Of a DNA stretch of 64,000 bases, positions 1 to 64,000 are shown piece after piece. Each line of letters starts with the position of its first letter. Position 1 is the stretch's first letter. This DNA comes from Opitutaceae bacterium EW11 (GTDB lineage Bacteria > Verrucomicrobiota > Verrucomicrobiia > Opitutales > Opitutaceae). Made by a program: the position numbers and the translations under genes. The notes beneath the pieces are model-generated. The model had not been told where the DNA came from, ran no database searches, and saw nothing but the letters and a program-made list of their open reading frames with translations. The stretch is taken from positions 62,001 through 126,000 of the forward strand of contig QAYY01000009.1 in assembly GCA_003054665.1 (NCBI GenBank), given 5' to 3'.

Positions 1-732
1 CAGGCTGTCGCACGTGGGCTGATAATCCACCGCATGCGTGGTGTGGGTGAGGTACGTCAGCGGCGCGCCGATCTCGTGCGCCGCCGAGATCGCCTCCGAA
101 ATACTCATGTGCGTCGGGTGCGGCTCGGGTCGAAGTCCATCCAGCACCACCACGTTCGCCGTCCGAGCGAGTTCCACCGCTTCCCGAGGCACCCGCTTGC
201 AGTCGGTGTAGTACGCAAAACGTCGTCCGCTGCTCCGCTCGGTAAAAACGAGACCCAGCGTATTCACGCCGCCATGCGGCAGCAGCGTCGATTCGATCGT
301 GCCCTGGGGCAATTCCAGCTTTCCGGGCATCTCCTTCAGCTGGAAGGCCGCGTAGCCTTTGACCACAGGGCGATCGAGGATCGCATACGGATAGGCGGCG
401 AGAATGTGCCCCAAGCCGTCCTCGGTCGAATACACCGGCATGGCCGCGCCGCCGAGCAGGTCGCAGAAGCGCCGGAGGTCGTCCATTCCGCAGACGTGGT
501 CCGCATGCCCGTGGGTGAGGATGAAAAGATCGATCCACGTAATGCGATTCGAGATACACTGGAGCCGGAACTCGGGCCCGGCGTCCACCTGCACGTGCAG
601 CCCGTCCATGACGACGTGAATGCTCGGTCGTGTGCGCTTGTTGCGGGGATCCGAGGAGGTGCAGACCGCGCAGTCGCAGGCGATCATCGGGACTCCATGC
701 GACGTGCCGGTGCCGAGAAAAACGACTTCCAT
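1..732 (-). CDS. PhnP-like MBL-fold metallohydrolase, C-terminus cut by window edge
   Basis: Reading the minus strand from an ATG at 732 gives 244 codons without a stop, so the gene continues past the left edge. The N-terminus MEVVFLGTGTSHGVPMIAC followed by a CxC pair, the metal motif THGHADH, and a later Asp in YYTDCK are the marks of the metallo-beta-lactamase fold, in the branch of phosphoribosyl 1,2-cyclic phosphate phosphodiesterase (PhnP) and related metal-dependent hydrolases. Family members bind two metals and hydrolyse phosphodiesters. No phn genes are seen nearby, so a role in phosphonate use is not supported; a general phosphodiesterase is as likely. The overlapping plus-strand reading frame here is a shadow. 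Confidence 0.85.
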   Translation of the reverse strand, partial: MEVVFLGTGTSHGVPMIACDCAVCTSSDPRNKRTRPSIHVVMDGLHVQVDAGPEFRLQCISNRITWIDLFILTHGHADHVCGMDDLRRFCDLLGGAAMPVYSTEDGLGHILAAYPYAILDRPVVKGYAAFQLKEMPGKLELPQGTIESTLLPHGGVNTLGLVFTERSSGRRFAYYTDCKRVPREAVELARTANVVVLDGLRPEPHPTHMSISEAISAAHEIGAPLTYLTHTTHAVDYQPTCDSL

Positions 733-1053
733 GGCTCTCGTTTGGCGTGGCCGGCGGGGCATGACACGGAAAAAAACACGCGGCGGAGCAGGGCCGCTTC
801 GGCGGTCGGCGCAACGTCCGCCGCAAAACCCAGCCGTTTCGGATCGCCGGCCGCTGCAGGCCCTCCGCGGCTTCGATCTGCCCGCTGTTCCCTCCCCAGC
901 CCCGCGGATCCGCGTACGTTCCCGCGCGGTGCGGCCACCGCGCCCACATTGAACCAGCCCTTTGGCCCGCTCTCCTGGCGGGCCGGAACGAGCCGCCACA
1001 GATTTTTTCGCGGTCCGGTAGCGGGTCGGTTGCGCCCGACTGTCTTCTAAGGC
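733..1053. other. Intergenic region between divergent genes, nothing recognised
   Basis: About 320 GC-rich bases separate the minus-strand hydrolase from the plus-strand delta-60 protein. I see no convincing gene, tRNA, terminator or promoter. Short open frames on both strands have arginine- and proline-rich translations typical of non-coding GC-rich DNA. Confidence 0.4.
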
Positions 1054-3321
1054 GTGCGAGAGATCTTGGCTTGGAGACGTCCTTCCCTCGAAACCGTCGG
1101 CACCCGGGCTGCGCGTAGCTGCGACGCCGGGCCGCTGCATTTTCGCCGTCGAGGGGAAAGGCCTACCACTGCTGTCACGCTATTGGTCATCGCAGTCGCG
1201 AGCGCAGCAAGCACGGTCCTGTCCGCCCAGTCCCAGTCCGTCGTGGACCGCACGTTTGCCTCCCAGCTGACGGCGATCTCGAGTTACCGGTCCGCCAGCG
1301 TCCATCCGCTCGAGGACGGCAACGTGATCTTCGACCTGAGCTATTACGCGGGTGTCGGCGCCTATTTCGACACCCAGCGGCTTGACGCCACCGGTGCTTT
1401 GAAACCGCTCTGGACCAATTTTCTCTGGAAACCCGGCTTGGGCGACGGACCGGGGCTGTTGGCCGTACTCGACGACGACACCTATCTCATGGCGGCCGCG
1501 CCGGACCGCCGACGTGCAGATGGCACGGGCATCGCGGGCTTCAGCCTGGCGGTGAAGCCCCAGGAAGGCGGCCCCGCCACCAACTACGACCTGCTCAACA
1601 CGGGCAAAATTCTCGTCGTCCAAGGGGCTCGCCTCCAGCGTCTGAATACCAACGGCTCGGTGGACTCGTCATTCAACGATTCCTCTGCGGGGTTCGATTC
1701 GATCGACAGCGTTCGAGTCGACAGCCAGCAACGGCTCCTCGTGATCGGACACGACGCGGAATTCCGATATCGACTGATTCGCCTCACTCCCACGGGGAAA
1801 CTCGACCCGTCGTTTGCCACGATCACGTCCGACGCCCCTCTTGGTGCTGACCTTCTTTCGGACGGCAGCCTCCTCGTGAACAGGTGGAACATGGACGAGC
1901 GGATCAGCTACTACGCCCGCTATTCGCCCTCCGGGCTCAAAATCGAGGACTGGGACCTGCACCGCTGGAGCGGCGAAAAACGTGTCGCGCCTGACGGTCA
2001 TGTCTACGTCTGGTTCGATCGGCTCCTGTATCGCCTGATCGGCGGCAGTGTGTCGCAACTGGATCCGGACTATTTTGCCGAGGCCGACGGCCGGATCATC
2101 GATGCCTCCCCCAGCGGCTCGCAGCTGTATTTGGCCGGCGAATTCACGCACGTGGATGGCTGGAAAACGACGAATGTGGCCCGGCTGGACACGACCCGAC
2201 GGGCCGCCGCCGCGGTGCCTACGATCTCCCTCGGCCTTTCCGCAGTGCCGAAACGCCTCTTGGCAGGCTCCACCGTCGACATCCCCGGCGCCGTGATCGG
2301 CACCGGCCCGTTCGTCTTCGAATGGATTTCGCTCGATGGCGGCCAGCTCCCTCCGAACGCCAACACCCCCGCGCTCCATTTCAGCTCCTTCACTTCGGCG
2401 AACATCGGGCGGTACCAGTTGCGTGTCACGGGGCCGTCCGGAACCATCCTGAGCGACATCGTGGATCTCAGGCCAAAGGAGGAGCCGCACTTGGCAAACC
2501 TCTCTGGACGCGCGGAAGTGGGGAGCGGAGAAAACGTCGCGATCGCCGGGTTCATCGTGGAATCGTCCACCACCTGGCCTTCGTACCAGCTGCTCTTGCG
2601 CGGCGTCGGGCCCGCGCTTCAGACGTACGGGGTCAAAAACTTCCTGCCGGACCCGCAGATTTCGCTTCGGGACAGCACCGGCCGCGAGCTGCTTCGCAAC
2701 GACGATTGGACTGCCACCCCGGTCGTTGTCTCGGCGATTCACGACACGAATGCGTTCCCTTACGCGGCCGGCAGCAAGGACACCGTCCTGACCCACAGCA
2801 CGGCAACGGGAACCTACACGCTCGTGCTCCAGGGAGCGCAAATGTCCGCAACGGGGGTCGGGCTCGCTGAAATCTACGGGGTCGAATCGGCCACCTCCGC
2901 GCCGGCGGGGGAACTCGTCAACCTCTCCTTGCGCGGGCGAGTCGGCACGGGAGAAAGCACGTTGATCGCAGGCTTCATCATTTCCGACGCCCTCGGCTTC
3001 AACCGGAAGCTCAAGGTGCTGGTGCGCGCCATCGGCCCCACCCTCTCCCGCTACGGCGTTGGACAGCCCGTGCTCGACCCCAAGCTGACGGTGTTCGACG
3101 CCGCGGGCGTCGCGATCGCAGGCAATGACAACTGGATGGAAGGTGACGGAATCGCGGAGACACCTGCGGCCACGCAGAAAACGGGCGCCTTTGCGCTCCC
3201 CGAGAACAGCAAGGACGCCGCCCTGGTGCTGGAGCTTCCGCCCGGCGCGTACACGGTGCAGTCCACGCCAGCCACCGGCGCCGAGGGCGTCGGACTGATC
3301 GAGCTGTATCGACTCCGTTAG
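1054..3321 (+). CDS. Secreted delta-60 repeat / Ig-like domain protein
   Basis: A 755-residue frame from a GTG. The true start is uncertain: the hydrophobic, signal-peptide-like stretch TAVTLLVIAVASAAS begins only about 40 residues in, and no ATG lies just before it. Residues about 180-340 carry delta-60-like units such as NTNGSVDSSFND and LTPTGKLDPSF. Residues about 389-475 look like an Ig-like domain. Two related C-terminal modules follow (from about 478 and about 622), each with a pattern GxGE..IAGFI, VRAIGPTL and GVGL.E.Y. Such architectures are frequent in Opitutaceae and are probably exported or surface-bound. The function is unknown. It stands alone, with no operon partner. Confidence 0.8.
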   Translation: MREILAWRRPSLETVGTRAARSCDAGPLHFRRRGERPTTAVTLLVIAVASAASTVLSAQSQSVVDRTFASQLTAISSYRSASVHPLEDGNVIFDLSYYAGVGAYFDTQRLDATGALKPLWTNFLWKPGLGDGPGLLAVLDDDTYLMAAAPDRRRADGTGIAGFSLAVKPQEGGPATNYDLLNTGKILVVQGARLQRLNTNGSVDSSFNDSSAGFDSIDSVRVDSQQRLLVIGHDAEFRYRLIRLTPTGKLDPSFATITSDAPLGADLLSDGSLLVNRWNMDERISYYARYSPSGLKIEDWDLHRWSGEKRVAPDGHVYVWFDRLLYRLIGGSVSQLDPDYFAEADGRIIDASPSGSQLYLAGEFTHVDGWKTTNVARLDTTRRAAAAVPTISLGLSAVPKRLLAGSTVDIPGAVIGTGPFVFEWISLDGGQLPPNANTPALHFSSFTSANIGRYQLRVTGPSGTILSDIVDLRPKEEPHLANLSGRAEVGSGENVAIAGFIVESSTTWPSYQLLLRGVGPALQTYGVKNFLPDPQISLRDSTGRELLRNDDWTATPVVVSAIHDTNAFPYAAGSKDTVLTHSTATGTYTLVLQGAQMSATGVGLAEIYGVESATSAPAGELVNLSLRGRVGTGESTLIAGFIISDALGFNRKLKVLVRAIGPTLSRYGVGQPVLDPKLTVFDAAGVAIAGNDNWMEGDGIAETPAATQKTGAFALPENSKDAALVLELPPGAYTVQSTPATGAEGVGLIELYRLR

Positions 3322-3685
3322 CACACCCGACGGGCTCTTCACGAAGCTTGCGCGACGCGTCCCTGCGGTGCGCTGAACCGCCGCCGGCCCCCCGGACCGC
3401 CCAAACCCTCTCCGCGCGGCAGCTTTCGGGTCGGCCCTCGCGTGTCTCTGGGCTTTCGTCGCAGCGCGCCGCAGGGGCGCGTCACGCCACCCCAAGCGTG
3501 CGCTCAACGCGCCAATCCGATTTCGGAGCGCCCGCCGCTGTCCTGCGGCCTCCAGGGTGCCAGCCAGCGGTCGGCGCTCCCCGGGCCAGAACCTCTTTCC
3601 CCCCGCCCGCACCCAAAAAAAGGCGCTCCGGAAAACCGGAGCGCCTTGAGAGTCTAGGCTTCGATCGGGAGCTAAGCCGCGTGGC
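3322..3685. other. Intergenic region holding the groEL terminator
   Basis: The 364 bases between the delta-60 gene and groEL, which converge, contain one clear element, the minus-strand terminator at 3615-3647. The rest is GC-rich sequence with no supported gene. Confidence 0.5.
3615..3647 (-). terminator. Intrinsic terminator downstream of groEL
   Basis: On the minus strand a perfect 10-bp stem (arms 3636-3645 and 3622-3631) closes a four-T loop and is followed by seven T residues (3621-3615). It lies about 40 bases after the groEL stop and should end the dnaK-groES-groEL transcript. Confidence 0.9.
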
Positions 3686-5311
<1,626 letters not shown>

Positions 5312-5357
5312 TGATTAAAGAATGATTAAGGGTTGTAGTTTGGGAAGGGATACGGGC

Positions 5358-5654
5358 TTAGCCGATCACGCCCAGGATGTCGTCTTCGCGAACCAGCGTG
5401 TACTTCTGGTCCTCGATCTTCACTTCGGTGCCGCCGTACTTGCTGATCAACACGCGGTCGCCGACCTTGACCTCGAAAGGCGTCACTTTGCCGTTCTCGT
5501 CCTTCTTGCCGGTGCCGAGGGCGATCACTTCAGCCTCTTGGGGCTTCTCCTTGGCGGAGTCCGGGATGATGATGCCACCGCGGACCTGCTCTTTCTCTTC
5601 GACGTGCTTCACCAGCACGCGATCGCCGATGGGCTTGATCTTCACATTAGCCAT
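5358..5654 (-). CDS. groES: Co-chaperonin GroES (10 kDa)
   Basis: The 98-residue product caps the GroEL ring. It shows the GroES signature [18 protein letters not shown] at the N-terminus and a recognisable mobile loop ([15 protein letters not shown]), followed by [15 protein letters not shown]. The spacing to groEL (46 bases) supports a shared transcript; dnaK ends 92 bases upstream. The start is an ATG without an evident Shine-Dalgarno sequence. Confidence 0.97.
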
Positions 5655-5746
5655 ATTGGTTTTGGTTTTGGGTTGAGGATGGTTCGGTTTTCAGGAACGC
5701 CGCGGGCCGACGGGTACATCCAGTCGGCTCGCGCAAAGAGTTCAGA

Positions 5747-7681
5747 TTATTTCTTTTTGTCGTCGTCCACGACTTCGAAGTCGGCGTCGACAACGTCGTC
5801 GCCCTTCTTCTCGGCCTTTTTCGACTGCTCGCCGCCGGGAGCGGCTCCGGCACCGGCCGCCCCTGCGGCGCCGGCGGCCTGTTGGGCGCGCGAGTAGATT
5901 TCGCCGCCGAGTTTCGTCAAGTTCTCCATCGCCTTCTTCATCCGATCCGTGTCGTTGGACTCGAGGTCTTTCTTCGCATCGGCGAGCGCGGCGTCGATCT
6001 TGGATTTTTCGTCGGACGGGATCTTGTCACCCGCGTCTTTGACGGCTTTTTCCAGCTGATAAATGGAGCTGTCGAGCTGGTTGCGGGCTTCGACGGATTC
6101 CTTCCGCTTCTTGTCCTCGGCCGCATTGGCCTCGGCTTCGCGGGTCATGCGCTCCACCTCTTCCTTGGACAGGCCGGAAGATCCCTGAATCGTGATCTTC
6201 TGGTCTTTTCCTGTGCCGAGGTCCTTCGCCGTGACGTGAAGGATGCCGTTGGCGTCGATATCGAACGTGACTTCAATCTGCGGGACTCCGCGCGGCGCCG
6301 GCGGAATGCCGTCGAGCCGGAAGGTACCGAGAGTCTTGTTGTCGCGCGACATTGGGCGTTCGCCCTGCAGCACGACGATTTCGACCGAAGGCTGGTTGTC
6401 GCCGTAAGTGGAGAACACCTGCGATTTTTTCGTCGGGATCGTGGTGTTGCGCGGAATCATCGGCGTCGCGACGCCGCCAGCGGTCTCGATGCCGAGCGTA
6501 AGCGGGGTCACGTCGAGCAGCAGCACGTCGCGAACTTCGCCCTTGAGCACACCGCCTTGAATCGCGGCGCCCACCGCCACCACTTCGTCCGGGTTCACGC
6601 CCTGGTGGGGCTGCTTGCCGGCCAGCTGCTTGGCGATGTCGACGACCTTCGGCATGCGGGTCATGCCACCGACGAGCACGAGCTCGTCGATCTTATCGGC
6701 CGTGAGGTCCGCGTCCTTGAGGCAGTTCTTGAACGGCTGAATGCAGCGCTCGAAAAGGCTGTCGCAGATCTGCTCCATCTTCGCCCGCGTGAGCGTGACG
6801 TTGAGGTGCTTGGGTCCGCTGGCGTCCGCCGTGATGAAGGGAAGATTGATATCGACCTGCTGCGTCGAGGAGAGGGCGATCTTGGCTTTCTCCGCCTCTT
6901 CCTTCAGACGCTGGAGCGCCATCGGATCTTTGCGGAGATCGATGCCGTTTTCCTTCTTGAAGGTCTCGACGAGCCAGCCGATCAGCGCCTCGTCCCAATT
7001 GTCACCACCGAGGTGCGTATCGCCGTTGGTGGCTTTCACCTCGAAGACGCCGTCGCCGATTTCCAGCACCGACACGTCGAACGTACCGCCACCCAGGTCA
7101 TAGACGGCGATTTTCTCGTCCTTCTTCTTGTCGAGGCCGTAGGCCAGCGACGCGGCCGTAGGTTCATTGATGATACGCTGGACATCCAGGCCGGCGATCT
7201 TGCCGGCATCCTTGGTGGCCTGACGCTGGGCATCGTTGAAGTACGCCGGGACGGTGATGACCGCCTGCGTGATCTTTTCGCCGAGATAGGCTTCGGCATC
7301 GGCCTTCAGCTTGCCGAGGACAAAGGCCGAGATCTGCTGGGGAGCGAACTGCTCCACTTTATCTGCCACCTGCACCTCGATGTAGGCGTCGCCGTTTTTC
7401 CCTTCGGCAACTTTGAACGGGAAGCTCTGCGCTTCCTTCTGAATTTCGTGATATTTGCGGCCGATAAGGCGCTTGGCCGAGAAAATGGTATTGCGGGGAT
7501 TCGTCACGGCCTGCCGTTTGGCGGCTTGGCCGACGAGTCGCTCGCCGGTCTTGGTGAACGCCACGACCGACGGTGTCGTCCGGGCGCCTTCGGCGTTGGG
7601 GATGACCACGGGCTCGCCGCCTTCCATGATGGCCATGCAGGAGTTCGTGGTCCCTAAATCGATTCCTAGAATGCGGCTCAT
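5747..7681 (-). CDS. dnaK: Molecular chaperone DnaK (Hsp70)
   Basis: The start is placed at the ATG giving [19 protein letters not shown], because this is the conserved Hsp70 beginning; the open frame reaches 16 codons further but without homology. The 644-residue product has an ATPase domain (phosphate motifs GIDLGTTNS and [17 protein letters not shown], then [10 protein letters not shown]), a substrate-binding domain ([17 protein letters not shown]) and a helical lid ending in a Gly/Ala-rich segment and the charged tail [17 protein letters not shown]. DnaJ and GrpE are not in the window. groES and groEL follow on the same strand, an unusual grouping of the two main chaperone systems. Confidence 0.98.
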
Positions 7682-7722
7682 GGGCGGATTCTCAGCAATG
7701 CATGTGCCCTCAACCCCGAACG

Positions 7723-7769
7723 TCGACATAACCTACTGCCTTCATGGGCCTTAAAAGTTTACAGGCCCT
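7723..7769 (-). promoter_or_regulatory. Possible dnaK promoter region with inverted repeat
   Basis: Upstream of dnaK an inverted repeat (GGGCCT at 7746-7751, AGGCCC at 7763-7768, 11 bases between) overlaps a minus-strand CCCAT (plus 7744-7748) that resembles part of the sigma-32 -10 element. The matching -35 element is poor. It could be a heat-shock promoter or operator; the match alone is weak. Confidence 0.25.
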
Positions 7770-7871
7770 CAAAACACCTCTCTGAAAATCGTTTGGAACG
7801 AGACAACCTGTCTCAGCGTGTCCCAACCGCTGAGTCGTCAGTTGCGCCGCGAGGCACACGGGGCATTGCGC

Positions 7872-9404
7872 TCACCCGCGACTGATCGAGGCGCCGTCCT
7901 GCGGCTTCAGTTGATGGAAAACCAACGACGAGACGACCGTCACCGCCCCCAAGGCGATAAACGTATGTCGTATCGCGGTCGCGACCGCCTCGGGAGCTCC
8001 GTGCCGGGCCTGCAGGAACAAAGCGACAACGAGAGAAGCGACCGCAATTCCGAAGCTGATCGAAAGTTGCTGCATCGCACTCGAGAGCGCGCTGGCGCCG
8101 CTCGTTTCTGTCGGAGCCACATCCGCGAAGACGAGCGTGTTCATGCTCGTGAACTGGAGAGAGGAAAAGAAGCCGAGAGCAAATTGGAGAACAACGATCA
8201 GCCAGATCGGCGTCGCCTGGGAGTCGGTTGCGAAGATCGCGATCAGGAAGCCGATGGCGACTGTGTTCGAAACCAGCACTCGTCGATACCCGAACCGAGC
8301 GAGGATTTTAGGCATCATGACCTTCAGCGTCATCGCTGCCAGCGGTTGCGGCATGATCATCAGGCCCGAGGCCACCGCGCTGTAGCCCAAACCCACTTGG
8401 TAGAACAGCGGCAGCAGAAATGGCATTCCTCCGATTCCAAGCCGGGTGACAAACCCGCCGGCAACCGCCGCTCGAAACGTCCGCAGCTTGAAGAGCGACA
8501 TCTGAAGCAGGGGGTGCTCCGTGTGCCCGGCGTGGCGCCAGTACGCCAGCAACAACAAGAGAGCAAAAACCAGGAGCGCCGCGATGGCTGGGGTGGACAA
8601 CGTGTGCTCGCCAAACACCTCGAGCACATAGGACAGGAGCGCGATGCCGGCCCCGAAAAGCACGAAGCCCACGCGATCCAGCTTCGGCACGCTCGGAGAG
8701 CGGTAGTCGGGCAAGAACCGCAACACCGCGTACAACCCGAGCAAACCGATCGGCAGGTTGATGAGGAAGATCGTGCGCCAATTCGCGAACGTCACGATCA
8801 ACCCGCCCGATAACGGCCCCAGCAGGGGTCCGAGCAACCCGGGGATCGCGACGAAACTCATGGCGCGGACCATCTCCGATTTCGGGAATGTCCTGACAAT
8901 CGTGATACGGCCGACGGGCATCATCATCGCCCCTCCGATCCCCTGGACAAGACGTGCGGCGACGAGCATCGGCAGATTCGTGGATAGGCCGCACGCCAGC
9001 GATCCGAGCATGAAGATGCCGATCGCACTGGAAAACACCCGGCGCGTGCCAAAACGGTCCGCGACCCAGCCGCTGACGGGGATGAAGATCGCCAGGCTCA
9101 ACGTGTAGCTCGTCAACGCCGCCTTCAGCGAGAGCGGCGGCACCCCCATGGACGCCGCGATCGTCGGGACCGCCGTATTCAGGATCGTGATATCCAGCGA
9201 TTCCATGAAGAACGCCACCGCCACAAGCCAGGGCAGAAGTTTCTTCGTTTGGTCGCTGGGCTCCGCCGTCGTCCGTTTTCGCACCCGCAGCGGGTTTCGA
9301 ACCACGGAAACGCTCGGCTGATCGGCTGCGGCAACGGCGTCCAGAGAACTCCGTTCCGCTAACCTGTCCCGTACCGGCGAGTCTTCGGCTGTCGGCGATT
9401 CCAT
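7872..9404 (-). CDS. MFS multidrug exporter, DHA2 (EmrB/QacA) family
   Basis: The start is placed at the ATG giving MESPTAEDSPVRD (510 residues); the open frame extends upstream but overlaps the divergent gene's promoter region and has no transporter features. The hydrophobic part begins with LLPWLVAVAFFMESLDITILNTAVP, whose D-x-T-I-x-N-x-A-x-P motif is characteristic of DHA2 14-helix drug:proton antiporters. GWVADRFGTRRVF is the MFS motif A between helices 2 and 3. Family members export drugs or toxic compounds across the inner membrane. No HlyD-type membrane-fusion protein is adjacent, so it may work alone. It diverges from the Lon-domain gene. Confidence 0.92.
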   Translation of the reverse strand: MESPTAEDSPVRDRLAERSSLDAVAAADQPSVSVVRNPLRVRKRTTAEPSDQTKKLLPWLVAVAFFMESLDITILNTAVPTIAASMGVPPLSLKAALTSYTLSLAIFIPVSGWVADRFGTRRVFSSAIGIFMLGSLACGLSTNLPMLVAARLVQGIGGAMMMPVGRITIVRTFPKSEMVRAMSFVAIPGLLGPLLGPLSGGLIVTFANWRTIFLINLPIGLLGLYAVLRFLPDYRSPSVPKLDRVGFVLFGAGIALLSYVLEVFGEHTLSTPAIAALLVFALLLLLAYWRHAGHTEHPLLQMSLFKLRTFRAAVAGGFVTRLGIGGMPFLLPLFYQVGLGYSAVASGLMIMPQPLAAMTLKVMMPKILARFGYRRVLVSNTVAIGFLIAIFATDSQATPIWLIVVLQFALGFFSSLQFTSMNTLVFADVAPTETSGASALSSAMQQLSISFGIAVASLVVALFLQARHGAPEAVATAIRHTFIALGAVTVVSSLVFHQLKPQDGASISRG

Positions 9405-9564
9405 CCAGAAGGAGTAGCGGCGCCGCACTTGGATGCAACTGGCCGGCCGCCTGTTCGCACCAGGAGAACGTCTGAAAGCAGCTGAGGGAGCCGGCGAGAG
9501 CCTATACCGAAGTCCCATCCGCCGCGCTGTTGAATTGCGCCCAAGCTGCTGTACCCTTCCCTCG

Positions 9565-10251
9565 ATGGAAATGGAGATCACACTGCCGGACGAGATTGCG
9601 GTCATGACGTTGCCCAACGTCACGTTCTTCCCGCAGGCGCTTCTCCCGCTGCACATCTTCGAGCCCCGTTATCGGCAGATGCTTAAGATGGCTCTCTCTT
9701 CCCATCGGCTTTTCGCCGTTGCCGGGATGAAGGGTCCCGAGGGAGGCGACAAGCAGCTCACATCGGAACCGCCCTACCGTGTCGCCACCGTCGGTATCGT
9801 GCGGGCTTGCCAAAAAAACGACGACGGGACCTCCAACCTGCTCCTGCAGGGGCTTGCCCGGGTGGAAATGACCGAAACTGTCCGCGAGCATCCGTATCGG
9901 CTGGTTCGCATCCGTGCGTTGTCGAGCGAAGCCGGTGCTCCGCCGGAGGAGAATGCCCGCCTCCGCAAGCGTCTCGGGAAACTGATCGTCACCAAACAAC
10001 GCCTCGGCGGCGAGGTGCCGCGGGAGTTCGCCCAGTTTCTGAAGACGATCGACGATCCGGAAACGTTCGTCGACTTGGCCGCGTTCAGCCTCTGCGAAGA
10101 CTCGCGCTTCAAGCAGAAGCTGCTCGAAACGCTCGACGTGCACCGCCGCCTGAAGCTTTTCACCGCCCAACTGCAGAACGAAATCGACCAGATGAAGCTG
10201 CGCCGGCGTTTGCAGGGCCGGCTCGGTGACGACCAGATTTCCCACAACTGA
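9565..10251 (+). CDS. Lon N-terminal (LON substrate-binding) domain protein
   Basis: The 228-residue product starts MEMEITLPDEIAVMTLPNVTFFPQ (a second ATG lies two codons later) and then HIFEPRYRQMLKMAL, the hallmark of the PUA-like LON domain that recognises substrates in Lon proteases. No AAA+ or Ser-Lys protease domain follows, so it is a stand-alone LON protein like those widespread in bacteria whose role is unclear. The C-terminal part, roughly residues 120-220, is helical and charged. It is followed by a terminator shared with the convergent tRNA-Thr. Confidence 0.88.
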   Translation: MEMEITLPDEIAVMTLPNVTFFPQALLPLHIFEPRYRQMLKMALSSHRLFAVAGMKGPEGGDKQLTSEPPYRVATVGIVRACQKNDDGTSNLLLQGLARVEMTETVREHPYRLVRIRALSSEAGAPPEENARLRKRLGKLIVTKQRLGGEVPREFAQFLKTIDDPETFVDLAAFSLCEDSRFKQKLLETLDVHRRLKLFTAQLQNEIDQMKLRRRLQGRLGDDQISHN

Positions 10252-10265
10252 TCCTCGAGCCCACG

Positions 10266-10296
10266 AAAAACCCGCATCGATACCGATGCGGGTTTT
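10266..10296. terminator. Bidirectional intrinsic terminator
   Basis: A 9-bp perfect stem (10271-10279 with 10284-10292) around the loop ATAC is flanked by five A on the left and four T on the right. It therefore works in both directions, between the Lon-domain gene (plus) and tRNA-Thr (minus). Confidence 0.85.
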
Positions 10297-10302
10297 GGAA
10301 AA

Positions 10303-10378
10303 TGGAGCCGAGCATCGGATTTGAACCGACGACCCACGCTTTACGAAAGCGTTGCTCTACCAGCTGAGCTAGCTCGGC
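10303..10378 (-). tRNA. tRNA-Thr (anticodon CGT)
   Basis: The minus strand folds into a full 76-base cloverleaf: acceptor stem GCCGAGC paired with GCTCGGC, D-arm with AGCTCAGCTGGTAGAGC, anticodon loop TTCGTAA (anticodon at plus 10343-10345), T-arm with GGTTCAAATCC, and an encoded CCA end. CGT reads threonine ACG codons. A second tRNA-Thr (TGT) lies at 25777. Confidence 0.97.
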
Positions 10379-10483
10379 CTGTCAGGGAAGAGCGGAAGAA
10401 ACTCGCCCTGCCGACGAGAGCAAGCCTCAAATCTCCGTTCCACGCAAGCCGGCTTCCGGCGAAAACTCCGTTCCAAGTCCGCC

Positions 10484-11563
10484 GTGTCCCTTTCAACCGA
10501 CCTCTTTGACTTCGAGCTTCCGGCCCGGCTTGTCGCCCAGCGACCGGCAGAGCGCCGCGACGCCTCGCGGCTGCTCGTGGTGCACCGGGCGGAGCACCGC
10601 TGGGAACACCGCGTGTTCACCGATCTTCCCGAGTACCTGCGACCGGGAGACACCCTCTTTCGCAACAACGCCGCCGTGCTTCCCGCCCGATTGCAGGCGC
10701 ACCGCCCCACAGGAGGAGCCGTCGAGTGTTTTCTGCTGCGTCAGGACCCCACAGCAGGCGAAAACGCCTGGTGGTGTCTCATAAAACCCGGACGAAGGCT
10801 GCCGGTCGGGTCCACGTTTTCCAGCGACGACGCATTCTCGGCGACCGTTATCGACAAAACCGAGGATGGAACCGCCCTGGTCCGATTCGCCGTTCGGCCG
10901 GGCGAAACCGTCGAAGAACTTGCGGCCAGGGTCGGTCACGTACCGTTGCCTCCGTACATCTCTCGCGAAGGCAAACCTGGCGAGAGAGAGCAGGACCTCG
11001 CCCGGTACCAGACGGTCTATGCGGACATCCAGAAGCGGGTGGCCGTCGCGGCTCCTACCGCAGGGCTGCATTTCACGCCCGAGCTGCTCGAAACCCTGGC
11101 CTCGAAGGGAATCGAAACGGCTGACGTGACGCTCCACGTGGGACTCGGGACGTTCAAGCCGATCACCACGGACGTCGTTTCCCGGCATGCGATCCATCGC
11201 GAACATTACGAAATGCCCCCGGAGACCCAGCAGAAGCTGTTCTCCGCCCGCGGCCGACGCATCGCAGTCGGAACCACCAGCGTCCGAACCATCGAAGATT
11301 TTCTGACCGGCCATACCACCCCGCTGGCTCAGCCCTATCGGTCCGACACGTCGATTTTTATCTATCCTCCCTACGCGTTCCGAGGGGTCGACGCCTTGAT
11401 CACGAATTTCCACCAACCCCGCTCCACCCTGCTCTGTCTTGTCGCCGCGTTTCTTTCGCCGGGGAGCACCGAAGGCGTTGGCTGGCTGCGGGAGATTTAC
11501 GCCGACGCGATTTCGCGTGAGTATCGTTTTTTCAGCTACGGCGACGCGATGCTGATCCTGTAG
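10484..11563 (+). CDS. queA: S-adenosylmethionine:tRNA ribosyltransferase-isomerase QueA
   Basis: It transfers and isomerises the ribosyl part of SAM onto 7-aminomethyl-7-deazaguanine in tRNA, making epoxyqueuosine at the wobble position. The 359-residue product starts from a GTG and opens with TDLFDFELPARLVAQRP and RDASRLLVV, as in QueA proteins. Also present are VAAPTAGLHFTPELL and the C-terminal YADAISREYRFFSYGDAMLI. The length is typical. tRNA-His, one of the tRNAs that receives queuosine, is at 44750. No other queuosine gene is adjacent. Confidence 0.97.
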   Translation: MSLSTDLFDFELPARLVAQRPAERRDASRLLVVHRAEHRWEHRVFTDLPEYLRPGDTLFRNNAAVLPARLQAHRPTGGAVECFLLRQDPTAGENAWWCLIKPGRRLPVGSTFSSDDAFSATVIDKTEDGTALVRFAVRPGETVEELAARVGHVPLPPYISREGKPGEREQDLARYQTVYADIQKRVAVAAPTAGLHFTPELLETLASKGIETADVTLHVGLGTFKPITTDVVSRHAIHREHYEMPPETQQKLFSARGRRIAVGTTSVRTIEDFLTGHTTPLAQPYRSDTSIFIYPPYAFRGVDALITNFHQPRSTLLCLVAAFLSPGSTEGVGWLREIYADAISREYRFFSYGDAMLIL

Positions 11564-11746
11564 CTCCGCGTGGCGCGACACGGCGAGTGACGTGGACCAG
11601 CGCCCATGCGAGCGGCCCTGCTCCCCGCGAGGTGGCGCCTCGCCCCGCGGTCGACCTCCTTCCACTGCCGGCGCCCAAAATCCCCGCGCTCACGTTGCGA
11701 AGCAGCGGAATGTGGACTTGTTCGGCCCCTCGCCCACACACGCACC

Positions 11747-12325
11747 ATGAAACGAATCCTTGCAGCAGTTAGCCTCTTCGCCATCGCGGCCGTTGCTTCC
11801 CGGGCCGCCGTCGAGACCTACAAAATCGACCCCGTCCACTCTTCCGTCACGTTCACGGCGACCCACATCATCAGCAAGGTGCCTGGACAGTTCACCCGCT
11901 TCGAGGGTTCGATCGCCGTGGACCGCGACAACCTCGAGGCGAGCTCCGCCCAGGCCGTCATCGAGGTCGGCAGCATCGACACGCGTAACGAGAAACGAGA
12001 TACCCATCTGAAGAGTCCCGATTTCTTCGACGCCGCCAAACATCCGACGATGACGTTCAAGAGCACGTCGTGGAAGAAGACCGGCGAAAACACGTTCGAT
12101 GTCACCGGCGACCTCACGATCAAAGGAGTGACCAAGCCTGTTGTGCTAAAGACCAAGCTTCTCGGCTTCGCTCCCGGCATAAACAACACTCCGATCTCAG
12201 CGTGGGAAGCATCTACCTCCATCAAACGCCAGGATTTCGGGATGCAGCTGAAGCCGATGCTCGATAAAGTCGTCGGCGAGAACATCGATATCTCCATCAC
12301 CGTCGAGTCCGACCTACAGAAATAA
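11747..12325 (+). CDS. YceI family periplasmic lipid-binding-like protein
   Basis: The 192-residue product starts MKRILAAVSLFAIAAVASRA, a clear Sec signal peptide of about 20 residues, so the upstream part of the open frame is not coding. The mature protein begins VETYKIDPVHSSVTFTATH and contains GSIDTRNEKRDTHLKSPDFFD and GDLTIKGVTKPVV, the YceI beta-barrel signature. Relatives bind long polyisoprenoid or lipid-like molecules in the periplasm. The function here is unproven. Confidence 0.94.
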   Translation: MKRILAAVSLFAIAAVASRAAVETYKIDPVHSSVTFTATHIISKVPGQFTRFEGSIAVDRDNLEASSAQAVIEVGSIDTRNEKRDTHLKSPDFFDAAKHPTMTFKSTSWKKTGENTFDVTGDLTIKGVTKPVVLKTKLLGFAPGINNTPISAWEASTSIKRQDFGMQLKPMLDKVVGENIDISITVESDLQK

Positions 12326-12402
12326 CCATCCGCTGATCGTCGGGAGATCGGTTCCACCGAACCTCTCCCGCTTCACTCCGTCAGACTCTCCGCATTTTCC
12401 CC

Positions 12403-12744
12403 GTGTCTCCCGAAGAAATCCAGGCGCTCGTCGACGACGCCACGTTCGACTACACGATGGGAGACGCCGATGGCGCAGTGGCAAAACTCCGGCGCGCAAC
12501 CGAAGCGGCGCCGGACGCCTTCGAGCCATGGCACGCGCTCGCGGAGATTCACTTTGGCCGTCGGGAGTTTGATGCGGCGCTCTCGGCCGCGGAACGCGGC
12601 CTTCAACTCCGTCCCGACGATCTCTTCATCAACACGACCCTTTCTCGAATCTGGATGGAAAAGGGCGACAAGGCCGCCGCCGAAAAATACGGCGCGAAGG
12701 CAAAGATCCTCAGCTGGAAGGAACAGCTGAGAGAGCAGAGCTGA
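12403..12744 (+). CDS. Small TPR-repeat protein
   Basis: The 113-residue product from a GTG start carries about three tetratricopeptide-like helical pairs: YTMGDADGAVAKLRRATEAAPDAFEPW, then LAEIHFGRREFDAALSAAERGLQLRPDD, then a degenerate third. There is no signal peptide or membrane segment, so it is cytosolic and probably a protein-interaction adaptor. It lies 77 bases after the YceI gene and converges on the M16 peptidase gene. Confidence 0.8.
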   Translation: MSPEEIQALVDDATFDYTMGDADGAVAKLRRATEAAPDAFEPWHALAEIHFGRREFDAALSAAERGLQLRPDDLFINTTLSRIWMEKGDKAAAEKYGAKAKILSWKEQLREQS

Positions 12745-12790
12745 GAGCCTCGGCGCATGCACCCACCGGGGCACGGCGCCTAGCAGGGCC

Positions 12791-15358
12791 TCAGCTCTTT
12801 TCCGGCGTCACCACCAACTGGGTACGGAGGTCTTTTCGGAAGTAGTTCTGTGCAAAAACCTGCAGCCGCCCGAGCGTGACCTCGTCGATGTAGCGGTCGT
12901 AGTTTTTCCAGTCGTTCACCGGCAGTCCGTAAAGCGCGTTTAGTCCCGCCTGCATGGCCCGGGAGGCATTTGTCTGCAGGCTCATGCGACGAGCCGCCTT
13001 AAGCCGGACCTGAGCGCGACGAAGCTCGTCGGGCTCCACTCCTCCGCTTCGAACGCGTTCGATCTCGGCGTCGATCTCAGCGAGCACTTCCGGGTACCGC
13101 TGAGGGCTCGTGCCGGCGAAAAAGACGAACATCGTGGTTTCCAGTCCCGTCACGCGCCCCGAGCGCACGAAGTAAGCGAGGCCCTTCTCTTCACGGACGC
13201 GCTCGAAAAGGCGCGAGGACATGCCGCTGAAGAGCTCGTCGGCCACCTCGCTGACGTAGAAATCGGAAGCGAGAAGTCCTGAAGACGGGAAAGCCTGGAA
13301 AACCACGGCCTGCTCACGCTGGCGACGCTCGATCAAGTCACCGATCTCGGCCGGGCGCTCAAATTTCGCCGCAGTTTTCTGCGCGTCCCGCCGCGGCAGC
13401 CGCGCGAGCAAGTTCTTGAGTTTCGGCAAGAGCGTCTTGCGGTTTATCGCCCCGGCGACCGAAAGGACAACGTTCGACGGCGCAAGACAACGGTTCCAGA
13501 GACTCCTGACGTCCGCGACCTGGACCGCGGCGACGGTCTCGGGATCGCCTGCCGCGTCGAGGAACAGTGGATACGCACCGAAGAACTTCTTCCGGATCAA
13601 TCGGCGGCCAAACGTCACGATGTCGTCGGCGTCCTGCTGAAGCTCGGCGATCTGAGCGTCCCGTTCGCGTTCAAACGTGGATTTCGCGAAGCGAGGTGCG
13701 TGGATCGCTTCGGAAAACAGGCTCAAGACACGGTCGATCTCCGTTGGAACGATTTCCGCCGCAAAGCCGAAACTGTTGTTACCAGAGAAGGGATACAATG
13801 CCCCGCCAGCCGACTCGATCGTCTCCGCCACCTCGGCGGCCGTTCTGGTGCGGGTGTCCTTAGTCAGCAGTGTGGCAAGCAGTGCAGTGGTGCCCCGTTT
13901 CGCCGGGTCTTCATAAAGCGGTCCGCCGAGACATAGGAAACGCAGGTGCACGTTGGGCAGCCGCGGCTCTTCTTGAAAGACGATCCGGGCTCCGTTGGGC
14001 AGGCGGACTTCCTCAAAAGCGACGTCTTGGCCCGGGGCAGTCACCGCGGCGGAGGCCTCTGGTTTGGCTGCGATCGGATTCAGCGAAACGGATGTGAGCC
14101 GCTCGGGAACGAAGTATTGCCGGAGCACGCGTTTCAGATCCGCCGGATTCGCGCGGCGCAGAGCGGAGAAATAGCTGCGCGAGTATTCCAGGTCGCCGAC
14201 GGCGACCTCGGCCGCGCCGAGGCGGCCTGCCTGTCCGCTCATTGTTTTTCTGCTGTTGATTTCTCCGACGATAATCTGCTGCAGAGCCTTCTGAATCGAC
14301 GCCGAGGAAAAACCTTTCCTGACGCATTTCTCGAGTTCGCGCGAAACCGCGGCGGCGGCTTTCTCGCGCTGGGCGGCGTCGCAGGTGAACGAGACGAAAA
14401 ACAAACCCGCCTCCCCCGGCGTCCAGCTGTGTGCGTCGATCGTGTGCACGAGCTGCTGTTCTTCCCGAAGCGACTGCCACAACACGGAGCTGTCGCCGCC
14501 CCCGAGCAGTGTCGCGACGAGATCCAATAGCGGGGCGTCCGGATGGGTGATCGCGGGGATGGGCCACGCCAGTCCGGCACGTGTGACCTCCACATCCTCG
14601 AATCGATGCGTCGCCCTCGCGGCCAGCTGCGGCGGCTCCACAGGGATGAGCACCGGCGCGAGCCGGCTGCGCTGCGCCGCCCCAAACGTGCGCTCAATTT
14701 GGGCCGCCACCGCATCGGCTTTGATGGCGCCGACCACGACCACCACCAGGTTGTTTGGCACGTATCGAGTCCGATAATACGCAACAAGATCGTCGCGAGT
14801 GAGCGCCGCGAACACGTCGCGATGTCCAATGATCGGATGCCGGAACGGATGCTGCCGGAACGCGGTGTCGAAAAGCGCCTCCGAGAATCGTTGGTCGGGA
14901 TCGTCGCGCCCCATGTCGATCTCGCGGAGAATCACGTCCCGTTCCTTTGCCACTTCTTCGGCGGGAAAAGTCGAGTGCAGCACCGCGTCCGCCAGCAGAT
15001 CCACCGCTACGTCGACGTGCTCGGCAGGAAGATCGATGTAGTAGACCGTTCGATCGAAAGTCGTATAGGCGTTGATGTACCCGCCGTGGGCCTGAACAAC
15101 GGTTGAGATTTCCCGTCCCGCGCGCCGTTCGGTGCCTTTGAAGAGCATGTGCTCGACGAAGTGCGACACCCCGGAACCCAACAGCCGATCTTCGTGGATA
15201 CTTCCGGTCTTCACCCAGACCTGGACCGAGGCTACGGGCGCAAAAGCGTCCTCCTTCAGCAGAACCGTCAGTCCATTCGTAAGTACCCGCCGCTCTACCG
15301 ATTCGTTCCAAAACGCATCAAGCAGGCGAAAATCGGCGGGTTTTGAAGATTTCGGCAT
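12791..15358 (-). CDS. M16 family zinc metallopeptidase (two-domain, PqqL/processing-peptidase-like)
   Basis: The start is placed at the ATG giving MPKSSKPADFRLLDAFWNES (855 residues). The inverted zinc motif HFVEH at residues 66-70 supplies two His ligands and the catalytic Glu; the third ligand is expected in the helix around ERDVILREIDMGRDDPDQ. A second, non-catalytic M16 half runs from about residue 440 (VRLPNGARIVFQEE). The fused N- and C-halves match the usual length. No signal peptide is clear, so the location is uncertain. Members cleave peptides or protein pre-sequences. Confidence 0.93.
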   Translation of the reverse strand: MPKSSKPADFRLLDAFWNESVERRVLTNGLTVLLKEDAFAPVASVQVWVKTGSIHEDRLLGSGVSHFVEHMLFKGTERRAGREISTVVQAHGGYINAYTTFDRTVYYIDLPAEHVDVAVDLLADAVLHSTFPAEEVAKERDVILREIDMGRDDPDQRFSEALFDTAFRQHPFRHPIIGHRDVFAALTRDDLVAYYRTRYVPNNLVVVVVGAIKADAVAAQIERTFGAAQRSRLAPVLIPVEPPQLAARATHRFEDVEVTRAGLAWPIPAITHPDAPLLDLVATLLGGGDSSVLWQSLREEQQLVHTIDAHSWTPGEAGLFFVSFTCDAAQREKAAAAVSRELEKCVRKGFSSASIQKALQQIIVGEINSRKTMSGQAGRLGAAEVAVGDLEYSRSYFSALRRANPADLKRVLRQYFVPERLTSVSLNPIAAKPEASAAVTAPGQDVAFEEVRLPNGARIVFQEEPRLPNVHLRFLCLGGPLYEDPAKRGTTALLATLLTKDTRTRTAAEVAETIESAGGALYPFSGNNSFGFAAEIVPTEIDRVLSLFSEAIHAPRFAKSTFERERDAQIAELQQDADDIVTFGRRLIRKKFFGAYPLFLDAAGDPETVAAVQVADVRSLWNRCLAPSNVVLSVAGAINRKTLLPKLKNLLARLPRRDAQKTAAKFERPAEIGDLIERRQREQAVVFQAFPSSGLLASDFYVSEVADELFSGMSSRLFERVREEKGLAYFVRSGRVTGLETTMFVFFAGTSPQRYPEVLAEIDAEIERVRSGGVEPDELRRAQVRLKAARRMSLQTNASRAMQAGLNALYGLPVNDWKNYDRYIDEVTLGRLQVFAQNYFRKDLRTQLVVTPEKS

Positions 15359-15421
15359 AGGGGAACGAATAGCCACCAAACATTCCAGGCGGCGTCACGA
15401 CATAACCGGCGGAAGATCGTC

Positions 15422-15853
15422 TCAGCAAACCGCTTCTGCGGTCGAGGGCCCCGACCTCGGTTTCCGGGCAGGCAAGAAAGGTTTCACGAACGCGTCGTCG
15501 AAGCTGTATAGCTCGACAAAATCCTCCCGTCGATCGCTCTCGGTTTTGCTGAAAACGTTATACTCGATCAAATTGAACACGATTTCGCCGAAGTCGCCGC
15601 AGCGCTTCAGGCCCCAGGAATTCAGCACAGTCTTCGCGAGCGGCCCGTACTGGTCGAGCGCGTAGGTCCGGAGTCCATCCAACAGCTCGGCGCCACTAAC
15701 GTGCTGGGAACGATGCCCTTTCGTTTCCTTCTTTTTGAGCTCCTTCACCGTATAGTCGAGCCCCTGGCGCACGAAGGTATAGGCCTTGCGGTCGAAACGG
15801 GGGTCTTCCTTGCAAATCAGCTCAACGACTTCGTTAAAATCCAGGTCCTGCAT
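15422..15853 (-). CDS. Verrucomicrobia/Planctomycetes-restricted conserved protein (Minf_1886-like)
   Basis: The 143-residue protein begins MQDLDFNEVVELICKEDPRF and includes AYTFVRQGLDYTVKEL, HVSGAELLDGLRTYALDQYG and NSWGLKRCGDFGEIVFNLIE. I recognise this as the family described as restricted to Verrucomicrobia and Planctomycetes, of unknown function. It is a useful taxonomic marker. The last 25 residues are basic and probably disordered. It lies 63 bases upstream of the M16 peptidase on the same strand, so the two may be co-transcribed. Confidence 0.88.
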   Translation of the reverse strand: MQDLDFNEVVELICKEDPRFDRKAYTFVRQGLDYTVKELKKKETKGHRSQHVSGAELLDGLRTYALDQYGPLAKTVLNSWGLKRCGDFGEIVFNLIEYNVFSKTESDRREDFVELYSFDDAFVKPFLPARKPRSGPSTAEAVC

Positions 15854-15969
15854 GACGGTTTGGGAGCGAAGTGTGCATAGCCGAGAAAAGTGCGCAACTA
15901 CACAGCAATTCCGTGGTCAGTGCGCCGCGCCGGTTTTCGAGAGGCACCTGAAAATTAGGTTCTTTTTTG

Positions 15970-15992
15970 CAAATTGGCATATTTACAAATTG
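15970..15992 (+). repeat. Short direct repeat CAAATTG before the Fur-like gene
   Basis: CAAATTG occurs at 15970-15976 and 15986-15992, a 16-base period, in an AT-rich patch that stands out from the GC-rich surroundings 38 bases before the Fur-like start. The placement suits a promoter or an autoregulatory site; no classical Fur box is evident. Confidence 0.35.
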
Positions 15993-16029
15993 CGTTTCTT
16001 TGGCGAAAGGTACACTCAAACAGCCGACA

Positions 16030-16596
16030 ATGATCGCTTCCACCCAGACCAACCACCCGCTGGCCGCCGTAAAAACGGGGGCTAAGCCGCAAGTGGCCAT
16101 CGACGTAGCCTGTGCCAGGCTGAAGGCCGCCGGTTTGCGCATCACCCAGCCGCGAGTCGCGATACTTGAAGCCCTGATTAAGCGATCTGCTCCCGCCAGC
16201 ATCGAGCAAATCCATGGGGACTTGGCCGACTCGGCTTGTGACCTTGTTACCGTCTACCGTTGCCTGGCCGCTTTCCAGGAAGTTGGCCTCGTCCGCCTCT
16301 GCTATTTTCACAACGGCACCAGCCTCTACCAAATCAACCTCGATAACGAGAGCCCGTATCATATCGTTTCGAAGGATACAAATGAAGTGGAGGAACTCGA
16401 CGCGGAGAACTCGGCGGAGCTCCGCACACTCATTCACCGTATTGAGGAAAACCTGAAGTCCCGTGGCTACACGGATGTCTCGCACCTCGTCGAGTTTTTT
16501 GCCCAGAAGCCGAAGCAGGTTCGCGAAGGCGTGACCATGCCCGCAACGGCAAGCATTCCGAATCGACAGTCCCAGCCTGTCATTCCCACGCCGTAA
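16030..16596 (+). CDS. Fur family transcriptional regulator lacking the Cys zinc site
   Basis: The 188-residue product is placed at ATG 16030 (MIASTQTNHPLAAV). The winged-helix half has LKAAGLRITQPRVAILEAL, ASIEQIHGDL and CDLVTVYRCLAAFQEVGLV, the DNA-recognition region of Fur, Zur and PerR. In the dimer half the usual HHHxxCxxC is replaced by SPYHIVSKDTNEVEEL, with neither zinc Cys; the later TDVSHLVEFFAQ keeps the metal-type His but lacks the second CxxC pair. It may sense metal differently or not at all. It converges on the superoxide dismutase gene. Confidence 0.88.
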   Translation: MIASTQTNHPLAAVKTGAKPQVAIDVACARLKAAGLRITQPRVAILEALIKRSAPASIEQIHGDLADSACDLVTVYRCLAAFQEVGLVRLCYFHNGTSLYQINLDNESPYHIVSKDTNEVEELDAENSAELRTLIHRIEENLKSRGYTDVSHLVEFFAQKPKQVREGVTMPATASIPNRQSQPVIPTP

Positions 16597-16617
16597 TCTC
16601 CTTTTTAGCCATTCCAG

Positions 16618-16650
16618 GCGCCGCGGTTTGCTCCGCGGCGCTTTTTTTTT
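16618..16650 (+). terminator. Intrinsic terminator of the Fur-like gene
   Basis: A 9-bp GC stem (16618-16626 with 16633-16641) around a six-base loop is followed by nine T residues. It starts 21 bases after the stop codon. Confidence 0.93.
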
Positions 16651-16667
16651 GCGCCGGAGGGATGGCG

Positions 16668-17417
16668 TTACGCAGTGGCTGCCGCGTAGAGAGCCTCCGC
16701 CCGTTCCCAGTTGGCCACGTTCCAGAACGCCTTCACGTAATCTCCACGGCGATTCTGGTACTTGAGATAGTACGCGTGCTCCCAAACGTCCAATCCCAGG
16801 ATCGGGGTTTTGCCTTCCATGAGCGGCGAGTCTTGGTTGCCCGTGGAAACAACCTCGAGTTTCCTGTTTGCGACGACCAACCAGGCCCATCCGCTCCCGA
16901 AACGCTTCATCGCGGCGTCGGTAAACTTTTCGCGGAATGCATCCAGGCCCCCAAAGCCTGATTGGAGTGCTTGAGCGAGCTTGGCCCCTGGTTGCCCTCC
17001 GGCCTTCGGGGTGAGCAGCGTCCAGAAGAGTGTGTGGTTTACGTGACCACCGAGTTGGTTCCGCAGTGTGGTTCGAACGCTCTCGGGAGCATGGTCCAGG
17101 TGAGCAATCAACTCCTCGGCCGAGTACGCTTTCAGCTCCGGATGTTCGGCAATCACCTTGTTTGCCGCATTGATGTAGGCTTGGTGATGTTTCGTGTGAT
17201 GGATTTCCATCGTCCGCGCATCGATGTGCGGCTCCAGGGCGTCGTAGGGATACGGCAGCTTCGGAAGCACGAAAGGTCCCGTCGTGTCTGTGCCCGCAGC
17301 AGGCGCGGAGGCAGCGGTGGCCGATTCAAGAAAGCCGAGGTTCAAACCAAGCACGGCTGAACCGGCGAGAAGAGTTTTCAATGCATCGCGGCGAGTGACT
17401 GCAGCAGGGGTTGTCAT
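16668..17417 (-). CDS. Superoxide dismutase (Mn/Fe type) with Tat signal
   Basis: It converts superoxide to oxygen and peroxide. The start is placed at the ATG giving [24 protein letters not shown], a twin-arginine signal with the RRDALK motif and hydrophobic core, so the 249-residue protein should be exported folded with its metal. Metal ligands are visible in [12 protein letters not shown] (His), [10 protein letters not shown] (His) and [10 protein letters not shown] (Asp and His). NQDSPL carries the Gln typical of manganese enzymes. Cytosolic SODs lack such a leader, so this one protects the periplasm. Confidence 0.95.
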
Positions 17418-17528
17418 GGCGGCGCAACAAACCCAGCGGTGCGCACCGTGCAACTGCATCGATCTGGAAGTCCGTGCGAATCGTGCTGGGTGCAGGTTCC
17501 CACCGATTCGCTCTCGAGCACACCAGCG

Positions 17529-18977
17529 CTACAGGCCGGCGAGTAATCGACGGAGCGTCTCGTCCACGAGCTTCGGGTTGGCCTTGCCCTTTGCGGCCTT
17601 CATGATGAAGCCCTTGAAGCCGTTGATCGCGGAATCCTTGCCTGCCTTGAAATCAGCCAGGGACTTGGGATTGGCGGCGATTGCGTCGCGGCACCATTGC
17701 TCCAATTCACCGGCGTTCGTTTCCGCCTTCAGACCTTTGCGATCAACGACCGCGGCAGGCGAATCGCCCGTCTGAAACACCTCCACAAATACGTCCTTGG
17801 CCGCGTTGCTCAACAGGGTCCCGGAATCCACGAGTTTCACAAGCTCCGCGATATGCGCGGGCTTCACCTTCGCTTCGGCCAAGCCAATCCTGGCGTTGCC
17901 GAGCTCGCGCAGAAGATCGTTCACGATCCAGTTCCCTACCTGCTGCGGCTTGCCGCTCAGTTTTGCGGCTTCTTCGAAAAACGCGCTCAGCTCCTGATCT
18001 GGCACGAGAACGGAGGTGATGGTGTACGGAACCTGATACTGTTCGATAAACCGGCGCTGTTTGTCGAAGGGAAGCTCCGGGCATTCGGACTTGATGCGGG
18101 CTTTCCAGGCTTCATCGACCTTTACCGGCATCAGATCGGGGTCGGGAAAATAGCGATAGTCGTGCGCCATTTCCTTTGTGCGCAGCGATTGCGACGTGCC
18201 TGTCTGGCCGTCGTAGTCTCGCGTCTCCTGAACGATCGTTCCGCCCGCCTGAATCACTGCGACCTGGCGTTTGATCTCGTGCGCAATGCCGTCGCGAACA
18301 AAGGAAATGGAGTTCAGGTTCTTCAACTCCACCTTGGTGCCAAGCTTCGTCTCACCTGCCGGGCGGATCGAGATGTTCGCATCGCAGCGGAGCTGGCCCT
18401 TCTCCATGTCGCAGTCGGAGATTCCACCGTAGATCATCGTCTGGCGCAGGGACGTCAGGTAGGCGAACGCCTCCTCGGCAGAATGCATTGCCGGCTCGGA
18501 TACGATTTCCATCAACGGCGTTCCCGCCCGATTGTAGTCGATCAGCGAGTCGACCGTTTCGTGGTTCAGCTTGCCGACATCCTCCTCTAGATGGATCCGG
18601 GTCAGCGGGATCCTTTTGTGCTCTCCCATGACGTTCCGGGCCGAGCCAGGGAGCTCGATTTCCACGAATCCACCGCGGCAAATCGGCTGATCGTATTGGG
18701 ATATCTGATAGTTCTTCGGCGAGTCGGGATAGAAATAGTTCTTTCGGTCCCACTTGCAGACCGGTGCGATTTCGCAGCCCAGCATCAACCCCGCTTTGAT
18801 GATCGCGTCGAGCGCCACCTTGTTCATGACCGGCAGCACGCCCGGCAACGCCAGCACCACGGGATCGGTCAATGTGTTCGGCGCGCGGCCATAGCCCGCC
18901 TCGACACGCGTGAACATCTTCGACCGGGTCTTCACCTGGACATGGACTTCAAGGCCAATGACCGCTTCGTAGTTCAT
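17529..18977 (-). CDS. gatB: Asp-tRNA(Asn)/Glu-tRNA(Gln) amidotransferase subunit B
   Basis: GatB binds the misacylated tRNA and phosphorylates the Glu or Asp so that ammonia from GatA can amidate it. The 482-residue product begins MNYEAVIGLEVHVQVKTRSKMF and contains DSLIDYNRAGTPLMEIVSEP, RCDANISIRP and LRTKEMAHDYRYFPDPDLMP, all strongly conserved. The YqeY-like tail domain occupies about the last 150 residues. It is the last gene of the rpmI-to-gatB run, 45 bases after gatA. Confidence 0.98.
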   Translation of the reverse strand: MNYEAVIGLEVHVQVKTRSKMFTRVEAGYGRAPNTLTDPVVLALPGVLPVMNKVALDAIIKAGLMLGCEIAPVCKWDRKNYFYPDSPKNYQISQYDQPICRGGFVEIELPGSARNVMGEHKRIPLTRIHLEEDVGKLNHETVDSLIDYNRAGTPLMEIVSEPAMHSAEEAFAYLTSLRQTMIYGGISDCDMEKGQLRCDANISIRPAGETKLGTKVELKNLNSISFVRDGIAHEIKRQVAVIQAGGTIVQETRDYDGQTGTSQSLRTKEMAHDYRYFPDPDLMPVKVDEAWKARIKSECPELPFDKQRRFIEQYQVPYTITSVLVPDQELSAFFEEAAKLSGKPQQVGNWIVNDLLRELGNARIGLAEAKVKPAHIAELVKLVDSGTLLSNAAKDVFVEVFQTGDSPAAVVDRKGLKAETNAGELEQWCRDAIAANPKSLADFKAGKDSAINGFKGFIMKAAKGKANPKLVDETLRRLLAGL

Positions 18978-19022
18978 TCAGAGATTCTCCGTTCTCAGTT
19001 CCGTCCCGTGTTCTCCGGTCAG

Positions 19023-20489
19023 TCAGAGAGCCGGCAGACGAGAGCCCCACTCGTGCGCCTGCTCGTAGGAGCGAGCGATGGCGAAAAGCTCTGTCTCCTT
19101 GAAAGGCTGCCCGATCACTTGCAGGCCTATGGGGAGGCCCGACTTCGAAAAGCCACACGGCACGCTAATGCCGGGCAAGCCAGCGAGGTTCACGCCGATC
19201 GTGTAGATGTCGCTCAAATACATCGCGAGCGGATTGGCGGCCTTCTCTCCGACCTTAAACGCCGGCGTCGGCGAAGTCGGCGTGAGAATCGCATCCACCG
19301 ACTGGTATGCATCGAGAAAGTCCTGGCGAATCAGTGTCCGCACCTTCTGGGCACGGAGGTAATAGGCGTCGTAGTAGCCGCTCGACAGAACGTAGGTGCC
19401 GAGGATGATCCGGCGCTTCACTTCCGGACCGAAACCTTCTGCGCGGGATTTGAAATAGATATCGATCGCGTCGGTCGCCTCCTTCGACCGGTGTCCGTAG
19501 CGGATGCCATCGTAGCGGGCCAGATTCGATGAACACTCTGCCGTGGCGATGATGTAGTAGACGTCCAGGGCGTATTCCGTGTGGGGTAGCGAGACCTCTT
19601 TGATCTCACATCCCTGCTTCCGATAGAACTCCACTGCAGCCTGCACGGCGGCACCAACCTCCGGGTCGAGACCTTCGCCGAAGTACTCCTTCGCAATTCC
19701 AAGCCGCCACGGGCCCTTTCGCTTGGCGAGCTCCAGGCAGTAGTCGGGGACCTCTGTTTTGAACGACGTGGAGTCGAGTGGATCGTGTCCGGCGATCGCG
19801 CCAAGAAGGAGAGCAGCGTCGTCGACCGAGCGCGCAAACGGGCCGATCTGATCGAGAGAGGATGCAAATGCGATCAGCCCGTACCTCGAAACCAGACCAT
19901 AGGTGGGCTTCATGCCGACCACATTGCAGAGTGCCGCCGGCTGGCGAATCGATCCGCCCGTGTCGGAGCCGAGGGCCAAAGGAGCCTCACCCGCAGAAAC
20001 CGCGGCGGCACTGCCCCCTGAACTGCCGCCCGGCACTCGCTCGAGATCGTAAGGGTTGCGCGTGGTGTGAAACGCCGAGTTCTCCGTGGACGAACCCATG
20101 GCAAATTCGTCCAGGTTCAGCCGTCCCCAGCAGATCGCTCCAGCCTGCTTCAGCTTCTTCGTGACCGTGGAATCGTACGGAGAGACGAAATTGGCCAGCA
20201 TCTTGCTCGACGCCGTGAGTGGCTGGCCCTCAACCGCAATGACGTCCTTCAGCCCGACCGGAATTCCATCCAAGGGACCCGCCGAAAGCCCACGGGCACG
20301 ACGATCGTCGGAGGCTTTCGCCTGCGCCAAGGCGTCCTTCTCATCGTACGAATTAAACGCCTTCACTCGCCCATCCACCGCCTTGGTGCGATCGATGACG
20401 GATTTCATCAGCTCGACCGAAGATAGTTTTTTATCTGCGAGAAGCTCGGTGAGCTCCGTCGCGGTTTTGTAGTGGAGGTCTGAAGACAT
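19023..20489 (-). CDS. gatA: Asp-tRNA(Asn)/Glu-tRNA(Gln) amidotransferase subunit A
   Basis: GatA is the amidase-signature glutaminase that supplies ammonia to GatB. The 488-residue product shows the expected Ser-cisSer-Lys machinery: GIPVGLKDVI (Lys), then ERVPGGSSGGSAAAVSAG and ALGSDTGGSIRQPAALC (Ser residues). GLKPTYG is here GMKPTYGLVSRYGLIAFASS. Length is typical. It lies between gatC (42 bases upstream) and gatB. Confidence 0.98.
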   Translation of the reverse strand: MSSDLHYKTATELTELLADKKLSSVELMKSVIDRTKAVDGRVKAFNSYDEKDALAQAKASDDRRARGLSAGPLDGIPVGLKDVIAVEGQPLTASSKMLANFVSPYDSTVTKKLKQAGAICWGRLNLDEFAMGSSTENSAFHTTRNPYDLERVPGGSSGGSAAAVSAGEAPLALGSDTGGSIRQPAALCNVVGMKPTYGLVSRYGLIAFASSLDQIGPFARSVDDAALLLGAIAGHDPLDSTSFKTEVPDYCLELAKRKGPWRLGIAKEYFGEGLDPEVGAAVQAAVEFYRKQGCEIKEVSLPHTEYALDVYYIIATAECSSNLARYDGIRYGHRSKEATDAIDIYFKSRAEGFGPEVKRRIILGTYVLSSGYYDAYYLRAQKVRTLIRQDFLDAYQSVDAILTPTSPTPAFKVGEKAANPLAMYLSDIYTIGVNLAGLPGISVPCGFSKSGLPIGLQVIGQPFKETELFAIARSYEQAHEWGSRLPAL

Positions 20490-20531
20490 CGGTCGGAAGG
20501 GGTGCTTGCGGCTAGGAAGCGTGGACTTGGG

Positions 20532-20822
20532 CTATTCGCCTTCGACCACCTTGGGCACGACGATCATGTTGTCTCGATGTTCCGGCGCGTTCTGGAGCGC
20601 CGCTTCGACCGGCAATCCCGGCCGGGCCACATCATCAGCCCAGACATTGAATACCGGATACGCATGGGCGGTCGCCTCCACGCCGGAAACGTCGATCTTT
20701 CTCAATTGTTCGATATGCCCGAGCACATCGCCGAGCTGGGCTGAGAACCTGGCCTTTTCCTCCGGCGTGAGCGCGAGTCGTGCGAGATTTGCGACGTGGT
20801 CGATATTCAGATCGGTGGACAT
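20532..20822 (-). CDS. gatC: Asp-tRNA(Asn)/Glu-tRNA(Gln) amidotransferase subunit C
   Basis: The 96-residue subunit wraps around GatA and stabilises the GatAB pair. It begins MSTDLNIDHVANLARLALTPEE and contains FSAQLGDVLGHIEQLRKIDVSGVE, then the Asp-rich motif VWADDVARPGLP and the NAPEHRDNMIVVPKVVE ending, all typical of GatC. The C-A-B order in one run implies co-expression. Confidence 0.97.
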   Translation of the reverse strand: MSTDLNIDHVANLARLALTPEEKARFSAQLGDVLGHIEQLRKIDVSGVEATAHAYPVFNVWADDVARPGLPVEAALQNAPEHRDNMIVVPKVVEGE

Positions 20823-20873
20823 GGGTCAGCTCCGGATTCAGGGGGGACAATCGGCGGGAAGAGACTGGCCTGT

Positions 20874-23339
20874 TTATTTGCGAATCTGGTACGGCGTCGC
20901 CTTCGCCAGATCGTCCTGGATCTTCTGAAAGGCTGCATTCACTTCCTCGTCGGTCAGCGTCCGTTCCGAAGAGCGAAACACCAGTGAGAATGCGAGGCTC
21001 TTCTTTCCCGCAGGAAGCCCCTGGCCGCGATACACGTCAAAGACGTTGAGACCCTCCAGCGCGAAGGTTTTCCCGACCGCCGCTCGCGCAATCTTGGCGA
21101 GAGCCTTCTGAACCTCGATCGCGGGGATCGTATCGTCCACGACAAGCGCCAAATCGCGAAGCGCGGCTGGATACAAACTGAATGGCTGAAACCGGCGGTA
21201 GCCGGATTCGCCCGTGAGTTTCTCCGGGAGAATCGCGAGGATTCCGGCAAACACGCGCCCCTCGATCCCAAGTGCCTTCACCATCGCAAGACTAAGGAGA
21301 CCGAAACGCGCCATCCATCCATGCTGCATGTCGCCCGCGCCTGCGGCCTGACCTGCCTGCCAGCCGAGATTCGTTTCGGAAACGGCCGAAATCGGCTGAC
21401 GCGAAAGATCGATACCCGCAACGCTCGCGAGTATCTCGAGATGTCGCTTGACGGAATAGAAGTCCTCAGGGGCACGCTTTTGCCAGCTCCGCTCATCCGG
21501 GTCCTCGGTGGTGATGAAGCCCACCGCCAAGCACTCGTAGTTCTGTCCATTGCGCTCCACAAATACGCGTCCCGTTTCGAAGAGACGCGAGGCTGGCACT
21601 CCGCGAGACCGATTGAGCTTCAGGCTCTCCAAGAGGCCGGGAATCAAGGTGGCCCGAAGGTGCGACTGGTCGTCCACGAACGGATTGGCCAGAGCCAATT
21701 CGGCGGCCGCGGTCTGGGACACCCAAGTCTGAAGCTCCTTCGCCGATCTCAGTGTGTAGTTGACGCACTCATTGAACCGTTGCCCGACCAGGTAGTCGGT
21801 AACTTGGCGATTGAATGCCACAATCGGGTCGTCGTCCGCCAGAAGTCCCGGCGTGAGCACCGGGGCGACGGGAATCCGCTCGGTACCGTACACGCGGAGG
21901 ACTTCCTCCACCAAGTCGATGGGCCGGTCCAGATCGTCGCGCCAGCTGGGGATGGAAACCGTCCAGACGATGCTGTTTGGATCAGAACTCGGCTGTTCTT
22001 CGCGGGTGACCGTGAGCTCGAGAGCATCGAGTGCAGCACGCATTTCCGAGGCAGGGATTTCGAAACCGAGCTTCTGATTCACGTACGCGGGCGACAACGC
22101 GATCTCGCGCTGCCACGGAACGTCGTGGCCCACCTTTTGGACGGCACCTGCGACCGTGCCTCCAGCAAACTCCACCAGAAGATCCACCGCACGGCTGAGC
22201 GCCTCTTCGAGCGAGTGAGGATCAACACCGCGCTCGTACCGGTATGAGGAATCGGAGGAAAGTCCGAGACGCCGCGAAGTCCACCGAATGGACTGGCGTT
22301 TGAAATACGCCGCTTCGAGCACGAGATCGGTGGTCGTTTCGTCGACGCCGGAGTTCTCGCCGCCCATGATTCCGGCAATGACCGTTGGTTTCACCGCATC
22401 GGCGATCACGAGCATCCTGCTGTTGAGGATGCGTTCCTTGCCATCGAGCGTGACAATCTTCTCACCGTCAGTTGCCCGGCGAACAACGATCTCGGCGCCG
22501 CCGATCTTCTTCGCGTCGAACGCATGGAGCGGCTGGCCGTACTCCAGCATGACGTAGTTGCCGATATCGACCACGTTGTTGATTGGGCGAAGCCCGACAG
22601 AGCGGAGCCGCTCCTGCATCCACGTGGGACTCGGTCCGATCTTCACTCCAGTGATGACAGTGGCCGTGTAGAGCGGGCAATCGTCGTCGGCCACCACACG
22701 GACCGCCTTGAGCAAATCCGGCCTCGCGCCTGAGCCCGAGCCACGTGCCGCAAACCGAATCTCAGGATACGTGAGATCCTTTTTGAACCAAGCCGAGAGC
22801 TCCCGGGCGAGGCCGAGGTGGCACAGGCAATCCGGGCGGTTCGGCGTGATCTCAACATCCAGCACCACATCGCCTGAAGGCAGGACTTCGTTGATCGGCG
22901 TGCCGAGGGTTGGACGAGATTCGAGGATCAAAAGCCCGTCGGATTCCTCAGCCACGCCCAATTCCTCAGCGGAGCACATCATCCCATCGGAGAGCTGGCC
23001 GCGTATCTTGGACTGCTTGATCTCGAAATTGCCGGGGAGAACAGCTCCTGGGAGCGCAACCGGAACCCGGTCGCCGACTTTGTAGTTCTGGGCGCCACAA
23101 ACGATGGTCTTAACCCCGCCAGCGAAGCCAATGTCGACCGTGCAAACGGAAAGTTTGTCGGCATTGGGATGCCGATCGCGCGTGAGCACCTCGCCTACGA
23201 CGACGTTGCTGAGTTGGGGTGCTCCTGTCCGAAGCACCTGCTCGACCTCGAAGCCGAGAAACGTGACTGCTCGGCAAAGCTCATCGACGGAGACGTCGAG
23301 TTGCACGTAGGACTTGAGCCAATTCTGGGAAATTTTCAC
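20874..23339 (-). CDS. pheT: Phenylalanyl-tRNA synthetase beta subunit
   Basis: The beta chain of the alpha2-beta2 enzyme that charges tRNA-Phe; it recognises the tRNA and edits mis-charged Tyr. The 821-residue product has the N-terminal helix SQNWLKSYV, an OB-fold tRNA-binding domain (EVLTRDRHPNADKLSVCTVD, about residues 40-150), the B3/B4 editing domain, the B5 domain and, at the C-terminus, an FDX-ACB domain (FSLYPAALRDLALVVDD and ERTLTDEEVNAAFQKI). It follows pheS by 66 bases and precedes gatC by 51. Confidence 0.98.
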   Translation of the reverse strand: MKISQNWLKSYVQLDVSVDELCRAVTFLGFEVEQVLRTGAPQLSNVVVGEVLTRDRHPNADKLSVCTVDIGFAGGVKTIVCGAQNYKVGDRVPVALPGAVLPGNFEIKQSKIRGQLSDGMMCSAEELGVAEESDGLLILESRPTLGTPINEVLPSGDVVLDVEITPNRPDCLCHLGLARELSAWFKKDLTYPEIRFAARGSGSGARPDLLKAVRVVADDDCPLYTATVITGVKIGPSPTWMQERLRSVGLRPINNVVDIGNYVMLEYGQPLHAFDAKKIGGAEIVVRRATDGEKIVTLDGKERILNSRMLVIADAVKPTVIAGIMGGENSGVDETTTDLVLEAAYFKRQSIRWTSRRLGLSSDSSYRYERGVDPHSLEEALSRAVDLLVEFAGGTVAGAVQKVGHDVPWQREIALSPAYVNQKLGFEIPASEMRAALDALELTVTREEQPSSDPNSIVWTVSIPSWRDDLDRPIDLVEEVLRVYGTERIPVAPVLTPGLLADDDPIVAFNRQVTDYLVGQRFNECVNYTLRSAKELQTWVSQTAAAELALANPFVDDQSHLRATLIPGLLESLKLNRSRGVPASRLFETGRVFVERNGQNYECLAVGFITTEDPDERSWQKRAPEDFYSVKRHLEILASVAGIDLSRQPISAVSETNLGWQAGQAAGAGDMQHGWMARFGLLSLAMVKALGIEGRVFAGILAILPEKLTGESGYRRFQPFSLYPAALRDLALVVDDTIPAIEVQKALAKIARAAVGKTFALEGLNVFDVYRGQGLPAGKKSLAFSLVFRSSERTLTDEEVNAAFQKIQDDLAKATPYQIRK

Positions 23340-23405
23340 GGAAGAAGGAGTTGAGCGCTAGGAACGCTGTTGATCACTCAAGCTGGGCATTCAAACCCCG
23401 CCGAA

Positions 23406-24449
23406 TCAGGCGAATTGCCGCAGGAACCGCAGGTCGTTCTGGTAGAAATACCGAATGTCATCGATGCCGTAGAGCAGCATCGCAAGGCGCTCGAGGCCCA
23501 TGCCGAAGGCATAACCGCTCCAGATTTTGGAGTCATAGCCCACTCCATCGAAGACGGTCGGATCGACCATGCCGCAACCGCCAATCTCGATCCATTCCTT
23601 GTTTACCTTGGCCAAATGCTTCGCACTGAGATCCACCTCGAAGCTCGGTTCGGTGTAGCCGAAGTAATGCGGGCGAAACCGCGTCTTGGTATCTTTCCCC
23701 AGGAGCGATGCGAAGATGTAGTCGAGGAGCGCTTTCAGGTCGCGGACGGTGACGTTCTTGTCGACGTACAGGCACTCCAGCTGGTGGAAATTAGCCGAAT
23801 GTGTCGCGTCGGTCGTGTCGCGGCGGTACACGCGACCAGGCGATACGATCCGGATCGGCGGCTGACGTGAAAGCATCGTCCGAATCTGGACAGAAGACGT
23901 ATGCGTGCGGAGGAGGTATTTTTCCTCCGCCGTCTTTTTCAGGACATTTCCAAAATGCGCCGAGTCGCGGAAATAAAACGTGTCCTGCGCGTCGCGCGCC
24001 GGGTGATCGGCCGGCGTGTTCAGAGCGTCAAAGCAGTAGTACTCGGTTTCGACTTCGGGGCCTTCGACAACCGTGAATCCCACCCGCGTGAGGATCCGGC
24101 ACATTTCCTCTCTCACAAGCGTGAGAGGATGCCGGGTGCCTGGAAACGGATCCGGAGAGGGCAACGTCGGATCGATGGCGGGGCCAAGCTGCTTTTCGAG
24201 TTCCAGCGAGTCGATTCGAGAGAGAGAGCCGTCGAGCAGCGACTGGAGCTGGACCTTGATCTCGTTGATCGCCTTGCCCAGGACGGGCCGCTGCTCCTTC
24301 GGCACCGAGCCCATCTGTTTCATCAGCGCCGTCAGTTCGCCGTTGGGGCCGACGTAGCGTGCTTTCGCCGCCTCGAACTCCGGGCGAGTATTCAGCTGGG
24401 GCAGCTCTTGCTGCGCTTTTGAGAGCAGAGCGGAAAGGAGATCTTGCAT
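23406..24449 (-). CDS. pheS: Phenylalanyl-tRNA synthetase alpha subunit
   Basis: The catalytic chain. The start is placed at the ATG giving MQDLLSALLSKAQQELPQLN (347 residues), because the family begins there; the open frame extends 12 codons further. An N-terminal coiled coil (to about residue 85) is followed by the class II catalytic core: HPLTLVREEMCRILTRVGF, LLRTHTSSVQIRTM (motif 2 region) and GFGLERLAML-like GMGLERLAMLLYGIDDIR (motif 3). A terminator-like hairpin lies 45 bases before the start. Confidence 0.97.
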   Translation of the reverse strand: MQDLLSALLSKAQQELPQLNTRPEFEAAKARYVGPNGELTALMKQMGSVPKEQRPVLGKAINEIKVQLQSLLDGSLSRIDSLELEKQLGPAIDPTLPSPDPFPGTRHPLTLVREEMCRILTRVGFTVVEGPEVETEYYCFDALNTPADHPARDAQDTFYFRDSAHFGNVLKKTAEEKYLLRTHTSSVQIRTMLSRQPPIRIVSPGRVYRRDTTDATHSANFHQLECLYVDKNVTVRDLKALLDYIFASLLGKDTKTRFRPHYFGYTEPSFEVDLSAKHLAKVNKEWIEIGGCGMVDPTVFDGVGYDSKIWSGYAFGMGLERLAMLLYGIDDIRYFYQNDLRFLRQFA

Positions 24450-24493
24450 GGCGTAAGGATCGTTTCGCTGACCGGGCTCACACAATGGTGGGC

Positions 24494-24534
24494 AAAAAAA
24501 AAGAGGACGGCACCTCGAACTGAGGCCCGTCCTC
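24494..24534 (-). terminator. Intrinsic terminator or attenuator between rplT and pheS
   Basis: On the minus strand a 13-bp stem with one bulged base (arms 24534-24522 and 24516-24503) is followed by nine T residues (24502-24494). A further perfect 8-bp hairpin with a two-base loop lies just upstream at 24553-24570. The pair sits in the 133-base gap before pheS, so it either ends the rpmI-rplT transcript or attenuates pheST. Confidence 0.85.
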
Positions 24535-24582
24535 CAGAATGGCTGAAGGGAGGCGAGCCGCCCGGCTCGCGTCGTTCAGAGT

Positions 24583-24963
24583 TTAGGCCTTTACGGAAGC
24601 GGCCTTGGTCTTCAACGCGTCCTGGGCTTTCTTGACCAAGGCGTTAAAGGCGACCTCATCGCGAACAGCAATGTCGGAAAGGACCTTCCGATCGAGCGCG
24701 ATGTTGGCGGCCTTGAGACCTTCGATGAAGCGGCTGTAACTGATGCCCGCGTTGCGGCAGGCGGCGTTCAGACGCACGATCCAGAGGCCGCGGAACTCGG
24801 CCTTCTTCTTCTTGCGGTCGCGGTAGGCGTACTGCCAGGCGTGCTGGACAGCTTCCTTCGCGTAGCGGAAGAGCTTGGATTTGTTGCCGAAGTAGCCCTT
24901 GGCGTACTTCAGCACTTTCTTGCGGCGCTTGCGCGACGCGGGGGAGTTTGTGACACGAGGCAT
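24583..24963 (-). CDS. rplT: 50S ribosomal protein L20
   Basis: The 126-residue protein binds 23S rRNA early in large-subunit assembly. It begins [28 protein letters not shown], with [28 protein letters not shown] and [11 protein letters not shown], all diagnostic. It lies 71 bases after rpmI. L20 often represses its own operon; no leader pseudoknot can be asserted here. Confidence 0.98.
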
Positions 24964-25034
24964 GTTAGTATGGTAGTTAGTCGCCGGCGGGTCGCCTAAG
25001 GAATCACCCGCCTGGCGAAGTTATGGTTGATCGC

Positions 25035-25229
25035 TTACAGACCGTGCGGCAGGCAGCGGAGCAGCGGCTGGGCGTGACCTTCGGCCACCAGCTTGTCTTT
25101 CGAAGCGCGACGTTTTTGCTTGTTGCTCTTCGAAGCCAGCAAGTGACGAAAGCCGGGCGTCCGGCGCACGAGCTTGCCCTTGGCGGTCAGCTTGAAGCGC
25201 TTGGCTACGGACTTTTTGGTCTTTTGCAT
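25035..25229 (-). CDS. rpmI: 50S ribosomal protein L35
   Basis: The start is placed at the ATG giving MQKTKKSVAKRFKLTAKGKL, the conserved L35 beginning; the open frame runs 43 codons further upstream without homology. The 64-residue product includes TPGFRHLLASKSNKQKRRASK, typical of L35. It heads the rpmI-rplT-pheST-gatCAB run. infC, the usual upstream neighbour, is absent. Confidence 0.96.
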   Translation of the reverse strand: MQKTKKSVAKRFKLTAKGKLVRRTPGFRHLLASKSNKQKRRASKDKLVAEGHAQPLLRCLPHGL

Positions 25230-25281
25230 GAGTGGAGCGGGAGAAAACAGAGATGGGCCGAGCCTCTGGCAAGGGGAAACT

Positions 25282-25506
25282 TCAGCGTAGACTATCCCTT
25301 TTCGGGTGCCGGACCCGTGTTCGACTCGGCCGAACCACGATAAGCACGAGCAATCCAAGCAGAGTCAGGAGACCAGCCGGCGGCACAGCGCTACTCCTGG
25401 GGAAGAGGGCCGTTCGCTTGCCAGATTCCACCTCCCGCTCCAACTCTTGATTGTTGCGCCAATGCCCCAACGCTCGACTCAAAGGCTCGGTCAGGGCGGC
25501 ATCCAT
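25282..25506 (-). CDS. Doubtful small protein with C-terminal hydrophobic segment
   Basis: A 74-codon frame from ATG 25506 (MDAALTEPLSRALGHWRNNQ). Its end, VPPAGLLTLLGLLVLIVV followed by RPSRTRVRHPKR, is a membrane-like helix and a basic tail, superficially like sorting signals of the PEP-CTERM kind, but there is no N-terminal signal peptide. It overlaps no supported gene and ends 52 bases before rpmI. No family is recognised; it may be a chance frame in GC-rich DNA. Confidence 0.3.
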   Translation of the reverse strand: MDAALTEPLSRALGHWRNNQELEREVESGKRTALFPRSSAVPPAGLLTLLGLLVLIVVRPSRTRVRHPKRDSLR

Positions 25507-25592
25507 CAGATACAAAAACGTAGCCTCTTACTGGATACAAAGAGCATTTCTCTGACCCCAATCGACCCATCCGAATTTTCGGATGAATGGGG

Positions 25593-25621
25593 TTGACAAG
25601 CCGGGCCGCCATCTGAGTTCT
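25593..25621 (+). promoter_or_regulatory. Probable promoter of the tRNA-Lys/Thr/Gln cluster
   Basis: A perfect -35 hexamer TTGACA (25593-25598) lies 41 bases before tRNA-Lys. At the standard 17-base spacing the -10 position reads AGTTCT, a weak match. The same TTGACA placement is seen before tRNA-His and efp. Confidence 0.5.
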
Positions 25622-25639
25622 TCGCGTTTCACGTTTTTT

Positions 25640-25714
25640 GGCTTCCTAGCTCAATGGTAGAGCAGCTGACTCTTAATCAGTTGGTTCGGGGTTCGAGTCC
25701 CCGGGGAGCCACCA
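25640..25714 (+). tRNA. tRNA-Lys (anticodon CTT)
   Basis: A 75-base cloverleaf: acceptor GGCTTCC with GGGAGCC, D-arm TAGCTCAATGGTAGAGC, anticodon stem GCTGA/TCAGT enclosing loop CTCTTAA, T-arm with GGTTCGAGTCC, and encoded CCA. First of three tRNAs transcribed together. Confidence 0.97.
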
Positions 25715-25776
25715 CTTTCGTTCTTTTGCTTAACGTCCCAGCCAGTCCTCTGGCCGACGGCGTCACTTCCAGTCTC

Positions 25777-25851
25777 GCCGGCGTAGCTCAACGGTAGAGC
25801 ACCTGTTTTGTAAACAGGCGGTTGCGGGTTCGAATCCCATCGCCGGCTCCA
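25777..25851 (+). tRNA. tRNA-Thr (anticodon TGT)
   Basis: A 75-base cloverleaf: acceptor GCCGGCG with CGCCGGC, anticodon stem CCTGT/ACAGG enclosing TTTGTAA, T-arm with GGTTCGAATCC, and encoded CCA. TGT reads ACA and related threonine codons. Confidence 0.97.
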
Positions 25852-25883
25852 TGTACTACGCCAGCAGGACGGACTGCTCTCAC

Positions 25884-25957
25884 TGCCCGATGGTGTAATG
25901 GTAGCACAAACGACTCTGACTCGTTTTGTCTAGGTTCGAGTCCTAGTCGGGCAGCCA
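25884..25957 (+). tRNA. tRNA-Gln (anticodon CTG)
   Basis: A 74-base cloverleaf: acceptor TGCCCGA with TCGGGCA, anticodon stem AACGA/TCGTT enclosing CTCTGAC, T-arm with GGTTCGAGTCC, and encoded CCA. With gatCAB nearby, this tRNA may be charged by the Glu-tRNA amidation route if the genome lacks GlnRS. Confidence 0.96.
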
Positions 25958-26360
25958 ACATGGCTCATGAGCCTGCGAGCAGCATCCGTGCTGCCCTCCC
26001 CTTTCTTGCTTTGCTTCAACCGGCGCTCCCTTCTTGAGCACGGTTGCGCCCCTCCCCACGCCTTGCCCCCCCTGTTCCGTTCCGGACCGCTTGGCCCGAC
26101 CTCACCAGCCGCAGATTCCCTTTCAAGCGGCGAAACCATTCGAATGAGTGAAAGCTCAGGCGCTTATACCCCTGAGCCTGTCGAGTTTTTTGGTTTTTAT
26201 TTTGCCGGTCAGTTGCTCGACTGACCTGAAACGCGCTAAAGTTTTGAGCAAAATTAATAAATTTGGGTCAAAGCCGTTTAACCTGAGACCCCTATACCCT
26301 CCCCGCCCCTCTTGACGGCCCCTTTTTCTCACCAGAACCTCCTCAAAATCAACTCATCCT
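25958..26360. other. Intergenic region between tRNA-Gln and exbB
   Basis: About 400 bases. The first part is GC-rich without a supported gene; an 85-codon frame at 25967-26224 has no recognisable features. A terminator-like hairpin is at 26154-26191. From about 26190 the sequence turns AT-rich, as expected for the exbB promoter, but I cannot assign hexamers with confidence. Confidence 0.4.
26154..26191 (+). terminator. Possible terminator after the tRNA cluster
   Basis: A 7-bp stem (26154-26160 with 26171-26177) with a 10-base loop is followed, eight bases later, by a run of T (26185-26191). The loop and the gap before the T-run make it weaker than the other terminators here. Confidence 0.45.
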
Positions 26361-27020
26361 ATGATTAACGCTAGTCTGCCAGTCGCCCTGATAATGAACA
26401 AATCGGCCATGGAGCTTTTCGAGGCCGGTGGCCCGATCATGTGGCCGATTCTGATCATCTCGTTCATCGGCGTGACGGTGGCGGTTGAGCGCCTTCTCTT
26501 CATCATCAAGGAGAATGCCAGCCGCGAGCCGGAAGTCGTCGAGAAGATGCTCGAACGCGTCGAGAATCGGGACGTCGAGGGCGCCATCGAACTCGGGAAA
26601 AAGAGCCGTGACTCGGTCGCACGCATCGTGACCTACGCGCTCACCCATAAAGACAGCTCGCTGTCCAACGCCTTCATCCGCGCCTCCAACCAGGAGCTCA
26701 ATCGTTACCAGCAAGGTTTGGCCACGCTGGACACCGTGATCACAGCCGCCCCGCTGCTGGGTCTTCTCGGTACGGTGACCGGAATGATGCGTACCTTCGG
26801 CTCTCTGGGTGGCGGCGATATCGCTGCCGCTGCCGGCACGATCACGGGTGGTGTCGCTGAAGCCCTTATCGCCACCATGTGCGGTCTCGGCATCGCCGTG
26901 ACCGGCCTGCTCCCCTTCAACTATCTGAATGCTCGTACGGAAGAAGCGAAACACGAGATCGCCGACGCTTCCAACGCCCTGGAGCTGATTCTGAAGAAGG
27001 CCGAGAACACCGTCAGCTAA
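26361..27020 (+). CDS. exbB: ExbB/TolQ/MotA-family proton channel protein
   Basis: The 219-residue inner-membrane protein forms the pentameric stator that, with ExbD, uses the proton gradient to energise TonB. It has an early membrane helix (IMWPILIISFIGVTVAVERLLFII, about residues 26-50) and a helical pair with LDTVITAAPLLGLLGTVTGMMRTF and GVAEALIATMCGLGIAVTGLLPFNYL, the conserved MotA/TolQ/ExbB core. exbD, exbD, tonB and three more genes follow on the same strand. Confidence 0.96.
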   Translation: MINASLPVALIMNKSAMELFEAGGPIMWPILIISFIGVTVAVERLLFIIKENASREPEVVEKMLERVENRDVEGAIELGKKSRDSVARIVTYALTHKDSSLSNAFIRASNQELNRYQQGLATLDTVITAAPLLGLLGTVTGMMRTFGSLGGGDIAAAAGTITGGVAEALIATMCGLGIAVTGLLPFNYLNARTEEAKHEIADASNALELILKKAENTVS

Positions 27021-27103
27021 GGTTCCGGTTTCCGCCCTTGCGAGCCGGCTGGCCTCTCGTCGGCCGGCTCCTCTTCCCTAGTCCCTCTTAACTCGTATTT
27101 CCC

Positions 27104-27535
27104 ATGTCTGGTTCCTCAGGTGGCTCTTCCGGTGGCAAGAAGAAGGCGCGTATCGAGATCATCCCTCTGATCGACGTCATTTTCTTCCTCCTCGCGACCT
27201 TCGTGTTGTTCACGCTCTCGTTGAACAAGTCGAACGGTATCAACGTTCCGTTGCCCAAGAGCGAGACGAGTGAACCTCGCGACCCCGCCAACTCGGTCAC
27301 CATCACCGTCACGCAGGAAGGCACGCTCGCCTGGGACAAAGATCCCATCTCTCTCGAGGAGTTCATCACCCGACTGCAGGCCTATAAGCAGACTGAGCCG
27401 AACCCGAAGGTTCTGATCAACGGTGACGAAAACGCCCTGTTCGCACAGGCCCGCTACGTGTTCGACGAAGTGCGCAAAGCTGGTATCCAGAAAGTCCTCA
27501 TTGAGACCCGCATTCGTCCCCCGGGCGAGCAGTAA
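27104..27535 (+). CDS. exbD: ExbD/TolR-family protein, first copy
   Basis: The 143-residue protein has a short Gly/Ser/Lys-rich cytosolic start, one membrane helix with the proton-carrying Asp (IEIIPLIDVIFFLLATFVLF), and a periplasmic domain ending QKVLIETRIRPPG. It partners ExbB. A second copy follows 49 bases later; the helices are nearly identical while the periplasmic parts diverge, suggesting tandem duplication and specialisation or a hetero-dimer. Confidence 0.95.
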   Translation: MSGSSGGSSGGKKKARIEIIPLIDVIFFLLATFVLFTLSLNKSNGINVPLPKSETSEPRDPANSVTITVTQEGTLAWDKDPISLEEFITRLQAYKQTEPNPKVLINGDENALFAQARYVFDEVRKAGIQKVLIETRIRPPGEQ

Positions 27536-27584
27536 GCCCTAGAGCGGTCCTCTCCACGTTTTAATCCTCCAAACCTCTTTTCCT

Positions 27585-28016
27585 ATGTCCGGTGGCGGCG
27601 CAGCAGCAGCTTCATCAGGTAAGAAGAAGGCACGCATCGAGATCATTCCTCTGATCGACGTGATCTTCTTTCTCCTGGCAACATTCGTTCTGTTCACGCT
27701 CTCGCTGAACAAAATCCAGTCCGTTCCGGTGAACCTCCCGGTGGCCACACCGAGTTCGGCAAAGTCGGACGAAGAGCCTCTCATCATCCAGGTCTCAGAC
27801 GTGGGTACAGTGTACTGGAACCGCGAACTTATCGGTGTCGCCGAGATCGCCCCTCGCTTATTTCAATACAAGCAGTCCACCCAGAATCCGCGCGTTCTCG
27901 TCTCGGGCGATGATCGCGCAAAGTTCGGGCTGACCATCCAGGTGCTCGATGAAATCCGCAAGGCGGGCATCAGCCAAGTTTCGGTTGAGACGGCATACCG
28001 CGGCGCCGGCAAATAA
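27585..28016 (+). CDS. exbD: ExbD/TolR-family protein, second copy
   Basis: The 143-residue paralogue of the preceding gene, with the same PLIDVIFFLLATFVLFTLSLNK helix including the essential Asp, and a periplasmic domain starting IQSVPVNLPVATPSS. Paired exbD genes are common in systems with one exbB, where an ExbD dimer sits inside the ExbB ring. tonB begins 9 bases after the stop. Confidence 0.95.
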   Translation: MSGGGAAAASSGKKKARIEIIPLIDVIFFLLATFVLFTLSLNKIQSVPVNLPVATPSSAKSDEEPLIIQVSDVGTVYWNRELIGVAEIAPRLFQYKQSTQNPRVLVSGDDRAKFGLTIQVLDEIRKAGISQVSVETAYRGAGK

Positions 28017-28025
28017 GGAATTCCC

Positions 28026-28694
28026 ATGATTCGTCGTGATTTAGTCATTGGTGTCATTGTCTCAGCCCTTATCCACGGCGGCGTCGCCGTTGGCAGCGAG
28101 CTAGGCAAGAGGCACACCAAGAAAGTGGTTGTCAAAGAAGAGACTCCCACGGTTGAACTCATCAAAATGCCCGAGATTCCGCCCGACGAGCCCGATGTCG
28201 TGGACACGGGTGAGCCCACCGCGGAAGTCTCCCCGATCGCACCACCGAGTCTCGTGGACGTCCCGGGTGTTGTACAGGTCGATTCTTTCGTTCAGCAAAT
28301 CCAGCCTCCGCCTCCGCCCAATATGGGCAAGCCCACCGGGACGATCACGATTCCGACAGGCCCGATCCGCGGTGGTGGCGGCAAGGGATTCGGCGAGATC
28401 TTCGATATCAAGAACCTCGATCAGCAGCCCGTAGCACGCCTCCAAAGCAAGCCGGCCTATCCGTTTGAAATGCGCCGCGCCGGCATCAACGGCGAAGTCA
28501 CCATTCAGTTCATCGTCGATACCAATGGCGATGTTCGCGACCCCTTCGTTGTGAAGTCGTCGCAACGCGAGTTTGAGGCCGCCGCCCTCCAAGCGGTTTC
28601 CAAGTGGAAGTTCCGCCCTGGCCGCAAGGGTGGTAAAGCGGTCAACACGCGTATGATCGTCCCGATGGTCTTCAGCTTGAACAATGATGAATAA
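28026..28694 (+). CDS. tonB: TonB family energy-transducing protein
   Basis: The 222-residue protein has an N-terminal anchor (DLVIGVIVSALIHGGVAVGSELG), a proline-rich stretch from about residue 55 to 110 including QPPPPPNMG, and a C-terminal TonB domain (about residues 140-220) with YPFEMRRAGINGEVTIQFIV and AALQAVSKWKFRPG. The last helps contact the TonB box of outer-membrane receptors. The next gene starts inside its last codons. Confidence 0.95.
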   Translation: MIRRDLVIGVIVSALIHGGVAVGSELGKRHTKKVVVKEETPTVELIKMPEIPPDEPDVVDTGEPTAEVSPIAPPSLVDVPGVVQVDSFVQQIQPPPPPNMGKPTGTITIPTGPIRGGGGKGFGEIFDIKNLDQQPVARLQSKPAYPFEMRRAGINGEVTIQFIVDTNGDVRDPFVVKSSQREFEAAALQAVSKWKFRPGRKGGKAVNTRMIVPMVFSLNNDE

Positions 28695-30054
28695 GCTCTT
28701 TCCCCTCTTTGGTCTGCCCGGAGTCCGACGGAACCTGAAGGCTCTTGTGGTCGGGTTGTTGCTCGTCGGCCTCACGGCGACCGGCTACTCGCAGAAACCC
28801 GAAGATAAGGCTCACCCCAAGGAGCTCTCCGACAAAGTCTCCGAGGCCCTCAACGGCCCCATCAAGACCGCGAAAGAGGCTCACAATTGGGACGAGGCCA
28901 TTCGTCAGGTCGACGCACTGATCACCACCTCCAGCCCCGATAGCTACGATCGAGCAGTCCTCGTCGTCGAAAAAGCTCAGACTTACTTCCAGAAGAACGA
29001 ACTGCATCCTGCGATCGCTCCTCTCGAAGAGGCTCTCAAGCTCAGCGACGCCTACGGCTACTTCGAGGGTCGCGTGGCTCTCGACATGACACTGAGCTTG
29101 GCTCAGCTCTACGCCAACGAGGCGCAGGCTTCGAAGCAAAAGGACGAACAGCACCGCCTCTACACCAAGGCATACACGTACGTCCGTCGCTGGCTGGATC
29201 AGAGCAAGACGCCCAATCCCGACCTCGAACAATTCGCTGCATCGATTCTGCTTCAGCAAGCCACGCTTAATTCCGACAAGGTCGACATCGGCCTCGTAAA
29301 GCAGGCTCAGGCCGAGATCGAGAAGGGCATGCGCATGAGCGTTAAGCCCAAGGACCAGTTCTACGTTCTGCTTCTCGCCGCCCTCCAGCAGCAAGGAGAG
29401 TACAAGAAGTCCGCAGAGGTTCTTGAGCTGTTGGTCAAACAGTTCCCGAACAACAAGTCCTATTGGCAGACGCTGGCCCAAACCTACGTCCAATTGGAAG
29501 AGCAGGTCCGGGCAATCATCACGTTCGAGCGGGCCCAGCAGTATGGGATTCTGAATACGCCGAAAGAGAACTTCAACCTCGTCGCCCTGTACTTCAATAT
29601 CAAGCAGTACGACAAGGCGATCGAGTTGCTCGAGTCGGGACTCCGCAACGGGCAAATCGAAAGTGAGCAGAAGAACTGGGAACTCCTCGCGGCTTCTTAC
29701 CAGCAACTCCATAAGGAGCCGAAGGCCATCGAGGCCCTGAAAGAAGCGTCCAAGCGCTTCCCGAAGTCCGGCGCCATCGACCTCCAGATCGGTCAGATCT
29801 ACTACTCGATGGACAAGACCCCGGAGGCGTACGCTTACATCAAGAGCGCCCTCGACAAGGGTATCGACAAGCCCAGCCAGACCTACGTCTTCCTTTCGTA
29901 CCTCGCGTTCGAAATGAAGAAGCTGGAAGAAGCCAAAGACGCCGCTCAGAAGGCAATGAAAGCCGATCCCAATTCGAAGGATGCGCAGCGTCTCCTCGAC
30001 GCGATCAACGACGCCATTCGTGACCGCGACGCCCAGAAAAACCAGCCCCTTTGA
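28684..30054 (+). CDS. Exported TPR-repeat protein of the tonB operon
   Basis: The 456-residue protein starts at tandem ATGs overlapping the tonB stop by 11 bases, a sign of translational coupling. After a basic N-terminus comes a signal-like segment (ALVVGLLLVGLTATGYSQ, about residues 18-36). Several tetratricopeptide repeats fill the rest, for example NKSYWQTLAQTYVQLEEQVR, NFNLVALYFNIKQYDKAIEL and GAIDLQIGQIYYSMDKTPEA. It is probably periplasmic or attached to the envelope, as a scaffold. Its position suggests service to the TonB complex; this is inference. Confidence 0.88.
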   Translation: MMNKLFPLFGLPGVRRNLKALVVGLLLVGLTATGYSQKPEDKAHPKELSDKVSEALNGPIKTAKEAHNWDEAIRQVDALITTSSPDSYDRAVLVVEKAQTYFQKNELHPAIAPLEEALKLSDAYGYFEGRVALDMTLSLAQLYANEAQASKQKDEQHRLYTKAYTYVRRWLDQSKTPNPDLEQFAASILLQQATLNSDKVDIGLVKQAQAEIEKGMRMSVKPKDQFYVLLLAALQQQGEYKKSAEVLELLVKQFPNNKSYWQTLAQTYVQLEEQVRAIITFERAQQYGILNTPKENFNLVALYFNIKQYDKAIELLESGLRNGQIESEQKNWELLAASYQQLHKEPKAIEALKEASKRFPKSGAIDLQIGQIYYSMDKTPEAYAYIKSALDKGIDKPSQTYVFLSYLAFEMKKLEEAKDAAQKAMKADPNSKDAQRLLDAINDAIRDRDAQKNQPL

Positions 30055-30063
30055 GTCTCATTT

Positions 30064-30591
30064 ATGAAGAAAGTCTACGTACTCGTCCCCGTCATTGGAG
30101 TTCTCATCTTCGCGATCTTCTATTGGAGTGCCCACAAGGATATCGCCGCTCGCGAAACCGCCGCGAAGGCTGCCGAGGTGGCCAAGCGCCAGAAAAAGCT
30201 TCAGGAGGAAGTCGAGGCGCGCAAGAAGGCCTATGAAGATGCCGTCGTCCAGGCCGATCGCCGCAAGAAGGAAAAGGCCGAACGCGAGGCAAAGGACCAG
30301 GCTGATCGCGAGGCTCGCGAGGCCCTGCTCGCCGAGCGCGAGAAGGCCTTCCGCGAACAGGAACGGCTGACTCGAAACATCGAGCGCCTCAACAAGGACG
30401 TCTCCTTCGAAAAGGAAGAGGTCGCCAAGATCGAAGAACAGAAGAAGTCCTTCGTGAGCGAACAAGAGTTCCTGAAGTCGTACGTTCGCCAGGCTGAAAC
30501 CAATCAGAAGAGCCTCGAAGACGTCCTCAACAAGATCGCCGCTGCCGAGAAAGCTGCGCAGGAAGCAGCCAAGGCCGCCAAAAAATCATAA
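30064..30591 (+). CDS. Membrane-anchored coiled-coil protein A (tonB operon)
   Basis: The 175-residue protein starts MKKVYVLVPVIGVLIFAIFYW, one membrane helix, and then is almost wholly charged helix rich in Ala, Glu, Lys and Arg (residues about 25-175), predicted to be a long coiled coil, with the positive-inside pattern placing the coil in the periplasm. No known domain is recognised. It is a paralogue of the next gene (similar N-terminal helix, length and composition). Both follow the TPR gene closely, so they belong to the TonB operon. Confidence 0.85.
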   Translation: MKKVYVLVPVIGVLIFAIFYWSAHKDIAARETAAKAAEVAKRQKKLQEEVEARKKAYEDAVVQADRRKKEKAEREAKDQADREAREALLAEREKAFREQERLTRNIERLNKDVSFEKEEVAKIEEQKKSFVSEQEFLKSYVRQAETNQKSLEDVLNKIAAAEKAAQEAAKAAKKS

Positions 30592-30600
30592 GCACCTGAC

Positions 30601-31131
30601 ATGAATCGTTCCTACGTCATCGTCCCCGTCATTCTGTTGGCCATCTTCGGCTTCTTCTACTGGCAGTACATGCAGACTGCGGAGGAGAAGGCGAAACAGC
30701 GCCAGGAACTCATTGCCCGGGAAAAGGCTGAAGCTGATGCCAAGAAGAAAGCCGCCGAGCTGAAGGCCCGCCAGGATGCTGAAAAGCGCGCTGCCGAGCG
30801 CGAAGCCGAGGAAAAGAAGAAGGCCGCCGACAAGCGCGCCAAGTACGAGGCCGACATCCAGAAGATCCGTGACGATATCGCCAAGTACACCTCGCAGGCG
30901 AACGACAGCGCGAAGCAAGTGGCTAAGCTCGAGCAAGAGCTTACGAACCTCCGCGCGTCTAAGGAAAAGGCCAATCGCGAAGCTTTCGAGCTGAACAAGG
31001 CCGTTGAGCGCGCCCAAATCGACAAGCGGAACGCCGAGTTCGAGATCCAGCGCCTAACGGACATGATCGCGAAGAAGGCCAGTGACAGCGCCATGGCGAA
31101 ATCGCCCGTGGTTGCCGCGACCGCCCCATAA
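30601..31131 (+). CDS. Membrane-anchored coiled-coil protein B (tonB operon)
   Basis: The 176-residue protein begins MNRSYVIVPVILLAIFGFFYW, matching the anchor of the preceding gene, followed by a Lys/Glu/Ala-rich coiled coil (about residues 25-160) and a short Ala/Pro tail. There are 9 bases between the two genes and a strong terminator after this one. No function is known; a periplasm-spanning or oligomeric coil linked to energy transduction is possible. Confidence 0.85.
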   Translation: MNRSYVIVPVILLAIFGFFYWQYMQTAEEKAKQRQELIAREKAEADAKKKAAELKARQDAEKRAAEREAEEKKKAADKRAKYEADIQKIRDDIAKYTSQANDSAKQVAKLEQELTNLRASKEKANREAFELNKAVERAQIDKRNAEFEIQRLTDMIAKKASDSAMAKSPVVAATAP

Positions 31132-31148
31132 TCGCATCTTCCCTCTCC

Positions 31149-31182
31149 AAGACCGCAGCCAGACGGCTGCGGTCTTTTTTTT
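31149..31182 (+). terminator. Intrinsic terminator of the tonB operon
   Basis: A perfect 12-bp stem (31149-31160 with 31165-31176) around the loop AGAC runs into a T tract ending at 31182. It lies 18 bases after the last stop codon. Confidence 0.94.
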
Positions 31183-31209
31183 GCCCGACGCCAGAGAAAC
31201 AGTCTCGCG

Positions 31210-32508
31210 TTACGTGCCAGTCCCCTCTTCCGAGATCCTTCCTGTGATGATCCGAGCTCCGCGCCGGTACGTGAAATAGGAATAGACCCACTGCAGAAAC
31301 ACCGAAACTCGGTTTCGGAAGCCGATCAGGAAGACCAAATGGACCGAAAGCCAGGCCGCCCAGGCAAGAAACCCACTGAATTTGAAACGGCCGACCATCG
31401 CGACCGCTGCCGACCGGCCAATCGTGGCCATGCTGCCCTTATCGAAGTACCCGAACGCCCGACGCTGTTCTGGCGGCTGCTTCCCTTGCCGCAGTTCCGA
31501 TTCGATCAGTCTCACCACGTGCCTCGCCATCTGCATCGCGGCCGGGGAAACGCCGGGAACTTGCTTGCCATTGCGGTCTACAAGCGTGGCCAAATCCCCG
31601 ACGGCAAAAGCTTCTGGATGCCCGGGAACGCTGCAGTCGGGTTTCACTTTGATTCGTCCAGCCTTGTCCAGATCCACGCCAAGGGTCTTGGACAACGGAG
31701 TCGCTCCCACGCCCGCGGCCCAAACGATGTTCCCCGCTCGGAGGCTCGTGCCGTCTGTGAAGAGAATCTCGTTGGGTCGAATCTCCTTCACTTTCGTGGA
31801 CGTGCGGATTTCGACGCCCAACCGAGTGAGCTGCCGATGAGCGCTGGCCGACAAGTCCGGCGGAAACTGGAGCAGAATCCGGTCGGAGCCCTCGATCAGC
31901 AGCACGTGGGCGCGAGTCGGGTCGATATGATCGAAGTCGCGACGCAGAACCGTTCGCGCGAGTTCCGAAATAGCACCGGCCATCTCCACCCCCGTCGGTC
32001 CGCCACCAATCACCGCCGTTGTTAGCAGTTCGCGCCGCTTCGTTTCGTCGGGCTCCGTTTCGGCGCGTTCAAAAGCCAGAAGGATCCTGCGGCGGATGAG
32101 AATCGCATCGTCTAGCGACTTCAGGCCAGGAGCGTAGGCGGCCCATTCGTTGTGGCCAAAGTAGCTCGTCACTCCGCCAAGCGCGATAAGGAGGTAGTCG
32201 TAGGTGAGCTCACCACGGTCGAGCGTCACCCGCTTCGCAGCGAGATCGATTCCTTTCACTTCGGCCATCAGTACCGTCACGTTCGGCTCTTTCGAAACGA
32301 TGGCCCGTATTGGCTGGGCAATGTCAGGCGCCGCCAATCCGGCCGTGGCCACCTGGTACAGCAAGGGCTGGAAAAGGTGATGGTTCTGCCGATCGACAAC
32401 CGTGATTCGTGCCTGCTTGGACGGAAACTCCTTCGCAAAGGTCAGCCCGGCAAAGCCGGCGCCGAGAACCACAATATGAGGGAGTGCTGTGTGGTCTTCC
32501 GTCGTCAT
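31210..32508 (-). CDS. Type II NADH:quinone oxidoreductase (NDH-2)
   Basis: A 432-residue FAD enzyme that passes electrons from NADH to quinone without pumping protons. The FAD Rossmann motif is IVVLGAGFAGLTFAKE at the N-terminus, followed by NHHLFQPLLYQVATAGL, the NAD-binding GGGPTGVEMAGAISEL (about residue 170), and AVGDLATL plus VSPAAMQMARHV near residue 300, all as in NDH-2. The C-terminal hydrophobic part (LAWAAWLSVHLVFLIGF) anchors it to the membrane. It could feed the quinone pool used by the cbb3 branch at the right end. Confidence 0.94.
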   Translation of the reverse strand: MTTEDHTALPHIVVLGAGFAGLTFAKEFPSKQARITVVDRQNHHLFQPLLYQVATAGLAAPDIAQPIRAIVSKEPNVTVLMAEVKGIDLAAKRVTLDRGELTYDYLLIALGGVTSYFGHNEWAAYAPGLKSLDDAILIRRRILLAFERAETEPDETKRRELLTTAVIGGGPTGVEMAGAISELARTVLRRDFDHIDPTRAHVLLIEGSDRILLQFPPDLSASAHRQLTRLGVEIRTSTKVKEIRPNEILFTDGTSLRAGNIVWAAGVGATPLSKTLGVDLDKAGRIKVKPDCSVPGHPEAFAVGDLATLVDRNGKQVPGVSPAAMQMARHVVRLIESELRQGKQPPEQRRAFGYFDKGSMATIGRSAAVAMVGRFKFSGFLAWAAWLSVHLVFLIGFRNRVSVFLQWVYSYFTYRRGARIITGRISEEGTGT

Positions 32509-32662
32509 GGCATATCCACATTAGCCACTTTGCCCAATCCGCCACTGTCCTAAGCTCCGAACCTCAGAACGCCCGACGACGTACTCAGGCGGCGACTGTA
32601 CCCTCTGCCCCCGCATTTTTCGCTTCTCGCGCCACGCTTCGTGACTAGCGTGAACCTTTCGT

Positions 32663-32962
32663 GTGACACCGCAGAACGTCCAAATCATTGGGAACGAGGT
32701 CGCCATCGTCTGGAGCGACGGCACTGAATCCTACCTGGCGGCCGAGAAGCTTCGGGCCGCTTCTCCCAGTGCGGAGACACAGGGCGAACGCGACATCTTC
32801 GGCCAGAAATATGGTGGCAGCGAGAAGACGGATTATTCCGGCGTCACCGTCCTGGGCTGGGAGCAGATCGGAAACTACGCGCTACGATTCGATTTTAGCG
32901 ATGGTCACCGCACCGGGCTGTACAGTTACGAGCTTCTCCGCGAAATCGGCCGACATCCTTAG
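32663..32962 (+). CDS. DUF971 (gamma-butyrobetaine hydroxylase N-terminal-like) protein
   Basis: The 99-residue protein starts from GTG and contains [19 protein letters not shown] and [26 protein letters not shown], the DUF971 signature. The domain occurs alone or fused to Mrp/ApbC iron-sulfur carriers and is suspected to help Fe-S handling. It lacks the two Cys of some zinc-binding homologues, so a metal role is not shown here. hisI begins 80 bases later. Confidence 0.88.
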
Positions 32963-33042
32963 GTTGCGCGCCGGCCCTGCTGTCCTGTCGCGCAACCGGC
33001 TCCCCTCCTTCGTTTCGATTCTTCCCATTTTCATTTTCAACC

Positions 33043-33489
33043 ATGTCTTTTCCCAGCCGCACCAACACCGCCGAGATCGAACTCGGAACCACATTTCAGC
33101 CAAAGTTCGGGCCGGACGGCCTGATCCCCTGCATCGCCCAGGACGTCGCCACGGGCGAAATCCTGATGTTCGCGTTCATGAATGCCGAGTCTCTCGAGCA
33201 CACGCTCAAGACTCGCAAAGCCACTTACTGGAGCCGTTCCCGTCAGAAGCTCTGGGTGAAGGGTGAAGAGTCCGGAAACGTCCAGATCGTCAAGGAGCTC
33301 TACAGCGACTGCGATCAGGACGTGATCCTGATCAAGGTGGAACAATCGGGCGCAGCCAACGCGGCATGCCACAACGGATACAAGTCCTGTTTCTATCGGC
33401 GTCTCGCGAAGCTGGACGATCCGTCGTTCAAGCTCGAATACACAGCGACGCGCCTTTTCGACCCCGCTACGGTCTACAAGAAGAAGTGA
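33043..33489 (+). CDS. hisI: Phosphoribosyl-AMP cyclohydrolase
   Basis: HisI opens the adenine ring of PR-AMP in histidine synthesis. The 148-residue protein contains [38 protein letters not shown], and the metal-binding region [15 protein letters not shown] with [15 protein letters not shown], whose Asp and Cys residues bind zinc and magnesium. HisE is not fused, so PR-ATP pyrophosphatase must be elsewhere. Confidence 0.96.
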
Positions 33490-33617
33490 GGGCGCCACGG
33501 GCGCAGGCGATCCGCGGCGGAGCCTGAACCCCGCCGTTGAATAACGCGGCGTCGCTGTCCTTCAGCGGCGCCGGCAAGAGAGCCCTCATCGACGAGCGAG
33601 GGCATCGCTGGACCGAG

Positions 33618-33641
33618 CAGGAGCCGCATCGAAGGCTCCTG
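33618..33641. other. Hairpin between the convergent hisI and lpxA genes
   Basis: A perfect 8-bp stem (33618-33625 with 33634-33641) has an 8-base loop but no T tract on either strand. It may weakly end transcription of hisI or lpxA. Confidence 0.35.
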
Positions 33642-33671
33642 CATAACCGCGAACAAATCGTCGCAGCGACT

Positions 33672-34463
33672 TCAGTTCACTGCTCCAGGAGCCAGTCCGC
33701 GTTCGCTCTTGGCGGCGAAGGCAAGGATGCGTTGGAACTCTTCCGATTGCGCCTGCGGGTGTTGGCTCAGCTTTTCGAGGGCCTGCGTTCGATTCAGCCC
33801 TTCTCGGAAAAGTATCCGGTACACCTGCTTCACCCGATCGAGCTGTTCGGCGGTAAAGCCCTTACGCTCGAGTCCGATCTTGTTGAACGTGCGAATGACG
33901 GCCGGGTGGCCGTCGGCGATGAAATATGGCGCAACGTCCTGCACGGTCTTGGCGTAGGCCCCGATCATGGCGTACGCGCCGATTCGGCAAAACTGGTGAA
34001 CGCCGCTCATCGCGCCGAAGGTCACATGGTCCTCGACCGTGACGTGCCCCGCGAGGCCGACAGAGTTGCTCGTGACAATATGACTGCCGAGCACGCAGTC
34101 GTGCGCAACGTGGCTATAGGCCAGGATCGTGTTGTTGTTGCCGATAACTGTGAACAGTCCGTCGCCCGTGGCCGCGTGAACACTGACGTATTCGCGGAAG
34201 ACGTTTTCGTCGCCGATCCGCACGCCAGGGTTTCCGCCCTTGTACTTCAGGTCCTGAGTCTTCGCCCCAATGCTGCAGTACGGGAAAACTTCGCAGCGTT
34301 TTCCCACGACCGTGTTGCCTTCAACACTGGCATGGTGGTGGACGATCGTGCCTTCGCCGATGCGGGCGGTCCCCCCGATGTAGGCGAAGGCGCCGATCTG
34401 AACGTCGTCGGCGAGCTCGACCGTCGATTCGACAATCGCCGTGGGATGAATATTGCGGGACAT
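33672..34463 (-). CDS. lpxA: UDP-N-acetylglucosamine acyltransferase (LpxA)
   Basis: The first enzyme of lipid A synthesis, moving an acyl chain from ACP to UDP-GlcNAc. The 263-residue protein shows repeated hexapeptides of the left-handed beta-helix (IHPTAIVESTVELADDVQIG onward), YSHVAHDCVLG with the catalytic His, and a helical C-terminal domain. Its ATG follows the lpxC-fabZ TGA after one base, so the two genes are translationally coupled. Confidence 0.97.
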   Translation of the reverse strand: MSRNIHPTAIVESTVELADDVQIGAFAYIGGTARIGEGTIVHHHASVEGNTVVGKRCEVFPYCSIGAKTQDLKYKGGNPGVRIGDENVFREYVSVHAATGDGLFTVIGNNNTILAYSHVAHDCVLGSHIVTSNSVGLAGHVTVEDHVTFGAMSGVHQFCRIGAYAMIGAYAKTVQDVAPYFIADGHPAVIRTFNKIGLERKGFTAEQLDRVKQVYRILFREGLNRTQALEKLSQHPQAQSEEFQRILAFAAKSERGLAPGAVN

Positions 34464-34464
34464 G

Positions 34465-35796
34465 TCAGGCCTCTTCGGTCGTATCCATTACTGCGAACAT
34501 CAGTTCGCCCGAAGAAACCACCATACCGTCGACCGTGCAGTTGCACTCGGCGACGCCGATCTTGTTGCCTCGGTTTTTGGTGAGCTTCGCGTTGATCACG
34601 AGTTGGTCTCCGGGGCGGACTGCCTTGCGGAACTTCACTTTGTCGCAGCTCATGAAGAACGCGTTTTTCCCCTCGTTCGACGTGCGGCGAAGCATGAGAA
34701 TCCCGGCAGCCTGAGCCATCGCTTCCACTTGAAGCACGCCCGGCATGACGGGGTCGCTCGGAAAGTGACCCTGGAAATAGGGCTCGTTGATCGTGACGTT
34801 CTTGATCGCCACCAGTTCGTCCTCGCCGATGAATTCTACGACTCGGTCGATCATCACGAACGGATAGCGGTGCGGCAGCGTATCGAGAACACGCCGGATG
34901 TTGAGCGACGTCTCGGTCGGCAGGACCATCGCCGGACGCGGCTTCTTCTTCGCGCCCCCCTTTTTTCGTTCCTCGAGTTTTTCCCAGAGCTTCTTGGTGA
35001 GCTCCGAGTTGATCGCATGACCCGGACGCGTGGCGATGATATGAGCCTTCAGCGGCATGCCCAGAAGCATGATGTCGCCGATGATATCCAAAATCTTGTG
35101 ACGAACGAACTCGTCTTTGAAACGGAGCGGCTCCTTCGAAAGGATCTTGTCGCCCTTGATCACCACGGCGCAGTCGAGGCTGCCGCCCTTGATCTTGCCG
35201 AGTTTCACCAACTGCTCGATGTCCTCGTAGATCGTGAACGTCCGGGCGGCGGCGATCTGGGTCATGTAGACGTCGGGATCTACATCCAGCGACAGGTGCT
35301 GGGTATGCACGCCCCGATCGTCGGCTGACGTGCAGGAAATCCGCAGCGTTTCGCATGGGAGCGCGATTATCGTGCGATCGCCGCTGGTGACGGAGATCGG
35401 CTCGTCGAGGACAAAATACTCGCGGTCCTTCTCCTGCTCCACCGGTTCGCCCTGAAGGATCATGTTCACGAACGGCTTCGCCGAACCGTCCATCACAGGC
35501 GGCTCGTTGGCGTTGATCTCGATGAGGACGTTGTCGATGCCGCAGCCGTGTAACGCGCTCAGCACATGCTCGACTTGGTTGATCTTCGCGTGCCCGGACG
35601 TGATTGCCGTGTTCCGGACCAGATCGGTGATCATGTCCACGCGCGGCTTGATCTCCGGCTGACCGTTCAGATCGACCCGTTTGAACACGATGCCGTGCCC
35701 GGCGGGCGCCGGTTTCATGGTCAAGGTTACCGCTTCACCGGTATGCAACCCGGTGCCTTGGACGGATACCTCGCGCCCGAGAGTGCGTTGTTTCAT
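34465..35796 (-). CDS. lpxC: Bifunctional LpxC-FabZ fusion
   Basis: The start is placed at ATG 35796 ([21 protein letters not shown]); the frame extends upstream without homology. Residues about 1-290 are LpxC, the zinc deacetylase committing to lipid [10 protein letters not shown] and [15 protein letters not shown] give the ligands, [14 protein letters not shown] the active-site His. Residues about 295-443 are FabZ, the 3-hydroxyacyl-ACP dehydratase: [13 protein letters not shown] and [22 protein letters not shown], with the catalytic His and Glu. The fusion links lipid A and fatty-acid synthesis and is known from Bacteroidetes and relatives. Confidence 0.96.
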
Positions 35797-35936
35797 AAGA
35801 ATTTGGGGCGGAGTCTCGGGAACGGTCGGGAAAGGGCAAGCGCGGAGATGGTCCGCGGCCCTCTGAAAACCACGGTCGCCGAGCAACCTGAGTTCAGTTG
35901 GACGAGGGCCGATCGTCCTTTCCCCTGAAGCCGACG

Positions 35937-36998
35937 TCAGCGTGCCTGCGCAGCGGCCGTCGAATCGCGGACCACGAGCGCCGGCTCGACCATGCGCACC
36001 ACCGGGCGGGCGCGCAGCGGTTTACCGATCTGCGAAAGAATCAGGTCCGCCGCGGCCGAGACCGTCTCCTCCATCCGCTGGTCCACGCTGGTAAGCTCCG
36101 GCGTGGTCATGAGGCAGAGATCCTGGTTGTTGAAGCCCGTGACGGAAACGTCCGCAGGCACACGAACGCCCTGCTCCTGCAGTCCACGAATCGCGCCTGC
36201 GGCGATCTCATCGTTGAGGGCAACCAGCGCCGTCGCCGGGCGACCGTGGACGACGAAGGATTTCGCCAGCAAGCCGCCGAATTCGAAGTCGTTGTTCCGA
36301 GGGTGAAGGTGATCCCAGGAAAACGTGCACTGGTCGAAATCCAGTCCCCGGCCTGCGAGCGCCTGACGGATGCCACGGACGCGGTCGCGCGTGCTCCGCA
36401 CCGTGCCGGCAAAACCGAGCAGACCGAAGGTGCGATGGCCCAGGTCGAGGAGATGGTTCATCACGAACTCCATGCCCTTCACGCGATCCAGCGCCACTGT
36501 ATTGGCCCCTTTGATACCGAGGTGATCAATGACGACGTGAGGTGTGGCGTTGGCGCGGAGTTCGGCCAAATGCCCCGCAAACTGCTCCTCGTCGAAGTGG
36601 CCGATGAACGCGATGGCGTCCACGCGCATCGAGAGAAAATGGCGCACGACATTTCGCGCCCCGCCTGACTCGTACACCTCAATGAGGGAGGAGAAGTTGT
36701 CGTCCCGCAGGCGACGCTGCAAAAGCGCCAGCTTCCGGGTGATGGGAGGCGTGAACAGCGTCTCCATGCAGATCCCCACCGTCGCGGTGCGCTTGCCCTT
36801 CAGGTGGAGCGCATAGGCGTTGGGGACAAAACCGGTTTCCTGGATCGCTTGCTGAACCCGGTCGATCGTCTTCTTTTTCAGTCCGGGCTGGCCATTGAGG
36901 ACACGTGAAACCGTGGTGCGGGCCAAACCGACGTAGCGGGCGAACTCCGTCGAGGACCGAATCTGGGGTATGGATTTGGGCGGCTGGGAAGTACTCAC
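35937..36998 (-). CDS. LacI family transcriptional regulator
   Basis: The start is taken as GTG 36998 ([20 protein letters not shown]), 353 residues, because the open frame upstream has no homology and would cover the operator region. The helix-turn-helix is [27 protein letters not shown], followed by the hinge, and a periplasmic-binding-like sensor domain from about residue 65 ([16 protein letters not shown]) to the end. It diverges from the GH105-GH28 enzyme, so its likely ligand is a pectin-derived sugar. Confidence 0.92.
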
Positions 36999-37084
36999 GA
37001 GGAGGCGCACACGGTGATAGCCGCAGCCGTCTCCCCCTGTCAAATGCCGTCCGGCATCCGTACGCCCGCGCTGAGGCGGCGGAT

Positions 37085-37104
37085 ATTCGGACACTTGTCC
37101 GAAT
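37085..37104 (+). promoter_or_regulatory. Probable LacI-family operator, perfect 20-bp palindrome
   Basis: Two 9-base arms, 37085-37093 (ATTCGGACA) and 37096-37104 (TGTCCGAAT), with the two bases CT between them form a perfect inverted repeat. It lies between the divergent LacI and GH105-GH28 genes, immediately before a TTGACG (37109-37114) that could be the -35 element of the enzyme gene. A bound repressor would block that promoter. Confidence 0.75.
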
Positions 37105-37207
37105 CGTATTGACGCATCTTCCCGGCCCCCGGATTCTAGCGGCTCTTTTGGCTCCCCCGGCAACGGTCGCGCGGCCGAGCCACGCTTTCCCGCCCCTGGC
37201 AAAACCG

Positions 37208-39727
37208 ATGAATCCGCTCGTTTCCTCCCGCCGCCGCTACGCTCTTTCCGCCGGACTTTTTCTCGCCGCTGCTCAACTGCTCGCCGCACAAGCCGGTCCG
37301 ATCACCTTCGAAGGAGCCGAACCGCTGGATTGGGCGGCCAAGATGGCGGATTCGCAGATCGCCCGCTCCCGAGACTTCCTTCAGTACAACCCGAAGGGAA
37401 AGGCCCGCTGGGATTATGCGGCAGGACTCTTCACGCTTTCGTTGATCAAGCTTTCGGACCAGATCGATCGACCAGACTACGTGCGTTATGCCGATGCGGC
37501 GATCGGTTCCTTTGTCGATCCCAACGGCGCCATCCAGGGGTACAAGGTCGACGAGTATAACATCGACAACATCAATCCCGGCAAGACGGTCCTGGCTCTG
37601 TACAGTCACACCGGCGACGACCGCTATCGAAAGGCAGCAGCCCTGCTGCGTTCGCAACTCGACCGGCATCCGCGCACCTCCGGGGGCGGCCTCTGGCACA
37701 AGCAACGTTATCCCCATCAGATGTGGTTGGACGGGCTCTACATGGGAGCGCCGTTCTACGCCGAGTACGCCCTCCGCTTCGATCAGCCGAATGCGTTCAA
37801 CGACGTCGCCAAGCAGTTCGAATTGATCGCCAAAGCGGCCTACGAGCCGAAGACGGGCCTGTACTATCACGGGTGGGATGAAAGCAAGGAGCAGACTTGG
37901 GCGAACAAGGCCACAGGCACGTCTCCGAATTTCTGGAGCCGCGGCATCGGGTGGTTCGGGATGGCCTTGGTGGATACGCTCGATTTTCTTCCCATCAACC
38001 ACCCCAGCCGGCCTGCGTTGATCGCCACTCTGAATCAGGCGGCTGCCGGGATCGCCAAGTACCAGGATCCGAAAACAGGCCTCTGGTATCAGGTGACCGA
38101 TCAAGGGGCACGGGCGGGCAACTATTTCGAGGCGACCGCGTCCTGCATGTTCGTCTACACCCTAGCGAAAGGGGTGAACCTCGGATACCTGTCCGCCGAA
38201 TACCGTCCGGTCATCGAAAAAGGCTTCGCCGGCATTCTGCGCGACCTCGTCAGCCGGGGCGCCGACGGGAAACTCAACCTGAACCAATGCTGCAAAGTAG
38301 CCGGACTCGGTTACGGCCGCGACGGCTCGTACGAGTATTACCTGAAGGAGCCGGTGATCGCGAACGACCTCAAGGGCGTCGGGCCCTTTATTCTGGCGTG
38401 CATCGAAATGGATCGCCTGGTGAATCCGCCGGGCTGGGACCGCGTGCCGCGCATTCTCCAGCAGATCCACGAGCCCAGGTTCCCCAATCGCGATTTCCCC
38501 ATCACCGATTTCGGCGCTCCCACCGACGGCAAGGGGGATTGCACCGTGGCCATCAACAAAGCCATCGAAGCTTGCAACGCCGCGGGCGGCGGGCGCGTTG
38601 TGGTATCCGCGGGCCAATGGCACACCGGTGCGATACGCCTCAGGAGCAACGTCAATCTCCACCTGTCCGAGGGCGCGACGCTTCTGTTCAGCACAGACCC
38701 CGCCCAGTATCTCCCCGCGGTGCTGACCAAATGGGAAGGCATCGACTGCTACAACTACGCCCCGTTCATCTACGCGTTTGAGCAGGAGAACATCGCGATC
38801 ACCGGCAAGGGAACGCTCGACGGCCAGAGCAGTTACGAGAACTGGTGGGGCTGGGTGAAAAAGAGCCAGACGCAGAAGGCGAACCCCAGCCTCCAACGGG
38901 GAAGCCGCGAAAAACTTCATGCCCAACTGAACGCATCCGCCCCCATCTCCGACCGCGTGTATGGAGCAGGGCACTACCTCCGCCCCAATTTCATCCAACC
39001 CTACCGGTGCCGCAATGTCCTCATCGAGGGGGTCCGAATCGTCCGCTCGCCGATGTGGGAGATCCATCCTGTTTTCTGCACCAACGTCATCGTGCGCGGC
39101 CTCGATATCTTCAGCCACGGGCCGAACAACGACGGCTGCGATCCCGAATCGTCGCGCAACGTGCTGATCGAGAACTGCACCTTCGACACCGGCGACGACT
39201 GCATCGCGATCAAGTCCGGCCGGAACAACGACGGCCGCCGCTGGCTGATGCCCTCCGAGAATCTCGTCATCCGCGGCTGCACCATGAAGGACGGACACGG
39301 CGGCACGGTGGTCGGGAGCGAGATCTCCGGCAGCTGCCGAAACGTCTTCACCGAAGACTGCAGAATGGACAGCCCCAACCTCGATCGCGCGCTGCGGCTC
39401 AAGACAAACGCCGTGCGCGGAGGCATTCTGGAAAACGTCTTCATGCGCAACGTAGAGATCGGCCGCGTGGCAGAGGCGATTCTCACGATCGATTTCAAGT
39501 ACGAGGAAGGCGAATCCGGCTCCCACTACCCCATCGTTCGGAATATCGTGATGGAAAACGTCACCTCGAAATCCGCTCCCCGCGTGTTGTCCATCATTGG
39601 ATACGCCAAATCGCCCATCCGCGACGTGAAGCTCATCAACTGCACGTTCTCAGGCGTCGAAGGAGACGACCGAATTCAGCACGTCGAAGGATTGCAGCGC
39701 CTCAACGTGAAGATTGACCGGAAATAG
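37208..39727 (+). CDS. GH105-GH28 fusion pectinase
   Basis: Start at ATG 37208, giving MNPLVSSRRRYALSAGLFLA and an export signal ending near AAQA; the open frame reaches further without homology. Residues about 35-400 are a GH105 unsaturated rhamnogalacturonyl hydrolase ((alpha/alpha)6 barrel, with RYPHQMWLDGLYMGAPFY). From about 433 (FPITDFGAPTDGKGD) to the end is a GH28 polygalacturonase beta-helix with its signature residues: NNDGCDPESS, TGDDCIAIKSG, GHGGTVVGSE and RALRLKT. One protein thus attacks pectin backbones and removes unsaturated galacturonyl ends. The MFS gene follows 33 bases later. Confidence 0.95.
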   Translation: MNPLVSSRRRYALSAGLFLAAAQLLAAQAGPITFEGAEPLDWAAKMADSQIARSRDFLQYNPKGKARWDYAAGLFTLSLIKLSDQIDRPDYVRYADAAIGSFVDPNGAIQGYKVDEYNIDNINPGKTVLALYSHTGDDRYRKAAALLRSQLDRHPRTSGGGLWHKQRYPHQMWLDGLYMGAPFYAEYALRFDQPNAFNDVAKQFELIAKAAYEPKTGLYYHGWDESKEQTWANKATGTSPNFWSRGIGWFGMALVDTLDFLPINHPSRPALIATLNQAAAGIAKYQDPKTGLWYQVTDQGARAGNYFEATASCMFVYTLAKGVNLGYLSAEYRPVIEKGFAGILRDLVSRGADGKLNLNQCCKVAGLGYGRDGSYEYYLKEPVIANDLKGVGPFILACIEMDRLVNPPGWDRVPRILQQIHEPRFPNRDFPITDFGAPTDGKGDCTVAINKAIEACNAAGGGRVVVSAGQWHTGAIRLRSNVNLHLSEGATLLFSTDPAQYLPAVLTKWEGIDCYNYAPFIYAFEQENIAITGKGTLDGQSSYENWWGWVKKSQTQKANPSLQRGSREKLHAQLNASAPISDRVYGAGHYLRPNFIQPYRCRNVLIEGVRIVRSPMWEIHPVFCTNVIVRGLDIFSHGPNNDGCDPESSRNVLIENCTFDTGDDCIAIKSGRNNDGRRWLMPSENLVIRGCTMKDGHGGTVVGSEISGSCRNVFTEDCRMDSPNLDRALRLKTNAVRGGILENVFMRNVEIGRVAEAILTIDFKYEEGESGSHYPIVRNIVMENVTSKSAPRVLSIIGYAKSPIRDVKLINCTFSGVEGDDRIQHVEGLQRLNVKIDRK

Positions 39728-39760
39728 GAATACCCGCTGCCTAACCGTTACCCTGACCCT

Positions 39761-41218
39761 ATGACTCCCCAAGCCCCGTCGGACCGGCCGAGCAACTATC
39801 GGTGGGTGATCTGTGCGCTCCTGTTTTTCGCCACGACGATCAACTACATGGATCGACAGGTCCTGTCGCTCACGTGGAAGGATTTCATCTCCCCCGAGTT
39901 TCACTGGACCGACAACGACTACGGAACGATCACCGGCCTGTTTTCCATCTTCTACGCCGCGAGCATGCTGTTCGCCGGGCGTTTCGTCGACTGGATGGAC
40001 ACGAAGCGAGGCTTCCTCTGGGCCATCGGCGTGTGGTCCGTCGGCGCCTGTATCCACGCCTACTGCGGCATCGCCAGCGCAGGGATGCTGACAAGCAACT
40101 GGATGGTGGGCTTCGCTCGGGCGCGCGAGATCATCGCTACCGTCGATACTGTGGCCAAGGTCTCCTCGGTCAGCGTAAGCCTGTTCATCTTCGCCCGGTT
40201 CGTTCTCGCGGTCGGCGAATCCGGCAATTTCCCGGCGGCGATCAAGGCCACGGCGGAGTATTTCCCGAAGAAGGACCGCGCGTTCTCAACGAGTATTTTC
40301 AACGCTGGCGCGACAGTGGGCGCCCTGGCCGCACCGGTGGTCATTCCTCCGATCGCGGCGTCCTGGGGCTGGGAGGCGTCGTTCATCATTATCGGCGCGC
40401 TCGGCTTCCTCTGGATGGGTTTCTGGGTGTTCATGTACAAGAAGCCCGAGCACCACCCAAAAGTGAATGCGGCCGAACTCGCCTACATTCAGCAGGACCA
40501 CGTTTCCGAGCCCGATCTGCACGCTGCAGCCACCCGGAACGGTCACAAGATGTCCTTCATCGCCTGCCTGAAATACCGCCAAACGTGGGCGTTCGCGGTC
40601 GGCAAGTTCATGACCGATGGCGTGTGGTGGTTCTACCTCTTCTGGACTCCCGCCTATCTCAGCTCCGTCTACGGCATCAAGTCCTCGGATACCGTGGGCC
40701 AGGCGGCCGTTTTCGTGCTCTACCTGATCACGCTTCTCTCGATCATCGGCGGCTGGCTGCCTTCATTCTTCGTCACCAAGAAAGGCATGAACCCCTACGC
40801 CGGCCGAATGCGCGCCATGCTGATCTTCGCGTTTTTCCCGTTGCTGGCGCTGCTCGCACAGCCGCTCGGCCATTTCACCTTCTGGCTTCCGATCATCATC
40901 ATCGGCATTGCCGGCGCCGCACATCAGGCTTGGTCGGCGAACATTTTTTCGACCATCGGCGACATGTTTCCCAAAAAAGCGATCGCCACCGTCACCGGCA
41001 TCGGCGGCATGGCGGGCGGCGTCGGTTCCTTCGTGATCAACAAGGGCGCCGGCGCGCTGTTCGATCACGCCGCCTCCACCAACATGGTCGTGCTGAATTT
41101 CCACGGACGAGAAGCAGGATACTTCATCATCTTCTGCATTTGCGCCGTCGCTTACTTGATCGGGTGGATCATCATGAAGGCGCTCGTTCCGCACTATAAG
41201 CCGATCACCGACCTCTGA
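39761..41218 (+). CDS. MFS transporter, ACS/ExuT (hexuronate) family
   Basis: The 485-residue protein has the anion:cation symporter hallmark YRWVICALLFFATTINYMDR in helix 1 followed by DFISPEFHWTDNDYGTITG, and twelve predicted membrane helices. Relatives carry galacturonate and glucuronate into the cell. It sits 33 bases after the GH105-GH28 gene and ends in a terminator, so the two form a unit under the LacI regulator, matching uptake of the sugars that enzyme releases. An inserted segment of about 15-20 residues after helix 3 (ASAGMLTSNWMVGFARAREI) is notable. Confidence 0.93.
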   Translation: MTPQAPSDRPSNYRWVICALLFFATTINYMDRQVLSLTWKDFISPEFHWTDNDYGTITGLFSIFYAASMLFAGRFVDWMDTKRGFLWAIGVWSVGACIHAYCGIASAGMLTSNWMVGFARAREIIATVDTVAKVSSVSVSLFIFARFVLAVGESGNFPAAIKATAEYFPKKDRAFSTSIFNAGATVGALAAPVVIPPIAASWGWEASFIIIGALGFLWMGFWVFMYKKPEHHPKVNAAELAYIQQDHVSEPDLHAAATRNGHKMSFIACLKYRQTWAFAVGKFMTDGVWWFYLFWTPAYLSSVYGIKSSDTVGQAAVFVLYLITLLSIIGGWLPSFFVTKKGMNPYAGRMRAMLIFAFFPLLALLAQPLGHFTFWLPIIIIGIAGAAHQAWSANIFSTIGDMFPKKAIATVTGIGGMAGGVGSFVINKGAGALFDHAASTNMVVLNFHGREAGYFIIFCICAVAYLIGWIIMKALVPHYKPITDL

Positions 41219-41257
41219 GCGCCCCTCGGCCCCAGGGCCCGGATGCGCTTCCTTTCG

Positions 41258-41282
41258 GCCCCGCCGCTCAGGCGGGGCTTTT
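41258..41282 (+). terminator. Intrinsic terminator of the pectinase-transporter unit
   Basis: An 8-bp GC stem (41258-41265 with 41271-41278) around a five-base loop, then four T residues. It lies 40 bases after the MFS stop. Confidence 0.82.
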
Positions 41283-41310
41283 CATTCCTCTGCTTGCCTT
41301 GGGCGCCGGC

Positions 41311-41339
41311 TTGACAGCCCCCAAAACCGTCCGTTAAGC
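41311..41339 (+). promoter_or_regulatory. Probable efp promoter
   Basis: A perfect TTGACA (41311-41316) followed at exactly 17 bases by TTAAGC (41334-41339), 38 bases before the efp ATG and just after the upstream terminator. Confidence 0.6.
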
Positions 41340-41377
41340 CACCAACCTTTAATCACTCAACGAGCCCCCTCTCTGCC

Positions 41378-41935
41378 ATGCCCGCAGCCAACGACATCCG
41401 CAAAGGCCAAGTCATCAAATTCAACGGCGAGCCGCACCTCGTCATGGAGACCCAGCATCGCACGCCGGGAAACCTTCGCGCCTTCGTGCAGATGAAGATG
41501 CGTAATCTGCGGTACGGCAAATCGCTCGACCAGCGCTTCAATTCGACGGACACCGTCGAGGTGCTCAACACCGACAAGCGTACGCTCGAGTTCAGCTACG
41601 CCGATCGCGACACCTACGCCTTCATCGATCCCGAGAGCTATGAGACGATCGAACTCGGCGCGAATTTGATCGGCGACGCGAAGAACTACCTGACGGCGAA
41701 CGGCAAGGTTGAAGTCCTTTTCGTCGACGAGAAGGCGATTACGATCGATCTCCCCTCCGCCGTAACGCTGAAAATCGTCGAGAGCGCCGAGGGCATCAAG
41801 GGCGACACTGCCAGCAACGTCCAAAAGCCGGCCAAGCTCGAGACCGGCCTCGTGATCAACGTCCCGCTCTTCGTCAAGGAAGGCGAACTCGTCCGCGTCA
41901 GCACCGCGGACGGCAGCTATCTCGGCCGCGCCTGA
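41378..41935 (+). CDS. efp: Elongation factor P with unusual loop tip
   Basis: EF-P helps the ribosome form bonds at proline runs. The 185-residue protein has the three OB/KOW-like domains: MPAANDIRKGQVIKFNGEPH, then AFIDPESYETIEL, and the C-terminal LKIVESAEGIKGDTASNVQKPAKLETGLVI. In domain I the tip is TPGNLRAF (N32, R34), where E. coli has PGKGQAF with the modified Lys. Neither the EpmA Lys nor the EarP Arg stands at position 32. A terminator follows. Confidence 0.97.
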   Translation: MPAANDIRKGQVIKFNGEPHLVMETQHRTPGNLRAFVQMKMRNLRYGKSLDQRFNSTDTVEVLNTDKRTLEFSYADRDTYAFIDPESYETIELGANLIGDAKNYLTANGKVEVLFVDEKAITIDLPSAVTLKIVESAEGIKGDTASNVQKPAKLETGLVINVPLFVKEGELVRVSTADGSYLGRA

Positions 41936-41964
41936 ACGGCGTCCCCCAAGACCTTCTCTTCCAG

Positions 41965-41992
41965 AGCCCGCTCGCCAGAGCGGGCTTTTTTT
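41965..41992 (+). terminator. Intrinsic terminator of efp
   Basis: A perfect 9-bp stem (41965-41973 with 41978-41986) around GCCA, ending in a T run to 41992. Confidence 0.93.
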
Positions 41993-42059
41993 GTCCCACC
42001 GCCGGCGCAGGTGGAGGCCGTGCGCCCTCGCACGTCGGCACTTCGTACCCAAGGCGCCA

Positions 42060-42833
42060 CTACGGCAGCTTGAATTCCACCATCACCGGACGGTGATCGG
42101 AAAGCCACGAGCGGACGACGAGGCAGTAGACTTCGACGCAGCCCGGGGGCAAAAACACAAAATCCAGCGTGCGCTGCGGCAACGGCGAAGGAAACGTCCG
42201 CGCCCGCTGCGGATGGAGCGTGTAGTGGCCGTGAAGCGAGAAATATCCCATCAGCGACTTCGTCGCGTCGTCCGTGTGCGATGGGTTGTTCATGTCGCCG
42301 CAGACGATGGGGGACGTCAGCCACACGGTTCTGCGGTGCAGCTGCTTGTGCGTCAGGTACTCCATCACCTTCTCCACCTGGCGGAAGCGGTGCGCACGCG
42401 ACCGGTAGTGAAGGTGCATGTTGACGATCGGGAGCCGGCGTCCGTGAAAATCGATTTCGGCGAACAGGAACCCCTTTTCCCCAACGCGCTTGCGCCCGAA
42501 GACGACCGTTTCGGAATCCGCGATCGGATGGCGCGATAGGATGGCATTCCCATAGTTCAGCTTCAGGAGCCCTTCGCGGCGATTGTTGATGCCGAACACG
42601 GTGTACGGAAACCCTGCGAAATCGGCGAGAAACTGCAGTTGGTCGAAGCTGCCCGCCCAGGAGGAGTTTTCATCGATTTCCTGCAGGGCCACCACGTCGG
42701 GCTTCAGATCGCTCAGCAGCTTGGCGATTTTCAGCAGATTCGACCGAATCTTCCGGCGAGACGTGAGTCCCTGGATCGGCTGGAGCCCGCGTCCGTGTGC
42801 TATGTTGTAAGTCACTACCCGGAGCCGCTGCAT
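42060..42833 (-). CDS. Endonuclease/exonuclease/phosphatase family protein
   Basis: Start placed at the ATG giving MQRLRVVTYNIAHGRGLQPI (257 residues), since the upstream open frame overlaps the divergent ClC gene region. The EEP-fold motifs are RVVTYNIAHG, DVVALQEID (metal Glu), VNMHLH, VCGDMNN and LSDHRPVMVEF (the catalytic Asp-His). Relatives act on DNA, phosphoinositides or phosphodiesters, so the substrate is not fixed by sequence. No signal peptide. Confidence 0.92.
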   Translation of the reverse strand: MQRLRVVTYNIAHGRGLQPIQGLTSRRKIRSNLLKIAKLLSDLKPDVVALQEIDENSSWAGSFDQLQFLADFAGFPYTVFGINNRREGLLKLNYGNAILSRHPIADSETVVFGRKRVGEKGFLFAEIDFHGRRLPIVNMHLHYRSRAHRFRQVEKVMEYLTHKQLHRRTVWLTSPIVCGDMNNPSHTDDATKSLMGYFSLHGHYTLHPQRARTFPSPLPQRTLDFVFLPPGCVEVYCLVVRSWLSDHRPVMVEFKLP

Positions 42834-42962
42834 GGAAGAAAAAGCTCCGCCAAAACCCGGACTTCGCAACGGGAAAATCCCCCCGCCCGCAAGCCGATCT
42901 GTCAACATCATCACGGGATCGACAAGCCGCGCGTGCCCTGGCGAACTGAACCTTCTTCGCCA

Positions 42963-44627
42963 ATGAACGCACGACCTCACGCGCTGCCCCAAACCTTGGG
43001 GCGACTGCCGAAACAGGCGCCTGAGATTATCCGCACCGTTCTGCTCGGTGCCGCCGCCGGCATCGTCCTCACTGCGTTTCATTGGGCCGTGCAGTGGATG
43101 GAAGCTCACGGCGTGCATCGTTTGGCCGGACAGGCGAAGTGGATCTTCATCGTCGGCACGTTCGCGCTGATCACCGTCGGCGCGCTGCTCGCAAGCATCG
43201 TTGTCGAAAAGCTCGCCCCCGAAGCGCACGGCGGCGGTGTCATGCCGACCAAAGTTGCTTTCTGGAAACGAGGCGGGGCGATGCAGTGGCGCGTGGCTCT
43301 GGCGAAACTCGTCGGTTCACTCCTGACGCTCGGCTGCGGCGTCAGCCTCGGGCCCGAGGGTCCAGCCGTTCAAATCGGCGCAGCCACTTCGTCGAGTTTG
43401 GCGCGTGGCCTCGGCCAAACGGGTGCACGGAGCTCGCGTTCCGCGTGTGCCGGAGGCGCCGCTGCCGGAATAGCGGCGGCGTTTGGCGCTCCCATCTCCG
43501 CGGTGGCTTTCGTTCTCGAGGAAATCATCGGGGATCTCAGCAGCCGGCTGCTGGGCCGCGTTATTCTCATGGCGGTGACTTCTTCGCTCATCGCCCGCGC
43601 GGTCCTCGGAGCCCACGCTTCGTTCGGCGGACTTCAGATTTCGTCGCCCACTCTCTGGGGATGGCTTCTGGTCGCGCCGGTTGCCGCCGCTGCTTCGCTC
43701 TCGGGCGTGGCATTCGGGAATCTCGCGCTCTCCATCCGTTCCCGGGGGAAACGTTTCACGGCTGTTCCGCGGTGGTTACAACCCGTCTTCGGAGCTTGGA
43801 CAACCTGGGCCATCGGCGTCGCGGCGTTTCTCTGGACAGGCCACGACGGGGTATTCGGAACCGGCTACACAGACCTGACGGCCGCGTTGGCCGGACATCT
43901 GACAATGGAAGAAACGGCCGTGCTCCTCGCTGGAAAAATCGTCGCGACGGCGGCTGCGGTTGGCGTGGCGAGTTGCGGCGGAGTATTCGCCCCGAGTCTC
44001 TTCATCGGGGGCATGTGCGGGGCGCTGATGGGCGCAGTGGTGAAACACTTCCTTCCGACCGGAGAAGCCGACTTGATTCTCTGGGTGGCGGCGGGAATGG
44101 CGGCGAGTCTGGGCGCGGTCATCCGCACGCCTTTCACCGTCGTGCTTCTTCTCTTCGAGCTCACCGGACAATACCTCTTCGTTCCCGCCCTGATGTTGGC
44201 GTCGGCCATTAGCGTGGCCGTGAGCCACCTTTTCAACCACCACGGCATCTACGAGGAGCAGCTCGTTCAGGACGGCTACGACCCGGAGAGTTTTCTTCCG
44301 GTACGGAATCCCCGACGCTGGGGCGAACGCCCCATCGGCTCCTTCATCCAGCCGGTCGGCAAGGGCACGGCGGAAGGCACTCCTTCCGCGGAGAACTCCT
44401 CAGCAGCGCGCGATGAATCCGGAGCCTGGACCATCCGACGCGGAAACGAACGGGTCTGCGTGCCGTCGTTTCCGGCGGACCTGCCCGTGCGAGCCGTGCT
44501 CGGCCTCCTTCTCCAAGCCGAAGCGGACGAGGCCGTCGTTTTCGACCGCTCCACCGGTGCCTTTGAGGGTGTCGTGACCCTCCGCGAACTGGCGAAAGCT
44601 CAAACAGCCCTCCTGGAGCAAGAGTAA
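42963..44627 (+). CDS. ClC family chloride channel or H+/Cl- antiporter
   Basis: Start placed at ATG 42963 (MNARPHALPQTLGRLP), 554 residues; the frame is open further upstream without homology. The ClC selectivity and gating motifs are present: VSLGPEGPAVQIGA (the gating Glu in GPEGP), GIAAAFGAPISAVAFVLEEI and GGVFAPSLFIGGMCGA. The C-terminal soluble part (after about residue 440) ends in a CBS-like half (VRAVLGLLLQAEADEAVVFD). It probably exchanges chloride for protons. It diverges from the endonuclease. Confidence 0.94.
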   Translation: MNARPHALPQTLGRLPKQAPEIIRTVLLGAAAGIVLTAFHWAVQWMEAHGVHRLAGQAKWIFIVGTFALITVGALLASIVVEKLAPEAHGGGVMPTKVAFWKRGGAMQWRVALAKLVGSLLTLGCGVSLGPEGPAVQIGAATSSSLARGLGQTGARSSRSACAGGAAAGIAAAFGAPISAVAFVLEEIIGDLSSRLLGRVILMAVTSSLIARAVLGAHASFGGLQISSPTLWGWLLVAPVAAAASLSGVAFGNLALSIRSRGKRFTAVPRWLQPVFGAWTTWAIGVAAFLWTGHDGVFGTGYTDLTAALAGHLTMEETAVLLAGKIVATAAAVGVASCGGVFAPSLFIGGMCGALMGAVVKHFLPTGEADLILWVAAGMAASLGAVIRTPFTVVLLLFELTGQYLFVPALMLASAISVAVSHLFNHHGIYEEQLVQDGYDPESFLPVRNPRRWGERPIGSFIQPVGKGTAEGTPSAENSSAARDESGAWTIRRGNERVCVPSFPADLPVRAVLGLLLQAEADEAVVFDRSTGAFEGVVTLRELAKAQTALLEQE

Positions 44628-44706
44628 GAGCCAGGTCCCGTGCCTCCGTCCGATCAGGTCCTCAACAGCCCGATCTAGACGCAAAAAAGTTCCGAATGAA
44701 CAGGGA

Positions 44707-44735
44707 TTGACAGACCCCAGGCGGCCCGTGAAATT
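44707..44735 (+). promoter_or_regulatory. Probable promoter of tRNA-His
   Basis: TTGACA (44707-44712), a 17-base spacer and GAAATT (44730-44735) precede tRNA-His by 15 bases. Confidence 0.55.
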
Positions 44736-44749
44736 GCGCGACTCTTCAC

Positions 44750-44827
44750 GGCGGCCATAGCTCAGCTGGTTAGAGCACAAGATTGTGGATCTTGGGGTCG
44801 CGGGTTCGAACCCCGTTGGCCGCCCCA
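44750..44827 (+). tRNA. tRNA-His (anticodon GTG)
   Basis: A complete cloverleaf: GCGGCCA pairs with TGGCCGC; an extra 5' G at 44750 can pair with C73 (44824), the identity element of tRNA-His. Anticodon stem CAAGA/TCTTG encloses TTGTGGA, T-arm GGTTCGAACCC, and CCA is encoded. Confidence 0.97.
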
Positions 44828-45207
44828 TTTTGTTCCCTGGCGGGAGGGAATCGGTAACTTCGAAATCGCGAGTTCGTCGGGGTGAGAACCCGCCACGCGG
44901 GTTCGGGATCTACACCAAAGTTTGGGGACAGCCGTCTTTTGATGGTTTGGTTTTGGGAGGTGACTAGCCGCACTGAGCGAGGAGGATCTACACCAAAGTT
45001 TGGGGACACCCGTCTTTTGATCGCAAGTTCGTCGGGGTGAGAACCCGCCACGCGGGTTCGACGGAGCGAGCATCGGCGAGCGGAGATGGGACTCTCTGCA
45101 GCGCGTAGCGCGGAAGAGAGATCCTGCGCAGCAGGACGAGGACCGCAGGTCCGAAGCCAACCCCGACGCGGGTTCGACGGAGGGCGAGAAACATTCGACC
45201 GTCGAAT
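44828..45207. other. Intergenic region with repeats after tRNA-His
   Basis: 380 bases containing the two interleaved direct repeats listed separately, plus short dyads further right (around 45097-45155). The open frames here lack any family features, so it is non-coding repeat-rich DNA. Confidence 0.6.
44866..45060. repeat. Interleaved direct repeats A and B, two copies each
   Basis: Repeat A (about 35-40 bases) is at 44866-44905 and 45021-45060, differing at a single base over the compared stretch; each contains the hairpin-forming pair AACCCGC ... GCGGGTT. Repeat B (38 bases) is at 44906-44943 and 44984-45021, also with one difference. The order is A-B-spacer-B-A. The 11-mer GTTCGACGGAG at the right edge of A recurs at 45172-45182 and again at 48547-48557. 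Confidence 0.85.
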
Positions 45208-45981
45208 TCACGGCGTGGCCTGGCGGATTTCTTCGGCGAAGTCGGCCAGTTCGACGGCGGGAATCTCCGAAACAGCGAGGAAATTGAACGAACCGTCTGT
45301 CCAGGAGACGACGTTGTAGCCGTCGCGCTCTCGCGTAACCGGCGGCGCCGCTTCGCGACGGGCGGGCCAGATGAAGAGGTTGATCGCATGCTGCCGCCGA
45401 CGGTAGACGAGCGCCGCCGCATCTTGTCCGGCCACGCGCTCGAGCCGACCGCCGACGAGCGGGAAACCCACTCCGGCGAGGTCCGTCACGGGCGGCGAAA
45501 ACGCGAGCTTGCCGGCGAACCATGGCTTCACCGTGTGCTGATCGGTCGAAGCCACGTCCATGAGATGGTTGGCCTGGAGTGAGCGCACGTGGTCGCTGAC
45601 CGCCTCGTCCACCAGCGCCTGGGTCCGCACCCGACTGCCGCCCCACGTGTAGCCGACGAACAGAGCCATCGCCAAAGACGCGGCGAGTCCAGTGACACGC
45701 CAGAGTGGAAAGACGTCCGCGCGTTTTGACTGGGATGCAGACGTACGAACGGGCGCACCTTCGTTTCGGAGGGCCGAACGCACTTTCTCCGCGAGTGCGG
45801 GTGGCGCCGTGAAACGCGGCAGCGCGGTCTGCAGGGCCGTGCGGCGTGCGTGGATACCTTCGACGGCCCGCGCACAAAGAGGGCACCTTCCGAGGTGTTC
45901 CTCCACCGCGAGTTGGTGGGCAACATCCAATTCACCGTCGGTCGCGGCCTCGAGCAGCCGCCGGATTTCGTTACAGTCCAT
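45208..45981 (-). CDS. Zinc-finger anti-sigma factor
   Basis: The 257-residue protein begins with the ZAS domain: the H-x3-C-x2-C motif is in VEEHLGRCPLC around residues 28-38, which holds zinc and clamps the sigma factor. A membrane helix follows at about 95-115 (VTGLAASLAMALFVGYTWGG). The remainder is periplasmic, about 140 residues, the probable sensor. It overlaps the sigma gene's end by 11 bases, so the two are co-translated. Confidence 0.93.
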   Translation of the reverse strand: MDCNEIRRLLEAATDGELDVAHQLAVEEHLGRCPLCARAVEGIHARRTALQTALPRFTAPPALAEKVRSALRNEGAPVRTSASQSKRADVFPLWRVTGLAASLAMALFVGYTWGGSRVRTQALVDEAVSDHVRSLQANHLMDVASTDQHTVKPWFAGKLAFSPPVTDLAGVGFPLVGGRLERVAGQDAAALVYRRRQHAINLFIWPARREAAPPVTRERDGYNVVSWTDGSFNFLAVSEIPAVELADFAEEIRQATP

Positions 45982-46516
45982 GAGTCGTCTCCTTGCGTGC
46001 GAGCGCCTGCAGCTCCGTCTGCAACTTCCGCCGAGCGCGGGCCAATCGCGACATGACGGTGCCGATGGGAATGTCGCTCACCAGGGCGATTTCGCGATAT
46101 GCGAGCCCTTCGATTTCGTGCAGCACGATGACTTCGCGGAATTCGGGTGCGAGTTTGTCGAGTGCGAGTTGCAGCTGGGCCGCTTTGGTTTCACGCCACA
46201 CAAGCGCGTTGACCTCGCCCGGATCGAACGTGCTGCCGTGGAGATCGTCCTCAAACACTTCCCGCACGACGGAAGGATGATTCCGGCGCAACTGGGTAAA
46301 GCAGACATTGCGCACGATCGTAAGAAGCCAGGCCCGGCCGTCACCGCCGCGAAAGCGACCGAACGCCCGATATGCCCTTAGGAATGCTTCCTGCACCGCG
46401 TCCTCCGCGTCCTGCTCGTGACGGAGCAGCCAGCGCGCGAGATTATAGGCGGCATCCAGATGAGGCAGCATGGCTTGCTCGAAAGACGGCGGCTCGTTGG
46501 GCACGGAGGCTTCCAT
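45971..46516 (-). CDS. ECF RNA polymerase sigma factor
   Basis: Start placed at the ATG giving MEASVPNEPPSFEQAMLPHL (181 residues). Region 2 holds AYNLARWLLRHEQDAEDAVQEAFLRAYRAFGRF and GRAWLLTIVRNVCFTQLRR; region 4 holds LDKLAPEFREVIVLHEIEGLAYREIA and IPIGTVMSRLARARRKLQ. Regions 1 and 3 are absent, the definition of an extracytoplasmic-function sigma. Its cognate anti-sigma follows. A matching promoter-like element stands directly before its start and another before the divergent operon. Confidence 0.95.
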   Translation of the reverse strand: MEASVPNEPPSFEQAMLPHLDAAYNLARWLLRHEQDAEDAVQEAFLRAYRAFGRFRGGDGRAWLLTIVRNVCFTQLRRNHPSVVREVFEDDLHGSTFDPGEVNALVWRETKAAQLQLALDKLAPEFREVIVLHEIEGLAYREIALVSDIPIGTVMSRLARARRKLQTELQALARKETTHGL

Positions 46517-46523
46517 CTCGAAT

Positions 46524-46551
46524 GATACGCGGGGCGACGCGGATTTATTCC
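46524..46551 (-). promoter_or_regulatory. ECF-type promoter before the sigma gene
   Basis: On the minus strand GGAATAA (46551-46545) is followed after 15 bases by CGTATC (46529-46524). Transcription would start about at the sigma start codon, so the mRNA would be leaderless or nearly so. Confidence 0.65.
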
Positions 46552-46587
46552 CGGCAAAGCGGAAAAACCGTCGGGGGGAGGAACGGC

Positions 46588-46616
46588 GGAATAATCGGGG
46601 GGATGCTCGCGTACTC
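46588..46616 (+). promoter_or_regulatory. ECF-type promoter before the phosphoesterase operon
   Basis: GGAATAA (46588-46594), a 15-base spacer and CGTACTC (46610-46616) match the minus-strand element in sequence and spacing. The predicted start is near 46622, about 38 bases before the phosphoesterase ATG. Confidence 0.65.
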
Positions 46617-46659
46617 AACGGCAAAGGGCACGTGTCGCGCCCTCCCACCACCCCGTCAC

Positions 46660-47631
46660 ATGAACAACCACATCATCCACGATCCCAGCAACGACGGCAT
46701 CGACCGGCGCGGTTTTCTCACCTGCATGGCTTGGGCCGGCACCGGCGTGCTTTGGACGCTTGCTGGCGGCGTGCTCAGCTCCCGCGCGCTGGGTCAGGTT
46801 TCCACCAGCGCTGCCAACCTGCCAGCGGCGCCTGGCACTTTGCACTTCGTGCAGATCAGCGACAGTCACATCGGTTTCAACAAGGCCGCGAACACCGACG
46901 TCGCGGGTACCTTTCGCGAGACGATCGCCCGGATCAACGCGCTGCCCACGGCGCCTGAGTTCCTGTTGCACACGGGAGACCTTACTCATCTCGCCGAGGC
47001 GGAGGAATTCGACACGCTCGAGCAGCTCTTGCAGGGCTGCCGCACCAAGCAGGTGTTCTACGTGCCGGGCGAACACGACATTCTGAACGACGACGGCGCG
47101 CAGTATCGCGAGAGATTCGGCAAGGGCACACGCGGCTCGGGCTGGTTCAGCTTCGATCAAAAAGGCGTGCACTTCGTCGGACTCGTAAACGTGCAGGGCG
47201 TAAGCGACGGCGGGCTGGGCGTGCTGGGCACAGAGCAACTCGACTGGTTGCAGAAGGACCTCTCACCGCTGTCCGCCGACACGCCCGTCGTGATCTTCGC
47301 GCACGTCCCGCTCTGGACGGTGTATCCAAAATGGGGATGGGGCACGGACGACGGCGCGAAGGCTCTCTCTCTGCTCAAGCGCTTTGGCTCCGTCACCGTC
47401 CTCAACGGCCACATCCATCAGGCTCTGCAAAAAGTGGAGGGCAATATCACGTTCCACACCGCCCGATCGACGGCGTTCCCGCAACCGGCCCCGGGAAGCG
47501 CGCCGAAACCGGGTCCGATGACCGTGGACGCTCCGCGGCTGAAATCTTTCCTGGGACTGACCAGCGTGTCGTATGTGGAGAATCATCCCACGCTGGCGGT
47601 CGTCGATTCGACGCTCGCGACGGGAGGGTGA
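46660..47631 (+). CDS. Tat-exported metallophosphoesterase
   Basis: Start at ATG 46660 (MNNHIIHDPSNDGIDRRGFL), 323 residues; the open frame runs further upstream through the promoter. DRRGFLTCMAWAG is a twin-arginine signal. The calcineurin-like metal motifs appear in order: SDSHIG, HTGDLTH, GEHD (usually GNHD), FAHVPLW and NGHIHQ. It should be a periplasmic phosphodiesterase or phosphatase with two metals. It starts the sigma-controlled operon; DUF2231 and a cytochrome c follow. Confidence 0.94.
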   Translation: MNNHIIHDPSNDGIDRRGFLTCMAWAGTGVLWTLAGGVLSSRALGQVSTSAANLPAAPGTLHFVQISDSHIGFNKAANTDVAGTFRETIARINALPTAPEFLLHTGDLTHLAEAEEFDTLEQLLQGCRTKQVFYVPGEHDILNDDGAQYRERFGKGTRGSGWFSFDQKGVHFVGLVNVQGVSDGGLGVLGTEQLDWLQKDLSPLSADTPVVIFAHVPLWTVYPKWGWGTDDGAKALSLLKRFGSVTVLNGHIHQALQKVEGNITFHTARSTAFPQPAPGSAPKPGPMTVDAPRLKSFLGLTSVSYVENHPTLAVVDSTLATGG

Positions 47632-47635
47632 ACCC

Positions 47636-48076
47636 ATGGATCAGACGCTGTGGAGCAAAGCACATGGTGCAGCCACGCATTTTCCGATCGCGCTCGTGGC
47701 CTGCTCGGCCGCGCTTGACACCGTCGGGTGGTTCCGAGCGGGACGACCGTTCGCCGGCGACCTGCATGCCGTCGGGTATTGGACGATTCTATTTGGAGCG
47801 GCGGGGAGCGTTCCAGCGGTGATTTCAGGAGTGCTGATGACCAAGGGCAGCGTGCTCGGCCACGGCCTGCTGCGCCTTCACCACCTGTTCGTCTGGCCCG
47901 CATTCGGGCTGTTGATCGCGATCGCTACGTGGCGGGCGCTCGTCGGCCGGCATCCCGCGCGTCGCCTGTTGGCCGGTTACCTTTGTGGCGTCGCCGCTAT
48001 GCTGACGCTGCTGATCATCGCCGCGTATTGGGGTGGAGAACTGTTGCTTGCGACCGCAATCGAGCCGGGGCCATGA
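47636..48076 (+). CDS. DUF2231 membrane protein
   Basis: The 146-residue protein (MDQTLWSKAHGAATHFPIAL) has four predicted membrane helices with the conserved HFPIALV start. A good Shine-Dalgarno (GGAGG) stands before its ATG, four bases after the preceding stop. Its TGA overlaps the next ATG. DUF2231 members are often next to cytochromes or oxidoreductases and may be haem-containing, but the function is unknown. Confidence 0.88.
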   Translation: MDQTLWSKAHGAATHFPIALVACSAALDTVGWFRAGRPFAGDLHAVGYWTILFGAAGSVPAVISGVLMTKGSVLGHGLLRLHHLFVWPAFGLLIAIATWRALVGRHPARRLLAGYLCGVAAMLTLLIIAAYWGGELLLATAIEPGP

Positions 48077-48486
48077 CGTCCCGTTCCGCCACCTCGATCG
48101 CGCTGCTGGCTGGGCTCCTTGCGGTCTCCTCCGCGCTGGGCGGCGCGCATTTGGTCCGGCAACACGCGATGCACGCGTCGCACCAAACGCCGACCCCCGA
48201 ACGGTGGCTCGAGCCCGTGACATCAACCTCGCCGCAACGCGTCGCCCAAGGCCGAAAGACGTTTCTCCAGAGATGCGCCCATTGCCACGGCGTCGACGCC
48301 CGCGGCGATGAAGGGCCAGATCTGCACGATCTTCAGGTCAGCGACCGCTACATCGCGAACACCGTCCTCCGCGGCATTCCTCACGAAATGCCCTCGTTCG
48401 CGCGGAAGCTGCAGGGCGATGATATCGCCGCCCTCACCGCGTACCTGCGTTCACTCGAGCACGAAGCGGACCGCAGCGATCCGTGA
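48073..48486 (+). CDS. Small monohaem cytochrome c
   Basis: The 137-residue protein starts MTSRSATSIALLAGLLAVSS (signal or anchor) by ATGA overlap with DUF2231. One haem attachment site, CAHCH, and a possible Met ligand in EMPSFARKL are visible; the fold is cytochrome c class I. It is likely the electron carrier of the sigma-controlled unit, perhaps accepting electrons from the DUF2231 protein. Confidence 0.9.
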   Translation: MTSRSATSIALLAGLLAVSSALGGAHLVRQHAMHASHQTPTPERWLEPVTSTSPQRVAQGRKTFLQRCAHCHGVDARGDEGPDLHDLQVSDRYIANTVLRGIPHEMPSFARKLQGDDIAALTAYLRSLEHEADRSDP

Positions 48487-48821
48487 AACCACGCGGCTGG
48501 ACAGGCCCGATCAACTGTCGCGTCGGATGAAGGTCCCGCGGAGCGAGTTCGACGGAGGGGAATCGTGAGCTGAGGGCGGATTAAGCGCAGCGGAGCGACT
48601 GAGTCCTCGGCTCCGGCGAGAATAGAATCCGTCATTCCACGCGCGGCATCCATTAGGCGCGCTCACCCACTCTGCTCCGCCGCTTATTACGTCAATCCGG
48701 CTGCGATGGGTGTTCCCATATGCGCCTATAGTCATATGCGTAGTATTACTACCCCATCCAAGCCATACCTCGACTTGGGAACAACCAGGTCGGACGGCAT
48801 CGGGCACTCATCCTCACCCCA
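48487..48821. other. Regulatory-looking region before the FadL-like gene
   Basis: 335 bases without a gene. The left part resembles the repeat region at 45.1 kb (GTTCGACGGAG at 48547-48557). The right part has AT-richer sequence with a direct repeat and a perfect palindrome, listed separately, about 80 bases before the next start. Confidence 0.5.
48717..48752 (+). promoter_or_regulatory. Candidate operator: direct repeat plus 13-bp palindrome
   Basis: CATATGCG occurs at 48717-48724 and 48733-48740, and the perfect palindrome GTAGTATTACTAC (48740-48752) follows immediately. It lies 70 bases before the FadL-like start and is probably a binding site for a dimeric regulator; the response regulator or sigma factor nearby are not proven partners. 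Confidence 0.5.
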
Positions 48822-50228
48822 ATGAAACTACCCCGGTTCGAGGCTGCAGTCAGACACGCGGCGGCAACGCTCGCTCTCCTCGCCCTGTCGCACCAGCTCC
48901 GCGCGACCAACGGAATGAACATGGAGGGCTACGGCCCTGTTGCGACCGCGCTGGGCGGCGCCTCGATGGCCTACGACAACGGCACCGCTGGCGTGATCAA
49001 CAATCCCGCGACGCTCTCGCTCATGCCGTCCGCCGACCGACTCGACCTCGCACTGGGCGTACTCGGCCCACAAATCACGGCTGCCGCCCCTAACGGCGCT
49101 TCGGCCAAATCCCAGTCGACGACGTTTTTCATGCCGGCCTTTGGTTACGCCAGAAAGGCGGGGAACATCGTCTACGGTCTGGGAGTGTTCGGTCAGGGCG
49201 GGATGGGTTGCGAATACGACAAGGATACATGGCGCGGGCTCGGCTTCGGGCTGGAGAACCGCACGGAAGTCTCGGTCGGCCGCGTCATTCTTCCCGTTTC
49301 TTACCGGGTCAACGACCAGCTAAGCGTCGCCGCGACGCTCGACTACGTCTGGGCCGGAATGGATCTCAAGATGGCGATGTCCGGAGCGCAGTTTACCGAT
49401 CTGCTCAGCACGCATCAAATCGGCCAGGCATCGGGGAGTATCGTGCAGAGCTTCGGCCAGATCATGGCGTCGATGCCGGCCGGTACTTCGGTCGACTACG
49501 CCTACTTCGACTTTTCCAACAGCTCCGACTTCACCGGGGAAGCCAGCGGGAAAGGTTATGCCGGCAAGGTCGGCATCGTCTACACTCCTCAGCCGGGGCT
49601 CGCCTTTGGCCTGACGTACCATTCGAAGACGCGGCTCGACGATCTCGAGGCACCGGGCAACAGCATCCGTTTCCAGATGAATGTCCCCGGCATGGGCCGC
49701 GTTCCGCAGACGCTCGCGGGCGACATCACGGTGCGAGACTTCGAATGGCCGGCGATGCTCGGCGGCGGAGTCGCCTGGCAGCCCAACGACCGGTGGCTGC
49801 TCGTCGCCGACATTCGCAGGGTGTTCTGGGCCGACGTGATGAAGAACTTCAACCTCGCGTTTGTCGCCTCAAGCGCCACCGCGAACGGTCCTTTTGCCGG
49901 CCAACGGCTCGATGCACAACTCTACCAGAACTGGGACGATCAGACCGTCATCCAGGTTGGCGCCGCATACCGCCTGAGCGGTAACCTGACGGTTCGCGCC
50001 GGTTTCAATCACGGCAACGATCCCATCCCGGACCGCTACCTCAACTGCCTCTTTCCCGCCACGGTGGAGACTCATCTCACGATCGGCTGCGGATACGCGC
50101 TCGGCGAACACGGAAGCATCGAGTTCTCCTATACACACGGTTTCGAGCACAGCGTCACCAACGGAGGCGGCGTCCGCGTCAGCCACTCTCAAAACAATGC
50201 CCAGCTGATGTACGCGCTGCGGTTCTAG
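48822..50228 (+). CDS. FadL/OmpP1 family outer-membrane channel
   Basis: The 468-residue protein has a signal peptide (about residues 1-29, cut near LRA), then TNGMNMEGYGPVATALGGASMAYDNG, the N-terminal hatch typical of FadL, where hydrophobic compounds are bound before passage. The rest is beta-strand rich and ends in Phe (MYALRF), as outer-membrane barrels do. It precedes the molybdoenzyme genes by 34 bases, so it is probably co-transcribed and may import a hydrophobic sulfur compound or elemental sulfur; this is inference. Confidence 0.9.
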   Translation: MKLPRFEAAVRHAAATLALLALSHQLRATNGMNMEGYGPVATALGGASMAYDNGTAGVINNPATLSLMPSADRLDLALGVLGPQITAAAPNGASAKSQSTTFFMPAFGYARKAGNIVYGLGVFGQGGMGCEYDKDTWRGLGFGLENRTEVSVGRVILPVSYRVNDQLSVAATLDYVWAGMDLKMAMSGAQFTDLLSTHQIGQASGSIVQSFGQIMASMPAGTSVDYAYFDFSNSSDFTGEASGKGYAGKVGIVYTPQPGLAFGLTYHSKTRLDDLEAPGNSIRFQMNVPGMGRVPQTLAGDITVRDFEWPAMLGGGVAWQPNDRWLLVADIRRVFWADVMKNFNLAFVASSATANGPFAGQRLDAQLYQNWDDQTVIQVGAAYRLSGNLTVRAGFNHGNDPIPDRYLNCLFPATVETHLTIGCGYALGEHGSIEFSYTHGFEHSVTNGGGVRVSHSQNNAQLMYALRF

Positions 50229-50262
50229 CCGGAGCACAGGCCCGCCGCTCAACTCACCGACC

Positions 50263-52467
50263 ATGCCCGATCTTTCCCGACGCCGCTTTCTCCGAATCTC
50301 CGCCGCCTCGGTGCTCGCGGCCGGCCTCGCGGGCCGTGCGACTTCGGCGTTCGCGGGTTGGAGCGAAGGCTCAGCCGCCGCCAAGGGCGGCGTGCGCACC
50401 GTACCGACTTTCTGCGACATTTGTTTCTGGAAATGCGGCGCGATCGCTCATGTCCGGGACGGCAAGCTCTGGAAGATCGAAGGCAATCCCGAGGATCCGC
50501 TCAGCCGCGGCCGGCTTTGTCCTCGCGGCACGGGCGGAGTAGGCGCGCACTCCGATCCCGATCGTCTCCGGACTCCGCTGATCCGCGTCTCCGAACGCGG
50601 CCAGGACAAATGGAAGTCCGTAACCTGGGAGGAGGCACTTGAGTATCTCGCCTCGCGGATGGCGAAGATCAAAGCGGACTACGGGCCGGAATCGATGGCA
50701 CTCTTCAGCCACGGAATCGGCGGCACCTTTCTCCGGCACCTCATGAAGGCCTACGGCACGCCCAACATCGCGGCGCCTTCTTTCGCGCAGTGCCGTGGGC
50801 CGCGCGACGTCGGGTTCCGCCTCACCTTTGGCGACGACATCGGCTCTCCGGAGCGCACCGACATCGCGAACACGGAGTGCCTGGTGCTGATCGGCTCGCA
50901 TCTCGGCGAAAACATGCACAACACGCAGGTGCAGGAATTCGCCGAAGCGGTCGGTCGCGGAGCGACGATCATCGTCGCCGATCCCCGCTTCTCGGTGGCC
51001 GCCAGCAAGGCGAAACACTATCTGCCGATCAAACCAGGGACCGATCTTGCGCTGTTGCTCGCGTGGATGCAGGTGATCGTCACGGAAAAGCTCTACGACG
51101 CGGATTATGTCGCGAAATACGGCTTCGGCTTCGACGCATTCGCCGCATCGCTGACCGGCTACACGCCCGAGTGGGCATTCACCGAAACGGGAATCGATCC
51201 CGAGACGATCCGGACTACGGCCAGGGAAATGGCCAAACACCGTCCCGCGACGCTCGTCCATCCGGGGCGGCACACGAACTGGTACGGCGACGACACGCAG
51301 CGGAGCCGTGCCGTGGCTCTGCTCAACGCTCTCCTGGGAAGCTGGGGGCGCAAAGGTGGGTTCTACCAGCCATCGAGCATGGACGTGCCGGCATACCCAT
51401 GTCCCGACTACCCGAAGCCCGCCCGTCCCAAGCTCGACAATCCAGGCAAGCGGTATCCGTTCGCCCACGAGGGCCTCACGACGGGCATCCGCGAGGCAAC
51501 CATCACGGGAAAACCCTACCCGATAAAGGGCTGGATGGTGTATGCCACCAACCTGATTAGCGCGCTTCCGAACGAAGCCGAAACGATTCGCGCCATCCAG
51601 GCGCTCGATTTGCTCGTGGTGGTCGACGTCGCTCCAAGCGAGATCGCGGGCTGGGCCGACGTCGTTCTGCCCGAATCCGTGTATTTGGAAAGGTATGACG
51701 AACTCAACCCGGAGCTCTTCCGGGATCCCTTCATTGCCCTTCGCCAACCGGTGGTCGACGCCCCCGACGACCAGAAGCCCAACTGGTGGATCGCCAAACG
51801 GCTGGCGGAGAAGCTCGGCCTGGATACGTACTTCCCCTGGAGCAATATCGAAAGCTACCTCGATACCCGGCTGAAGGGCGCCGGCTACAGCCTGGCCGAA
51901 TTGAAGCGACGCGGCATCGTCCGCGGACCGCGCCAGCCGCTCTATTTCGAAGATGGAGCGTCCGCGGAGTTTGAAACTCCCTCCCGAAAGATAGAATTCT
52001 ACTCCACCCAGCTCGAGAAGGCCGGTTTCGATCCTGTCCCGCGGTACACTCCGCCCGAGGGCGGCCCAGCGGGATCGTTCCGACTGCTTTTCGGCCGCGC
52101 GCCGATGCACACCTTTGGTCGAACGCAGACGAATCGCCTGCTTTCCGACTTGATGGACGAAAACGCTGTCTGGCTCAACGCGACCGCCGCGCTCCGGCTG
52201 GGCCTCAAGACGGGCGACTACGTGCGGCTCAAGAACCAGGACGGCGCGGTGAGCGAGCGCGTGCAGGTCAAGGCGACGCAGCGGATCCGACCCGATTGCG
52301 TGTACCTCGTGCATGGTTTCGGCCACACCGCCAAGGGTCTCCGCCGCGCTTACCGCAAAGGCGCGAGCGACTCCGGCCTGATCACTCGCTACAAGACGGA
52401 TCCGCTGATGGGCGGAACAGGAATGAACGTGAACTTCGTCACCCTCGAACCCGTGGAGGGCGCCTGA
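50263..52467 (+). CDS. Psr/Phs-type molybdopterin oxidoreductase, catalytic subunit
   Basis: The 734-residue enzyme has a Tat signal (SRRRFLRIS, residues 5-13), an N-terminal [4Fe-4S] site (C51, C54, C58, C86) and molybdopterin-guanine-dinucleotide domains. C177, in FAQCRGPRD, is the probable molybdenum ligand, as in polysulfide, thiosulfate and arsenite-type enzymes of this class. PsrA and PhsA reduce polysulfide or thiosulfate; the direction and substrate here are unproven. Subunits B and C follow. Confidence 0.93.
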   Translation: MPDLSRRRFLRISAASVLAAGLAGRATSAFAGWSEGSAAAKGGVRTVPTFCDICFWKCGAIAHVRDGKLWKIEGNPEDPLSRGRLCPRGTGGVGAHSDPDRLRTPLIRVSERGQDKWKSVTWEEALEYLASRMAKIKADYGPESMALFSHGIGGTFLRHLMKAYGTPNIAAPSFAQCRGPRDVGFRLTFGDDIGSPERTDIANTECLVLIGSHLGENMHNTQVQEFAEAVGRGATIIVADPRFSVAASKAKHYLPIKPGTDLALLLAWMQVIVTEKLYDADYVAKYGFGFDAFAASLTGYTPEWAFTETGIDPETIRTTAREMAKHRPATLVHPGRHTNWYGDDTQRSRAVALLNALLGSWGRKGGFYQPSSMDVPAYPCPDYPKPARPKLDNPGKRYPFAHEGLTTGIREATITGKPYPIKGWMVYATNLISALPNEAETIRAIQALDLLVVVDVAPSEIAGWADVVLPESVYLERYDELNPELFRDPFIALRQPVVDAPDDQKPNWWIAKRLAEKLGLDTYFPWSNIESYLDTRLKGAGYSLAELKRRGIVRGPRQPLYFEDGASAEFETPSRKIEFYSTQLEKAGFDPVPRYTPPEGGPAGSFRLLFGRAPMHTFGRTQTNRLLSDLMDENAVWLNATAALRLGLKTGDYVRLKNQDGAVSERVQVKATQRIRPDCVYLVHGFGHTAKGLRRAYRKGASDSGLITRYKTDPLMGGTGMNVNFVTLEPVEGA

Positions 52468-52469
52468 TC

Positions 52470-53009
52470 ATGTCCCGCTACGCCATGGTGATCGATACCC
52501 GCCGCTGCGTCGGCTGCATGGATTGCGTCGTCGCCTGCAAGACGGAAAACGACGTCCCGGAGGGTTACTGCCGGGATTGGATCGCCGAGACCGTCCACGG
52601 GGAGTTTCCGACGCTGCAGATGGAAATCCGGTCGGAGCGCTGCAACCACTGCGCCGAACCACCCTGCGTCGACTGCTGCCCCACGGGCGCCAGCCACGTC
52701 CACGAGCGAGGCGGCGTCGTCCTTGTCACTCGCGACAAATGCATCGGCTGCAAGGCCTGCCTTGCCGCGTGCCCTTACGATGCCCGCTTCATCCATCCCG
52801 AGGGCTATGCCGACAAATGCACCTTCTGTATTCACCGGGTGGAACAAGGACTGGCCCCCGCCTGCGTCTCCGTCTGTCCGACGCACTGCATGCATTTCGG
52901 CGACCTGGACGATCCGCAGAGCGAAGTAAGCAGGCTGCTCGCCTCGCGCGCCAACCACACGCTGCTGCCGGAAGCCGGCACCCGTCCACACGTCTTTTAC
53001 CTCACCTGA
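52470..53009 (+). CDS. Four-cluster ferredoxin subunit (PsrB/PhsB/NrfC-like)
   Basis: Start at ATG 52470, three bases after the previous stop (179 residues). Four Cys groups for [4Fe-4S] clusters are visible: CVGCMDCVVACK, CNHCAEPPCVDCCP, CIGCKACLAACP and CTFCIHRVEQGLAPACVSVCP. It carries electrons between the catalytic subunit and the membrane subunit. No signal: it is probably exported with the A subunit by the Tat system. Confidence 0.96.
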   Translation: MSRYAMVIDTRRCVGCMDCVVACKTENDVPEGYCRDWIAETVHGEFPTLQMEIRSERCNHCAEPPCVDCCPTGASHVHERGGVVLVTRDKCIGCKACLAACPYDARFIHPEGYADKCTFCIHRVEQGLAPACVSVCPTHCMHFGDLDDPQSEVSRLLASRANHTLLPEAGTRPHVFYLT

Positions 53010-53022
53010 ACCAGGAGCGGAC

Positions 53023-54066
53023 ATGATCGAATCCACGATCCATCGCCACAACGCCGGCATCGATCCTGCCATGCATCTTTGGGGCTGGGAGATCCCGACA
53101 TACCTGTTTCTCGGAGGACTTGTCGCCGGGCTGATGATCATCGCCGGCGTCAGGCTGGTCGCGATGCGGCCGCGCGAGCGGCAGGCGCTGGTCTGCTGCA
53201 CGATCGGACCCTTGGTCGGTCTCGCGCTGCTCAGCCTCGGGATGCTGGCCCTTTTCCTCGACCTCGAGCACAAGTCCCACGTCTGGAGGCTGTATCTCAC
53301 CTTCCGTCCAACATCGCCGATGTCCTGGGGCTCCTGGATTCTTCTTCTGGTCTATCCAGCCCTAGCCGCCAACGCCATCGCCCATCTTCCCGAAGCGATC
53401 CCGGCGCTGGCGAAACGTATCCCTGTTCTGGTGACGTGGAGCGACTTCATTCTGGGTCGTTCGCGGCTGGTCCTTGCGATCGGGTTCGTGAATATCGTCC
53501 TGGGAATCTCGCTCGGCATCTACACCGGGATTTTGTTGAGCACGATGGGCGCCAGGCCGCTTTGGAGCAGCGCGGTGCTGGGACCGTTGTTTCTATTCTC
53601 CGGGCTGTCCACCGCCGCGGCCCTGCTCCATGGAATCCTCGTGCTCACCCAACCCGCCGGGGAGCGCCCCGGATTCGCCGACTTTCTGCTCTCGGCGCTG
53701 GCCCGACTCTCCGAGTCCCGCCCCCTCGATCACAAGGTGGCCCCCACGCTCGCAGCGGCGGACAACAGCTTTCTCACCATCGAACTCGCCCTGCTCGGGT
53801 TGCTGCTCGTCGGCCATCTCACCTCCACGCAGGTTCACCGCCAAGCAGCCGCCCTGCTCCTTACGGGGCCGTACGCCGCAGTCTTCTGGGTCTTCGTCGT
53901 CGGGCTGGGAATTCTCGTTCCGCTGACGCTCCAAACGCTCGAACTCGGCCACCGGATCCGCCATACCCTCGCCCCCGCGCTCCTTGTCCTCGGCGGCGGG
54001 TTTGCACTCCGCGTCATCCTCGTCGCCGCCGGCCAGGCAAGCCACTGGGCGTCGGCCGCCAACTGA
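53023..54066 (+). CDS. NrfD/PsrC family membrane quinone subunit
   Basis: The 347-residue protein has eight to nine predicted helices and the NrfD/PsrC N-terminal region GWEIPTYLFLGGLVAGLMIIAG. It exchanges electrons with menaquinol or ubiquinol across the membrane for the A and B subunits. It begins 13 bases after the B subunit. Confidence 0.93.
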   Translation: MIESTIHRHNAGIDPAMHLWGWEIPTYLFLGGLVAGLMIIAGVRLVAMRPRERQALVCCTIGPLVGLALLSLGMLALFLDLEHKSHVWRLYLTFRPTSPMSWGSWILLLVYPALAANAIAHLPEAIPALAKRIPVLVTWSDFILGRSRLVLAIGFVNIVLGISLGIYTGILLSTMGARPLWSSAVLGPLFLFSGLSTAAALLHGILVLTQPAGERPGFADFLLSALARLSESRPLDHKVAPTLAAADNSFLTIELALLGLLLVGHLTSTQVHRQAAALLLTGPYAAVFWVFVVGLGILVPLTLQTLELGHRIRHTLAPALLVLGGGFALRVILVAAGQASHWASAAN

Positions 54067-54076
54067 CTTTCGCGCC

Positions 54077-54616
54077 ATGACTGACTCCACTGTCCCGCCG
54101 CCCAGCCCCAAGCCGCATATGAACCCGTATTGGGCCGGCTTTGGTCTGGGCCTTGTTCTGCTCGCTTCTTACGTCGTGATGGGCCGCGGACTGGGTGCTT
54201 CCGGCGCCTTCACGACCGGGGTGGCCACCGCCGTCCACGCAATCGCCCCCGCTCACGCCGAAGCCAATGCGTTTTATCAGGAGTACCTGGGCGACGGCAC
54301 CAGCAGCCCTCTCAAGGACTGGCTCGTCTTTGAAGTGCTCGGGGTGTTCGCCGGCGGTTTCCTCTCCGGGGTCCTGGGCAACCGGCTCAAGTTCACCATC
54401 GAGAAAGGTCCGCGGATCGGAATCGTCGCCCGCCTCCTCATGGCCGCGGTGGGGGGCGCGCTGATGGGCATCGGCGCAAAACTGGCCCTGGGCTGCACCA
54501 GCGGCCAGGCGCTCACCGGCGGGGCGGCGCTCAACGTCGGCAGCTGGGCCTTCATGATGTGCGTCTTCGGCGGAGCGTACGGACTCGCGTGGTTCCTGCG
54601 GAGGGCCTGGCTATGA
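54077..54616 (+). CDS. YeeE/YedE family transporter, first half
   Basis: The 179-residue protein (MTDSTVPPPSPKPHM) has about four membrane helices and the conserved Cys-containing motif GAKLALGCTSGQALTGGAALNVGSW, the mark of YeeE/YedE, which passes thiosulfate or sulfur through a Cys relay. The last codons overlap the next gene (ATGA), which encodes the partner half. Confidence 0.92.
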   Translation: MTDSTVPPPSPKPHMNPYWAGFGLGLVLLASYVVMGRGLGASGAFTTGVATAVHAIAPAHAEANAFYQEYLGDGTSSPLKDWLVFEVLGVFAGGFLSGVLGNRLKFTIEKGPRIGIVARLLMAAVGGALMGIGAKLALGCTSGQALTGGAALNVGSWAFMMCVFGGAYGLAWFLRRAWL

Positions 54617-55884
54617 TGGCTCCATTTTTCAAATACGGTCTCTTCGGGGATGAGTTCTCACTCATCGTCGCCTTCGTCACCGGCGTCGGGATGGGTTTCT
54701 TTCTCGAACGCGCCGGTTTCGGCAATGCGCGCCTGCTCGCGGCGCAGTTCTATTTCCGCGACCTTCGCGTGCTGAAGGTTATGTTCACCGCGATTGTGAC
54801 CGCGATGGTCGGTCTGTACGTGCTGGGGGGATTCGGGCTGATGGACCTGTCGTTGATCTATCTCACTCCGACATTCCTCGCTCCCCAGATCGTCGGCGGG
54901 ATCATTCTCGGCATTGGGTTCATCATCGGCGGCTATTGTCCCGGCACGTCCTGTGTCTCGGCCGTTACGGGTCGGATCGACGGCATGGTTTACGTGGCAG
55001 GCATGATCGGAGGACTGCTCGGCTTTGCCGAAGTTTACCCGTCGATCGAACGCTTCGCGAGAAGCACGGGCATGGGGAAAATTACGCTGCCACAGTTGTT
55101 CGACGTCCCGTACGGGCTGCTGGTTTTCGCCGTCGTGTTGATGGCTCTGGGCGCCTTTGTCGCCGCGGAATGGGCGGAAAAGAAGCTCGGTGGAAAAGTA
55201 CCCGCTGCAGGGTCGCTGCTGGAGCCGACGCTCCGCGTGACGCCGGTGCGCGCCTTCGCCGTGAGCCTGGTCGCTCTTGGAGCATTCGCCGCGATCGGCG
55301 GCAGTCCCTACCGAAGTCCGGTTGGAAAGGTCGACGTGCGCGAACTCGCGCTCGAGGCCGGCACGAAGACGGATCACGTGTCGGCGCCCGATCTCGCCGA
55401 CTGGATCATCGAGGGCCGAAACGATTTCATCCTCGTCGATGTGCGGGAGGCCAAAGATTTCGCCGAGTATCACATCCCGGGCGCCATCAACGTCCCGCTT
55501 GCCTCGCTCTCCGGAGATTTCGCCGACCGCAACGAGCGCATTGTCTTCTACAGCGATGGCGGGATTCACGCCGCCCAAGCGTGGCTGCTTCTTCGGTCGC
55601 TCGGTTATCGCGGCGTATACCTGCTTTTCGGCGGGTTGGAGGAATGGAAGGACTCGGTGCTTTTTCCCACGGCTCCAGCGGCAGCAGCTTCGGCTTCTGA
55701 GCAGATCGCCTTCGCGAAACGTGCAGCCGTATCCAAATACTTCGGCGGCGCCGTCCAGGGTGCATCGGCGTCCCCGGGCCCAGCAGTGCCCACTGCGCCC
55801 AAGCTGACGCCTGCCGTCCCGACCGACGCGCCCGCCTCTCCTCCCCCCGCCGCCGCGAAAAAGAAGAAGAAAGAAGGATGCTAG
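54613..55884 (+). CDS. YeeE/YedE transporter with degenerate rhodanese domain
   Basis: The 423-residue protein has a YeeE part with the Cys motif GYCPGTSCVSAVTGRIDGMVY (residues about 110-130), then a soluble rhodanese-like domain (about residues 255-360: ILVDVREAKDFAEYHIPGAINVPLAS). At the catalytic place the sequence is IVFYSDGGIHAA: Ser314 (AGC) instead of Cys, so sulfur transfer by persulfide is not possible there. A Pro/Ala tail ends KKKKKEGC. It may carry sulfur instead of transferring it. Confidence 0.9.
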   Translation: MMAPFFKYGLFGDEFSLIVAFVTGVGMGFFLERAGFGNARLLAAQFYFRDLRVLKVMFTAIVTAMVGLYVLGGFGLMDLSLIYLTPTFLAPQIVGGIILGIGFIIGGYCPGTSCVSAVTGRIDGMVYVAGMIGGLLGFAEVYPSIERFARSTGMGKITLPQLFDVPYGLLVFAVVLMALGAFVAAEWAEKKLGGKVPAAGSLLEPTLRVTPVRAFAVSLVALGAFAAIGGSPYRSPVGKVDVRELALEAGTKTDHVSAPDLADWIIEGRNDFILVDVREAKDFAEYHIPGAINVPLASLSGDFADRNERIVFYSDGGIHAAQAWLLLRSLGYRGVYLLFGGLEEWKDSVLFPTAPAAAASASEQIAFAKRAAVSKYFGGAVQGASASPGPAVPTAPKLTPAVPTDAPASPPPAAAKKKKKEGC

Positions 55885-56124
55885 GGGCGAGCCCCTGCAT
55901 GGCCGGTCCAGCGCCCAGCGCAATCCATCGATTGCCAGTCTGAGCGAGGACGTACGAGATGCGGCACTGGTCCTGCTTTTTGACAGCTCTGCGAACCTCA
56001 TCACCTTTCAAGCCATAGCCACGTCTTCGAGCCCTTCGGTCTGCCGGGTCCCCGCCCAATGACCGTCCGGCCGAAAGGGTGCGACTGGAAACGATCGCGC
56101 CTCCCGTTTGGAAAGAAGACACCC

Positions 56125-56712
56125 ATGAACTTATCGACGGACGCGACCCAGCCGCCCTATTTCGGAGCCCCCGCCTTCAGGCCGGCGAAACGCTCCTTCG
56201 TCAGTGATCCCCGATCCGCCTCCCGCGCGCAAATCGAGCATCTTTTCGTGTCGCCGGGACACAACTACTTCGGGCGCCACGGCTTCCCTGCTGGCGAACA
56301 CCCTCTCGTCGAAGTCGAAGAGATCAGCTGCGTGGCAGGTCGCGGGATCGAGGGGGACCGCTTTTTCGATTACCGCAGCGGATACAAGGGCCAGATCACG
56401 TTTTTTTCCGCGGAGGTCTTCGAGGCGCTTTCCCGCGAGCTCGGTTTGCATTCAGCCCACCCCTCCGCCACGCGACGAAACGTCATCACGCGCGGAATCG
56501 ACCTCAACGCGCTCATCGGCGTCGAGTTCGAGATTCAGGGCGTGCGGTTTGCCGGGACGGAGGAATGCCGACCGTGTTACTGGATGGACCGAGCGCTCGG
56601 CCCCGGTGCCGAAGAGCGGATGAAGGGCCGAGGGGGCCTTCGTGCGCAAATCCTCACCGGCGGCATTCTCCGGCGCCTTCCCGCCGCACAGCGCCAGGCG
56701 ATCCGCAAATAA
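56125..56712 (+). CDS. MOSC domain protein
   Basis: Start placed at ATG 56125 (MNLSTDATQPPYFG), 195 residues; the frame is open upstream without homology. MOSC domains in Moco sulfurases and MarC-type proteins handle molybdenum cofactor; here GRGIEGDRFFDY and the Cys-containing EECRPCYWMDRALGPG (the conserved Cys) are visible. It stands with mobA and the molybdoenzyme, which fits cofactor supply. There are 240 bases since the YeeE gene, without a recognisable gene. Confidence 0.87.
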   Translation: MNLSTDATQPPYFGAPAFRPAKRSFVSDPRSASRAQIEHLFVSPGHNYFGRHGFPAGEHPLVEVEEISCVAGRGIEGDRFFDYRSGYKGQITFFSAEVFEALSRELGLHSAHPSATRRNVITRGIDLNALIGVEFEIQGVRFAGTEECRPCYWMDRALGPGAEERMKGRGGLRAQILTGGILRRLPAAQRQAIRK

Positions 56713-56716
56713 AAGC

Positions 56717-57313
56717 ATGCGCAGGGAGCCCGCGGGAGCGTATTCTGCGACCGTGGGCTTTGATGCACTCGTTCTCGCCGGTGGCCAATCGTCCCGAATG
56801 GGGCGCGACAAGGCCTGGATTGAAGTCGAGGGAACACCGCTTCTCGCGCGACAGCTCGCACTGCTCCGCACGGTCGGCGCCAATGAAGTCTTCATTTCCG
56901 GGCGTTCGGGCGTCGACTATCGAACCTTTGGGTATCCGGTAATTGAAGACGCCTACCCGGACGCAGGCCCCCTCGCCGGAATCGAGCGCGGCCTCGCTCG
57001 CACCGAAAACCGCCAGCTGCTGGTGCTCGCGGTGGATCTTCCCCGCATGACAGCGTTGTACCTCGACGCGCTCGTCCGCCGCGGTTCGCCCGAGCGCGGA
57101 GTGGTTCCCTGCATCAACGGGAAACTGGAGCCGCTCGTCGCGCTGTATCCGAAAGGGGCTCATCCAATCGCCGCACGAGCCCTGGCTGAGCATGCGTACT
57201 CTGTTCAACAGTTCGCCCACGCGTGTCGCCTGGAAAGCCTGGTCGAATTCATGGACGTGCCTGCCGCAGACCAGAGGGTGTTTTTGAACTTCAACACTCC
57301 CGGCGACCTCTGA
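56717..57313 (+). CDS. mobA: Molybdenum cofactor guanylyltransferase MobA
   Basis: MobA attaches GMP to molybdopterin, making the bis-MGD used by the PsrA-type enzyme. The start is uncertain: ATG 56717 (198 residues), four bases after the MOSC stop, or GTG 56753 (186 residues) nearer the conserved FDALVLAGGQSSRMGRDKAW. DAYPDAGPLAGIERGL and VLAVDLPRM are also typical. The product is a little short at the C-terminus but complete. Confidence 0.92.
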   Translation: MRREPAGAYSATVGFDALVLAGGQSSRMGRDKAWIEVEGTPLLARQLALLRTVGANEVFISGRSGVDYRTFGYPVIEDAYPDAGPLAGIERGLARTENRQLLVLAVDLPRMTALYLDALVRRGSPERGVVPCINGKLEPLVALYPKGAHPIAARALAEHAYSVQQFAHACRLESLVEFMDVPAADQRVFLNFNTPGDL

Positions 57314-57418
57314 GGCTTCACGTACCCAGAGACAGTACGGGGCGGTGCGATGCGTCTCTCCCCCTGGGTCGGCCGTCCGACGCCGCCGCGGCCTCGCCCC
57401 ACACGCCAACGCCCCTGG

Positions 57419-57883
57419 CTACCATTTCGTCGCGGTATCGGCCGCTCCAAGCACCGGCCGGCTGCGACAAATCTCGGGAAGCTCGGACAAAAGATCTTTC
57501 AGTTTCGCGAATTCCGCCGGTTTCAAAACGAACGCACAGCACCCGGCCGCCAACGCAGCTCTGACCTCAGGCTCGTAATCGGTGCTGCTCATCGCGACCA
57601 AGTGCATCGGCGGGACGCGCGGATCCGTGCGCAGGGTCCTGACGAACTCGACACCGTTCATGGCCGGCATTCTGAGGTCCGTCAGAACGATATTCGGCAC
57701 GAAGCGCGGGACCTCTTCGTCGGCTCGCAGGATCAGTTCGTAGGCGTGCCGGGCGTCGTCGGCCGTGGCGATCCGCCAATACAGCCCGGTTCGCTCGGCC
57801 GTCAGTCGGAAGAGATTCAGCTGGTCGATGTCATCGTCGATTATCAGCAGGTTGGGCTTGGGCTCCAGGCAGGTCCTGACCAT
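57419..57883 (-). CDS. Single-domain response regulator
   Basis: Start placed at ATG 57883 (MVRTCLEPKPNLLIIDDD), 154 residues; the open frame upstream lacks homology. It has the receiver motifs: acidic IDDD, phospho-acceptor Asp in NIVLTDLRMPAMNG, Ser/Thr in VAMSSTD and Lys in FVLKPAEF. No output domain, so it acts as a relay (CheY/Rcp1-like). No kinase is adjacent. Confidence 0.92.
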   Translation of the reverse strand: MVRTCLEPKPNLLIIDDDIDQLNLFRLTAERTGLYWRIATADDARHAYELILRADEEVPRFVPNIVLTDLRMPAMNGVEFVRTLRTDPRVPPMHLVAMSSTDYEPEVRAALAAGCCAFVLKPAEFAKLKDLLSELPEICRSRPVLGAADTATKW

Positions 57884-58204
57884 GGCCGAAGCTAACGCGA
57901 GATGCGCCGCGCCGAAATAGAGTGCCTTGCCACGCCTGCACGCGGAGTTTTCCCCTGAGAGGCCAAAGGGAAGCGAGGCCAATGGATTTGTACCTAGAAG
58001 CGGTCCGCCGACATCGGACTGTTCGAGTCCGCCGGCGTAGCAGCGAAAAATCTCAGTGGCATCGTGTAGTCTGCGCGACCGCTCTGCCGTCAATCCTCCG
58101 AACCGCAGCTCCGTCCGTGATCTCCTGGTCTGCCATGTCAGGCATGCAATCACAGGCGCAGCCTCACAATCCGCCGGAGCGGCCCCTCCACGAAATCCCA
58201 AATC
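57884..58204. other. Intergenic region between response regulator and acetylesterase
   Basis: About 320 bases between divergent genes. No terminator or clear promoter hexamers are seen; the frames here are shadows. Confidence 0.4.
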
Positions 58205-59920
58205 ATGAAAACCGCCGGGTTCACCCTGTCTCGCTGGGCAGTCGTCGCGCTGCTCGGTCTATTTGCCTCGCTGACCGGATCGCTCCGCGCCGAATCGACG
58301 GCGAAATCGCCCACCGCCGCTCCCGCCTCTGCCAGCCGGCATGCAACGCAATCGGGCGAGTCTGCCGCGTCGAAATCCAATCCCAGCGGCCCGGTGCCGG
58401 CGCCTGACCTCGCGAACAATCCGGCGCCGACGGCGAAGCCCCTGAACCCGGCCCTGCCCAGCATTTTCATCGCGGGAGACTCCACTGCGGCCAAAGGCAA
58501 AGGCGAGATCCAGCAAGGCTGGGGCGTGCCGTTTGCCGACTACTTCGATCCTGCCAAGGTGAACGTTGTAAACCGCGCTCGAGGCGGGCGCAGCGCCCGA
58601 ACCTACATCACCGAGGGACTCTGGGACCAACTGCTCGCGGAAACAAAGGCGGGCGACGTCGTCCTCATCCAGTTCGGGCACAACGACGGCAGCCCCATCA
58701 ACGCCGGGCGCGCTCGCGGCTCCTTGCCGGGCCTCGGCGAGGAGACGGAAACGATCGAAAACATCGTGACCAAGAAAACCGAGGTCGTGCACACCTTCGG
58801 CTGGTACTTGCGCAAGATGATCGCCGACGTGAAGGCGAAGAAAGCCACGCCGATTCTGCTCTCCCTCACGATTCGAAACATCTGGAGGGACGGCCGCCTG
58901 GAGCGGGGTGCAGGCGTTTTCCAGCAATGGACCCACGATACGGCGATCGCGACCGCCGTTCAGTATGTCGACCTCACCACCATCATGGCGGATCAGCTCG
59001 AGCCGATGGGCCAGGAGGCGCTCAAGGCGCTGTATCAGCAGGACCATACACACTTCAACGCCAGGGGCGCAGACATGCATGCGGCCGGGGTCGTCGCCGG
59101 CTTGAAGGGCCTCGACTGGAAAAAGCAACCCGGGCCCGTGAAGGGACTGCTCTCCGCGAAGGGCGAAGCCGTCGCTCCGGAGAGCACGGCGTGGTTGAAA
59201 CTGCCCGTGCCGGCTCGTCCCGGCCTGCCCACTCTTTTCCTCGTTGGAGACTCCACCGTGCGCAACGGCGTGGGTGACGGAATCGACGGTCAATGGGGCT
59301 GGGGCGACTCGCTTCCTGCCTGCTTCGACCTAGCCAAGGTCAACATCGTCAACCGTGCCGTCGGTGGCACGAGTTCCCGAAGCTTTCGCAGCACAGGCTA
59401 TTGGGATCGCGTGCTGAAGATGATGAAGCCCGGCGATTTCGTGATCATTCAGTTTGGCCATAACGACAATGGCGACCGCGGCGGTTTGCCGGGCATCGAC
59501 GAGACCACGCAAACCCGAACCGACGAGAAGACGAAACAGACGGAGACCGTTCACACCTTCGGTTGGTACCTGCGGCAGTACATTTCGGATACGCGGGCAA
59601 AGGGCGCGACCCCGATCCTCTGCTCGCTCGTTCCGCGGAAGAAGTGGGCCGATGGGAAAATCGTCCGGAGCAAGGACACGCACGCCGGATGGGCCGAACA
59701 GGTCGCCAAGGCGGAAAACGCTCCTTTCCTCGACCTCAACGAACTTGTTGCACGCCGCTACGACGCTCTCGGACAGGAAAAGGTGAACGCTCTCTTCGCC
59801 GACGAACACACCCACACCACAAAAGCCGGAGCCAACCTAAACGCCGAAACCGTCGTGGATGCGCTCAGAGGCCTGCCCCAGGATCCGCTCGCACCGTACC
59901 TCAAAGCCGAGGCAAAATAG
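58205..59920 (+). CDS. Tandem SGNH esterase (two CE12-type domains)
   Basis: The 571-residue protein has a signal peptide (about residues 1-28) and an Ala-rich linker (about 30-85). Two SGNH hydrolase domains follow: first with catalytic Ser93 in FIAGDSTAAKG, GHNDGSPIN and DHTHFNARGA; second with Ser350 in FLVGDSTVRNG, GHNDNGDRG and DEHTHTTKAGA. Both resemble rhamnogalacturonan acetylesterases (CE12) that strip acetyl groups from pectin. This complements the GH105-GH28 enzyme 20 kb away. A gene in tandem duplicate form is unusual. Confidence 0.92.
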   Translation: MKTAGFTLSRWAVVALLGLFASLTGSLRAESTAKSPTAAPASASRHATQSGESAASKSNPSGPVPAPDLANNPAPTAKPLNPALPSIFIAGDSTAAKGKGEIQQGWGVPFADYFDPAKVNVVNRARGGRSARTYITEGLWDQLLAETKAGDVVLIQFGHNDGSPINAGRARGSLPGLGEETETIENIVTKKTEVVHTFGWYLRKMIADVKAKKATPILLSLTIRNIWRDGRLERGAGVFQQWTHDTAIATAVQYVDLTTIMADQLEPMGQEALKALYQQDHTHFNARGADMHAAGVVAGLKGLDWKKQPGPVKGLLSAKGEAVAPESTAWLKLPVPARPGLPTLFLVGDSTVRNGVGDGIDGQWGWGDSLPACFDLAKVNIVNRAVGGTSSRSFRSTGYWDRVLKMMKPGDFVIIQFGHNDNGDRGGLPGIDETTQTRTDEKTKQTETVHTFGWYLRQYISDTRAKGATPILCSLVPRKKWADGKIVRSKDTHAGWAEQVAKAENAPFLDLNELVARRYDALGQEKVNALFADEHTHTTKAGANLNAETVVDALRGLPQDPLAPYLKAEAK

Positions 59921-60351
59921 TCCCGAGGCCGCGCTGCTGCCTCGCATCACTCGATCAGGGTTCTATCGACGAGGCCTCGTTTTCGCGGGGACGAAACGGA
60001 AGCTTCTGCTCAATGGCAACGAATCGCCGATTCGTATCGACCATTGCTCCGGGGTCCGCGCAGACAGGGGCAAACGCCGGGGCGAGAATGCTTCGACCTC
60101 GGTCTCTCGGCAGCAACGGAAGCCCCGATGGCGACCCGCTTGGGCGTTCCTAGGCCGTCTCCGTTCGATGGGCGCGCGCCGTGAAGAACGAGCCGGGCAC
60201 TGGATCGGATAGATCAGGTCGTGGGCGCATCGCGCGCGCGTCGACCGAGGGACGTCAATTTCGTTGGACCGGCGGCAGGGCGTCGGCAAGGTGCTCTCCG
60301 TCGAGTCATAGGCAGCGTCGCCAACCCGAGGTCCGTCGTTCCGTCCCACTC
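59921..60351. other. Intergenic region before the ElyC-like gene, nothing recognised
   Basis: 431 bases; several open frames on both strands have no start or composition pointing to a gene. I see no terminator or promoter with confidence. Confidence 0.4.
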
Positions 60352-61134
60352 ATGCTTTTCACTCTGAAGAAGCTCATCACGCTCCTCTTTCTGCCGCTGT
60401 CGTTCTCGATCCTCGTCGGCACCGCCGGCGCCGTGCTGATCTGGCGGAAGAAAACCGAGCGGATCGGCCGCTGGCTACTCGTCGCTTCAGCGCTCGTCCT
60501 GCTGGTCTTCTCGAACAAAGGCGTGGCAGTGCTGCTACTCAGTCCGCTCGAGCTCAGATACTCCGCGATCCGGGAAGCGCACTCGACCGACGAGCTCCCG
60601 GCCGAGCTGCAAGCTTGCCACGCCGTTGTCGTACTCGGCGGTGGCCATGCCGACTCGCCGAGCCTTTCACGGGTAAACCAGCTGAGCACGGCCGCGCTTG
60701 GGCGAACGGCGGAGGCGATCCGAATTTGGCGCCTGCTGCCGAACGCGAGCTACATCGTCTCCGGCCACCACATCAACGGACTCTCTCACGCGCAGGTGCT
60801 TGGAGAGGCTGCCATGTCGCTCGGCGTCCCCGCCGGTCGCATCGTGCGCTTGGACGAGCCACGAGACACAGAGGACGAGATCAACGAACTCGCGCGGCGC
60901 TACGGACATGTTCCGATCGCGATCGTGACTTCGGCCTGGCACATGCCCCGTGTGATGGAGTTGAGCCAGAACGTGGGGCTGCAGGTCGTCCCCTGCCCGT
61001 CGGACTACATGCTGAGACCCGATGCTGATCAGGGCTCGGGCCTCCTGTCCTGGGACATCGGAGCCCTCGAACGGTCCACGAAAGCCGTGCACGAATATCT
61101 CGGCCTGCTCTGGCTGAAGCTCCGCGGGAAATGA
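60352..61134 (+). CDS. ElyC/SanA/YdcF-like DUF218 protein
   Basis: Start at ATG 60352 (MLFTLKKLITLLFLPLSF), 260 residues; the frame extends upstream without homology. Two membrane helices occupy residues about 5-60, and the DUF218 domain follows: ACHAVVVLGGG, AIRIWRLLPNASYIVSGHH and VTSAWHMPRVMEL. ElyC in E. coli affects envelope peptidoglycan lipid carrier handling. It converges on the cbb3 operon. Confidence 0.9.
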   Translation: MLFTLKKLITLLFLPLSFSILVGTAGAVLIWRKKTERIGRWLLVASALVLLVFSNKGVAVLLLSPLELRYSAIREAHSTDELPAELQACHAVVVLGGGHADSPSLSRVNQLSTAALGRTAEAIRIWRLLPNASYIVSGHHINGLSHAQVLGEAAMSLGVPAGRIVRLDEPRDTEDEINELARRYGHVPIAIVTSAWHMPRVMELSQNVGLQVVPCPSDYMLRPDADQGSGLLSWDIGALERSTKAVHEYLGLLWLKLRGK

Positions 61135-61285
61135 CCGACCGCGACGCTCGAAGCGGCTGGCCGACGATGCTCCGTCTCACCTGACCATCGCGTCGGATGG
61201 GCAGCGCCGGCTCTTGAAAACGAAACCAGCTGGACCGGAGAATTACCTCCAGGCCAGCCGATGCGTATTCAAGAGTCGGATCAGC

Positions 61286-61948
61286 CTACTTGATCGCTTC
61301 GAGTTCTTCGGCCGCCCAGGGCTTCCGCTGGCCGACGGCCTTGCGGATCTCAGCGACCTTCTCGGGAGTGATCGGAGCGCCCGTGTTGCCCCACTCCTGG
61401 CGGACATAGGTGAGAATGTACGAGATTTTCTCGTCGGACCAACCGTAGCCCCCCGGACCGAAGGCCGGCATGGCATTGTTGTAGGTGTTGCCCTCGACCT
61501 TAACCGGACCGGAGAGGCCGTTCAGCAGAATGCGGATGACGCGATCCTCGGAGCCGTTAACCCATTCCGACTTCACCAGCGGCGGAAACACTCCCGGCAC
61601 GCCTTGGCCGGTGGGCTGGTGGCAGGCTGCGCAAGTCATGAAGAGCTTTTTGCCCTCGGCAATCGGGTCGACCTTGACCGGAGCGGCGTTGGTCGCAGCC
61701 ATGCTGGGGTCGTAGCGCTCGTCATAGGCGAGCGGATCGAAGCCGGCGCGATGGCGGACGATGTAGATGGCGCCGATGAAGATAATCGCCGAAACGAAAC
61801 CGAGAACGAAGAGCGGCATCGGGGAGTACCCCTCGTGCGGCTCCGGCTTCTCGCGAGCGAGAATGGCGTGGACGTCCTGAATGCTTTCGTCGGACGCGCC
61901 GGCCTGCTCGATTCTCGTGTTATGTTCGCGTGGATCGGGGGTCTTCAT
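61286..61948 (-). CDS. ccoP: cbb3 oxidase subunit CcoP, single-haem
   Basis: Start placed at ATG 61948 (MKTPDPREHNTRIEQAG), 220 residues, by ATGA overlap with ccoO. A membrane helix (about residues 43-65: PLFVLGFVSAIIFIGAIYIV) is followed by one cytochrome c domain with CAACH (C106, C109, H110) and a possible Met ligand in NAMPAF. Usual CcoP has two haem c groups; only one CxxCH is found here. It carries electrons to the oxidase core. Confidence 0.93.
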   Translation of the reverse strand: MKTPDPREHNTRIEQAGASDESIQDVHAILAREKPEPHEGYSPMPLFVLGFVSAIIFIGAIYIVRHRAGFDPLAYDERYDPSMAATNAAPVKVDPIAEGKKLFMTCAACHQPTGQGVPGVFPPLVKSEWVNGSEDRVIRILLNGLSGPVKVEGNTYNNAMPAFGPGGYGWSDEKISYILTYVRQEWGNTGAPITPEKVAEIRKAVGQRKPWAAEELEAIK

Positions 61949-62601
61949 TTCTTGCCCTCCGGATTGGCGGCTGGAGCGACATAGACGCGTCTCGCTTCGT
62001 CCGGATAGGTGTAGGTGTCTTTCAGACTGAGAAGATAAGTCACGAGCGACTCGGCGCGTTCGGTCGGAACGATTTCCCACCCGGCCTCCGGAGCGTAGGC
62101 GGGCGGCAAGCGCAGCGCCTTGGGAGACGGCTCACCGACGATCTTCCGCTTCTCGAAGAGGAACGCGAACGGCGGCATGTTCGAGCCAGCCGAAGTCAGC
62201 TGCGGATCGTAAAGGTGGAGGTAGTGCCATTCCGTCGAGGTCTGGCGCGCGCCGATGTTTCGGAGATCCGGGCCCGTGCGCATCGTGCCAAGCAGCACGC
62301 GCTGCTCGCGGATGTAGTCGCGCGCCACGCTCTGGCGGTCGCCCCAGCCGCGCAGGTCGTCCGCACCGTAGCCGGGCCGGCGGACCTGCTGGGTGTGGCA
62401 GTACATGCATCCAAGATCCTGGTACACGAGTTTGCCCTGCTGGGCCTGCCCGGAAATCGGCAGCGGGTATGCCTTGTTGTCGGACTGGTCGATGACCGGA
62501 GTCAGCTTACCGTAGGCGATCTGGTTGCTCAGGATGATCCCGGTCCAGGAGAACGCCACGGCGAAAAATGCGCCGAGGAAGAGTAGCGGAGCGCGGTTCA
62601 T
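61945..62601 (-). CDS. ccoO: cbb3 oxidase subunit CcoO
   Basis: The 218-residue monohaem subunit starts with a membrane anchor (LLFLGAFFAVAFSWTGIIL) and has CMYCH in VYQDLGCMYCHTQQVRRPGYG, typical of CcoO, then RTGPDLRNIGARQTSTEWHYLHLYDPQ. It passes electrons to CcoN. It overlaps ccoN (upstream) and ccoP (downstream) by four bases each. Confidence 0.96.
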   Translation of the reverse strand: MNRAPLLFLGAFFAVAFSWTGIILSNQIAYGKLTPVIDQSDNKAYPLPISGQAQQGKLVYQDLGCMYCHTQQVRRPGYGADDLRGWGDRQSVARDYIREQRVLLGTMRTGPDLRNIGARQTSTEWHYLHLYDPQLTSAGSNMPPFAFLFEKRKIVGEPSPKALRLPPAYAPEAGWEIVPTERAESLVTYLLSLKDTYTYPDEARRVYVAPAANPEGKK

Positions 62602-64000
62602 CGGGTAACAACCTCCATCTCGGGGGGATTGCGGAAGAGTGTGGGAGCCGTGACCTCAGCCGAGCGCGGCTTGAGCAGCATCCAGACGACGTTCACCGCG
62701 AAGGCCAGGTGGCCGACGAAGATGAGGATTCCGGACAGGCTGCGGGACACGAGATACTTGTTCATCACTCGCACCACCTCCAGGAAAGGCACCGGATCGG
62801 TGCCGGGTTGCAGGCCAAGGGTGTTGGCGAGCTTCGGCGTATTGAGCAGCAGGCCCTGATGGAAGCCGCCCACTGTGAGGACGAGCACCATGATCAGCGA
62901 GCCGACCGCCGTCGCCCAGAAGTGAACTGAGATCAGCGCGGCCGAAGGCCATTCCTTGAGGAGCAGGCGCGGGAGGATGTAGTAGATCGCGCCGAACATC
63001 ACCATGGTGAAGAACGCGTACAAGCCGTGGTGCGCATGGGCGATGGTGTGCTGGGTGAAGTGGGTGATTTCGGCCCATCCGCGAAGCGACATGAACGAGC
63101 CGATCACGCTCACCAGCGTGTAGTTGACCGCGCCGAAAACGATGAAGCGGAGCGTCGGGCTGTAGCGCAGGGCGTTGAAGCTCCCGATCATCGTCATGTG
63201 GTGGTTGATACCGGTGACGACCACGGGAATCAGCATCATGATGCTGGCCGCGATGCCGGCTGTTTGAACCCATGCGGGCACCGGACCGCCGACCAAGTGA
63301 TGTACGCCGGCCCAGTTGTAGAAAATGGCCAGCGACCAGAAGCCGAGGACAGACAGGTAATAGCTGTGAATCGGCTTACCGAGCACCTTCGGGAGGAAGT
63401 AGTAAACGGAAGCAAGGCCGATGGGCGTGAACCAAAGACCGAGCACGTTGTGGGCGAACCACCAGTTGACGAGCGCCTGGACCGTGCCGCGCGCCGGCGC
63501 CCAGATCGTCATGATCTGAGCCACGGAGTAGATCCAGGGGAACCAGAACAGCGCCGCCAGAATGTACCACTGCGAGACGTAGATATGGGGCGACTTGCCG
63601 AACCGGAACATGATCACGGCCCAGACTCCCATGAGGGCGTACGCCACGAACAGCAGCGGTGTCGCGTACGGCGGGATCTCCAGCCACTCGATGGAGGTGC
63701 TGTCGCCGGTGAGAATCCCGTAGATGCCGATCGTGACGCCGACATTCCAGAAGACGCCGGCTGTGAGCAGAAGAATGGGATGGCGGAGCAGGGACCGCGA
63801 CAACCGGGCCATCAGCCAAATGATGACCAGGAACGAGGCATTGGATGCCCAGCCGTAGATCACGGCATTGAGGTGCGCGGTGCGCACACGCCCGAACGTG
63901 AGCCATTCGGCGTCGCCCAGGAACCCGGGGGTATGCATCTTGAACGACGCGATCAGCGCGAAGATCGTGCCGATCAGGATCCACCCCAGCGCGGAGCAGA
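62598..64000 (-). CDS. ccoN: cbb3 oxidase catalytic subunit CcoN, start beyond window
   Basis: The frame is open to the right edge (about 467 codons seen), so the N-terminus is missing; LGWILIGTIFALIASFK at the edge is inside a helix. It is a haem-copper oxidase: FGRVRTAHLNAVIYGW (haem b His), NWWFAHNVLGLWFTPIGLASVYYFLP (Cu-binding and Tyr region), GVHHLVGGPVPAW (Cu His) and FTQHTIAHAHHGLYAFF (haem ligands). It reduces oxygen with high affinity and pumps protons. Confidence 0.97.
   Translation of the reverse strand, partial: CSALGWILIGTIFALIASFKMHTPGFLGDAEWLTFGRVRTAHLNAVIYGWASNASFLVIIWLMARLSRSLLRHPILLLTAGVFWNVGVTIGIYGILTGDSTSIEWLEIPPYATPLLFVAYALMGVWAVIMFRFGKSPHIYVSQWYILAALFWFPWIYSVAQIMTIWAPARGTVQALVNWWFAHNVLGLWFTPIGLASVYYFLPKVLGKPIHSYYLSVLGFWSLAIFYNWAGVHHLVGGPVPAWVQTAGIAASIMMLIPVVVTGINHHMTMIGSFNALRYSPTLRFIVFGAVNYTLVSVIGSFMSLRGWAEITHFTQHTIAHAHHGLYAFFTMVMFGAIYYILPRLLLKEWPSAALISVHFWATAVGSLIMVLVLTVGGFHQGLLLNTPKLANTLGLQPGTDPVPFLEVVRVMNKYLVSRSLSGILIFVGHLAFAVNVVWMLLKPRSAEVTAPTLFRNPPEMEVVTR

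Follow-up and report, generated by a model that had tools for sequence, protein, structure and literature searches.

A predicted pair of divergent ECF26-like promoters between a sigma/anti-sigma pair and a phosphoesterase operon in an Opitutaceae bacterium

In Opitutaceae bacterium EW11, an intergenic gap of 143 bases separates two divergent sets of genes and carries nearly the same promoter-like sequence on both strands, which raises the question of whether one sigma factor could serve both sides, and in what kind of response. The window (i.e., the whole 64-kb stretch of DNA that was analysed) contains, on the reverse strand, the gene of an ECF sigma factor of 181 amino acids (45971..46516; Pfam Sigma70_r2 and Sigma70_r4_2), which overlaps by 11 bases the gene of an anti-sigma factor of 257 amino acids (45208..45981; zf-HC2 at residues 3-36, Pfam E 7.7e-7). 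On the forward strand follow an exported metallophosphoesterase of 323 amino acids (46660..47631; Pfam Metallophos), a DUF2231 membrane protein of 146 amino acids (47636..48076; Pfam) and a small single-heme cytochrome c of 137 amino acids with an N-terminal hydrophobic stretch (48073..48486; Pfam), whose gene overlaps that of the DUF2231 protein by 4 bases. Because of these overlaps, each arm resembles one operon. The Pfam matches agree with the gene identities given in the original prediction for all five proteins.

The promoter pair and the apparent regulon

The gap lies between the sigma ATG, which ends at 46516 on the reverse strand, and the phosphoesterase ATG, which starts at 46660 on the forward strand. 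A pattern scan and the gaps of relatives place the sigma promoter at 46551-46545 (-35 box GGAATAA, reverse strand) and 46529-46524 (-10 hexamer CGTATC), with a spacer of 15 bases and 7 bases to the sigma ATG. The promoter of the phosphoesterase operon is placed in the same way at 46588-46594 (GGAATAA, forward strand) and 46610-46615 (CGTACT), also with a spacer of 15 bases, at 44 bases from the ATG. The arrangement originally described, with one copy per strand and each aimed at its own gene, was thus found, and the left end of the proposed span (46524-46616) is correct, while its right end lies one base too far (46615). Whole-genome counts and shuffled controls led us to reject a chance motif pair, as had been anticipated. 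GGAATAA-N15-CGTA has two matches in the 64-kb window and none in 100 shuffles, and in the whole genome (6,396,474 bases in 45 contigs) the only two exact matches are those in this gap, with no match in the reversed control. Two outward-facing promoters of this kind probably let a stress-response sigma factor switch on both itself and the genes of an exported enzyme and of electron carriers.

With a looser pattern, GGAATAW-N15-SGTM, seven matches were found in the genome (one in the reversed control), i.e., this pair and five others. These five would fit a sigma factor whose regulon is large and scattered over the genome under a weaker consensus, so that the phosphoesterase operon would be one target of many, and since the -10 element of relatives is variable (CGT, GGT, AGT), weak sites could escape the search. 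However, four of the five (L075, L076, L077 and L079) sit within long open frames, two of which are clearly genes in our own reading (dnaN in L076 and a TonB-type receptor in L079), and the fifth (L078), which is outside any long gene, adjoins a TetR-like gene but is oriented away from it. In addition, S. meliloti ECF sigma factors except RpoE2 have mostly small target sets, according to the excerpt of the study of that species (PMC6180224). The pattern search in the own genome thus gave no support to a large regulon, which we consider quite unlikely. In the five related genomes with the phosphoesterase, GGAATAA-N14/15-CGTA has six matches, five of them at this locus (in four of the five genomes), and none in the remaining genome, G017. 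As judged from these motif counts, the regulon looks very small, essentially this one locus. With so small an apparent regulon and so clearly delimited a promoter pair, the signal could be sought with a reporter.

Conservation of the promoters in relatives

The original prediction depended on conservation of the motif where relatives keep the gene order, and this was observed: 18 of the 20 divergent loci (19 including the window, and L073) have it on one or both sides when 260 bases upstream of the homologues are scanned with GGAAT-NN-N14..16-(A/C/G)GT. The scan pattern is absent in L055 and L073, where -35-like sequences are kept with no clear -10 in register, and L007 and L037 deviate on the phosphoesterase side. 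In 16 of the 20 loci, counting the uncertain sigma sides of L045 and L046, both arms have a box, and when the gaps are aligned the divergent pair can be recognised by eye. This general motif was settled partly after viewing the loci in those aligned gaps; among 23 phosphoesterase loci that had not been displayed before the pattern was chosen, it occurs in ten, including seven of the eight that hold a sigma gene.

A stricter form counted afterwards, GGAATA-N17-GTA/C, is present on the phosphoesterase side in 7 of the 10 closest loci (L003-L008, L033-L035 and L037) and in 17 of 31 others, and on the sigma side in only 6 of the 10 closest and 7 of 21 others. Shuffle means for these four sets range from 0.010 to 0.028 (on the phosphoesterase side, 0.010 for the closest 10 and 0.024 for the other 31), and the reversed sequence gave 0 in all of them. 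L064, which has no upstream sequence, was left out of this count, and L036, which has the same gap as L005, was left out of this count, of the sigma, DUF2231 and cytochrome c alignments and of the letter counts given below. For the 31 others, the motif stands before the phosphoesterase in 14 of the 16 loci where tblastn detects a sigma homologue (E up to 1e-5) and in 3 of the 15 where it does not (Fisher p 2.4e-4). This contrast is partly phylogenetic and partly due to coverage, as the set without a homologue comprises, among others, the Actinobacteria, loci on short contigs (L042, for example) and L071, in whose record a sigma gene is annotated that is too distant for a match at this cut-off. 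The loci are not phylogenetically independent, and L050 and L051 are nearly alike.

In the 38 promoters with the N15 register, the sixth base is invariably A, although the scan pattern left it free. A occupies the first spacer position in 13 of 14 sigma-side promoters (1.6 bits), while the remaining spacer positions reach at most 0.7 bits on both sides, and the -10 element tends towards CGTCTT on the sigma side and GGTATT on the phosphoesterase side. The sigma sides of L045 and L046, where the start codon is uncertain, were left out of these letter counts and kept in the motif counts.

The two boxes of each gap form an inverted repeat, and the distance between them is 35 bases in eight loci (L004, L005, L008, L033-L036 and L048) and 36 in the window, as might be expected if the GGAATAA boxes were the binding site of a divergent repressor or activator rather than sigma promoters. 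This is very improbable, given that the distance varies in the eight other loci measured (22 to 53, and 132 and 704), that the conserved unit includes a GT at a constant distance from each box, on the side that faces the gene, that this unit resembles mapped ECF26 promoters, and that it is single in non-divergent loci (L050-L054 and L056). Five of the latter (L050-L053 and L056) carry the phosphoesterase, sigma and anti-sigma genes in this order on one strand, with a single box, which precedes the phosphoesterase and not the sigma gene, so that autoregulation would persist by read-through. Since the divergent and the same-strand designs would both make the sigma factor autoregulated, promoter function is favoured over a chance repeat.

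The stretch between the two -35 boxes (46552-46587 in the window, 36 bases) often has an A-tract opposite a T-tract across loci, and is possibly a shared upstream element.

Likeness to ECF26 sigma factors

The original prediction called the promoters ECF type and left the grouping unnamed; the ECF assignment is upheld, and we can add that the type resembles published ECF26 promoters. The cross-species ECF26 consensus, in the excerpt of PMC6180224, consists of GGAATA at -35 and GT at -10, and with a spacer of 14-15 bases it is matched by both promoters of the window. Among the rows listed as far as SMa0139 in the table of that study, we compared seven mapped S. meliloti promoters of the ECF26 type, leaving out SMa0139 and the RpoD- and RpoH-like rows. 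GGAAT is present in five of the seven (the exceptions being SMc02156 and SMc01022) and GGAATA in four, and the spacer, by the same measure, comprises 15 bases in five of them and 14 in the other two. The sigE promoter of Starkeya novella, as far as the excerpted source describes it, does not have the ECF26 consensus.

The sigma factor itself has regions 2 and 4 only, as in ECF26, and shares 39% identity over 177 columns (tblastn) with S. meliloti RpoE6, encoded on pSymA. The recognition helix GTVMSRL is invariant in all 28 aligned sigma factors, RpoE6 included; L036, L069, and L006 and L067 (the last two having no complete frame) are absent from this alignment. The best NCBIfam sigma model, PRK12533, was not assigned because its score of 203.7 bits is below the cut-off of 248. 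Thus, the sigma factor is best read as ECF26-like, a classification made by promoter, domain make-up and identity. Brucella BcrS was set aside as a comparison, being called ECF16 in its paper.

As in the S. meliloti ECF26 systems (RpoE1, RpoE3, RpoE4 and RpoE6 with EcfR), the sigma gene adjoins that of the anti-sigma factor. Both RpoE1 and RpoE4 are autoregulated according to the excerpted account, and the same is predicted for the sigma factor of the window, although not every ECF26 sigma factor behaves in this way, since RpoE3 is described there as not activating its own operon (PMC6180224). The resemblance of motif and spacing to the mapped S. meliloti promoters supports an ECF26-like autoregulated sigma/anti-sigma switch. 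We estimate a probability of about 0.8 that an ECF26-like, autoregulated sigma factor, held by its anti-sigma factor, drives both arms of a local regulon. At the level of sequence, this supports the interpretation first proposed, i.e., an autoregulated ECF sigma factor with a zinc anti-sigma factor and a phosphoesterase-DUF2231-cytochrome operon under its control.

The S. meliloti promoters also bear on the proposal that the sigma transcript is almost leaderless. As printed in the excerpt of PMC6180224, the seven promoters end 5-8 bases past the hexamer; we read the start site as the final base printed, the bold marking of the table having been lost (for sorT the last base is in lower case, and a footnote states that the start was found by two methods). 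By analogy, the sigma transcript would start at the ATG or within 3 bases of it, with a leader of 0-3 bases. The distance from the -10 hexamer to the sigma ATG is 7 bases in 8 of 18 rows, that of the window included (L003, L004, L005, L008 and L033-L036, i.e., seven distinct gaps, as L005 and L036 share theirs). It is longer in L007 and L037, as well as in the less closely related loci, so that leaderlessness appears to be a trait of the close relatives and not of the system.

The parallel with S. meliloti extends to the targets. In the excerpted accounts, a cytochrome c and a cupredoxin are among the ECF26 targets and echo those found here and in relatives, whereas the window targets are a phosphoesterase, a DUF2231 protein and a cytochrome c where S. 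meliloti has a sulfite dehydrogenase. One could therefore propose a sulfite response as in RpoE4, with the phosphoesterase operon serving in sulfite detoxification. RpoE4, whose promoter type is similar, responds to sulfite-generating compounds and controls sorT-sorU-azu2 (sulfite oxidase/dehydrogenase, cytochrome c and pseudoazurin) according to the excerpted accounts, the products of sorU and azu2 recall the cytochrome c or cupredoxin of this system, and a molybdopterin oxidoreductase gene resembling those of polysulfide or thiosulfate reductases starts at 50263. However, the operon has no sulfite dehydrogenase gene, flanks of about 1.5-5 kb around the system in the relatives searched showed no such molybdoenzyme, and among S. 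meliloti ECF26 sigma factors the excerpted text gives a sulfite response for RpoE1 and RpoE4 only, RpoE3 and RpoE6 being without one. We therefore regard a sulfite response as unlikely, and the RpoE4 parallel for the signal as suggestive, not proof.

The molybdopterin oxidoreductase gene (Pfam) opens a cluster from 50263 to about 55000 which continues, by eye, with iron-sulfur-like, NrfD-like membrane subunit and YeeE/YedE-like genes, and which is suggestive of a polysulfide or thiosulfate reductase combined with sulfur import. Within the same short flanks, the relatives gave no support to a link between this neighbour and the system. Between the cytochrome gene and the molybdoenzyme lies a gene for a FadL/TodX-type outer membrane protein (48822-50228), and this gene, too, did not appear in the flanks of about 1.5-5 kb around the system in relatives.

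Proteins and distribution of the system

The anti-sigma factor is predicted to have one membrane helix followed by a periplasmic domain, i.e., the same order of cytoplasmic domain, membrane helix and periplasmic domain as in EcfR. Its profile matches EcfR6 at the N-terminal part and the helix, with no match for the periplasmic domain. In the own genome the full profile was found at this locus only, four other places matching the N-terminal part weakly. The zinc motif HxxxCxxC of the ZAS family is present (H29, C33 and C36); in an alignment of 17 rows it is absent in the anti-sigma factors of L050 and L051, while H131, H149 and H198 are invariant in all 17.

The predicted model of the anti-sigma factor is good locally (mean pLDDT 86, pTM 0.57). 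The sequence of the N-terminal domain matches that of RsiW (E 2e-7), and its fold matches those of RsiW, MucA and ChrR with Z 7.3-7.5 and rmsd 2-7.5. When compared with Pfam at an E cut-off of 1, residues 119-257 gave no match. Residues 154-257 of the model resemble the C-terminal domain of RseB/MucB with a middling score (Z 8.8, rmsd about 3 angstrom over 95 residues; best Foldseek E 3.6e-3). As Z 8.8 is middling and a differently named Thermotoga protein (1vr8) reaches 8.5, with the next periplasmic-domain rows at about 6, we treat this as a likeness, with common ancestry at most possible. Although middling in score, the match makes functional sense because RseB/MucB itself regulates an anti-sigma factor; RseB/MucB is a separate protein, whereas the similar domain here would be built into the anti-sigma factor.

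The phosphoesterase carries an RR (Tat) signal, RRGFL, read by eye. Metallophosphoesterases bind their metals through a conserved set of residues (D-H, GD, GN-H-D/E, H and GH-H), in which the Asn is a metal ligand. The aligned phosphoesterases depart from this usual GNHD/E form, the motif being GEHD in 23 of 23 rows (E138 in the window); D68, H70, D107, H139, H215, H251 and H253 are also invariant in this alignment. The best PDB sequence matches are Rv0805 and the class III phosphodiesterases 2dxl/2zo9 (presumably GpdQ), with E 6e-11 to 2e-7. These profile matches place the enzyme in the same metallophosphoesterase family, from whose Rv0805-type class III members it differs in carrying an RR export signal. 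Its predicted model is poor (mean pLDDT 66.8). In the operon partners, four histidines of DUF2231 and the CAHCHG motif of the cytochrome c are invariant in 13 of 13 aligned rows each, and DUF2231 with its four invariant histidines possibly binds heme b.

Based on these features, we propose a scheme in which the co-transcribed zinc anti-sigma factor would hold the ECF26-like sigma factor at the membrane until a periplasmic signal acting on its outer domain frees it. The freed sigma factor would recognise GGAATAA-N15-CGTA on both strands of the gap, amplifying its own operon and turning on the phosphoesterase-DUF2231-cytochrome c operon. DUF2231 and cytochrome c may carry electrons, a role that a cupredoxin would fill in other groups, and the system likely serves repair or detoxification in the periplasm, linked to redox chemistry.

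Of the 141 genomes searched, 6 (the own genome among them) contain a close phosphoesterase (E below 1e-150), whose presence is thus patchy among near relatives. A named collection adds 33 phosphoesterase loci, with titles including Verrucomicrobia, Acidobacteria, Bryobacterales, Planctomycetaceae, Gemmatimonadaceae, Alphaproteobacteria, Chloroflexi, Streptomyces and Frankia; single labels may be wrong, since many records are metagenome bins and the Puia and Holophagaceae records are doubtful. Across these 39 neighbourhoods, some on short contigs, homologues of the sigma and anti-sigma factors are near the phosphoesterase in 25, and DUF2231 and cytochrome c follow it in 14 (L003-L008 and L033-L040). 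A plastocyanin-like cupredoxin is a neighbour in L042, L043, L049, L051 and L055. The redox partner genes therefore differ by group, with DUF2231 and cytochrome c in some and a cupredoxin in others.

By record titles, the promoter, sigma factor, anti-sigma factor and phosphoesterase occur together in Verrucomicrobia, Acidobacteria/Terriglobia, Alpha- and Betaproteobacteria, and also in a Planctomycetaceae and a Gemmatimonadaceae bin, a recurrence that suggests a useful response, one without a name in the papers we consulted. Tentatively, the system could be a cross-phylum and probably horizontally spread module composed of an ECF26-like sigma factor, an anti-sigma factor with an RseB-like sensor, a GEHD phosphoesterase and an exchangeable electron carrier. 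If this were the case, the module would represent an unnamed response to periplasmic redox or metal damage, the three invariant anti-sigma histidines would suggest a metal or redox ligand, and the GEHD phosphoesterases would form a distinct subfamily.

Among the matches listed by our literature search (titles and beginnings of abstracts, with few subscription papers), the grouping of sigma factor, phosphoesterase and redox partner is not described, and a metal-response link via Cupriavidus gave nothing in the literature for this gene set. What appears new, with moderate novelty, is the target set of an ECF26-like autoregulated switch, conserved far beyond the window. The system is well conserved and easy to test, and an enzyme assay could reveal the substrate of the phosphoesterase.

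Three further observations concern gene neighbourhoods. A Mycobacteroides plasmid (L071, 1667-4406) is annotated with genes for a sigma factor, a Rieske protein, a cupredoxin and a metallophosphoesterase in one run and in this order, the Rieske protein occupying the place where an anti-sigma factor might be expected. On pBVIE03 of Burkholderia vietnamiensis (L066, 1-4918), a phosphoesterase gene bearing the motif adjoins genes for chromate resistance, a rhodanese and cytochrome c assembly. In the window itself, a tRNA-His gene (44751-44827) is followed by diverged direct repeats of 41 and 63 bases, in which TACACCAAAGTTTGGGGAC occurs twice.
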